The notes under the pieces are model-generated. The model was not told the origin of the DNA. It made no database searches and saw only the letters and a list, made by a program, of their open reading frames with translations. A DNA stretch of 36,975 nucleotides, taken from positions 1 through 36,975 of the forward strand of contig JAMCRO010000028.1 in the NCBI GenBank assembly GCA_023380615.1, in the 5' to 3' direction. Position numbers and translations under genes: made by a program. Shown piece after piece: positions 1 to 36,975 of the stretch (positions within the stretch are counted from its first letter, which is position 1; the number at the start of each line of letters is the position of its first letter). The DNA is from Candidatus Parvarchaeota archaeon (GTDB lineage Archaea; Nanobdellota; Nanobdellia; Parvarchaeales; Parvarchaeaceae).

Positions 1-1
1 G

Positions 2-664
2 GAAACTCTCGAGAAGATAAACAAGGAAATCAATTCCCTTAACTCTAAGATAAATTCATTTGGCCCGATAAATGAACTTGCACTTAAGACTTTCATGGAG
101 ACACAGCAGCAGTATGAAGAATTCAATGTTAAACTTGGAAAATTGGACGATGAAAGAAACAGGATACTGTCTGTAATATCTGAGATAGAGCAGAAGAAAC
201 TCGAGTCTTTCATGAAGACATTGTCTGATATAAATTCCATTTTCACAAAGGTTTTCAACTCAATAACAAAAGGAAAGGCAGAGCTCGTACCAGAGGATCC
301 AAACAATGTTTTTTCATCGGGGTTGGACATAGCTGTCGAGCTTCCTAACAAAAGAGTCAGAAACATAAGGGGATTAAGCGGGGGAGAACTTTCAGTCCTG
401 GCAATTTCACTGATAATGGCCCTGTCAAAATACACAGATGCAGTTTTCTACGTTTTAGACGAAGTAGATGCGGCTTTGGATGCAATCAATGCCGGCAATT
501 TCTCAGCACTAGTTAAAGCCTACTCGGCCTCTTCTCAGTTCATAATAATATCACACAACGAAACTACTCTTATAAACGCGGATGTAATCTACGGCGTTAC
601 AATGAACGATGAAGGAATAAGCAGGGTTGTTAGCGTAAAGATGCCTGAACAAAAAGCTCAATGA
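2..664 (+). CDS. smc: Chromosome segregation protein SMC, C-terminal part (5' truncated by window edge)
   Basis: Frame open from nt 2 (ETLEKINKEINSLNSKINSFGPINELALKTF...). C-terminal ABC-ATPase signature LSGGELSVLAISLIMAL and Walker B FYVLDEVDAALD followed by SHNE. Confidence 0.9.
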   Translation, partial: ETLEKINKEINSLNSKINSFGPINELALKTFMETQQQYEEFNVKLGKLDDERNRILSVISEIEQKKLESFMKTLSDINSIFTKVFNSITKGKAELVPEDPNNVFSSGLDIAVELPNKRVRNIRGLSGGELSVLAISLIMALSKYTDAVFYVLDEVDAALDAINAGNFSALVKAYSASSQFIIISHNETTLINADVIYGVTMNDEGISRVVSVKMPEQKAQ

Positions 665-1449
665 GTAAGGTATTTTATTACTTCATTTATTTCGTTTAAG
701 GTCAATTCATTTACCTGTTTGTTGCCGAGTGATTTAATCATATCTGGCAATTCCTGGAATGCCTGTCTGCTCTCTCTTTTTGTTTTGTAATCAAGTGCAA
801 TCTTTCCGTTCATAAATGCGTTTTTCAGCAGCATCTCCCTTCTTCTGAATATCTCCTGTAAAATGTCATTTTGGTTTTTTGTGATCTTTACCATCCTGCT
901 AGTTACTCTCGGAACGGGATAAAATGCTTCTTTGTTTACTTCGGTTATCTCATCAAATTCAAAAAATATCTTTTGTATAGCAGAGAACTTGGTACTGCTT
1001 TCTTTTGACAAAAGCTGTTTGGCTATTGTGTTTGGCAGGATCATTACTCCGAACTGAAAATCATAGAAGGAAAGCTTCTCAATTATTCTGTCGGAAATGT
1101 TGTATGGGGGATTAGATATTATCTTGTTAAACTTCGGGTATATTATCTCCAAGGCATCTGCATTTATGATCTGTACATTGGGATCTATCTCATATTTGTC
1201 AATCAAGTAAGAATAACATTTTATCTCCTTTTCTATTGCTATTACTTTGCATTGTTTGCTTGCCAGCGTTTCTATGCTCCCGAATCCTGCGCCTATATCC
1301 AAAACAACGTCAGACGGCTTTAATTCTCCCCGTTCTATCTCTTCTTTTAAGGTTTCTTCGTCTATCAAGAAATTCTGTCCGTTTTCGTTGCTGCTTTTTA
1401 TTTTATAGTTGTCAGCGAGTTTAATTATTGTATCCTTTAATTGGCTCAT
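658..1449 (-). CDS. ksgA: 16S rRNA dimethyladenosine transferase (RsmA/KsgA/Dim1 family)
   Basis: QNFLIDEETL, VLDIGAGFGSIETLAS (SAM motif I), IISNPPYNISDRII (NPPY motif). Confidence 0.92.
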   Translation of the reverse strand: MSQLKDTIIKLADNYKIKSSNENGQNFLIDEETLKEEIERGELKPSDVVLDIGAGFGSIETLASKQCKVIAIEKEIKCYSYLIDKYEIDPNVQIINADALEIIYPKFNKIISNPPYNISDRIIEKLSFYDFQFGVMILPNTIAKQLLSKESSTKFSAIQKIFFEFDEITEVNKEAFYPVPRVTSRMVKITKNQNDILQEIFRRREMLLKNAFMNGKIALDYKTKRESRQAFQELPDMIKSLGNKQVNELTLNEINEVIKYLTH

Positions 1450-1450
1450 A

Positions 1451-1723
1451 TTATTTCGAGCGCGGCGGCTTTAACCTGTCTACCGAATAAACTTGTCCGC
1501 ATTTGCTGCAGTTAAACACATATTTTTCCTTTGCCTTTCCGCCCTCTTTAACTTTCTCCGTTTTTAATTCAGATTCAAAATCATTTTCTTTTCCGCATTT
1601 TAGGCATTTGAAAACAAAATGAAAATAATTCTCACCGGTCTCTCTGTATATCAGAAGCTTTTCCGTTTTTCCGTCTAAGTTTATGAAAGATTTCTTTATG
1701 AAATTTACTTTATTTATGTCCAT
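1451..1723 (-). CDS. Small zinc-ribbon protein
   Basis: 90 aa with two CxxC knuckles (CLKCGKEN ... CSKCGQVY); directly upstream of ksgA. Confidence 0.6.
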   Translation of the reverse strand: MDINKVNFIKKSFINLDGKTEKLLIYRETGENYFHFVFKCLKCGKENDFESELKTEKVKEGGKAKEKYVFNCSKCGQVYSVDRLKPPRSK

Positions 1724-1757
1724 AAGAGAAAAAGTTTTTGCTGTTTTATATATGTTT

Positions 1758-2411
1758 TTATTCCACTTTTATGCGGTTTAGTTCGCCACTTTCTTTTATC
1801 CATATCGCCCAACACAGCTCTGTTTTGCTTATTCCTAAACTTTCGCTTATTTTATTCCCTTCTAATATGCACTCATAAGGCGTTTTAACAGTTTTAAAAT
1901 TCCTGCTTATCCATCTCATTATTATCTTATCCGGCATTATCGTGTCTATACCGCTCTGTATTCTTAGGTACTGGAAAGTGTTTATTCCCACGCCCTTTAT
2001 CCTTCCAATTTCGTCTTTTTTGAAATTAAATGGATCGGCATTTCTGGCCCAGTTTTTTAGTGTTTTCATCTCATCTACACTGTTATCCGTTTCTGCTATG
2101 AACCCGCACATTCTTTTCATTACGTACCACACTCTCTTGTTTTTGAACATAGAAAGCAGTTCCCTTTGACTTATCTTTTTAAAATCGCTGCATTTTGTTA
2201 TCATTCCCGAGTTTACATACTTTTCGCGGAAATAATTGACTTTAGGCACAACCACTGTAAAATAATTCAGCCCTGTACTGTCAAGGCATGCGTCAAGAAC
2301 AATCAGGATGGCTTTTCCTTCCCACCTTCTGCCTGTTTTGCACAGCCTTGCAAATCCTGCAGCTTCTTCGATTATTTCACTTCCGAAAAGCTTTAATGCA
2401 TTATTTTTCAT
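1758..2411 (-). CDS. HhH-containing protein, possibly DNA glycosylase-like
   Basis: IGRIKGVGINTFQYLRIQSGIDTIMPDKIIMRWI resembles HhH-GPD (PGVG...D). ORF track starts at TTG 2435; ATG at 2411 is more likely. Confidence 0.45.
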   Translation of the reverse strand: MKNNALKLFGSEIIEEAAGFARLCKTGRRWEGKAILIVLDACLDSTGLNYFTVVVPKVNYFREKYVNSGMITKCSDFKKISQRELLSMFKNKRVWYVMKRMCGFIAETDNSVDEMKTLKNWARNADPFNFKKDEIGRIKGVGINTFQYLRIQSGIDTIMPDKIIMRWISRNFKTVKTPYECILEGNKISESLGISKTELCWAIWIKESGELNRIKVE

Positions 2412-2465
2412 TATTAAAGAATAAAATACCTTCAACCTTATTATATTTTGTTTTTATTGGGGGTA

Positions 2466-2480
2466 AAAATATATATAAAG
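2466..2480 (+). promoter_or_regulatory. TATA-box-like promoter element for the ribosomal protein block
   Basis: AAAATATATATAAAG upstream of the L2 ATG at 2516. Confidence 0.45.
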
Positions 2481-2515
2481 GTAAAAAACATAAGTAGAGT
2501 ATAATTTCGATAATT

Positions 2516-3217
2516 ATGAAAGTACCAAGGTCAAGAAGAAGGGGAAAGAGCAGGGTTTTCAGAGTCAACGATTTCAATGCAATCGGGAAGGTAAAGCTTC
2601 CAAATTCAATCGAGCCCATGAACGCAAGAATAACAAAGCTCATTCATGATCCTTACAGAACTGCGCCATTAATGGAGATAAAATTTGAAAACGGTTCCAA
2701 ATCATTTTTACCTGCATTTGTCGGCGCATATGAGGGCCTTATAATACAATACCTGAAAACAGACAGCATAAAGGAAGGTTCGGTTTTAAGGCTTGGTGAC
2801 ATCCCCACCGGAACAAATGTTTACAATGTCGAGTTGAAGGCGGGGGATGGCGGAAAGCTTATAAGAGCTGGCGGAAACAGCGCAAGGATAATGGAGAATA
2901 CAGGGAATGAAGTTGCTATTTCACTTTCAAGCGGGAAGATTCTAAGATTGAAAAAGGATTGCAGGGCCGTTATAGGCAAAATAGCCAATGCGGGAAGAAA
3001 AGAAAAACCATTTTATAAGGCGGGAAACAAGTACCATCTTATAAAAGCCAGAGGCAGATACTGGCCTATGAATGCTGCCGTTGCAATGAATGCTTATGAA
3101 CACAAATTTGGAGGAAAGAGAAGAAGCACACAGCACAAGTCTAAAAGTTCGGCTAGGAATTCTCCTCCTGGAGCAAAGGTAGGATCAATCGCTCCTAAGA
3201 GAACGGGTGTCAGGTAA
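2516..3217 (+). CDS. rpl2: 50S ribosomal protein L2 (uL2)
   Basis: IPTGTNVYNVEL, GGKLIRAGGNSARI, GRYWPMNAAVAMNAYEHKFGGKRR: diagnostic uL2 segments. Confidence 0.96.
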   Translation: MKVPRSRRRGKSRVFRVNDFNAIGKVKLPNSIEPMNARITKLIHDPYRTAPLMEIKFENGSKSFLPAFVGAYEGLIIQYLKTDSIKEGSVLRLGDIPTGTNVYNVELKAGDGGKLIRAGGNSARIMENTGNEVAISLSSGKILRLKKDCRAVIGKIANAGRKEKPFYKAGNKYHLIKARGRYWPMNAAVAMNAYEHKFGGKRRSTQHKSKSSARNSPPGAKVGSIAPKRTGVR

Positions 3218-3603
3218 TGGAAGAATACAAATTCAGAGGAAAGAGCATAGAAGAGCTAAAAAAGATGTCGAATGAAGAGCTTGTAAAATTGGCTAATGCC
3301 GACTTTAGAAGGGCCATGAAAAGAGGATTTTCTCCTGAAGAAAAGTTGTTTCTGATGAACATGAAGAAAAAAGCAGCAAAGTCAAAAACAATTAAAACGC
3401 ACATGAGGGAGATGTTCATACTGCCGGATTTTGTCGGCCTTACTATACACGTACACAACGGAAAGGAGTTTATTCCCATAGAGATAAAACCTTCGATGAT
3501 TTTTCATCGTTTGGGAGAGTTTGCGCTTACAACGAAACAGGTAAAGCACGGTTCTCCAGGTATGAAAGCTACGCGTTCAAGCGGGTTTGTTCCTATTAAG
3601 TAA
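3217..3603 (+). CDS. rps19: 30S ribosomal protein S19 (uS19)
   Basis: KTHMREMFILPDFVGLTIHVHNGKEFIPIEIKPSMIFHRLGEFALT: archaeal uS19. Confidence 0.95.
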   Translation: MEEYKFRGKSIEELKKMSNEELVKLANADFRRAMKRGFSPEEKLFLMNMKKKAAKSKTIKTHMREMFILPDFVGLTIHVHNGKEFIPIEIKPSMIFHRLGEFALTTKQVKHGSPGMKATRSSGFVPIK

Positions 3604-3605
3604 AT

Positions 3606-4190
3606 ATGGTAACTAAAGTACAGGTCAAAAGAGAGGGGATGCCGATATCATTGAAGCACACACATGAGATAATGGAAGCAGTCAAGGGAAAGCAGATCTC
3701 AAAGGCAAATGTCATGCTTAAAAGAGTACTGTCAAAACAGGATTACATACCATTTAGAAAATACCAAAGCAAAGGCCACAAGCAGGGTGTGCCTGCAGGT
3801 TATCCGCAGAAAGCGACTAAGCAGGTCATTTCAATGCTTGAAGAACTAAAGGCAAATGCAAAGAATATGGGTTTCGATGAGTCGAAGATAGTGGTAAGCA
3901 GCTATTCTCTCGGCAGGGGCGGCTATCCGAGATTTTCAAGCGGAACGGTTTATAGGCACGGAAAGCGTACAAATTTAACGATTTATTCCTTGGTTGATCA
4001 GGAGAGAAAGGCACCTGAAAAGAAGCAGGCTAACGCAGATAAAGCGGCTGAAGGTCCTGCCGTTAAAGAACCTGTAAAAGAAGAGGCAAAAGGGGAAAGC
4101 CAAAAACCAGCCGAAGAAAAAAAGGAAGAAAAAGCAGAGCAGGAAAGTAATAAAAGCACGGAAAGCAATGAGTTAAAGGCGGAGAAATGA
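3606..4190 (+). CDS. rpl22: 50S ribosomal protein L22 (uL22) with Lys/Glu-rich C-terminal extension
   Basis: Syntenic position between uS19 and uS3; MEAVKGKQISKANVMLKRVLSKQDYIPFRKY; low-complexity K/E tail of about 60 aa. Confidence 0.9.
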   Translation: MVTKVQVKREGMPISLKHTHEIMEAVKGKQISKANVMLKRVLSKQDYIPFRKYQSKGHKQGVPAGYPQKATKQVISMLEELKANAKNMGFDESKIVVSSYSLGRGGYPRFSSGTVYRHGKRTNLTIYSLVDQERKAPEKKQANADKAAEGPAVKEPVKEEAKGESQKPAEEKKEEKAEQESNKSTESNELKAEK

Positions 4191-4191
4191 C

Positions 4192-4863
4192 ATGTTACCA
4201 AAAAAAATAATCACAAACAAAGTAAATGACGAGACGGCAAGAGAATATCTGTTCAAGAAATTCAGCAGATTTGGTATAAGTGACATAAGGATAGAGAAAA
4301 CGCCTTTGGGTATGAAGATAGTAATAAAAACGCCTAAGCCTGGAGCGATAATAACTAGGGCAAATCAGATACTTAGGGAAAGTTCAAAGGAGCTTGGGGA
4401 ATATTTCAATCAGGAATCACCTAGAATAGAGGTTGAAAGCTCGCAGAATCCTAATTTAGACCCTGCTATAGTAGCGGATTCCATAGCCTTTAAAATAGCC
4501 AAGTACGGTCCGATGAAGTATAAGGTAGTCGCTCACAAGGCAATGGACAGCATAATGGCCGCAGGAGCCAAGGGAGTAGAAATAGAGATAGGCGGGGTCA
4601 TTAAGGAAAGGGCCGCACATTTTAAATTTAGACCAACAGGCAGCGTTATGCCAAAGACCGGTCAAGTGGAGTTTTTCGGTGTAAGAAGCGCAAAAAAACA
4701 ATTAGTACTAAAAAGAGGATCAATAGGCATAAAGGTAACCATAGTCGTGCCGACTGAAAACATAGGAGGAGTAAAAATAAATGATGGAAGAGAATCTGAA
4801 GGACTTGGAAATGGAACTTCTGAAAATGAACATAAAGAAGACGCAGGGGCTCCAGCCAGCTGA
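4192..4863 (+). CDS. rps3: 30S ribosomal protein S3 (uS3)
   Basis: KH domain GMKIVIKTPKPGAIITRANQ; GAKGVEIEIGGVIKERAAHFKFRPTGSV; position after uL22. Confidence 0.93.
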   Translation: MLPKKIITNKVNDETAREYLFKKFSRFGISDIRIEKTPLGMKIVIKTPKPGAIITRANQILRESSKELGEYFNQESPRIEVESSQNPNLDPAIVADSIAFKIAKYGPMKYKVVAHKAMDSIMAAGAKGVEIEIGGVIKERAAHFKFRPTGSVMPKTGQVEFFGVRSAKKQLVLKRGSIGIKVTIVVPTENIGGVKINDGRESEGLGNGTSENEHKEDAGAPAS

Positions 4864-4957
4864 TGCTGGTAAGTACAGGCATTTGAAGAAGAAAGTCGCT
4901 CAGCTGAAGAACGAGCTTAGGAAGAAAGAGCTATCGGCAAAATCTTCTAAGGATTAA
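4781..4957 (+). CDS. rpl29: 50S ribosomal protein L29 (uL29), 58 aa, overlapping the 3' end of rps3
   Basis: Absent from ORF track. ATG at 4781 preceded by AGGAGGA (4764-4770); product MMEENLKDLEMELLKMNIKKTQGLQPADAGKYRHLKKKVAQLKNELRKKELSAKSSKD; expected syntenic position after S3. Confidence 0.85.
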   Translation: MMEENLKDLEMELLKMNIKKTQGLQPADAGKYRHLKKKVAQLKNELRKKELSAKSSKD

Positions 4958-5003
4958 ACCTTAAAAAATGTCTTCAAGTTTTGTTTGAACACTATTTAAA
5001 GTT

Positions 5004-5870
5004 CTATCCGTTTACTAAATCAAATAAAGTATCTAACTGGGATCTCTTCGCTTCAATTTGCGCCTTCATTTTTTTGTATTCGTCTTCACTTATTTTACCT
5101 GCAACAAAATTTCTTTCTAGGTCTGCGGATTCCTTTTCTATATCCCTTAACTTGTTGTTAAGCTTCATTGAACCTTGCGGCCCCATAGAAAGACTGCTTG
5201 AAACGCTGTTAGCAAGCTGTCTTTTGTCCAATTTGTTTCCGTATTTTCTTGAAAGCTCGCTGTACATCTCCGTCATGTCCCCTTCAAGTTTAGAATATGA
5301 GTCTTTGTCCTTGAACTTGCAGTCTCCCGCCAAGACAACCCTTACATTTGCCGATTCTTCGGTAGGGTCATATACCCCTATTATCTTTGCCCATAAGAAT
5401 ATCGGCACTATCTTCTTTATTTCAAAGAATATCAGTGACAATACGAAAAATGCTATCATCCCATAAAGTACAAGTGCAGATGCAGAATAGCTGAAATGGG
5501 TTATGTTTGTGTATATATTTGACCTGTAAGAGACCAGAAGAAGCGCAAGCAGGACTATTCCTATGATAAGGCAGGTTTTCCAGGCTATTGGGTATTTTGA
5601 TCCTTTTTTGTTGTCTTTTGCGCTTTTTATTAGCGCCCTTATCGGCTTGACATTCCCCCCTCTGAAGGTTTCCTCCAATTCACTGTCATCGAATTTTGTG
5701 AGCTCGTTAAGCAGTATCCTGTAGTCCATGTCTGTCATGTATTCTGATACCTGGCTCCTCAGTACCTGCGGATCATCGCTTTTTATGTAAAGATCATAGA
5801 ATACGTGCTTTTTTTCTAATTCTTGAGTATCGAACTCCTTCTCGTAGTTCTTTATGCTGAATCCAATCAT
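5004..5870 (-). CDS. Hypothetical two-TM membrane protein with C-terminal SHOCT-like helical segment
   Basis: Two hydrophobic segments (CLIIGIVLLALLLVSY; LVLYGMIAFFVLSLIFF); C-term VAGKISEDEYKKMKAQIEAK resembles SHOCT-like tails. Confidence 0.55.
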   Translation of the reverse strand: MIGFSIKNYEKEFDTQELEKKHVFYDLYIKSDDPQVLRSQVSEYMTDMDYRILLNELTKFDDSELEETFRGGNVKPIRALIKSAKDNKKGSKYPIAWKTCLIIGIVLLALLLVSYRSNIYTNITHFSYSASALVLYGMIAFFVLSLIFFEIKKIVPIFLWAKIIGVYDPTEESANVRVVLAGDCKFKDKDSYSKLEGDMTEMYSELSRKYGNKLDKRQLANSVSSSLSMGPQGSMKLNNKLRDIEKESADLERNFVAGKISEDEYKKMKAQIEAKRSQLDTLFDLVNG

Positions 5871-5951
5871 AAAAATATATGATTTCGTTTAAATAAATAA
5901 GTATTATTTGCAGTTTTCAATGATTTTATTGCTGGCATTGAAAACTACTTA

Positions 5952-5959
5952 TTTATAAA
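5952..5959 (+). promoter_or_regulatory. TATA box, predicted leaderless promoter of nuoJ
   Basis: TTTATAAA about 20-24 bp upstream of the ATG at 5976. Confidence 0.5.
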
Positions 5960-5975
5960 CTTCTTATCCACTATA

Positions 5976-6452
5976 ATGGATTTGGGAAGCATTGGGTTTT
6001 TGATAATCTCAGGATTGCTTATAACTACAGCCGTTCTTATGGTTTCTACTAAGAATTTAATACATTCCCTTCTTTACATGTTCATGTTTGTCATATCTGT
6101 AACCGCCATGATACTTTACTTAAATGCTGTTTTTCTGGGGATAGCGGAGCTTATAATATATAATGGAGGAATAGTGCTTTTGCTTGCTATAGGAATAAGT
6201 TCAATGCCGGAGGGTACAGTTAAAAGAATAAACTCAAAGCTTGTTTTTTCCCTTCCAATAATAATCCTTGCAGTAACCTCGTTTCTGCTGCTTAAAATGC
6301 CTTCCACCCAGCATTCCACAGCTTTGAACTATGCCAATTTCGGAACGTACTTTTTCCAAAATTACGCAGGCCTTCTTCTTGTGCTGGCGTTTACCGCGAT
6401 AGCAAGCATATTTTCAACAATATACATAATAAGCAAGGGTGAAAAGATATGA
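5976..6452 (+). CDS. nuoJ: NADH-quinone oxidoreductase subunit J (complex I)
   Basis: LGIAELIIYNGGIVLLLAIGISSM; first gene of a J-K-L-M-N array. Confidence 0.85.
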   Translation: MDLGSIGFLIISGLLITTAVLMVSTKNLIHSLLYMFMFVISVTAMILYLNAVFLGIAELIIYNGGIVLLLAIGISSMPEGTVKRINSKLVFSLPIIILAVTSFLLLKMPSTQHSTALNYANFGTYFFQNYAGLLLVLAFTAIASIFSTIYIISKGEKI

Positions 6453-6751
6453 TACCGGAGGATTATTTTCTGCTGCTTACAAGCATACTGTTTGTGATAG
6501 GCATTTATGGCATACTTTCAAGAAGGGAAGGCATATCAATAATAATCTCGTCCGAAATAATAGTCAATGCGGCCATAATAAATTTCGTATCGGCTGCCAA
6601 TTTTTATTCAGATTTAAACGGAATAAGCTATGCTCTTATAACGCTTATAATGATAGTATTTGAAACCGTTGTTTTCATAGCGTTGATGGTGATTTTTTCA
6701 AGAAAGACAGGCTCGCTTTCGATATCAAAGCTAGGGAGGTACAAGGGCTGA
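6449..6751 (+). CDS. nuoK: NADH-quinone oxidoreductase subunit K
   Basis: 100 aa, three TM; IIISSEIIVNAAIINFVSAANFYSDLNGISYALITLIMIVFETVVFIALMV matches the NuoK pattern. Confidence 0.88.
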   Translation: MIPEDYFLLLTSILFVIGIYGILSRREGISIIISSEIIVNAAIINFVSAANFYSDLNGISYALITLIMIVFETVVFIALMVIFSRKTGSLSISKLGRYKG

Positions 6752-6752
6752 T

Positions 6753-8501
6753 ATGCTGTATCTAATCCTTCTTCCGTTGTTAATTTCTGCAATTCTGATT
6801 CCCTTATTGGGAGAAAGGAAAAACGTAAGCTGGTTAATATCGCTGTCGGCCGCAGTAATCTCATTCCTTCTTTCAGTCTTCTTTTTTATCCTGTATTTCA
6901 ATAAAAATGTCATCGAAAGCTATACTTGGTTTTCATTCAGCAATTTATCTTTATCTCTGTCATTTATAGGAAACAACCTGACGCTTTTCATGGCATTGTT
7001 GGTTTCATTTATATCCATCATGGTTCTGATGTTTGCAGGTGTTTACATGAAAAAAGAAAGGCATGCAAGGTTTTATGCAGAGATGTCCTTTTTCATATTT
7101 TCAATGCTTGGTTTAGTGATGTCTAACAGTCTGCTTCTATTCTTTATATTTTGGGAATTTGTCGGAATAACTTCTTACCTTTTGATAGGCTTTTGGTACG
7201 ACAGGGATGGTCCGGCGGTTTCCAGCAAGAAGGCCCTTATAATAACAAGAATTGGAGACCTTGCCTTTTTTGCAGCTTTAATAGTAGTTTTCTCCACGCT
7301 TAAGACCTTTTCCATCTCTTCTATTTTGAACTCCATACATTCCATTCCTTTGACGGCATTGGTGATTGCCGGTTCCCTTTTTACAATTGCAGGACTTTCA
7401 AAGGCGGCGCAGTTTCCGTTTTATACTTGGTTGATAGATGCCATGGAAGGCCCTACGCCGGTAAGTTCTCTTCTTCATTCTGCGACAATGGTTGCAGCGG
7501 GTGCATACCTTCTGGTAAGGCTTCTTCCTCTCATATCTGCAGCAGGCCTTCTTAATTTGATAGTTATACTGGGATTCATCACTGCCTTTGCAAGCGCATT
7601 GCTTGGCTTGAAAGAAAGACATTTCAAAAAGATACTTGCATACTCTACAATAGAAAGCCTTGCGTTCATGTTTCTCGCAATAGGGACTTTAAACGCGGGA
7701 GGGGCAATTTTTTACCTGTTTACCCATGCCGTTTTCAAATCCATGCTTTTCTTCATAAGCGGGGGGCTTGCAATTATGTTCGGGACATATGATGTGTATG
7801 AATTAAATAAGAAGAAATTAAGGGGAACTTGGTTTACACTTCCTGCATTAATAGGCTTTGCTTCGATTTCGGCAATTCCTCCATTTATGAGCTTTTTTGC
7901 CCATTCGGCGCTTACGCATAACTTCAACATATTCGAAAACATAGCCTTTGTTTTTGTTGCATTTTTAACTGCTCTATTCTCTTTCAGGGCCTTCTTTGTC
8001 ATATTTGGCAATAAGACTAAAAAACCACTTAAAAAGGAATTCAATCTTTTCTTTCCGATAATACTTCTTTCAGTAATTTCTACGGTCGGCGGGGTTTTCC
8101 TTTACTTCTTCAATGGCATAATAAGCATTGCATACTCTTTTGACGTCTTTTCATTTATAGCGCTCGCAGCTTCTCTGCTTGGCGTCTTCTTTTCATATGA
8201 ACTATTTTACCTTAGGAAAACACAGCAATTAACGGAAAGAATGGAGAATCTATCCGAAAGAATTGCGGGTTACGGGTACGAGAAATTCATAATGGCCATA
8301 GGGAATGCAATTTCAGCGTTTGGTTTTTACGTTGGAAAGTTTGATTTCATGTTTTCAAATGCAATGTCTAGAACGGCCGAATCGACTTTTATATTGTCTT
8401 CAAGGACAAGGGAGATTGAAAACGGAGATGCATTCAGGTATTTGGCTGCAGTAATCATAGGGCTGGTTGCAGTTATTCTTTTCGCGGTGATTTTCATATG
8501 A
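6753..8501 (+). CDS. nuoL: NADH-quinone oxidoreductase subunit L
   Basis: FWEFVGITSYLLIGFW; SKAAQFPFYTWLIDAMEGPTPVSSLLHSATMVAAGAYLLVR. Confidence 0.95.
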   Translation: MLYLILLPLLISAILIPLLGERKNVSWLISLSAAVISFLLSVFFFILYFNKNVIESYTWFSFSNLSLSLSFIGNNLTLFMALLVSFISIMVLMFAGVYMKKERHARFYAEMSFFIFSMLGLVMSNSLLLFFIFWEFVGITSYLLIGFWYDRDGPAVSSKKALIITRIGDLAFFAALIVVFSTLKTFSISSILNSIHSIPLTALVIAGSLFTIAGLSKAAQFPFYTWLIDAMEGPTPVSSLLHSATMVAAGAYLLVRLLPLISAAGLLNLIVILGFITAFASALLGLKERHFKKILAYSTIESLAFMFLAIGTLNAGGAIFYLFTHAVFKSMLFFISGGLAIMFGTYDVYELNKKKLRGTWFTLPALIGFASISAIPPFMSFFAHSALTHNFNIFENIAFVFVAFLTALFSFRAFFVIFGNKTKKPLKKEFNLFFPIILLSVISTVGGVFLYFFNGIISIAYSFDVFSFIALAASLLGVFFSYELFYLRKTQQLTERMENLSERIAGYGYEKFIMAIGNAISAFGFYVGKFDFMFSNAMSRTAESTFILSSRTREIENGDAFRYLAAVIIGLVAVILFAVIFI

Positions 8502-9910
8502 TAAACTTACTCTTTCTTATATTGGTACCGGCGATAGGGATACTGCTTTTAATATTAAAAAGATCCTATGACAAGCTGCCTTCTCCCGAAATAATAGTGC
8601 TTTCAGCAATGGCAGTAAACATTGCCTTGTTTGTTCTGGGCCTTGTTTTCGGCTTTTCGAGTTTTAATGCAAACATAAACTCCAGCATAAGCTTCTCTTT
8701 TTCACTGCAGGAAAATTTCATAACAGTTCCCTTCCTTCTATTGGCGGTAACAGTCCCTGTTGCAATACTTCTTTTTGCAGTTAAGGAAATAAAACAAAGC
8801 AAAAGCATTTTTTATCTGTTTTATCTTCTAGTATACGTTTCCGTTATATCTGTTTTTGTTTCATCCAATCTTATAGTGTTCTTTATTTTCTGGGAAGCCG
8901 CAGTTCTTTCTTTGTTCTTTATTACAGGATTATGGGGTAACCGTGAGAAGGGCAGAAAGGCAGCAATGAAATTCCTAGTATTCACGCAGTTTGGAAGTCT
9001 TACTCTTCTTGCAGTCTTCATACTTCTATTTCTTTACACCGGAAGCTTCAACTTTTCTGTTATTGCCTCCAGAATGTCATCTTTACCTTTATACGTAGAG
9101 TATATCTCCTTTTTCCTGCTGTTAATAACAGTCATGATAAAAATGCCCATCTTTCCGCTTCATGGATGGCTTCTTGACTCTTATTATTACTCCCCCTCTT
9201 CTGGAACAATGCTTTTGTCCAGCATGCTTTCAAAGCTTGGAGGATTTGCATTTATTCTGTTCGGCTTTGGGCTTTTCAGAAACCTGCTTTTGGAATTCAG
9301 GCTGCCACTCATATCCTTAGGAGTTTTCACTGCGATTTACATCGCATTTACTGCTTCTGGTCAGAAAGATCTGAAAAAGCTGCTTTCCTATTCAAGCATG
9401 TTTTATATGTCCTTGGTTTTTATCGGCATTTCATCAGGTATTAACCTAGCGGTTGCAGGCTCTGTTCTGTTAATGATAAGCCACGGCTTCATAATAGCAC
9501 TTCTGTTCGGTATTTCATACATACTTCTGCAAAAGACTGGCACAAACGAAACTGAAAAAATGGGAGGGCTGATGTCAAAGATGCCTCTGCTTTCCTTCTT
9601 CCTTGTTTTTGGCATATTTGCAAGTCTTGGGGTTCCGGGATTATCTAACTTTCCAGGAGAATTGCTGATATTCATAGGCTCATATGGTGTCGCAGGAATA
9701 TCCCTTCTTGCCATATTCGGGATAATGTTGTCTACTAATTATTATTTGAGGGTAATCAAGCAGTCTTTATTTGGACAGCTGAAAAAGGCGTTTGTAAGTT
9801 TGACAGACCTATCTAAGATAGAGCTCCTTTTTATGGCATTTCTATCTTTTTTTATCCTTTTATTAGGGTTGTTCCCTTCATTACTTTTAAACACGCTTGG
9901 AGGGCTATGA
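8498..9910 (+). CDS. nuoM: NADH-quinone oxidoreductase subunit M
   Basis: FFIFWEAAVLSLFFITGLWG; KMPIFPLHGWLLDSYYYSPSSGTMLLSSMLSKLGGF; proton-pumping antiporter-like subunit. Confidence 0.9.
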   Translation: MINLLFLILVPAIGILLLILKRSYDKLPSPEIIVLSAMAVNIALFVLGLVFGFSSFNANINSSISFSFSLQENFITVPFLLLAVTVPVAILLFAVKEIKQSKSIFYLFYLLVYVSVISVFVSSNLIVFFIFWEAAVLSLFFITGLWGNREKGRKAAMKFLVFTQFGSLTLLAVFILLFLYTGSFNFSVIASRMSSLPLYVEYISFFLLLITVMIKMPIFPLHGWLLDSYYYSPSSGTMLLSSMLSKLGGFAFILFGFGLFRNLLLEFRLPLISLGVFTAIYIAFTASGQKDLKKLLSYSSMFYMSLVFIGISSGINLAVAGSVLLMISHGFIIALLFGISYILLQKTGTNETEKMGGLMSKMPLLSFFLVFGIFASLGVPGLSNFPGELLIFIGSYGVAGISLLAIFGIMLSTNYYLRVIKQSLFGQLKKAFVSLTDLSKIELLFMAFLSFFILLLGLFPSLLLNTLGGL

Positions 9911-9911
9911 C

Positions 9912-11264
9912 ATGGAATATCTAAATCCGCAGTACATTCTGTTTGCAGGCATACTGTTTATTATACTTGTAGATTTTCTAAGACGTAGCCTGAATAGCAG
10001 CAAAAAGGTTTTTTTGCACTACATAACGGCTGTTTTTCTAGGTTTGGCGCTTGTTTTTGACGTCATCTACGGAAACATGAACATAAATCTGTTCTCGGAA
10101 GTTCAGTACTCCCAGTTTGTAACAGGGTTCATGCTGTTCCTTTCCCTTTTCATATACCTTTTCATTATAGCGGATAAAAACGAGCATAGCGTTGCAATAG
10201 ACATTTCATACCTCTCTGCTGTTCTCGGTTCAACTCTTGTGGTTTTATCAAGTAATCTTATCTCTTTGTTCATTTCCATCGAGATACTTTCCATATCTAC
10301 GTACGCTCTTGTTTACATGTACAAGTCCGGAAACGCACTTGAAGGCGCGGTAAAATACCTTTCAACAGGTGTAATATCAATGGTGATTTTGATATTTGGT
10401 ATTTCCCTTATATACGCAGGAGCAGGAACGCTTTCATTTTTTTCTCTGCATGTGATTTCATACCTGCCGTTTATTGCGGGCGTTGCCATAGTAGTGGCGG
10501 GGTTGGGCTTTAAATCAACCCTCGTGCCGTTTCACATGTGGGCCCCAGATACTTATGAAGCTTCGAAAAGCTCGGTTACGGCATTTATTTCTTCAGTATC
10601 AAAGGCCGCAGGCTTAATTGCAATGATAAGGATATTCTTTTTCGCACTGCCGGTTTCTTCCCTGTTTGTTACCGCACTTTTCCTTTCAATAGCCCTTATA
10701 ACCATCTTTCTAAGTTCATTTCTTGCGTCCGTTCAGGATAGGATAAAGAGAATACTTGCCTATTCAAGCATTTCACAGGCAGGGTTTGCATTCATAAGCA
10801 TAGCAGTTCTGACTACAAAGGGAATAAACGCAGCAGTTTTCTACATATTTGCATTTGCAGTCGCGGATGCGATAGTGTTTCTTGCATATGACATGTTTGA
10901 GAGCAGAAAGATAATCTACAAGAAGGAAAGCAGTTCAATGGCGCAGGTCTCAAGGATAGGCGCAGTGGCCTTTTTCATAGGCATACTGTCACTTGCAGGC
11001 TTTCCACCTACAATAGGATTTTTCGGAAAGCTTCTTATCTTCTATGCTTTGTTCAGCAGTGGGTACTTTGCGCTGGTCATACTCGCATTTTTCGCCCTTC
11101 TGGTTTCTACATTTTATTATTTCAATATATTATCGGAAATGCACGTTGTTGACAAGATAATGAAAAATAAAAAACAATCACCTGTCAAAAAAGAGCAGAG
11201 AGCAAAAGAGACAATACTGGTAATACTTACATTGGCTTTATTCATCGGTGTAATCTTTGCATAG
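9912..11264 (+). CDS. nuoN: NADH-quinone oxidoreductase subunit N
   Basis: FISIEILSISTYALVYM; STLVPFHMWAPDTYEASKSSVTAFISSVSKAAG. ORF track start 9897 is TTG; ATG 9912 preferred. Confidence 0.9.
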   Translation: MEYLNPQYILFAGILFIILVDFLRRSLNSSKKVFLHYITAVFLGLALVFDVIYGNMNINLFSEVQYSQFVTGFMLFLSLFIYLFIIADKNEHSVAIDISYLSAVLGSTLVVLSSNLISLFISIEILSISTYALVYMYKSGNALEGAVKYLSTGVISMVILIFGISLIYAGAGTLSFFSLHVISYLPFIAGVAIVVAGLGFKSTLVPFHMWAPDTYEASKSSVTAFISSVSKAAGLIAMIRIFFFALPVSSLFVTALFLSIALITIFLSSFLASVQDRIKRILAYSSISQAGFAFISIAVLTTKGINAAVFYIFAFAVADAIVFLAYDMFESRKIIYKKESSSMAQVSRIGAVAFFIGILSLAGFPPTIGFFGKLLIFYALFSSGYFALVILAFFALLVSTFYYFNILSEMHVVDKIMKNKKQSPVKKEQRAKETILVILTLALFIGVIFA

Positions 11265-11384
11265 AATTTTATGTTTAAGTGAGCAAGTAAAGACCTAACT
11301 ACAGTGAGATATTAAATACGTTCAAAGGCTTATTTTTATATAAACTGTCAGAGCAACAGCGTATTGGTAGTTTTGAAGGCTGCA

Positions 11385-12080
11385 ATGGACATAGAAGATT
11401 TTAATGTAAGGTTTAGAAAGGGTTCAAGGGCGGTTTTTGCGGGAGAGTATGCAGTTGTTGGAGATGTGCATCTCGGCTTTGAAGAGGATATAAACAGCAA
11501 CGGCTACAATATCTGGGAAAAAACCGACGAAATCACGGACCAAATAATAAAGATAGGGTCTAAAAAGCTTATTTTGCTGGGGGATATAAGAAAGGAGTAC
11601 ACGGAAATAAGGCCGAAGGAAGGGGGAGCCCTGATAAAGTTTTTTTCAAGGCTATCTGATAATTTTGATGAAATAATACTGACGAAGGGAAATCATGACG
11701 GGGGGATAGAAAAGATAACCAGCAGGTTCGGCAATGTATCGGTTAAAAATGAATTCATATACAACAAAATAGGGTTTATGCACGGCCATGCCCTTCCCTC
11801 CGTGGAACTGTCAAGAGAGGCTGAAACCCTGTGCATCAGCCACGTTCATCCCTCCTTTACCTTCCGGGATTCAAACGGGGTTTCATACAAAGAAGACTGC
11901 TTTTTCATGCTTAAACTAAAACTTCCAAGGGAAAAATACCCTGGCTCCAAATTGAAAAAGGCCATCATAGTGCCAAAATTCAACCCATACATAGGAAGTT
12001 CTACAGAAATAAGCAACAGGGGAATAATGAAATACGCTGAAATAGACGGTAAGATGACTTTGGATCTTGTAGTGTTCTAA
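11385..12080 (+). CDS. Metallophosphoesterase, archaeal SbcD-related/PdeM-like
   Basis: VVGDVHLGFE, LILLGDIRKE, LTKGNHDGG, FMHGHA, CISHVHPS metallophosphatase motifs. A TTG start at 11364 is possible. Confidence 0.85.
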   Translation: MDIEDFNVRFRKGSRAVFAGEYAVVGDVHLGFEEDINSNGYNIWEKTDEITDQIIKIGSKKLILLGDIRKEYTEIRPKEGGALIKFFSRLSDNFDEIILTKGNHDGGIEKITSRFGNVSVKNEFIYNKIGFMHGHALPSVELSREAETLCISHVHPSFTFRDSNGVSYKEDCFFMLKLKLPREKYPGSKLKKAIIVPKFNPYIGSSTEISNRGIMKYAEIDGKMTLDLVVF

Positions 12081-12089
12081 AAAGGAATG

Positions 12090-12099
12090 GTTATAAATT
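12090..12099 (+). promoter_or_regulatory. TATA box, predicted leaderless promoter of the SPFH gene
   Basis: GTTATAAATT about 26 bp upstream of ATG 12121. Confidence 0.5.
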
Positions 12100-12120
12100 A
12101 AAACTCTTCTTATAAATACT

Positions 12121-13053
12121 ATGAGTCCGGGAGAGTTTTGGGTTTTTGTAATTGGTATAATAGCATTGGTCGCTCTTTTTCTTCTGAGTATCTTTATACC
12201 TAGCCTGTTTTACGCGTTCGTTATAATATTCATTGTATTGATTGCCGTGATATTCTTTATAACTTTTATAAAGAAATACAGCCAGTTCGAAAGGGGAATA
12301 ATATTCAGGCTCGGCAAGTTCAACCGCATAGCAGGTCCTGGCTGGGCCATAGTCGTGCCATTTTTTGAGGAGGAATACAAGAAAGTTGATGTTAGGGTAA
12401 AAATGATGGACATAACTTCTTCAGACATATTCACGGCCGATGATCTTAAAATTTCGCTTGATGGAACTATATATTATCAGATTGTGGATCCTGAGAAGGC
12501 GACGTTACAGATAGACAACTATGGGCAGGGTTTGTCCAATTTAGTTCAATCTGCAGTCAGAAATGCAATAGCATCTTTGACTATGAGGCAGGTTTTTGGA
12601 AGCCTTGACAGGCTGAACGACATACTTGCGGATGCAATAAGGCACATGACCTGGAAATGGGGCATTGACGTTCCTTCCGTGCAACTGCGATCAGTTTCAC
12701 CATCCAACGAAGTTATACAGGCCATGCAGCAGCCAGAAATAGCCGCTAATTTGTTGCAGGCGCAGAGGTTTAAAGCTGAGGCACAGAAGATAGTCATGGA
12801 AGCGATAGGCGAGGGCAGCAAATCACTTGATGACCGTTCAATAGTGTACCTTTATCTTCAGGCTCTTAAGCAGGTAGGCGAGTCAAGTTCTTCCAAGATA
12901 GTTCTTCCAATGCAGTTCATGCAAAGCGCAGGAAGCATGCTTGGCGGAATGGCAGGCCTTTCTACGACTGCACTTGCTTCCCTTGGTGGGCAGGAAAACG
13001 TTCAGAATGTTATAGACAAGATAAAAGAGAAAATATCTCAGGCCAATTCTTGA
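12121..13053 (+). CDS. SPFH/Band 7 (stomatin/slipin-like) protein
   Basis: N-terminal TMs; QFERGIIFRLGKFNRIAGPGWAIVVPFFEE; DVRVKMMDI; RNAIASLTMRQVFGSLDRLNDIL. Confidence 0.9.
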   Translation: MSPGEFWVFVIGIIALVALFLLSIFIPSLFYAFVIIFIVLIAVIFFITFIKKYSQFERGIIFRLGKFNRIAGPGWAIVVPFFEEEYKKVDVRVKMMDITSSDIFTADDLKISLDGTIYYQIVDPEKATLQIDNYGQGLSNLVQSAVRNAIASLTMRQVFGSLDRLNDILADAIRHMTWKWGIDVPSVQLRSVSPSNEVIQAMQQPEIAANLLQAQRFKAEAQKIVMEAIGEGSKSLDDRSIVYLYLQALKQVGESSSSKIVLPMQFMQSAGSMLGGMAGLSTTALASLGGQENVQNVIDKIKEKISQANS

Positions 13054-13763
13054 TCCAGACTATATAATACTTTGTAGATATCTTGCATGTCCTCTATTAT
13101 AAAATCAGGCTTATTCTTTGAGGTTTTCCGCTTTTCTTCGTTGTAACTGTCAAAAAGTATAGTTTTCATGCCCGCTTCCTTTGCATTGTCTATATCCACA
13201 TGAGGGGTGTCTCCAATAAACAGTACCTCATCAGTTTTAAGTTTCAGCATTGCAGCAGTTTTTTTAAATGCCTCAGGGCTATGTTTGCTTTCAGGTATGT
13301 TATCTCTTGCAATAATCTTTACATCAAACTTCCCATTGTAATCGAATTTATCCAAGGTCCTCTTTTTGAGACCGGGATAAAGTCCTTCCCCTGTCAGAAG
13401 TCCTATCTTTAAATTCATTTTTTTAAGTCTATCCAATGTTTCTTCCACCCCTTGTGTAAATTCCATTCTATTAATGAGGTGACTCTCGAAAATTTCCGAA
13501 TATACGTCTATCTTTTCTTCATCAATGTTTAGACCGCTTTCTTCCGCAAAAAGTTCATAGAAAAGCCTCCTATGTCTTTTCATAGGATCCAAGCCGTCAA
13601 ACCTTTTTTGGACCTTTTCCAGTATGCTGTCAAATGTTTTCAAGTCCATTGTTTCGAAGTCTTCCTGCATCTTGTTTAAAACCGATTTATTGGCATCATC
13701 TATTGTTTTTGAAGAGTTTATCAAGGTATTGTCGAAATCGAATATTATCCCTTTTATTTTCAT
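13038..13763 (-). CDS. HAD superfamily hydrolase
   Basis: IIFDFDNTLINS (motif I), GLLTGEG, FIGDTPHVDIDNAKEAGMKTILFD. ORF track start 13859 runs through a tRNA gene; true ATG at 13763. Confidence 0.88.
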   Translation of the reverse strand: MKIKGIIFDFDNTLINSSKTIDDANKSVLNKMQEDFETMDLKTFDSILEKVQKRFDGLDPMKRHRRLFYELFAEESGLNIDEEKIDVYSEIFESHLINRMEFTQGVEETLDRLKKMNLKIGLLTGEGLYPGLKKRTLDKFDYNGKFDVKIIARDNIPESKHSPEAFKKTAAMLKLKTDEVLFIGDTPHVDIDNAKEAGMKTILFDSYNEEKRKTSKNKPDFIIEDMQDIYKVLYSLDQELA

Positions 13764-13774
13764 ATTATAAAATA

Positions 13775-13846
13775 AGCCTCCGACGGGTGCTGGCCCCGCG
13801 ACCTTCTGCTTACAAGGCAGACGCTCTACCGCTGAGCTACGGAGGC
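13775..13846 (-). tRNA. trnT(ugu): tRNA-Thr (anticodon UGU), no encoded CCA, noncanonical T-loop
   Basis: Minus strand: GCCTCCG TA GCTC AGCGGTA GAGC G TCTGC CTTGTAA GCAGA AGGTC GCGGG GCCAGCA CCCGT CGGAGGC + U73. All stems pair; 7-nt anticodon loop with TGT. Confidence 0.88.
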
Positions 13847-13922
13847 TCAATGTAAGCATTGATAGTTTATTACATTAAAGTAAACTTATATATTTTATGT
13901 TTAACGTCTAATCTAGTTGAGC

Positions 13923-14543
13923 ATGGAAGAATATGAAGTTATAGAGCATCTTAAGTCGGGTTCAAAGGTTCCTGATAACAATTTTTTGATAGTTGCGATA
14001 AATTACAAAGAACCAACATACATAAAGTTTGAAAGTGAAATGGACTTTAAGGTGGGGGATAAGGTTACTGTAGAAAATAATGATGTATTTTTTAACCAGA
14101 AAAATATAGGTCAGATAAAGGAAATAAAGAAAGCAAATGACATAAAGATCGATACCAGATACGACATAAAGTATACCGGAGGTTATTCGGTAGACGGTAA
14201 AAAGGTGTACCTGGATGAGCATTTTCCTAAGAACATAGTTGTTGACGGTAAGACTGTTGATACTGTCGAAAGTATTGATAGACACCACGAAGTGGCGGAG
14301 AAATGGCTTATAGACGATGCATATGAATATGCATATGCACATGAGATTGCAACTAAAATTGAAAGGGAATATGTAGAATCACTGGGTGTAAACTGGGATG
14401 ATTACTGCAAGGAAGTTAATAAAAACCTACATGAAGTTTACATGGCCAAAGCAGAAAAAACTCCTTCGGATTTAGACCTTGCCCCTTATTTCTATTCAAA
14501 GGATGAGAAGGCATTAAAGGAAATAAGGGAAACTAAGCAGTGA
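13923..14543 (+). CDS. Hypothetical protein with His/Glu-rich, possibly metal-binding C-terminal segment
   Basis: ORF from TTG 13917/ATG 13923; DRHHEVAEKWLIDDAYEYAYAHEIATKIEREY suggests a metal-binding helical motif; family not recognised. Confidence 0.6.
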   Translation: MEEYEVIEHLKSGSKVPDNNFLIVAINYKEPTYIKFESEMDFKVGDKVTVENNDVFFNQKNIGQIKEIKKANDIKIDTRYDIKYTGGYSVDGKKVYLDEHFPKNIVVDGKTVDTVESIDRHHEVAEKWLIDDAYEYAYAHEIATKIEREYVESLGVNWDDYCKEVNKNLHEVYMAKAEKTPSDLDLAPYFYSKDEKALKEIRETKQ

Positions 14544-14598
14544 TTCTTGTTTTTATTGTTAGGTTAAAGAATTAATCCTGCAGCTTCATAATCTTTAT

Positions 14599-15348
14599 AT
14601 GGAAGACAAGTTCATAGACGTGCATGCCCACATAACGGACAAGTCATTGGAAAAAGAAAGGGGTAAGTTTCTGGACAGCATTTCCGATTCTTATTTAATA
14701 CTTAATGCGGGAGAGAATAAGGAAGACAGCAAAAGAATACTTAAAGATGGCGAAAAATACAGGTTTCTGCTTCCCTGCATAGGCCTGCATCCCAATGAAA
14801 TAGCCCATAAATCTTATCAAATTGTACAAACAGAGTTTGATTTCTTTCCAAGTAACATAAGCAAATTTTTTGCAGTTTCAGAAATAGGCTTAGACTACAA
14901 AGGCAAGGATATCTATCAGATGGAGCAGGAAAGGGAATTCCTTTACAAGATATTAGATCTTGCAGAAAAAAACAAGAAAGTTTGCATAATCCACAGCAGA
15001 AAGGCGATAGAGGATGTTTTTGATGTACTTTCAAGTTTTCATGTAAAGGCAGTAATACATAATTTTGAGGGTAACTTAAGGAACCTTGACAAGGCACAGG
15101 AGTTGGGAATAAACATAAGCATTTCCACCGGATTCATGAAATTCAAGAAGGAGAACATAATAAGGAATGTGGATATAGGTAAACTGTTCACGGAAACGGA
15201 TTCACCAGCACTAAGTCCCGATGATAACATAAATACTCCTTTGAATATACCTAAACTATTAAATTACATATCTAGTATAAAAAAGATGGAAGCAGAGGAA
15301 ATAAAATCTGCAGTTTACAAAAACTTTGTAAAGGTGTTTTATGATTGA
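14599..15348 (+). CDS. tatD: TatD family metal-dependent hydrolase/DNase
   Basis: FIDVHAHITD, IGLHPNEIA, SEIGLDYKG, IHSRKA, TDSPAL: TatD motifs. Confidence 0.88.
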   Translation: MEDKFIDVHAHITDKSLEKERGKFLDSISDSYLILNAGENKEDSKRILKDGEKYRFLLPCIGLHPNEIAHKSYQIVQTEFDFFPSNISKFFAVSEIGLDYKGKDIYQMEQEREFLYKILDLAEKNKKVCIIHSRKAIEDVFDVLSSFHVKAVIHNFEGNLRNLDKAQELGINISISTGFMKFKKENIIRNVDIGKLFTETDSPALSPDDNINTPLNIPKLLNYISSIKKMEAEEIKSAVYKNFVKVFYD

Positions 15349-16255
15349 AGGGGCATTTCTTGGCACGAGTTCAGCATTTCCTACCGTAAAGAGGAATCAC
15401 CCTTCGGTTTATCTTATGGTAAACGGGGAAAGAATGCTTTTTGACTGCGGAGAAGGTACTCAAAGACAGATACGGAAAGCAGGATTGAGCCCCTCCATAG
15501 ACTATATTTTTATAACGCACTGGCACGGAGATCACTCATTAGGGTTGGGAGGGATAATACAGAGCCTTAACATGATGAAAAGCAATAAAAAACTGCAGAT
15601 ATTCGGCCCTAGCGGTACAGAGCAGGGCATAAAAAACATAGTAATAACTTATAAGTTCTATAATCAGCTTGATATAAAAACAAAGTCAGTCAATGCACCA
15701 AAGGAAAAGATAATAGTAGAAAGAGAGGATTACAGCATTTCGGCTATAAATGTAGAGCATTCAGTTAAATGTCTTGCCTATAAAATAAAGGAGAAAGACG
15801 TGCGCAATATATCAGTAGAAAAGCTTGCTGAAAAGGGGGTAAAACCCGGCAAATTTTTGAGCAAGCTTAAGGAAGGAAAGGATGTGCTTTACAACGGTAT
15901 TAAGCTAAAATACAAAGAGCTTACGTACCTAAAGAAGGGAAAATCGCTTGCGTATGTCACTGATCTGAGGTACGACCGCAGAGTAATTCCATTTATAAAA
16001 GGAGTTGACACATTGATAATAGAAAGTACATTTGGAGAAGAATTCCAGAAATCCTATGAGTTTTTTCACCTGAACATTAAAGAAGCCATGCTGCTTGCAA
16101 AGAGTTCCGGTGCCAAGGAAGTGTACTTTGTTCATACAAGTCAAAGATATGAAAATGACGATTCGATGGCCAAGAGTGCCGCGGCCATCTACTCAAAGAT
16201 GAAATGCACCTTCAGATACCATTTTCCCGATGACTTTGATAGATTTTCACTGTAG
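15341..16255 (+). CDS. rnz: Ribonuclease Z (tRNA 3' endonuclease)
   Basis: FLGTSSAFPT, MLFDCGEGTQRQI, FITHWHGDHSLGLGGIIQSL, YVTDLRYD: RNase Z/ElaC motifs. Confidence 0.94.
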   Translation: MIEGAFLGTSSAFPTVKRNHPSVYLMVNGERMLFDCGEGTQRQIRKAGLSPSIDYIFITHWHGDHSLGLGGIIQSLNMMKSNKKLQIFGPSGTEQGIKNIVITYKFYNQLDIKTKSVNAPKEKIIVEREDYSISAINVEHSVKCLAYKIKEKDVRNISVEKLAEKGVKPGKFLSKLKEGKDVLYNGIKLKYKELTYLKKGKSLAYVTDLRYDRRVIPFIKGVDTLIIESTFGEEFQKSYEFFHLNIKEAMLLAKSSGAKEVYFVHTSQRYENDDSMAKSAAAIYSKMKCTFRYHFPDDFDRFSL

Positions 16256-16286
16256 GTATTATTTTGCACTTTAGAATAGAAACTTA

Positions 16287-16295
16287 TTTAAATTT
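16287..16295 (+). promoter_or_regulatory. TATA box, predicted leaderless promoter of the EF1A-like GTPase
   Basis: TTTAAATTT about 26 bp upstream of ATG 16317. Confidence 0.5.
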
Positions 16296-16316
16296 ATCCC
16301 TCTTTATACAAAAGAT

Positions 16317-17345
16317 ATGAATTCGTTAACAGTAAGCGTAATAGGGCCATACAGGTCTGGAAAATCAACTCTTGTAAATAAGCTGCAGCAAAGAAAAGGC
16401 GCAGAAGAAGATGTTTCTTTCTTTTTCTTTAAATACGGCGGAAAGAACGTTACTTTGATAGATACACCAGGGGATATGGACAACCCAACGACGCTGGCTT
16501 CAGTTCTTACTATCTCAGATGCGATAATATTCTGCGTTTCTCCGGAAAACGGCGTGAATCTTCAAGTAGGTGAGCAGATAATAATGGCCAGTTCAATAGG
16601 CATAAACCTGGGCTTAATCTGTATAACAAAGGCGGATATATCCACGACAGCGGACATAGAAAAGCTGATTATACAGTTGTCTGCGATAATAAAGGGAACT
16701 TCAATGGAAAACTTTGAGATAATGGTTATTGACATAAACAATGACCAGAGCATGGCGGACATAAGGGCAAAAGTTTCAAGTTTTTCTTATGATTCAGAAA
16801 ACATACAAAAGCCGTTCAAAATACTGATAGACCATGCATTTGAATCAAAAGGCATGTCAATTGCAGTTGGAACAATGCCGACCGGAAAGATAGGCATACA
16901 TTCTGAAGGGACAATTGCCCCAGCACCGTTTACAAAGGAAATTTCAATAAACTCAATTCAAATCAATCAGGAAGACGTTCAGTCCGCAGAGGCGGGGGAT
17001 AGAGTAGGCGTTGCAATAAAAGGCGTATGGCCATGGGATCTGCCGAGAGGAGTTGAAATAAGGAAAAGCGGCAGTTTTAAGGACATAAAAGAAGGTGAGT
17101 TGACAGTTGATGTAAGTCCATTATATAAGCAGGAAATAAAGGATGACGTAAATCTTAATTTAATATCGAACTGGCAGAATTTGGTCGTTACTTTGAGCAA
17201 CGTAAAACGTGAAAATAATAAGGTGACTGCGCATTTCGTTGCGGATAAGAATTTCTGCTTTGATGAAAATGATAAGATGGTACTAATAAACAAAGATCTT
17301 CCGATAAGATTTTTGAGAGTCGTAGGTAAAACCGCAGTAATATAA
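16317..17345 (+). CDS. Translation-GTPase-like protein (EF1A/SelB-like paralog), divergent
   Basis: P-loop GPYRSGKST, DTPGD (G3), ITKAD (G4), then EF-Tu-like beta-barrel domains; catalytic PGH replaced by PGD. Confidence 0.75.
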   Translation: MNSLTVSVIGPYRSGKSTLVNKLQQRKGAEEDVSFFFFKYGGKNVTLIDTPGDMDNPTTLASVLTISDAIIFCVSPENGVNLQVGEQIIMASSIGINLGLICITKADISTTADIEKLIIQLSAIIKGTSMENFEIMVIDINNDQSMADIRAKVSSFSYDSENIQKPFKILIDHAFESKGMSIAVGTMPTGKIGIHSEGTIAPAPFTKEISINSIQINQEDVQSAEAGDRVGVAIKGVWPWDLPRGVEIRKSGSFKDIKEGELTVDVSPLYKQEIKDDVNLNLISNWQNLVVTLSNVKRENNKVTAHFVADKNFCFDENDKMVLINKDLPIRFLRVVGKTAVI

Positions 17346-17377
17346 ATTTTTATAATCTCTTAATAACTACTTATATT

Positions 17378-18358
17378 ATGTCAGATGCAGAGCGTGGCGA
17401 TGAGATAAGAGTTGATTACAGAACAGGTATAAAAGTCATCTTCTCAAGTGTACGAAATAACAAGCCTGCGGATTTTTATAATCTTTCAGAAGACAAGTGG
17501 GAGTCTGATGTTTCCAGGTGCCCCTTTGAATACGGAAAAGAAAGTTTGAACAAGACGATAAAACTTGTAGGGGGGGATGAGCATTCCTGGAAATTGAAAG
17601 TCATAGAAAACAAGTTTCCTATGCTTTCACCCCAGTTTGATTTTGCTCCTGAAGACAGTTTTCTAACGGAAGAACCTGCTTTCGGCTACTGTGAGGTTGT
17701 ATTCGAAACTCCTTTGCACAATGTAAGGTTTTCACAATTACAGAGAGAGGATTATCTGCGCTGGCTTGATGCAATAATAGAACGGGAAGAAGCATTGTAC
17801 TCAAAAGATAGGATAAAATATGTATATACTTTTAAGAATGAAGGCCCTCGAAGCGGTGCAAGCTTATCTCATGCCCACAGCCAGATAATGGCCTTTGAGG
17901 AAATTCCCAAAACTATAAGGGAAGAGCAGGCAAAGATAAAAGAATTTTATGATAAAAATAAAGAGTGTTTGTATGAGTATGCTATTAACTATGAAAAAGA
18001 AAGGTTGTTAGCGGAAAATCAGAGTTTTATAGCTTTTGCACCATTTGGATCAAAGATGGTTTCAGAGTCGGTTATAATGCCAAAGAGACACGTAAACTAT
18101 GTCGGCCTTTTGTCAGATCAGGAGAAATCCGATTTTGTAGACATTCTTTCAAAGGTTATAAAGACCAATGATATTCTCTTTGGCAGACTTTCATACAATT
18201 TACTGTTCCATGAGCTGAAGTCGGATAGTAGCTTTCATTTTCATGTGGAGGTATATCCTCGAGTGATTACATTTGCGGCAGTAGAATTTGTAGGATTTAA
18301 TACAAATCAATTATTTCCTGAAAAATATGCTGAGATGTTTAGGTCAGCTTTAAAATAA
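17378..18358 (+). CDS. galT: Galactose-1-phosphate uridylyltransferase family protein (HIT superfamily)
   Basis: FEYGKES, GYCEVVFETPLHN, RSGASLSHAHSQIMAFEEIP (HxHxQ active-site motif), SSFHFHVEVYPR. Confidence 0.85.
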   Translation: MSDAERGDEIRVDYRTGIKVIFSSVRNNKPADFYNLSEDKWESDVSRCPFEYGKESLNKTIKLVGGDEHSWKLKVIENKFPMLSPQFDFAPEDSFLTEEPAFGYCEVVFETPLHNVRFSQLQREDYLRWLDAIIEREEALYSKDRIKYVYTFKNEGPRSGASLSHAHSQIMAFEEIPKTIREEQAKIKEFYDKNKECLYEYAINYEKERLLAENQSFIAFAPFGSKMVSESVIMPKRHVNYVGLLSDQEKSDFVDILSKVIKTNDILFGRLSYNLLFHELKSDSSFHFHVEVYPRVITFAAVEFVGFNTNQLFPEKYAEMFRSALK

Positions 18359-19288
18359 ATCTGCATTGTAATTTTCCTGCACATATTTATATACAAGGTT
18401 TCTGAATTCTTCGCTATAAAATTTAAGTGAACTCCTAAATTTTTCTATGTTCTGTTTTTCAAGATTATTGTCTATCCAGTGTTCTATTCTACCAAAGTCT
18501 CTACATTTGTAAATTTTAGAGTCTATAAGCAAACCGTATGCTTTTTTATTTTCTTTTTTGCATTGAAGGGACATAGCATCGGTTATATTTAGTTCATTGT
18601 CCTTTCCTTTCCCAACTTCTTTTAAGTATTTAATACTGTCTTTGTTTAATATATACACTCCTCCCCACATTACATTATAATTGCCATTACTGCCTTTTGC
18701 GGTGTCTAAAATGTAATCATCTGGTTTTTCTATGGCTTCTTCCATTTCTAGGAGCATATCATCAAGTTTCTTGCCTCTTACAAACCCACCACTCTTTGCA
18801 TCATCTTTTTTAACGTTATCAGCAGAAAACATCGGTCTACCATTGAAACGACTTATTATCTCTTTTAGATAATTATTTCCATTTGTGCTTTCTATAATCA
18901 AATCCCCTAATATGACTATATAATTCTGCCCTTTTAATTGGTTCTCCGCAGAGAGTATTGCATCGGCAGTTCCTCTTGGTTTCTTTGTTGTAGGGTCTTC
19001 TGTTTGATATGCGATTTTTATATTTACATCATTTAATTCAGGGTCTTTACTTAGGTCTTTCAAGTATTGGTTTTGTAGCTTAAATGATCCGTTATTATCC
19101 TCGTCTCTTCTAGTTATAACTATAATTTCCTTTATACCTACGTCTGTCAAGTTTTTAATATGGTGATATATTATAGGTTTATCTGCGTAAGGAAGAAATG
19201 GCTTTGGAACGTAGTTGCTAAATGGGCGAAGATGACTGCCATTCCCAGCAGCTAGGATTACGGCTTTGCTGATTTTTTCATCCGCCAT
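18350..19288 (-). CDS. Sugar nucleotidyltransferase (NTP_transferase family, UTP/dTTP-sugar type)
   Basis: KAVILAAGNGSHLRPFSNYVPKPFLPYADKPIIYHHIKNL; IVILGDLIIES; GGVYILNKDSIKYL. Confidence 0.85.
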   Translation of the reverse strand: MADEKISKAVILAAGNGSHLRPFSNYVPKPFLPYADKPIIYHHIKNLTDVGIKEIIVITRRDEDNNGSFKLQNQYLKDLSKDPELNDVNIKIAYQTEDPTTKKPRGTADAILSAENQLKGQNYIVILGDLIIESTNGNNYLKEIISRFNGRPMFSADNVKKDDAKSGGFVRGKKLDDMLLEMEEAIEKPDDYILDTAKGSNGNYNVMWGGVYILNKDSIKYLKEVGKGKDNELNITDAMSLQCKKENKKAYGLLIDSKIYKCRDFGRIEHWIDNNLEKQNIEKFRSSLKFYSEEFRNLVYKYVQENYNADLF

Positions 19289-19350
19289 AATATAAAAGCT
19301 AGATGAAACAAACTCATATTAATACTTTCTTTTTTCAATTTTATAGTCAA

Positions 19351-20001
19351 TCAACCGAGAAGTATGTTTTCTGTTATCAAAGCAGGTAATTTATTTACAA
19401 TTTCCTCTTCAAAATCAGTTTCCTTTGTCAGAAGTTCATTTATTGTCTTTTCAGCTTCTTCCTTTGAAATCCTTTTGTCACTTAAGTCTCTGCTTATTTC
19501 TCTGTATCTTACAGAATCTATCATCGGGAAGTTTTCATAGGTTTTTATATAAGCCAGCATTTCTTTTTTGTAGTCCTTTCCTTCTTCAAGGTTTATAATC
19601 TCCATCCATAGTTTGACTTCTCTTTCAGCGGTCTCATTGCTGTCTGAAGCATGTACTAAATTGACCCCCTTCGTCGTACCGTACCTTCCTCTTATAGATA
19701 ATGGATCGGCTTTTTCACACATTGTCTTTCCCAGTAAAGTCCTTACCTTTTCAACTACATTGTCACCGCTTGCGATTACTACCGCAAGTTCAGTTGCAGA
19801 CATGAAATTTACTAGATTATCATAGAAGAACTTTCCCTTGTGTTCTGCGTAATGCCTGTCTGCAAGAAATTCTCTTTTTGGCTTTAGCACTTCAAAAAAG
19901 TTTATGTTTACTCCAAGTTCCAGTATGCTTTTCAATGCTCTTGCACCAGAGTATCTTCGAACCATTCCATCAGGTTTAAGCAATATCAACATCTCTTCCA
20001 T
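19351..20001 (-). CDS. ndk: Nucleoside diphosphate kinase with C-terminal extension
   Basis: MEEMLILLKPDGMVRR, DRHYAEHKGKFFYDNLVNFM, IRGRYGTTKGVNLVHASDS (catalytic His); about 80 extra C-terminal residues. Confidence 0.9.
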   Translation of the reverse strand: MEEMLILLKPDGMVRRYSGARALKSILELGVNINFFEVLKPKREFLADRHYAEHKGKFFYDNLVNFMSATELAVVIASGDNVVEKVRTLLGKTMCEKADPLSIRGRYGTTKGVNLVHASDSNETAEREVKLWMEIINLEEGKDYKKEMLAYIKTYENFPMIDSVRYREISRDLSDKRISKEEAEKTINELLTKETDFEEEIVNKLPALITENILLG

Positions 20002-20137
20002 TTTTTAATTAGAGGGTTATTATATAAATATCTTATAGTTTTTAATAAAATGAAATGGCTTTTTGGATTTTTAAAAAATTAGTTAACTTTATTAGTGATA
20101 ACAACATATTTAATACAATTATCCAGAGGTTTGAAAT

Positions 20138-21853
20138 ATGAGGTCACCAATATGCGCTTTTTTAGGACATGTAGATGCGGGGAAGACCAGTATAATGGAC
20201 GCCATAAGGGATACAATGAATGCATACAAGGAAACAGGCGGTCTTACTCAAAACATCGGTTCAACGGAAGTGCCGACGGACAGGATAAAAGAGATAGCCA
20301 GTGATCTGCTTTCCAAATTCAACATAAACATAAAAGTTCCCAGCATAATCTTTATCGATTCCCCAGGGCATGAGGCATTCGTCACCTTAAGAAAAAGAGG
20401 TGCATCGATTGCAGACATAGCGATATTAACAGTAGACATAACAGAAGGCATACAAAATCAAACCATAGAGTCTATTGAAATCCTTAAATCCTATAAAACA
20501 CCCTTTTTAATAGCTCTTACAAAGATAGACACAATCAGGGGCTTTTATAAATTAGAGAACAGTTCCTTCATTGATTTTATAGCAAAGCAGAATCAGGACT
20601 ATGCACAGAAACTGGACGAAAAAGTATACAATATCATTTCTGATTTTCTAAATTACGGTTTTGAGGCGGAAAGGTATGACAGGATAAAGGAGTTTACAAA
20701 GCAGATAGCGGTTATACCTTTGTCATCCGTGAATGGGATTGGGATAAAGGACCTAATTGTCATGATAATAGGATTAAGTCAAAGGTATCTAGAACTTGAA
20801 AAGCAGGAATCAAACAGTGCGGCAATACTCGAGGAAAAGAATGTAAAAGGCCTAGGAAAAGTATATGATGCAATTGTTTATTCTGGAAAGATATCAGTCG
20901 GAGATTCGGTAATAGTACAAACACAGGATGGAACGGCTGAAGACAAGATAAAGGGGATAATGCGGCTTATACCTTTAGAAGAAAGCAGAGAGAATTTTGG
21001 TAAGTACGAAAGCCTTTCATCTATTGAGGCAACTGCTCCGATAAGGCTTATCCTGCGAGAACCGAATGCAATGATCGGTACCTCTATAATAGTTTTTTCT
21101 TCTGAAGAAGAAAAAAGGAAGATAATAGAAGATATAAACAAAGAAAACGTCGGACAAAACAACGATGAAAGCAAAGGTTTGGTCGTTTGTGCCGATTCGA
21201 TAGGAAGCATAGATGCGATAAAAAACATAGCAAGTTCCTTCGGAATAGAAGTTGGAAAAACAAAGATAGGCGAGCCTTCAAAGATAGATATAACGACGGC
21301 AGGGGTGAACGGCGGTGCACTGATGTGTTTCAACGTTTCAATATCTAGGCAGACGGAAGGCATAGCGGAAGAATACGGCGTAAAGATAATCAGTGCAAAT
21401 TCAATATACACTTTGTTTGACAGTTACAATGAATTTGAAAGGGAATTAAAGAACATGAACCTTGAGAAGAAGCTGGAAAGGCTGAAGCTTCCTTCCAAGT
21501 TTGTATTCATAAAGGGAAACATCTTTCGTCGTTCAAGTCCATGCGTATTTGGAGTTGAAGTGCTGGCAGGAGAAATACGGCCGAATTATCCAGTTATAAA
21601 TTCAAAAGGGGAAAGAATTGGCAGGATCATTGACATAGAATCGGATAAGATGAAGCTCAACAAGGCAGTAAAGGGAGAGAAGGTTGCGATTAGTGTAGAC
21701 GATGCAGTTTATGGCAGGAACATACTAGAGGGAGACGTTCTTTATACCGACATAAGCATGCCAGATGTAATGAAGTTTGATGATATTTCTGCAGAGCTTA
21801 CGGATGATTACAGGGAAGCACTATCAGAGACAAGAAAAATAAAGGGGATTTAA
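20138..21853 (+). CDS. infB: Archaeal translation initiation factor IF-2 (aIF5B)
   Basis: RSPICAFLGHVDAGKTSIMDAIRDT, GGLTQNIGSTEVP, FIDSPGHEAF, ALTKIDTI; C-term RRSSPCVFGVEVLAGEIRPNYPV. Confidence 0.94.
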   Translation: MRSPICAFLGHVDAGKTSIMDAIRDTMNAYKETGGLTQNIGSTEVPTDRIKEIASDLLSKFNINIKVPSIIFIDSPGHEAFVTLRKRGASIADIAILTVDITEGIQNQTIESIEILKSYKTPFLIALTKIDTIRGFYKLENSSFIDFIAKQNQDYAQKLDEKVYNIISDFLNYGFEAERYDRIKEFTKQIAVIPLSSVNGIGIKDLIVMIIGLSQRYLELEKQESNSAAILEEKNVKGLGKVYDAIVYSGKISVGDSVIVQTQDGTAEDKIKGIMRLIPLEESRENFGKYESLSSIEATAPIRLILREPNAMIGTSIIVFSSEEEKRKIIEDINKENVGQNNDESKGLVVCADSIGSIDAIKNIASSFGIEVGKTKIGEPSKIDITTAGVNGGALMCFNVSISRQTEGIAEEYGVKIISANSIYTLFDSYNEFERELKNMNLEKKLERLKLPSKFVFIKGNIFRRSSPCVFGVEVLAGEIRPNYPVINSKGERIGRIIDIESDKMKLNKAVKGEKVAISVDDAVYGRNILEGDVLYTDISMPDVMKFDDISAELTDDYREALSETRKIKGI

Positions 21854-22671
21854 GGCCAATTCTTAATTGCCTTTTCATACAAGTCCATGCTGTCGCAAGG
21901 CAGCCATTTCCCAGCATAAATAAATCCGTCAATAATCCTTTTTTCTGCCAATTGTTCAAATATCTTTGATATGTTTGATTCACCTGTCGGTATAAAGCTA
22001 AGAAATGCCGGATTGATTACGTAGATTCCTGCATTCACAAGATGCGATATCTGTTCGGTTTTGGGTTTTTCTATAAATTTTACTATTTTGTTTCCTTCCA
22101 TCTCAACTACTCCAAACTGAGAAACGTCATCCTGAGAAACCAATGCGATCGTTGCCATTGCTTTATCTTTCTTGTGGAATTCATACATCTTGTTTAAATC
22201 AAAATCAAACAGATTATCACCGTTTAGAACGATAAAGTCATCATGGAAAATGTTCTGGTTCTTCTTTATCGCTCCGCCAGTACCCATCGGAGAAGTTTCC
22301 TCCGAATATCTTATTCTTACCCCGAATTTGCTGCCATCTCCAAAGTATTCCTTGATTTTGCTCCCTAGGTAGCCTATTGATATTATTATGTCTATGAATT
22401 CAGCTTTTTTGAGCTGCTCTATTACGTGTTCAAGTATAGGCCTTCCATTAACGGGCATCATCGGCTTTGGTATCTCATATGTAAGCGGCCTTAACCTAGT
22501 ACCAGAGCCGCCTGCCAGTATCAGGGCCATCTTGTTTTTATTTGGTTCGAAATGCTCCTTTATTAATCGTTCTATTGCTATTGATCTATTGGGCACGTTT
22601 ATTCCGTCTACGGTTTTGTCTATCTTTTCAAGTGTTTTTTCGTTTATAGTTATCGTTATTCTTTTCTTCAT
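21850..22671 (-). CDS. Ribbon-helix-helix domain fused to sugar nucleotidyltransferase
   Basis: N-term MKKRITITINEKTLEKIDKTVDGINVPNRSIAIERLIKEHF (RHH/CopG-like), then MALILAGGSGTRLRPLTYEIPKPMMPVNGRPILEHVIEQL (NDP-sugar pyrophosphorylase). Confidence 0.88.
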   Translation of the reverse strand: MKKRITITINEKTLEKIDKTVDGINVPNRSIAIERLIKEHFEPNKNKMALILAGGSGTRLRPLTYEIPKPMMPVNGRPILEHVIEQLKKAEFIDIIISIGYLGSKIKEYFGDGSKFGVRIRYSEETSPMGTGGAIKKNQNIFHDDFIVLNGDNLFDFDLNKMYEFHKKDKAMATIALVSQDDVSQFGVVEMEGNKIVKFIEKPKTEQISHLVNAGIYVINPAFLSFIPTGESNISKIFEQLAEKRIIDGFIYAGKWLPCDSMDLYEKAIKNWP

Positions 22672-22689
22672 ATAAAGTATTACTTTATA

Positions 22690-23838
22690 TTATTTATAAG
22701 TCTTTTCCAGAATTGAAGATACAGCGTTTTCTAGGTTTTTCATGAATCTTTTTTCATCGTATCTTGTTGAGTTATTTGCCCCTTTAATCAATTTTGCATA
22801 GAGTTTTTTGTCAAGCGTTCTATTGAGCGTGTCTGCTATGCTTTTTTCATCGGCGTTTACAAGTAGGCCGTTCTCTCCATTTTTTATGAATTCTCTTGGC
22901 CCTCCTTCATTCACTGATATAACCGGCTTTCCGTATGCAAGTGATTCTAAAGGAGTAAGTCCGGTGTCCTCATTTATTGCAAGGAACAAGGTAGCATAGC
23001 ATTTTCTGTAAAAATCCGTAAGCTCTTTCTCGGATAAGTTTTCCTTTATTATTACGTTTTTGCTTTCTAGTTTTTTCAGGCTTTCAAAGTATTTCTTATC
23101 TTCTGCGAAACCACCTAAAATTAATTTAAATCCGTTTTTAGGCATGTCGGAAAGATTGAATGCCTTTATTGCAAGATCTTGTCTCTTGTATTTTATGAAC
23201 CTGCTTGGATAAAAGATTATTTTTTCCGTTTTTCCGCCCTTTTTTATTTTGGAATAGTTTACGTGCGGACCAAGATTGAATATTCTCTCTTCATTTATCA
23301 GCCCATAATTCACTAACCTTTCCTTCACCTCATTGCTGAAAACCAATGCATAATCTATTTTTTTCCATGCAGATTTTTCCATTAATCTATAGAATGAAAC
23401 TATAAACGGCAAGGTTATCTTGTTTTTCATGTTTTGTCTTCTATAATATTCATACATGGTATGGGCAACTCTCAAAGGGGTATGACACATCGCAACCGTT
23501 CTCTTATGTCTATTTCTAAATGTTATAAATTCAGCTATTCCCGCAGTTGAAATCATGAATATATCGTAATCTTCTAAATTTGGTATCTTTGTCAGCAATA
23601 GCGACTTGAAAAGACTGGTTCCCCTTCCGATGAATCCCTTTGGTTCTGCATTTCCAAGTACCTTAACGTTGTATTTTCCGAAATCATCGAATGTATTTTT
23701 TTTGTCATAAAAAAACGTGAAAACATCACTTTTGTATTTTTTGTCCTCTAAGACTTTGAGAATTGCCCTCTCAACCCCTCCTTTACTTTTTATCCAGGGT
23801 ACAAATATTGCCATTTTTATTTTGTCTTTTGATACCAT
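22690..23838 (-). CDS. Glycosyltransferase family 4 (GT-B) protein
   Basis: KIIFYPSRFIKYKRQDLAIKAF; EDTGLTPLESLAYGKPVISVNEGGPREFI: GT4 E-x7-E-like motif. Confidence 0.88.
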   Translation of the reverse strand: MVSKDKIKMAIFVPWIKSKGGVERAILKVLEDKKYKSDVFTFFYDKKNTFDDFGKYNVKVLGNAEPKGFIGRGTSLFKSLLLTKIPNLEDYDIFMISTAGIAEFITFRNRHKRTVAMCHTPLRVAHTMYEYYRRQNMKNKITLPFIVSFYRLMEKSAWKKIDYALVFSNEVKERLVNYGLINEERIFNLGPHVNYSKIKKGGKTEKIIFYPSRFIKYKRQDLAIKAFNLSDMPKNGFKLILGGFAEDKKYFESLKKLESKNVIIKENLSEKELTDFYRKCYATLFLAINEDTGLTPLESLAYGKPVISVNEGGPREFIKNGENGLLVNADEKSIADTLNRTLDKKLYAKLIKGANNSTRYDEKRFMKNLENAVSSILEKTYK

Positions 23839-23875
23839 TCAATATTTAATACTTAAAAGACCAATATTAATATTT

Positions 23876-24562
23876 ATGTCATATAACAAGAAAGGGCAGT
23901 ATTCCATAGAATATACAATAATAATAGGTATTGGTATAAGCATCATAGCGGCATTTGTAATATACGTTGCACTTTTTTACGGTTCATTTGCTTCTGGTTC
24001 GGCGGCAAGCCAGATAACCACTGTATCGAGCGACCTTGCTAATGAAGTCAGCTATGTTGCTTCGCAGGGCCCTGGGTCTATGCAGGCTTTCCCCATCACT
24101 ATTCCTTTGATTCAGTCGCAGTATTCTTTTTTCTGTGGAAATCTCATAAAGCTGCAGACTACTACTGAGCTAGGCATATCCGATGCGATTGAAAACGTAT
24201 CAGGAATGCTTCCTTTATCAGGCGGTACATTCGATGCATTTGCAAGAGACGAAAATGGCAGTGCTTTGATAGGCCTTGATTTTTCAATATCTCTAATTCA
24301 ATTGACTTATTCCCTTTCTTCAAACATATTGTCTTATTCCATGTCTTTCTATAATTACTCCAATGACTTGAAGGGAACTTCTTTTAACGTAAGCCTTTTT
24401 TCTACGGACGGATTATATTTAACTAGTGTTATCGGTTCTACCAGTTCGGGCCAGGCCACAGGTACATTAACTTTGCCTTCTGCCGCTCCTAGACAGTATG
24501 TTCTTGAGGTGTACCCTACAGGATCTGGAGATTACTACTCAACATGCATCAGTGTTTCATAA
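23876..24562 (+). CDS. Archaeal type IV pilin-like protein with canonical class III signal peptide
   Basis: MSYNKKGQYSIEYTIIIGIGISIIAAFVIYVALFYG: KGQ-x-S-x-E then hydrophobic helix. ORF track start 23717 lies inside the divergent GT gene; ATG 23876 preferred. Confidence 0.8.
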   Translation: MSYNKKGQYSIEYTIIIGIGISIIAAFVIYVALFYGSFASGSAASQITTVSSDLANEVSYVASQGPGSMQAFPITIPLIQSQYSFFCGNLIKLQTTTELGISDAIENVSGMLPLSGGTFDAFARDENGSALIGLDFSISLIQLTYSLSSNILSYSMSFYNYSNDLKGTSFNVSLFSTDGLYLTSVIGSTSSGQATGTLTLPSAAPRQYVLEVYPTGSGDYYSTCISVS

Positions 24563-24633
24563 TTTACAGCATAAAAAATACAAAACGGTTCTATAAAATA
24601 ATCAAAGTTTACTGTCTGATTATATAATGTATT

Positions 24634-24654
24634 AATAAGCAACGGCTGCTTATT
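24634..24654. repeat. Perfect 8-bp inverted repeat with 5-nt spacer upstream of small ORF
   Basis: AATAAGCA-ACGGC-TGCTTATT, 18 bp before the ATG at 24673. Confidence 0.7.
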
Positions 24655-24672
24655 GTGTTATAATAGCAAACT

Positions 24673-24900
24673 ATGGTACAAAAAGAAAGCATTATTTGTC
24701 CGGAATGGAGAATTAAACTCCTGAAAAAACTGGATTTAGTACTTATCCTGTTTGAATTTGTTTTAAGTGTGATTTTTGTTTTGGTGTCATACCTTGTAAA
24801 AAACATATATTTTAGGGGAGTGGGTATAGGCTTATTGATTGCATGGGTAACAAGCGCTGTAGCATACCTGTTCAAGAAGAAGGCTCCTAAAAGGTATTGA
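24673..24900 (+). CDS. Small two-TM membrane protein
   Basis: 75 aa, two hydrophobic helices, basic C-terminus (LFKKKAPKRY); isolated gene. Confidence 0.6.
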   Translation: MVQKESIICPEWRIKLLKKLDLVLILFEFVLSVIFVLVSYLVKNIYFRGVGIGLLIAWVTSAVAYLFKKKAPKRY

Positions 24901-24950
24901 TTAAATCATGAAAAATGGGGATTAAGACACAAAATCCTATAAAACGAAAG

Positions 24951-24959
24951 CTTTAAATA
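24951..24959 (+). promoter_or_regulatory. TATA box of the TFB gene
   Basis: CGAAAGCTTTAAATAC (BRE-like purines plus TTTAAATA) about 33 bp upstream of ATG 24988. Confidence 0.55.
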
Positions 24960-24987
24960 CTAGCTGCTATCATACTATATAAATCTT

Positions 24988-25911
24988 ATGAAAGTAGTAA
25001 CAAGCAAGTATAATGTTAAATGTCCATCTTGTGGTAGTGACGCAGTTATCTATGACAAGACAACTGGTGAGTTAGTATGTCAGAAATGCGGATACGTCAT
25101 AGAGAGTGATACGATAGATTACGGAAGGGAATGGCGTTCTTTTGAAGATGAAAGAGATGAAGGAAAAGGAAGAATGGGCTCTCCATTAAGTTATGCAAAA
25201 TATGATAAAGGTACAAGTACTGTAATAGGAAAGGCGAGCGAGTCCATAAAATTGTCAAATGCTAACAGGAGAACTTTCTATAAATTAAGGAAATGGCAGC
25301 CAAGGATATCCACTGCATATGAAAGGAATTTAAAGTTTGCACTTACAGAGTTAAGGCATGCCAGCAACCGTTTGCACGTTTCAAATATAATACAGGAAGA
25401 AGCGGCTAAAATGTACAGGGAAGCTATAACAAGGAGATTAGTAAGAGGCAGGTCGATGGAAAGCGTTATTGCTGGAGCACTTTATGCTGCAGCAAGAAAA
25501 CACAACCGACCGATAACATTGGATGAAATTTCGGATACCTTTGAGGTCGAAAGAAAAGAAGTCGGAAAGGCATACAGATTGTTATGCAGGGAATTAGGAA
25601 TAAAAATACTGCCAACTTCACCAAGCGATTACATATACAAATTTGCTTCCGAACTAGGGGTTTCAAATAAAACCGTTTCTGATGCAGTAAAACTGCTTAA
25701 AGAAGCAGAGGATAAAGGGCTTACCAGCGGCAAGGGACCTATGGGCATAGCAGCCGCAGTGCTTTACGTTGCAACTCTCATAAACAAGGAAAAGAAGACG
25801 CAAAGGGATGCTGCAAAGGCCGCAGGTATAACAGAAGTCACGATAAGAAACAGGTACAAGGAACTTTACAGGGTTTTAAACCTTAAAGAAAGGTTTAAGA
25901 TAGACGATTAA
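24988..25911 (+). CDS. tfb: Transcription initiation factor IIB (TFB)
   Basis: Zn ribbon CPSCGSDAVIYDKTTGELVCQKCGYVIES; EWRSFEDE; two cyclin-fold repeats. Confidence 0.97.
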   Translation: MKVVTSKYNVKCPSCGSDAVIYDKTTGELVCQKCGYVIESDTIDYGREWRSFEDERDEGKGRMGSPLSYAKYDKGTSTVIGKASESIKLSNANRRTFYKLRKWQPRISTAYERNLKFALTELRHASNRLHVSNIIQEEAAKMYREAITRRLVRGRSMESVIAGALYAAARKHNRPITLDEISDTFEVERKEVGKAYRLLCRELGIKILPTSPSDYIYKFASELGVSNKTVSDAVKLLKEAEDKGLTSGKGPMGIAAAVLYVATLINKEKKTQRDAAKAAGITEVTIRNRYKELYRVLNLKERFKIDD

Positions 25912-25962
25912 AGTTAGCATAAGTAAAAACCTTATTAAACATATACTTGCCTTTTTATTAGT

Positions 25963-27030
25963 ATGGATTTTTTTAAAGAAGGCAAAGCTAGTTTTTTTGC
26001 TGAAGACAAACAGCTCAAAAAGGCGGAGGTATTCTTTAATCCCAAGAGAAAGTTTGACAGGGACCTTAATATCCTTCTTGTTGATTCTTTAATGCATGAA
26101 AATTCCTCTGGTTTAGAATTGTTTTCAGGCAGCGGCGTTCGTGGTTTAAGGCTGTGCATAGAAACCGGAAAGTTTTCTGTTTTTAATTTCAATGACATAA
26201 AATCCAAGGAGATCGTAGAAAGAAATCTGGAACTAAACGGGAAAAAACTTTCAAAAATCGATAAAACCGTAACAAGCTTTGATTCAGCATCGTTTGAATC
26301 CCGTAAAAAATACGATTACATTGATATAGATCCATTCGGCTCTCCGGTTTTCTATCTTGATTCTGCACTCAAATTATTGAAGAAAGGCGGCATACTGGCC
26401 GTAAGCGCCACTGACACTGCAGCGCTTATGGGAAGCGCACAGAAGGCATGCATGCGTAAATACGGCTCTGTCTCTCTCAAAACTGCATACAGCAACGAAC
26501 TAGGCATAAGGATACTCATAAAAAAAATAATAGAAGAAGCAGCAGTGCATTCAATTAAACTTCTTCCTCTAATGTTCAATTTCGAAGGCAATTTTGTTAG
26601 GGTATACTTTAAGTCCACTGCTTCAATGAATGAAGAAAATGTTGGATATGCATACCAGTGTAGCAATTGCCCAGATAGGCAGGTAAAGGAGGAAATCAAA
26701 TGCAGTTACTGCGGGTCTAAGATGCACAAGATAGGGAAGCTGTGGCTTGGGCCTTTGTATAGCAGAAAACACGTAATGAAAATGCTTTCTACATTGAATG
26801 AGGAAAATTTGAATTTTACAGAAGATTCCCTTTCAAAATTGTCCAACTACCTTACAAGAATCTCAAATGAATTGGAGGTTTTCTCTTACTACACTACAAG
26901 CGAGATATCCTCCTTCCTAAAACAGCCAGAACTAAGTATATCGATATTTAAGGATAAAACGGTTTTGTCACCGAAAGGCTTCAGGACAACTAAAAGTTTC
27001 TCAGATTTGTTAAATAATGGTTTAAAATAA
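25963..27030 (+). CDS. trm1: tRNA (guanine26-N2)-dimethyltransferase Trm1
   Basis: EFFSG-like LELFSGSGVRGLR, YIDIDPFGSPVFYLDSAL, LAVSATDTAALMG; C-term zinc knuckles CSNCPDRQ/CSYCGS. Confidence 0.94.
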   Translation: MDFFKEGKASFFAEDKQLKKAEVFFNPKRKFDRDLNILLVDSLMHENSSGLELFSGSGVRGLRLCIETGKFSVFNFNDIKSKEIVERNLELNGKKLSKIDKTVTSFDSASFESRKKYDYIDIDPFGSPVFYLDSALKLLKKGGILAVSATDTAALMGSAQKACMRKYGSVSLKTAYSNELGIRILIKKIIEEAAVHSIKLLPLMFNFEGNFVRVYFKSTASMNEENVGYAYQCSNCPDRQVKEEIKCSYCGSKMHKIGKLWLGPLYSRKHVMKMLSTLNEENLNFTEDSLSKLSNYLTRISNELEVFSYYTTSEISSFLKQPELSISIFKDKTVLSPKGFRTTKSFSDLLNNGLK

Positions 27031-27282
27031 CTAAGAAAGCTTTATCTCCTGGTTCATTGCCTGGCCTGGTAATCCTCTTCTGAATCTTATTATTACCTTT
27101 CCCCTTCCGCCGTGGGCCTTCACTATAACTCCCTTTATCGATGACTTGGAGAATGCAATCTCGACTTTTTTGCCGATGAATTTTTTGGCTTCTTCCCTGC
27201 TGTTTACCTTGTCTATACTTGCTATCGCCTGGTTGACTTTTTGCGTTTTTCTTCCCCTTCTGTAAGATAATATTTTTGCCAT
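27031..27282 (-). CDS. rpl35ae: 50S ribosomal protein L35Ae
   Basis: SYRRGRKTQKVNQAIASI, KFIGKKVEIAF, GVIVKAHGGRGKVIIRFRRGLPGQAM; strong SD AGGAGGA upstream of ATG. Confidence 0.92.
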   Translation of the reverse strand: MAKILSYRRGRKTQKVNQAIASIDKVNSREEAKKFIGKKVEIAFSKSSIKGVIVKAHGGRGKVIIRFRRGLPGQAMNQEIKLS

Positions 27283-27283
27283 A

Positions 27284-28369
27284 TCATTCCTCCTTTTGCA
27301 TGTATTTATCCTTTATTTCTTTGTCTGTTTGCTTTAATAAATCTTTGTCTATTATGGGCTTAGTTTCTCCTTTCTTTTCCCTAAGCTTCTCTATTATCGA
27401 GGTTACCTTATCTACAAGGTATTTACTGTCCTTAAGTTTTTTGTCGAAATCCTCGCCAGTTATCTCTTTTACTTCACCATGGTCTATTTTCTTGAACCAT
27501 TTTACTATCTCATCCACCTTTTCTATGTCTTCGTGTGTAAGTACCTTTTCCTTTGTAACCGCTATGTCTTCCAATTCCTTGGCAACCTGCTTTGGCACCG
27601 GCGGCAGATATCCATATTCCATGAGTAAAGCCTGGCCCGCTGCTACTACTGAATTGTAAAGGTCTAAACTTAGTTTTGTCGTCAATACATTTTCAGCAAG
27701 CATTAACAGCCCTTCCGCGTTCTCCACGTTTGCATTTATCGATTCTATTGTGGGTATTATATTTCCCGTTTTATACAGCATCTGTATAGGTACGAAGAAG
27801 CCGGTATCGTAAACTGCTACCCCATCCCTTAATAAAGTAAGTATAACTGGGTTTGGCTTTATTATCGAAGCCCAGAACTCAGACAGAGGATATGCCTGCG
27901 CGTGTATTTTATCTGAAAAGTCTCTTGCTATCTCTGCCATCTTTGCGAACAATCTGTCCCTCAACTGCTCAAGAGTGAACTTTTGTATGTCAGTGTCATC
28001 AACTATGAATGCTACGTCTATATCAGAAGTGCTTGTCATGCCTGTTTTTGTCTTTGAACTGCCGAATATTACGATTGATTTTATGTATCTCCTGAAAAGG
28101 CTTAATACCCTTAGAAAATATGCCCTTATGGAATTTGCATCTTTTGAAGGCAGAACCTTGTTTAAAACATCAAATGATAAACCTGCAAGCTGTCCTGGAG
28201 GCTCTACAGATTCAGAGTTTTCACCTTCTCCAATTTCCAAGCCTACAAAAGAGCCCATGTAATCTACTCTTTCATTGAGCTCATCTATCTTTGACGACAG
28301 TGCGTCTATTGTCGAAAAAAGCTTGTTCAAAGTCGCTTCTATCGGATTTATGTTCTCTGTTTGATGCAT
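27284..28369 (-). CDS. Nucleotidyltransferase (Pol-beta/MNT superfamily) with possible C-terminal HEPN-like helical domain
   Basis: VIFGSSKTKTGMTSTSDIDVAFIV (GS...DxD); C-term SLDLYNSVVAAGQALLMEYGYLPPVPKQVAKEL; SD GGAGGT upstream of start. Confidence 0.78.
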   Translation of the reverse strand: MHQTENINPIEATLNKLFSTIDALSSKIDELNERVDYMGSFVGLEIGEGENSESVEPPGQLAGLSFDVLNKVLPSKDANSIRAYFLRVLSLFRRYIKSIVIFGSSKTKTGMTSTSDIDVAFIVDDTDIQKFTLEQLRDRLFAKMAEIARDFSDKIHAQAYPLSEFWASIIKPNPVILTLLRDGVAVYDTGFFVPIQMLYKTGNIIPTIESINANVENAEGLLMLAENVLTTKLSLDLYNSVVAAGQALLMEYGYLPPVPKQVAKELEDIAVTKEKVLTHEDIEKVDEIVKWFKKIDHGEVKEITGEDFDKKLKDSKYLVDKVTSIIEKLREKKGETKPIIDKDLLKQTDKEIKDKYMQKEE

Positions 28370-28502
28370 AGTACCTCCATTTATGTGATTATGAATCTGA
28401 TTATTTATAAGCCTTTGCTAGAATTTTACTGTTTAACTGCTTTTTTGGATTTATTTGAATAATAAAATAGTTTTTCCTTTTGAATGTACAATTTATGTAA
28501 CA

Positions 28503-28512
28503 TTATTTAAAT
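28503..28512 (+). promoter_or_regulatory. TATA box of the 574-aa orphan/microprotein operon
   Basis: TTATTTAAAT about 27 bp upstream of ATG 28534 (leaderless spacing). Confidence 0.5.
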
Positions 28513-28533
28513 CAGCAGTATCTAATAAGATTT

Positions 28534-30258
28534 ATGAACATACGAGAGGTAAGCGAAATAGCAAAGAAATTAAAAGGACCAGAAACAGATCTCAATACCG
28601 TAAATAACTGGATAAAGGAGTTGGAGGCAAGGGCCTCGAGCAGTGATGCCCATTACAGGGGTGAAGTAGACTTCAGGTATGCTTCAGATGAAGAAGTGCC
28701 TAACCCGGGGTTTGTGGGCAATCCTTTGGGCTACCAGTTTACTAGAGACATATCTAAAAGGTATCATTTTCAGCCGGAATATTACTCAGTATCGCAGATG
28801 TTTGCCGCTCTTGGATACAGGAGCCTTAGAACGGCGGAAACAATAGATCCTTCCTCATTGTCAGGCCTTATGAACATGGTTTTTGAAAAAAGGAAAAACC
28901 TCCAGGACAGGGTAATGCAGCTACTGGGAAACATAAATACCGTTTTAAAGTCGATTATAGCGATAATCTACGAGCTCAAGGAGCTTGACAGGAATCTTTA
29001 TTTGTATACTGAATTAAAAGACAGTGACAAGGAGAAAGCGGAAGCAGCGGAACTTGCGCTTAAAAGGGTATTCCTGGATAACGTTGATTCAAGGAAGGGG
29101 GGAGCAAGCCTTTCGGCTCTTTCAAGATCACCTACACAAAGCCAGGGCGGTCCGGGTTTCATAGATATAATGTCTGTTTTTTACCAGGTTAAAAGCCTGA
29201 AAGACGTGCAGAACATAGAAAGAAACGAACAGTATAAGAACATATTAAAAAACAGGTATATAGAATATGAGAAGTGGAAGGAAATAAACGGCACAGATCT
29301 CAAAAACCGGAAGAGCATGCTTCTGCAGTATCTTAAAAGCCAAATGGGCTCATTTAATCTTTACGTTGACTGGTGTTCTACGGATCTTGCTCTGCTTTCA
29401 AAAATGGGTTTTGATACGGCTAAAACTGCATCAAGGTACATTACTGGGGCAGGAAAACCGGATATATTCGAGAATGAGTCTTTTTCAGTGACAGCAGTTG
29501 GCTACAGGCCGATATATACCGGAGAGTACAACGTAGAATATGCAAGATTATTCAAAAGCAAGGGGCCGGAAATACCTATAAAGGCAGAACCAAAAAGCAT
29601 AGCCGGAAACCTGGTTTCAAGGGGCTATGAAGAGCATAAAAGGTCATTCATTTATGACAGAATTAAAAAATACGGGCCCATTGTTACGGCCGCAATTAAG
29701 ATACAGATGGACTTTAAGGAAAAACCAAGCAAGGAGCCGATACAGCCGCCTTATGAAGGCACTCTTTACTTCCGCGGTTATCCCTACTGTTTTACACCGG
29801 AGGAATTTTATCTTTACAGGGAGGCACAGATTGCAAAGATACAGAAAACTGTCTTTGCATCCGTAGATCAGATTGTTTTCCATTCTCTTAATGTCATAAA
29901 AGAAGACCTGGATAAGTATGTCAAGGAAGCAGATGATGAAGAAAAGAAGAAGAAAGACAAAAAGCCGCAAAAAGACTACGCCTTTATGGATATATACAGG
30001 GCATTCAAGGACGACTTCGCAGGAATTTCAAAGTCCTTTTCAACGATCTCTTCCACCGAAAAACACAAGACAACATTTTCGGCAGAGCAGGCAGAGATAT
30101 ACGAGATGCTTGTCAATGCAAAGCGCTTTTCTTCAGCAGACATTAAAAAGGCAGTTGAAATTGGCTTGTTTATTTCAAATAACGATGCAGCATACATCTA
30201 TGATGAATTAAAGAGAAGGGGCGGACTGCTGAACTGGAAGCCTCCTTTTTCGGTTTGA
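28534..30258 (+). CDS. Hypothetical soluble 574-aa protein, first gene of a microprotein operon
   Basis: Long ORF with promoter; no TM segment or recognised family; K/E-rich linker EADDEEKKKKDKKPQKD; C-terminal wHTH-like helices possible. Confidence 0.75.
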   Translation: MNIREVSEIAKKLKGPETDLNTVNNWIKELEARASSSDAHYRGEVDFRYASDEEVPNPGFVGNPLGYQFTRDISKRYHFQPEYYSVSQMFAALGYRSLRTAETIDPSSLSGLMNMVFEKRKNLQDRVMQLLGNINTVLKSIIAIIYELKELDRNLYLYTELKDSDKEKAEAAELALKRVFLDNVDSRKGGASLSALSRSPTQSQGGPGFIDIMSVFYQVKSLKDVQNIERNEQYKNILKNRYIEYEKWKEINGTDLKNRKSMLLQYLKSQMGSFNLYVDWCSTDLALLSKMGFDTAKTASRYITGAGKPDIFENESFSVTAVGYRPIYTGEYNVEYARLFKSKGPEIPIKAEPKSIAGNLVSRGYEEHKRSFIYDRIKKYGPIVTAAIKIQMDFKEKPSKEPIQPPYEGTLYFRGYPYCFTPEEFYLYREAQIAKIQKTVFASVDQIVFHSLNVIKEDLDKYVKEADDEEKKKKDKKPQKDYAFMDIYRAFKDDFAGISKSFSTISSTEKHKTTFSAEQAEIYEMLVNAKRFSSADIKKAVEIGLFISNNDAAYIYDELKRRGGLLNWKPPFSV

Positions 30259-30260
30259 TT

Positions 30261-30434
30261 ATGAACAGCAAGGGACAGATGCCGATAACGGAGATAATAG
30301 CAATAATACTGGCAATAATAGTTTTGTTCGCGGGCATAGTAATAGCTTTGATATTTACTGGAGCAGGCTCAACTATTGCAAAGGACATGACAAGCGTTTT
30401 TTCATTTAGTTGGCTTTACGGCAAGGGAATATGA
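30261..30434 (+). CDS. Single-TM microprotein, prepilin-like N-terminus (57 aa)
   Basis: Not in ORF track. MNSKGQMPITEIIAIILAIIVLFAGIVIALIFTGAGSTIAKDMTSVFSFSWLYGKGI; 2-nt gap after upstream CDS. Confidence 0.75.
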   Translation: MNSKGQMPITEIIAIILAIIVLFAGIVIALIFTGAGSTIAKDMTSVFSFSWLYGKGI

Positions 30435-30601
30435 ATGATAAAGGTGTTGTAAGCGGCGTTTTTCTGTACATAATCCTGATAATAATAGGCATACTTCTGA
30501 TAGTGATATTTTTGGAGATTTTTACGCCATATAAATTTACGGACTTGTTTAAGGCATTCATATCAAAGTCAAACAGTTTAAATGTGAGCGGTTATGAATA
30601 A
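30431..30601 (+). CDS. Single-TM microprotein, MNxKG N-terminus (56 aa)
   Basis: MNDKGVVSGVFLYIILIIIGILLIVIFLEIFTPYKFTDLFKAFISKSNSLNVSGYE; ATGA overlap with preceding gene. Track start 30410 extended upstream. Confidence 0.75.
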   Translation: MNDKGVVSGVFLYIILIIIGILLIVIFLEIFTPYKFTDLFKAFISKSNSLNVSGYE

Positions 30602-30734
30602 TAAAGGAGTGGAAAGCTACATTCTTCTGATAATAATAACGCTGGTAGTTCTAATACTGATAATAGTCTTTTATCTGTTTCTGTTCTCACCAAGCACCAT
30701 ACATAAGCTTATACCTACGGTTCCAAGCATATAG
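30594..30734 (+). CDS. Single-TM microprotein, MNxKG N-terminus (46 aa)
   Basis: Not in ORF track. MNNKGVESYILLIIITLVVLILIIVFYLFLFSPSTIHKLIPTVPSI; 8-nt overlap with preceding gene. Confidence 0.7.
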   Translation: MNNKGVESYILLIIITLVVLILIIVFYLFLFSPSTIHKLIPTVPSI

Positions 30735-30735
30735 C

Positions 30736-30897
30736 ATGGAATCTGTCTGGTTTTATGTCATAGCCGTTATCTTGGGAATAACGCTGCTTTTAGTCTATAT
30801 GTTTTTGGTGGGCCCTGCAGCGCTTTCTAAGGACATATCCGGCTTTTTTTCCGGTATTAGCTCTTCAATAACGGCAGGTTTCAAGAACGCATATTAA
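30736..30897 (+). CDS. Single-TM microprotein (53 aa)
   Basis: Not in ORF track. MESVWFYVIAVILGITLLLVYMFLVGPAALSKDISGFFSGISSSITAGFKNAY; starts 1 nt after preceding stop. Confidence 0.65.
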   Translation: MESVWFYVIAVILGITLLLVYMFLVGPAALSKDISGFFSGISSSITAGFKNAY

Positions 30898-30900
30898 CAT

Positions 30901-30908
30901 TTTTATAC
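30901..30908 (+). promoter_or_regulatory. TATA-like element upstream of the GINS gene
   Basis: TTTTATAC about 26 bp upstream of ATG 30930. Confidence 0.4.
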
Positions 30909-30929
30909 TTTCGGCAGCTATTAGGGATT

Positions 30930-31505
30930 ATGATTACTTACAGCGAATTTCTAAGGATAAGAAGGCAAGAGCAGGAGGACAACAGGACGCTGACAAAGTT
31001 CAATGATGACATGCTTGAAGAGATGAAGGAATACATAGCCATAAACAAAAACTCATTGGAAGAAGCGAAGAAAATGAACGATGAGAAAAAATCAGAGGAG
31101 ATATCCACGCAGATAAAAAATGCAATATCCACACTGGAACAGATAATAAATTTGAGGATGATTAAGATAGCAGGCATGGCAATACTTGATGCAGATAGTG
31201 AACAGGCAAAGACAAACATGCTTTCCAAGGAGATAATCTTTTTTGACAATCTGCTCACTCTTTCAAAGCAGTACAAATCAGGGATAATAACAGAGGTTAA
31301 GTCCATAGAGCCGAAGAAACTGCAGAAAGTAGAGAGCAACGATAGTGAAAGCGAAAAAATCGTTATAAAGATACTTTCTGACATACCCAAATTTGTTTGG
31401 AGAAACGACAAATCCTACGGGCCTTTCAGTTTCCCTAACGTAATAGAAATAGACAAGGACGTAGCGCAGATACTCATAAAGAGCGGAAAAGCCGAGAGCG
31501 TGTAA
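30930..31505 (+). CDS. DNA replication factor GINS (archaeal Gins51/Gins15-like)
   Basis: Helical A domain plus C-terminal B domain IVIKILSDIPKFVWRNDKSYGPFSFPNVIEIDKDVAQILIKSGKAE, typical of GINS. Confidence 0.82.
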   Translation: MITYSEFLRIRRQEQEDNRTLTKFNDDMLEEMKEYIAINKNSLEEAKKMNDEKKSEEISTQIKNAISTLEQIINLRMIKIAGMAILDADSEQAKTNMLSKEIIFFDNLLTLSKQYKSGIITEVKSIEPKKLQKVESNDSESEKIVIKILSDIPKFVWRNDKSYGPFSFPNVIEIDKDVAQILIKSGKAESV

Positions 31506-33032
31506 ATGACCCTTTTCAAGGAAAAGATAGAAGACCGAGAATACCAGAATAATATATTTGAGACTGCAAAGACCGGCAACACTCTTGTTGTACTGCCAAC
31601 CGGTCTGGGGAAAACTATAATAAGCGCCATGCTTGTTGATTACAGGCTGGAAAAATATCCTTCCTCAAAGGTTCTTTTCTTGGCGCCGACGAAGCCGCTT
31701 GCAAACCAGCATTACAAGACATTTTCTTCATTGCTTGAAGTAAATTCAAGCATAGTCAGCGGTTCGGTGTCCAGCAGCAAAAGAAGCAAAATATACGAAG
31801 ATGCACAGCTGATATTCGCAACACCCCAAACTATAGAGAACGACATGGCAAAAAAGATCATAGACTTCTCGAATTTCAGCCTGCTTATAGTGGATGAAGC
31901 TCACCACACAATAGGGAATTACTCCTATGTAAAAATAGCGAAAGCATACTCTGAGCAGTCTATTCATCCAATCATACTTGGACTTACTGCTTCTCCTGCA
32001 TCGGACAGGGAAAAGATAAAGACGATATGCAGCAATTTGCAGATAAGCAACGTAGAGATAAGATCAGATGATGATCCAGATGTTATACCCTACATACAGA
32101 AAAAAGACATAGAAGAGATAAAGGTTGACCTTCCGCAGGAAATGCTAGAACTTGCCAACAATGTAAAGCTGCTTATAAGCGAATCCATAAGCGAATTGCA
32201 GGAGATAGGCCTGCTGAAAAACGTGCAGAAAACAAGGATAAACCGGATTACTATCCTTATGCTGCAGAAAAGCCTTCAGAGGCAGATGTTCAGCGGAAAA
32301 AGGACTTATTACCTTATCAGAGGGATAATACTGACTTCAAAGCTTTTGAAGCTATATCATTCTTATAATTTGTTATCAACGCAGAGCCTTGCAGCGTTTT
32401 ATAATTTCTTGGAGAAGATACAAAACGGAAAGGCAAAGACTGACAAGGATCTTTCTTCAAACAAAAGGTTCATTGAAATAAAAGAGAGAACTAAAGAATT
32501 GCTGGACAGCGGGATGGAGCATCCAAAGCTTGAACAGCTTCAAATCATATTCACAAATTATTTTAACGAATCAAAAAAAGCCATAGTGTTTGCACAGTAC
32601 AGGGATACAGTAGACATAATATATAATAGCATATCTACGATAGAAGGCATAAGGCCAATAAAATTTATCGGCCAGGGAAAGGGGGGGTTGTCGCAGAAAG
32701 AGCAGGTCAACATAATAAGCGATTTTGAATCGGGAATATACAATGTGCTTGTTTCAACAAGTGTCAGCGAAGAAGGAATGTCTATAAAAGGCGTTGATCT
32801 TGCTGTGTTTTATGAAACAATACCAAGTGCAATAAGAAACATACAAAGAAGGGGAAGGGTGGGGAGGTTCTCTGCAGGCAGGATATTCATACTGATTACA
32901 AGGGGAACAAACGACGAGGGTTATTATTGGCTTTCAAAAAGAAGAGAAAAGAGCATGAAAAGAATCATAAAAAACATAAAGGAAAATCCGGATACAATAA
33001 AGCAGGATGGTACATTGCATCCGTTTGTCTAA
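31506..33032 (+). CDS. hef: Hef/FANCM-type SF2 helicase lacking the ERCC4 nuclease domain
   Basis: VVLPTGLGKTIIS, LAPTKPLANQHY, LLIVDEAHHTIGNYSYVKIA, ILGLTASPA, IVFAQYRDTVDII, VSTSVSEEGMSIKGVDLAVFYE, RNIQRRGRVGR; ends after the helicase core. Confidence 0.9.
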   Translation: MTLFKEKIEDREYQNNIFETAKTGNTLVVLPTGLGKTIISAMLVDYRLEKYPSSKVLFLAPTKPLANQHYKTFSSLLEVNSSIVSGSVSSSKRSKIYEDAQLIFATPQTIENDMAKKIIDFSNFSLLIVDEAHHTIGNYSYVKIAKAYSEQSIHPIILGLTASPASDREKIKTICSNLQISNVEIRSDDDPDVIPYIQKKDIEEIKVDLPQEMLELANNVKLLISESISELQEIGLLKNVQKTRINRITILMLQKSLQRQMFSGKRTYYLIRGIILTSKLLKLYHSYNLLSTQSLAAFYNFLEKIQNGKAKTDKDLSSNKRFIEIKERTKELLDSGMEHPKLEQLQIIFTNYFNESKKAIVFAQYRDTVDIIYNSISTIEGIRPIKFIGQGKGGLSQKEQVNIISDFESGIYNVLVSTSVSEEGMSIKGVDLAVFYETIPSAIRNIQRRGRVGRFSAGRIFILITRGTNDEGYYWLSKRREKSMKRIIKNIKENPDTIKQDGTLHPFV

Positions 33033-33502
33033 CTTCCGAAAATCTCAGTTTCGCACGTCCCACCAGGAGAGTACTTCACCCCGTCTATGGAAACATTGCT
33101 TCCAGAGGTATTCCCTATGATTACAGTGTTTATGCTAGGATCAATGATTGTTATATCCGTTGAAAGTGAATTTATGCCTGCTGTATAGTTACCTATCACT
33201 GATAAAGATGAAGGGTCACTTTTAGCAGTATTGCTTACAAATACCGTGTAAATCAATCCAGGGCTGCCGTCTGATACCGTTATTTTAAAGGTGTTCTGTT
33301 TAGAAGGCGTGCTTACATTTGTAACATTTGCAGAGCATGCTACAGGAGAACCGCTTCCGCTTGTTATTAACCCGGAAGGGAGAATAGCAAAATGGAAGAC
33401 AGAGCTTGCAATTACAACCCCTATCACTAGAAATGCAATAAGTAGTATTACGACTATGAAATACTCTACAGCGCTTGCACCCTTCATTTCGTAACTGCGC
33501 AT
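33029..33502 (-). CDS. Type IV pilin-like protein (class III signal peptide-like)
   Basis: MRSYEMKGASAVEYFIVVILLIAFLVIGVVIASSVF: KG|ASAVE with Glu at +5; 2 Cys. ATG at 33502 preferred over track start 33595. Confidence 0.72.
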   Translation of the reverse strand: MRSYEMKGASAVEYFIVVILLIAFLVIGVVIASSVFHFAILPSGLITSGSGSPVACSANVTNVSTPSKQNTFKITVSDGSPGLIYTVFVSNTAKSDPSSLSVIGNYTAGINSLSTDITIIDPSINTVIIGNTSGSNVSIDGVKYSPGGTCETEIFGS

Positions 33503-34959
33503 ATGTAGATTAAATTCCTCCCCAAAAAGTTTGGTTTTGATATTCCTATCTGCTGAGGCAGAGAAGCAAAGAAGTAGAATAAAGACTGTGCGCATTGTTC
33601 TAAGCCCGTAGCATACAAAGCCGAATAAGCAAGTTTCCCTGTGTATGTAAGCACGTTAGGTGCAACGTCATCCTTGCACACCGTATTGTTAAAGCATTCT
33701 GCAGCTCCAAATCCCGCAAGTGCTGTTCCAACCACCAATCCGGGATTTGATGGCGCAAGAAGGTCTGCACCTATACCAGATACAACTGCCCTTGAGCACT
33801 CGTCCTCTATACCGGCATTCGGATAATTGTTAAGAAATGTTGCAGGTTCACATTCACTTGGCAGACTTATCGAGCTTGGCGGAAATCTTGTTCCAACTAG
33901 TGAATTAAGGTAAACTATGTATATTTGTGCGTTGTTTATCGACTTGCTACTGTTTGGAAATACAAACCCACTATCACTTGAATTACTCACATTTTTATAG
34001 CTGAATATAACATTGTCACCGGGTTTTAGATAATCTGCATATGATTCATTTATTATTGAGGTGCTTTTTACCGGTTCTGTTAATACGCAAGAGGAAGGAG
34101 CTTCGTATGAATCTGTTGTAGAATCATAGCCTACCGTGCAGTTGTTACCATTGCAGAAATTGGTGTAAAGATCCGTACACGACGCAATGTTTCCGCTTGG
34201 AGTTGAGCAAGTTCCTAGAGTAGTGTTGAAAGAACAACCTTGCGATGCTTCGCAAAGATAACTGGAAAGATTCATCGCAGCAGTAGGCGCTTTAGATCCA
34301 TTCAATGGTATGTACTTTGTTGCATATCCTTGTGTAAATGCAGTGTAACCTGACTGGCTTCTGCAACTGAAGTAATTTGTTGATGGGGCCTCACATAAAC
34401 TTGGCTCGCTTAAATCACATGAATATCCATTTAAATTTGAGCTTGTCAATGGGTCTGAGCAGGACTGAATGGCAGTGTGGTTAAGGCAGCTCACCTCCGT
34501 CGTATAAGCATTTGTCTCAAGATAATTTGTAAGGTTGTTTATAGTTATGTTCTGGTTTATGTTTACGTCTACTACAGAGCATGTTGCAGGTGAACTAGTT
34601 AGTACAGTAAGTCCTTGGTTTGCCCCATACTGATTCCAGCAGCTTGTAAGGTCTGTCCCTACAGTTGAAAATACCTGGGAAGGTTGGGAACCTGGGCCGT
34701 ATCCAGAGGTTGCAGTGGTACAACCGAAAAGCGGTGGCGCTATGCCAACTGCTTTAAGCGTGCTGCTTAAGCAGAAGAAATTCGATACACATAACCCATT
34801 ATAATAGAAATTGGTGAATTCAGAGCTCACATAGCAGATACCGCTGTTTGAAAGATTTACTCCTACCAATAAAAGATATCCTGCGATAGCAACTATGACT
34901 ATTATGAATATCACTGCCAAAACTATAAATATAAAGCTCTCTCCAGGAGTCTCTGCCAT
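33484..34959 (-). CDS. Cys-rich (24 Cys) single-TM-anchored surface protein
   Basis: N-terminal TM ESFIFIVLAVIFIIVIVAIAGYLLLVGV, then a large Ser/Asn/Cys-rich ectodomain with N-glycosylation sequons. Confidence 0.72.
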   Translation of the reverse strand: MAETPGESFIFIVLAVIFIIVIVAIAGYLLLVGVNLSNSGICYVSSEFTNFYYNGLCVSNFFCLSSTLKAVGIAPPLFGCTTATSGYGPGSQPSQVFSTVGTDLTSCWNQYGANQGLTVLTSSPATCSVVDVNINQNITINNLTNYLETNAYTTEVSCLNHTAIQSCSDPLTSSNLNGYSCDLSEPSLCEAPSTNYFSCRSQSGYTAFTQGYATKYIPLNGSKAPTAAMNLSSYLCEASQGCSFNTTLGTCSTPSGNIASCTDLYTNFCNGNNCTVGYDSTTDSYEAPSSCVLTEPVKSTSIINESYADYLKPGDNVIFSYKNVSNSSDSGFVFPNSSKSINNAQIYIVYLNSLVGTRFPPSSISLPSECEPATFLNNYPNAGIEDECSRAVVSGIGADLLAPSNPGLVVGTALAGFGAAECFNNTVCKDDVAPNVLTYTGKLAYSALYATGLEQCAQSLFYFFASLPQQIGISKPNFLGRNLIYICAVTK

Positions 34960-35020
34960 TAATTAAGTAGTGTTTTCATGGAATAAATTAATATCCAATC
35001 CGTCTTTGAATAAGGTTGGC

Positions 35021-35911
35021 TTATTGATTGGGTATGCATACGAATACCCTGCTTTGACTGTAAATCATGTAGTTGCTTAACTTTCCGCATAGAGGCACAT
35101 AATAATTACAGCCGCTGGTCTCATTTACAACATTTAAAGAGGGATTGCCATTGCTGAGAGAGCTTACGGTTTCCTCGCTTTGATTTACTGTTTCATTTGA
35201 ATAGGCGCATACCGATATGTCATTGATTATAGGCTGCTGGTACCGGGCAGTGTATTCGCATTGGTCTACAAAGCTTATTTCACAGTTTTTTATTCCGTTT
35301 GAGGGGTATTCAAAGTAAGTAACTGTATAGCTGGAATTTGAAAGGTTATCCGATGGCTTTATGTATGCTGCGTTTCCATTGCTCCCGTTTGTTATGAAAA
35401 CAACCTGCAGAGGATAGCTGCCGTTGTAATTGCTGTCAATGTAGCTTATTACTGCTGAATAGTTTACATTGCTGCTTTGACTGATCAAAGACCCTTTATA
35501 ACAGTTGAATATCTGGTCCAGGTTTTTAGCCGAAATGATCTGTGAGCCGATGCCGGCGTTTCCGCCCGAAAACAAGCTGAAGCAGGAAGACGCTTCCGTA
35601 TAAAATGAAGAAGCAAAATCAGCTGTTGTTTTTTCATTAATGTTTGCGGTCTGAAGGCAGTCTTTTTGTACCTGTGCTGACTGTGTGGGGCTTACAACTA
35701 TATTTGAAAGGCCAAATGCCGAAGTTACGCTGGTGAAAGGAGATAAAAAGCTGTTTACTATTTTATATTGTGTGAAGGCAGTAAAGCAGCTGATTCCAAA
35801 GCTTAGCGTCCCGAAAGATGTTATTATCGAAAATGAAACTACTGCCAGTATTATTCCTGCTATTATCACAAAGATAACGAATACTATTGTAAGCAGTATC
35901 CCCTCCTCCAT
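35021..35911 (-). CDS. Cys-containing (10 Cys) single-TM-anchored surface protein
   Basis: N-term MEEGILLTIVFVIFVIIAGIILAVVSFSIIT; ectodomain with many N-x-S/T sites. Confidence 0.72.
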   Translation of the reverse strand: MEEGILLTIVFVIFVIIAGIILAVVSFSIITSFGTLSFGISCFTAFTQYKIVNSFLSPFTSVTSAFGLSNIVVSPTQSAQVQKDCLQTANINEKTTADFASSFYTEASSCFSLFSGGNAGIGSQIISAKNLDQIFNCYKGSLISQSSNVNYSAVISYIDSNYNGSYPLQVVFITNGSNGNAAYIKPSDNLSNSSYTVTYFEYPSNGIKNCEISFVDQCEYTARYQQPIINDISVCAYSNETVNQSEETVSSLSNGNPSLNVVNETSGCNYYVPLCGKLSNYMIYSQSRVFVCIPNQ

Positions 35912-36073
35912 TCAGGAACCTCCTCCGAGAAGATTTCCAAAATAAGAAAACGGAGAGCTGCTGTGGGAGCTGGCATAAAATAAAATCACTATAAGACCTA
36001 TGGCTGCCAGGGCCGTTATTATAACAAGCATTATCCAGATAAGACGCCATTCTACGCTTCCTTTATTATCCAT
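35912..36073 (-). CDS. Single-TM microprotein, MDNKG N-terminus (53 aa)
   Basis: Not in ORF track in this frame. MDNKGSVEWRLIWIMLVIITALAAIGLIVILFYASSHSSSPFSYFGNLLGGGS; abuts neighbours on both sides. Confidence 0.7.
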   Translation of the reverse strand: MDNKGSVEWRLIWIMLVIITALAAIGLIVILFYASSHSSSPFSYFGNLLGGGS

Positions 36074-36074
36074 A

Positions 36075-36584
36075 TCACTGACCTACGCATGCCGGGCAGT
36101 AAGGGCCGTCTCCAGATATGCATGCTGTAACGTTTATTGCGCAATTCTGTATGTCCGTAGCGTTGTCTGCTACTATATTGCTTTCCGAACAACTAAATAA
36201 ATCAGCAGTGTTTGTAGGTGAAACCACGCTGCATGTACTGGTTATATTGGCAGGCGGGCTTGCTATGCAGTCCTGCACTGCAGATTCGCTCCCTTGGCCA
36301 TTTGTCCACAGATCATAGTAGCACCAATGCCTTATGCATGTCTGCTGCGCTGTGGCCGCATTATAACAAGCGTTTTCATCATAACAGCGGAAAAGCGTTG
36401 TACCCTCCATCCTGTTTGCATATCCATATTCTGCGCTTGTAAACTGATTTTGCAGCAAAGCCGTTGAAGAATCGCAGCCTATGGGAAAAATGGAAGAGTA
36501 ATTATTGTAAAAAAGGAAAAACATTGTGAGGGCTATTACTATGCCGATAAGCACTTCAAAGAAAAGAAACTGTTCAACATCCAT
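36075..36584 (-). CDS. Cys-rich (12 Cys) single-TM-anchored surface protein
   Basis: N-term MDVEQFLFFEVLIGIVIALTMFFLFY, Cys-rich ectodomain ending YCPACVGQ. Confidence 0.72.
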   Translation of the reverse strand: MDVEQFLFFEVLIGIVIALTMFFLFYNNYSSIFPIGCDSSTALLQNQFTSAEYGYANRMEGTTLFRCYDENACYNAATAQQTCIRHWCYYDLWTNGQGSESAVQDCIASPPANITSTCSVVSPTNTADLFSCSESNIVADNATDIQNCAINVTACISGDGPYCPACVGQ

Positions 36585-36602
36585 TTGATTCTTAGCCCGT
36601 AT

Positions 36603-36613
36603 TAATTTAAATT
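36603..36613 (-). promoter_or_regulatory. TATA box of the Cys-rich surface-protein operon
   Basis: AATTTAAATTA (minus strand) about 24 bp upstream of ATG 36584. Confidence 0.4.
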
Positions 36614-36693
36614 GTTTTTGTAAATGCCAATCTTAAAAATAAATGCGGTAATTGTCTGCAAAAACGTTGCGGTGGCTTTAATGACTCTTCGAT

Positions 36694-36975
36694 TTACAGT
36701 TTTTCCTTGTCTGCCATCACTACTTCAAACCACTTGTTCTTTCCGTCTTCTATTAGAAAGTAAGAACCTATTACCTTCATGTTTTTGTACACTCTAAGGG
36801 CCCTGTTCCTTGCTATGCCTTCCTTGCTTACATCTAGTTTGTAGTATAATCCGCTTTTGCTTGGTCTTCTTGCATGGTTTGGCCTCGGCCTTCTGAAATC
36901 ACCCTTGCTTACCCTGACTCTTACAACTATGTATCCCTGTTTTGCCTTGTATCCTATTGTTTTGGCCTTTGCAGG
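36694..36975 (-). CDS. rpl15e: 50S ribosomal protein L15e (5' part beyond window)
   Basis: Minus strand PAKAKTIGYKAKQGYIVVRVRVSKGDFRRPRPNHARRPSKSGLYYKLDVSKEGIARNRALRVYKNMKVIGSYFLIEDGKNKWFEVVMADKEKL*: characteristic L15e. Confidence 0.9.
   Translation of the reverse strand, partial: PAKAKTIGYKAKQGYIVVRVRVSKGDFRRPRPNHARRPSKSGLYYKLDVSKEGIARNRALRVYKNMKVIGSYFLIEDGKNKWFEVVMADKEKL

Follow-up and report, generated by a model that had tools for sequence, protein, structure and literature searches.

The window, meaning the whole 36,975-nucleotide stretch of DNA that was analysed, carries on its forward strand four very short genes, here called A through D, which stand in tandem between a gene for a 574-aa orphan protein and a replication gene:

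28534..30258, + strand: 574-aa orphan, a neighbour by inversion and not shown to be a member of the set
30261..30434, + strand: microprotein A, 57 aa, ATG start, MNSKG/QMPITEIIAI..., one transmembrane (TM) helix (the slash marks the presumed cleavage site)
30431..30601, + strand: microprotein B, 56 aa, ATG start, MNDKG/VVSG...
30594..30734, + strand: microprotein C, 46 aa, ATG start, MNNKG/VESY...
30736..30897, + strand: microprotein D, 53 aa, ATG start, MESVWFYVIA...VGP...
30930..31505, + strand: Gins51-type replication protein (Pfam PF22090), adjoining D in nearly all relatives inspected

A preliminary description had reported four tandem ORFs of 57, 56, 46 and 53 aa, and re-reading proved it exact to the base: a 2-nt gap separates the stop of the 574-aa gene (30258) from A, A and B share a 4-nt ATGA overlap, B and C overlap by 8 nt, and C and D are 1 nt apart. 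The ORF listing gives A and B as longest ORFs from upstream TTG codons (at 30255 and 30410, respectively), rather than from the ATG codons that are kept in relatives. Also as described, each protein consists mainly of a single, highly hydrophobic helix, its best 19-residue stretch averaging 2.8-3.6 on the Kyte-Doolittle scale, and three of the four, A, B and C, open with M-N-[SDN]-K-G. At 46-57 aa an ectodomain is almost absent: A, which is single-copy in the family, ends in a conserved SFSWL[YF]G, B continues after its TM helix with FTPYK and a short amphipathic stretch, and C has an FSP...P..P tail. ORFs this short escape annotation, and A through D were overlooked by gene-finding.

These ORFs are confirmed as real genes under purifying selection that are inherited as a set. 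The profile of A returns one strong match per genome in all 32 family genomes, all relatives inspected (Candidatus Parvarchaeota/Acidifodinimicrobium) have A-B-C-D together and in that order, and all four microproteins are held by 22 of 22 named relatives fetched with that profile, a sample comprising Candidatus Parvarchaeota, Nanoarchaeota and Candidatus Acidifodinimicrobium mancum of which several overlap with the family-search genomes. Through most of the genus the same four frames follow the 574-aa gene in the same order, with junctions of -8 to +9 except for one 185-nt gap ahead of D, and after D there usually come a Gins51-type gene and a Hef-like helicase. In genomes where the 574-aa gene is not followed by A-D (G001-G003, G013/G014, G031), A lies elsewhere, and in those read (G001-G003, G013, G031) it again forms part of A-B-C-D, away from the 574-aa gene. 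The frames persist even in relatives whose amino-acid identity has fallen to about 35-55%, and among the closest eight genomes the median dN/dS is 0.052 for A, 0.063 for B, 0.060 for C and 0.076 for D, against 1.8-2.3 in the shifted-frame control. The earlier suggestion that the ORFs are real and form a set, for which frame conservation and dN/dS on homologous operons had been named beforehand as tests, thus survives both. That they are chance ORFs within a hydrophobic-coding stretch, for which their small size and nothing further speaks, is refuted by the same data and can be set aside, as in 60 third-order Markov shuffles the chains of coupled, ATG-started and TM-helix-bearing ORFs of 40-65 aa never exceeded one member, against four in the window.

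The leaders of A, B and C had been likened to an archaeal prepilin-peptidase site, and this resemblance is strengthened by the wider sample: the presumed -1 residue, usually behind Lys or Arg, is Gly or Ala in 92 of 92 leader-bearing A-D sequences (A 26/26, B 26/26, C 25/25, leader-bearing D 15/15). As in pilins, a short, mostly hydrophilic or basic leader ending in Gly (Gly, Ala or Ser in archaea) is present in A, B, C and the leader-bearing D, though not in window D, and a hydrophobic stretch of about 20 residues lies directly behind the presumed cleavage site in A-D. In the window's clade D no longer has a leader (MESVWFYVIA vs MLRLNKKG/ITEATIYYIIA in other relatives), although its mature part, with an invariant Glu, is kept. 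Glu at position +5 of the mature type IV filament subunit is almost invariable. In the window it is missing, A having Glu at +6, B none, C Glu at +2, and D being leaderless. The absence of Glu+5 noted earlier therefore holds for the window copies but not for the wider group, in which the most divergent A ortholog (G031) reads MKG/DAISE, with Glu+5, and an acidic residue occupies +5 in 7 of 15 A-like proteins of other families. Against Pfam, including the class III signal model PF04021 and other pilin models, A-D gave no match at or near cut-off, and Pfam, NCBIfam, PHROGs and PDB sequence searches with A-D, the 574-aa protein and the surface proteins, each run against some or all of these libraries, returned nothing usable; weak Pfam matches of A-C to oleosin and viral TM proteins (E 0.02-0.9) were dismissed as generic TM similarity. 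Because the window copies lack Glu+5 and no family model matches, we call A-D pilin-like and not pilins. Family genomes also hold, singly, stand-alone TM proteins of the form MKGQ[GE]LPI... with a short Cys-containing ectodomain, which are distant relatives of A (L129-L136).

The same N termini could belong to small, uncleaved membrane subunits of a surface or secretion complex, K-[GA] being a mere positive-inside anchor and no filament being formed. This alternative we regard as unlikely, though it deserves weight: it accommodates the missing Glu+5 in the window copies, the leaderless D of one clade, the tiny ectodomains, and the way in which the TM helix of B, C and D gives way to a conserved Pro and then to an amphipathic stretch. 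It does not account for the alternation of Gly and Ala at -1 without exception, which is expected of prepilin-peptidase specificity and not of a mere anchor, and it sits poorly with the acidic +5 residues of G031 and the A-like proteins and with the linkage to pilus-type machinery and to the peptidase described below.

Further evidence comes from a second array in the window, convergent to A-D:

33029..33487, - strand: pilin-like surface protein, about 152 aa, probable start MKG/ASAVEYFIVVI at 33487
33484..34959, - strand: 491-aa Cys-rich surface protein with an N-terminal TM helix anchor, MAET.GE
35021..35911, - strand: 296-aa N-terminally anchored surface protein, a member of the A-D operon in G031, G003 and G013
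35912..36073, - strand: fifth microprotein, 53 aa, MDNKG/SVEWRLIWIM..., heading the operon in G031 and G003
36075..36584, - strand: 169-aa protein with an N-terminal TM helix, head of the minus-strand array and a probable member

The first of these has a canonical class III pilin signal with Glu+5 (MKG/ASAVEY), the longest ORF (33029-33595) starting too far upstream; its gene overlaps the 491-aa gene by ATGA, and its ortholog lies directly upstream of A in G031, G001, G002, G003 and G013. Orthologs of the 491-aa protein share 30-44% identity, an invariant MAET.GE start and many invariant Cys, and this family shares an operon with A-D in G031, G002, G003 and G013. Its AlphaFold model (pLDDT 66, pTM 0.46), for which no solved relative was found, opens with long helices at residues 5-35 and 38-55 and then has a beta-rich part, a prediction compatible with a pilin-type architecture but not proof of it. 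For the 169-aa protein no counterpart was found in the G031 operon. No sugar-binding domain was recognised in the surface proteins, nor any family match for them or for A-D. Elsewhere in the window, the ORF at 23717-24562 (+ strand), whose true start probably lies downstream of the listed GTG, has an internal start, MSYNKKGQYSIEYTIII, with a canonical archaeal class III pilin signal (KKG/QYSIEY).

In early-branching genomes, A-D close a larger operon encoding surface proteins that are anchored at the N terminus. On one strand, G031 (L099), which has diverged furthest within the family, encodes a KASTEW microprotein, anchored proteins of 307 and 496 aa, a 146-aa pilin-like protein, A-B-C-D, Gins51 and the helicase; G003 has this order through Gins51, and in G002 and G013 the matching stretch likewise finishes with A-D, Gins51 and helicase. 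The four convergent genes at 33029-36073 of the window are orthologous to those of the ancestral operon, and in G002 and G013 the 574-aa gene is convergent toward the helicase end of the surface-protein/A-D operon. Inverting the segment from helicase to A gives the window order exactly, so that the adjacency of A to the 574-aa gene is secondary; as read from gene order, an inversion within one genus put A-D there. The Gins51-type gene is probably co-transcribed with D and would not be part of the machine.

This gene order bears directly on the earlier proposal that A-D work with the 574-aa protein, for example as a membrane ring for it. Immediate adjacency in most of the genus invites such a partnership, but we now hold it to be very improbable, and the ring was rejected on gene order. 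G031, G001-G003 and G013/G014 have A-D behind the surface-protein operon, with the 574-aa gene convergent or on another contig, and the window order is that arrangement with one inverted segment. Moreover, the 574-aa family, matched in 32 of 32 family genomes searched, is distributed separately, in 241 of 282 phylum genomes and beside quite different genes (nucleotidyltransferase, ~200-aa protein, TIM-barrel-domain protein), and its AlphaFold model (pLDDT 68, pTM 0.52) showed no solved relative and no recognisable fold. On these grounds the protein is not counted in the set. At L081-L095 its gene is usually followed by those for a ~200-aa charged protein and a ~550-700-aa AP_endonuc_2/TIM-barrel protein, often near a nucleotidyltransferase.

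A prepilin peptidase (PF01478) occurs in 30 of 32 family genomes; that of the window's own genome (L122) sits among KG-anchored surface proteins and has intact catalytic motifs, D-x-K-x-R-x-VP and GxGD (DFKNREVP, GGGD), and in G001 and G003, of the neighbouring genus, ~4 kb separates the peptidase gene from D, a stretch that encodes two KG-anchored proteins and Gins51. An assembly ATPase (PF00437) is found in 31 of 32, and two pilus-type systems are present in the family, one made of ATPase1 (~510 aa) and two TadC-like proteins, the other of ATPase2 (~750 aa; own copy E 4.5e-17) and TadC2 (~705 aa). TadC2 gave no match in a single-sequence Pfam scan, and profile comparison relates it to the family's T2SSF proteins with a probability of 96.9%. 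This platform is present in 276 of 282 genomes, and ATPase2/TadC2 are so nearly universal that presence or absence is uninformative. In the window's own genome a secreted subtilase-type protease (Peptidase_S8; L121, 3393-10177 of contig C35) is encoded directly upstream of ATPase2/TadC2, and a comparable large secreted protein occupies that position in G018.

Within the window's own family, A-D do not adjoin ATPase2/TadC2. The profile of A also matches 50-58-aa ORFs in many other families, and many loci fetched solely for these matches carry TadC2 orthologs, plus ATPase2 if the contig extends far enough; ATPase2 and TadC2 of the window's own genome match the orthologs in those operons with E about 1e-226 and 1e-104. 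Behind ATPase2/TadC2 there stand an A-like 50-aa ORF and 8-10 further N-terminally anchored proteins, mostly with K[GA] leaders, the order in G103 being ATPase2, TadC2, a 292-aa protein, the A-like 50-aa ORF, a run of anchored proteins and an OB-fold replication protein. An A match lies within 10 kb of TadC2 in 18 of the 48 genomes for which positions of both were listed and transcribed by hand (binomial P about 1e-15 at p = 0.03). D-like ORFs follow the A-like ones in G102 and G174, with a 491-aa homolog ahead of them in G102, and B and C have no clear counterparts outside the family. The A-like matches call for caution, being short and hydrophobic with weak single E-values, and the argument rests on their co-location; a complete 668,961-base genome has several short KG-type TM ORFs near its A-like matches and no TadC2 nearby. 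Across the class there are long operons for about ten proteins each, all anchored at the N terminus and mostly with K[GA] leaders (L169, L171, L174, L175, L179, L180, L188); they include KGQGLPM-type Cys-containing proteins, many lie near TadC2 and several beside an OB-fold replication protein, and A-D are a small part of this class-wide repertoire.

A-D might instead serve the ATPase1 system with its two TadC-like proteins, which is present in most family genomes. We give this hardly any credence: G006, 98% complete, has ATPase2/TadC2 only, with no second ATPase/platform system, and has kept A-D, which favours ATPase2/TadC2 as the motor, and the linkage outside the family points the same way.

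Taken together, frame conservation, the fixed set and order, Gly or Ala at -1, the ancestral operon, the peptidase and the linkage to ATPase2/TadC2 make it probable, in our judgement, that A-D are single-helix pilin-like subunits of a Nanobdellota type-IV-filament-like machine. Against this reading stand the lack of ATPase2/TadC2 adjacency in the family, the window copies without Glu+5, the leaderless D of the window and the tiny ectodomains. In such a machine, positive-inside considerations and the KG motif suggest that A-D would be inserted with the short basic leader in the cytoplasm, and the genome's prepilin peptidase would remove the leader behind Gly or Ala. The exposed N-terminal helices could then pack against each other and against those of the larger surface proteins encoded at 33029-36584, the ancestral operon genes, into a short membrane-rooted filament or pseudopilus-like core. 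Assembly would be driven by the ~750-aa ATPase2 and the ~705-aa TadC-like platform, whose gene linkage to A-like microproteins is shown in other families, and the large Cys-rich proteins may form the outer, possibly host- or surface-binding part.

If this is correct, subunits of a near-universal machine of the phylum could have gone unnoticed as short ORFs. Nano-archaea that depend on a host use structures without known proteins to attach to other archaea and to feed on them; cryo-tomography of Nanobdellota has revealed such an attachment organelle, a host-contact structure with a tube or filament and no known proteins (PMC11420986, PMC11104419). That A-D, the anchored surface proteins and ATPase2/TadC2, which belong to the same phylum, build this organelle or tube, as a type-IV-filament machine rebuilt around microprotein subunits and carried by nearly the whole phylum, is a bolder proposition, to which we assign a low probability. 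The conserved order does supply a concrete candidate set (five microproteins, four surface proteins, ATPase2, TadC2 and the peptidase) with which the attachment question becomes testable. Literature searches, which covered open-licence papers, returned no description of the A-D gene set, and an earlier description is possible.

Among known systems, archaeal type IV pili resemble the present one in the basic leader ending in Gly or Ala, the hydrophobic helix, and a genome with peptidase, ATPase and TadC-like platform (PMC4858521, PMC4471445). They differ in that A-D are several distinct co-encoded microproteins of 46-57 aa with practically no ectodomain, that the window copies lack Glu+5 and any family match, and that the ATPase here is enlarged (~750 aa) and the platform a single ~705-aa protein. 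The excerpted text of an archaeal T4P census describes small major pilins (~70 aa) in clade 1 and, as far as it extends, shows no DPANN lineage beyond Nanoarchaeota (PMC4858521), for which two T4P systems have been reported in addition to the archaellum (PMC6142677). The Sulfolobus bindosome assembly system (Bas) likewise has several pilin-type genes per locus, class III signals, an ATPase and a TadC-like platform, and its surface proteins themselves bear class III signals; Bas pilins are of the PilA family (PMC4858521), whereas A-D are microproteins that matched no family. In addition, Bas surface proteins are sugar-binding, while those encoded here are Cys-rich with no recognised function or sugar-binding domain. 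Finally, A-D recall two bacterial groups in being a set of co-encoded small subunits. Minor pseudopilins of the bacterial T2SS are likewise small, encoded side by side and presumed to prime a short filament, and Tad Flp prepilins are very small and carry a G-x4-E-Y signal. No sequence relation of A-D to either was found, nor any secretin context, and the Flp signal, absent from A-D, is present in the pilin-like protein of their ancestral operon, at 33029-33487 (MKG/ASAVEY).
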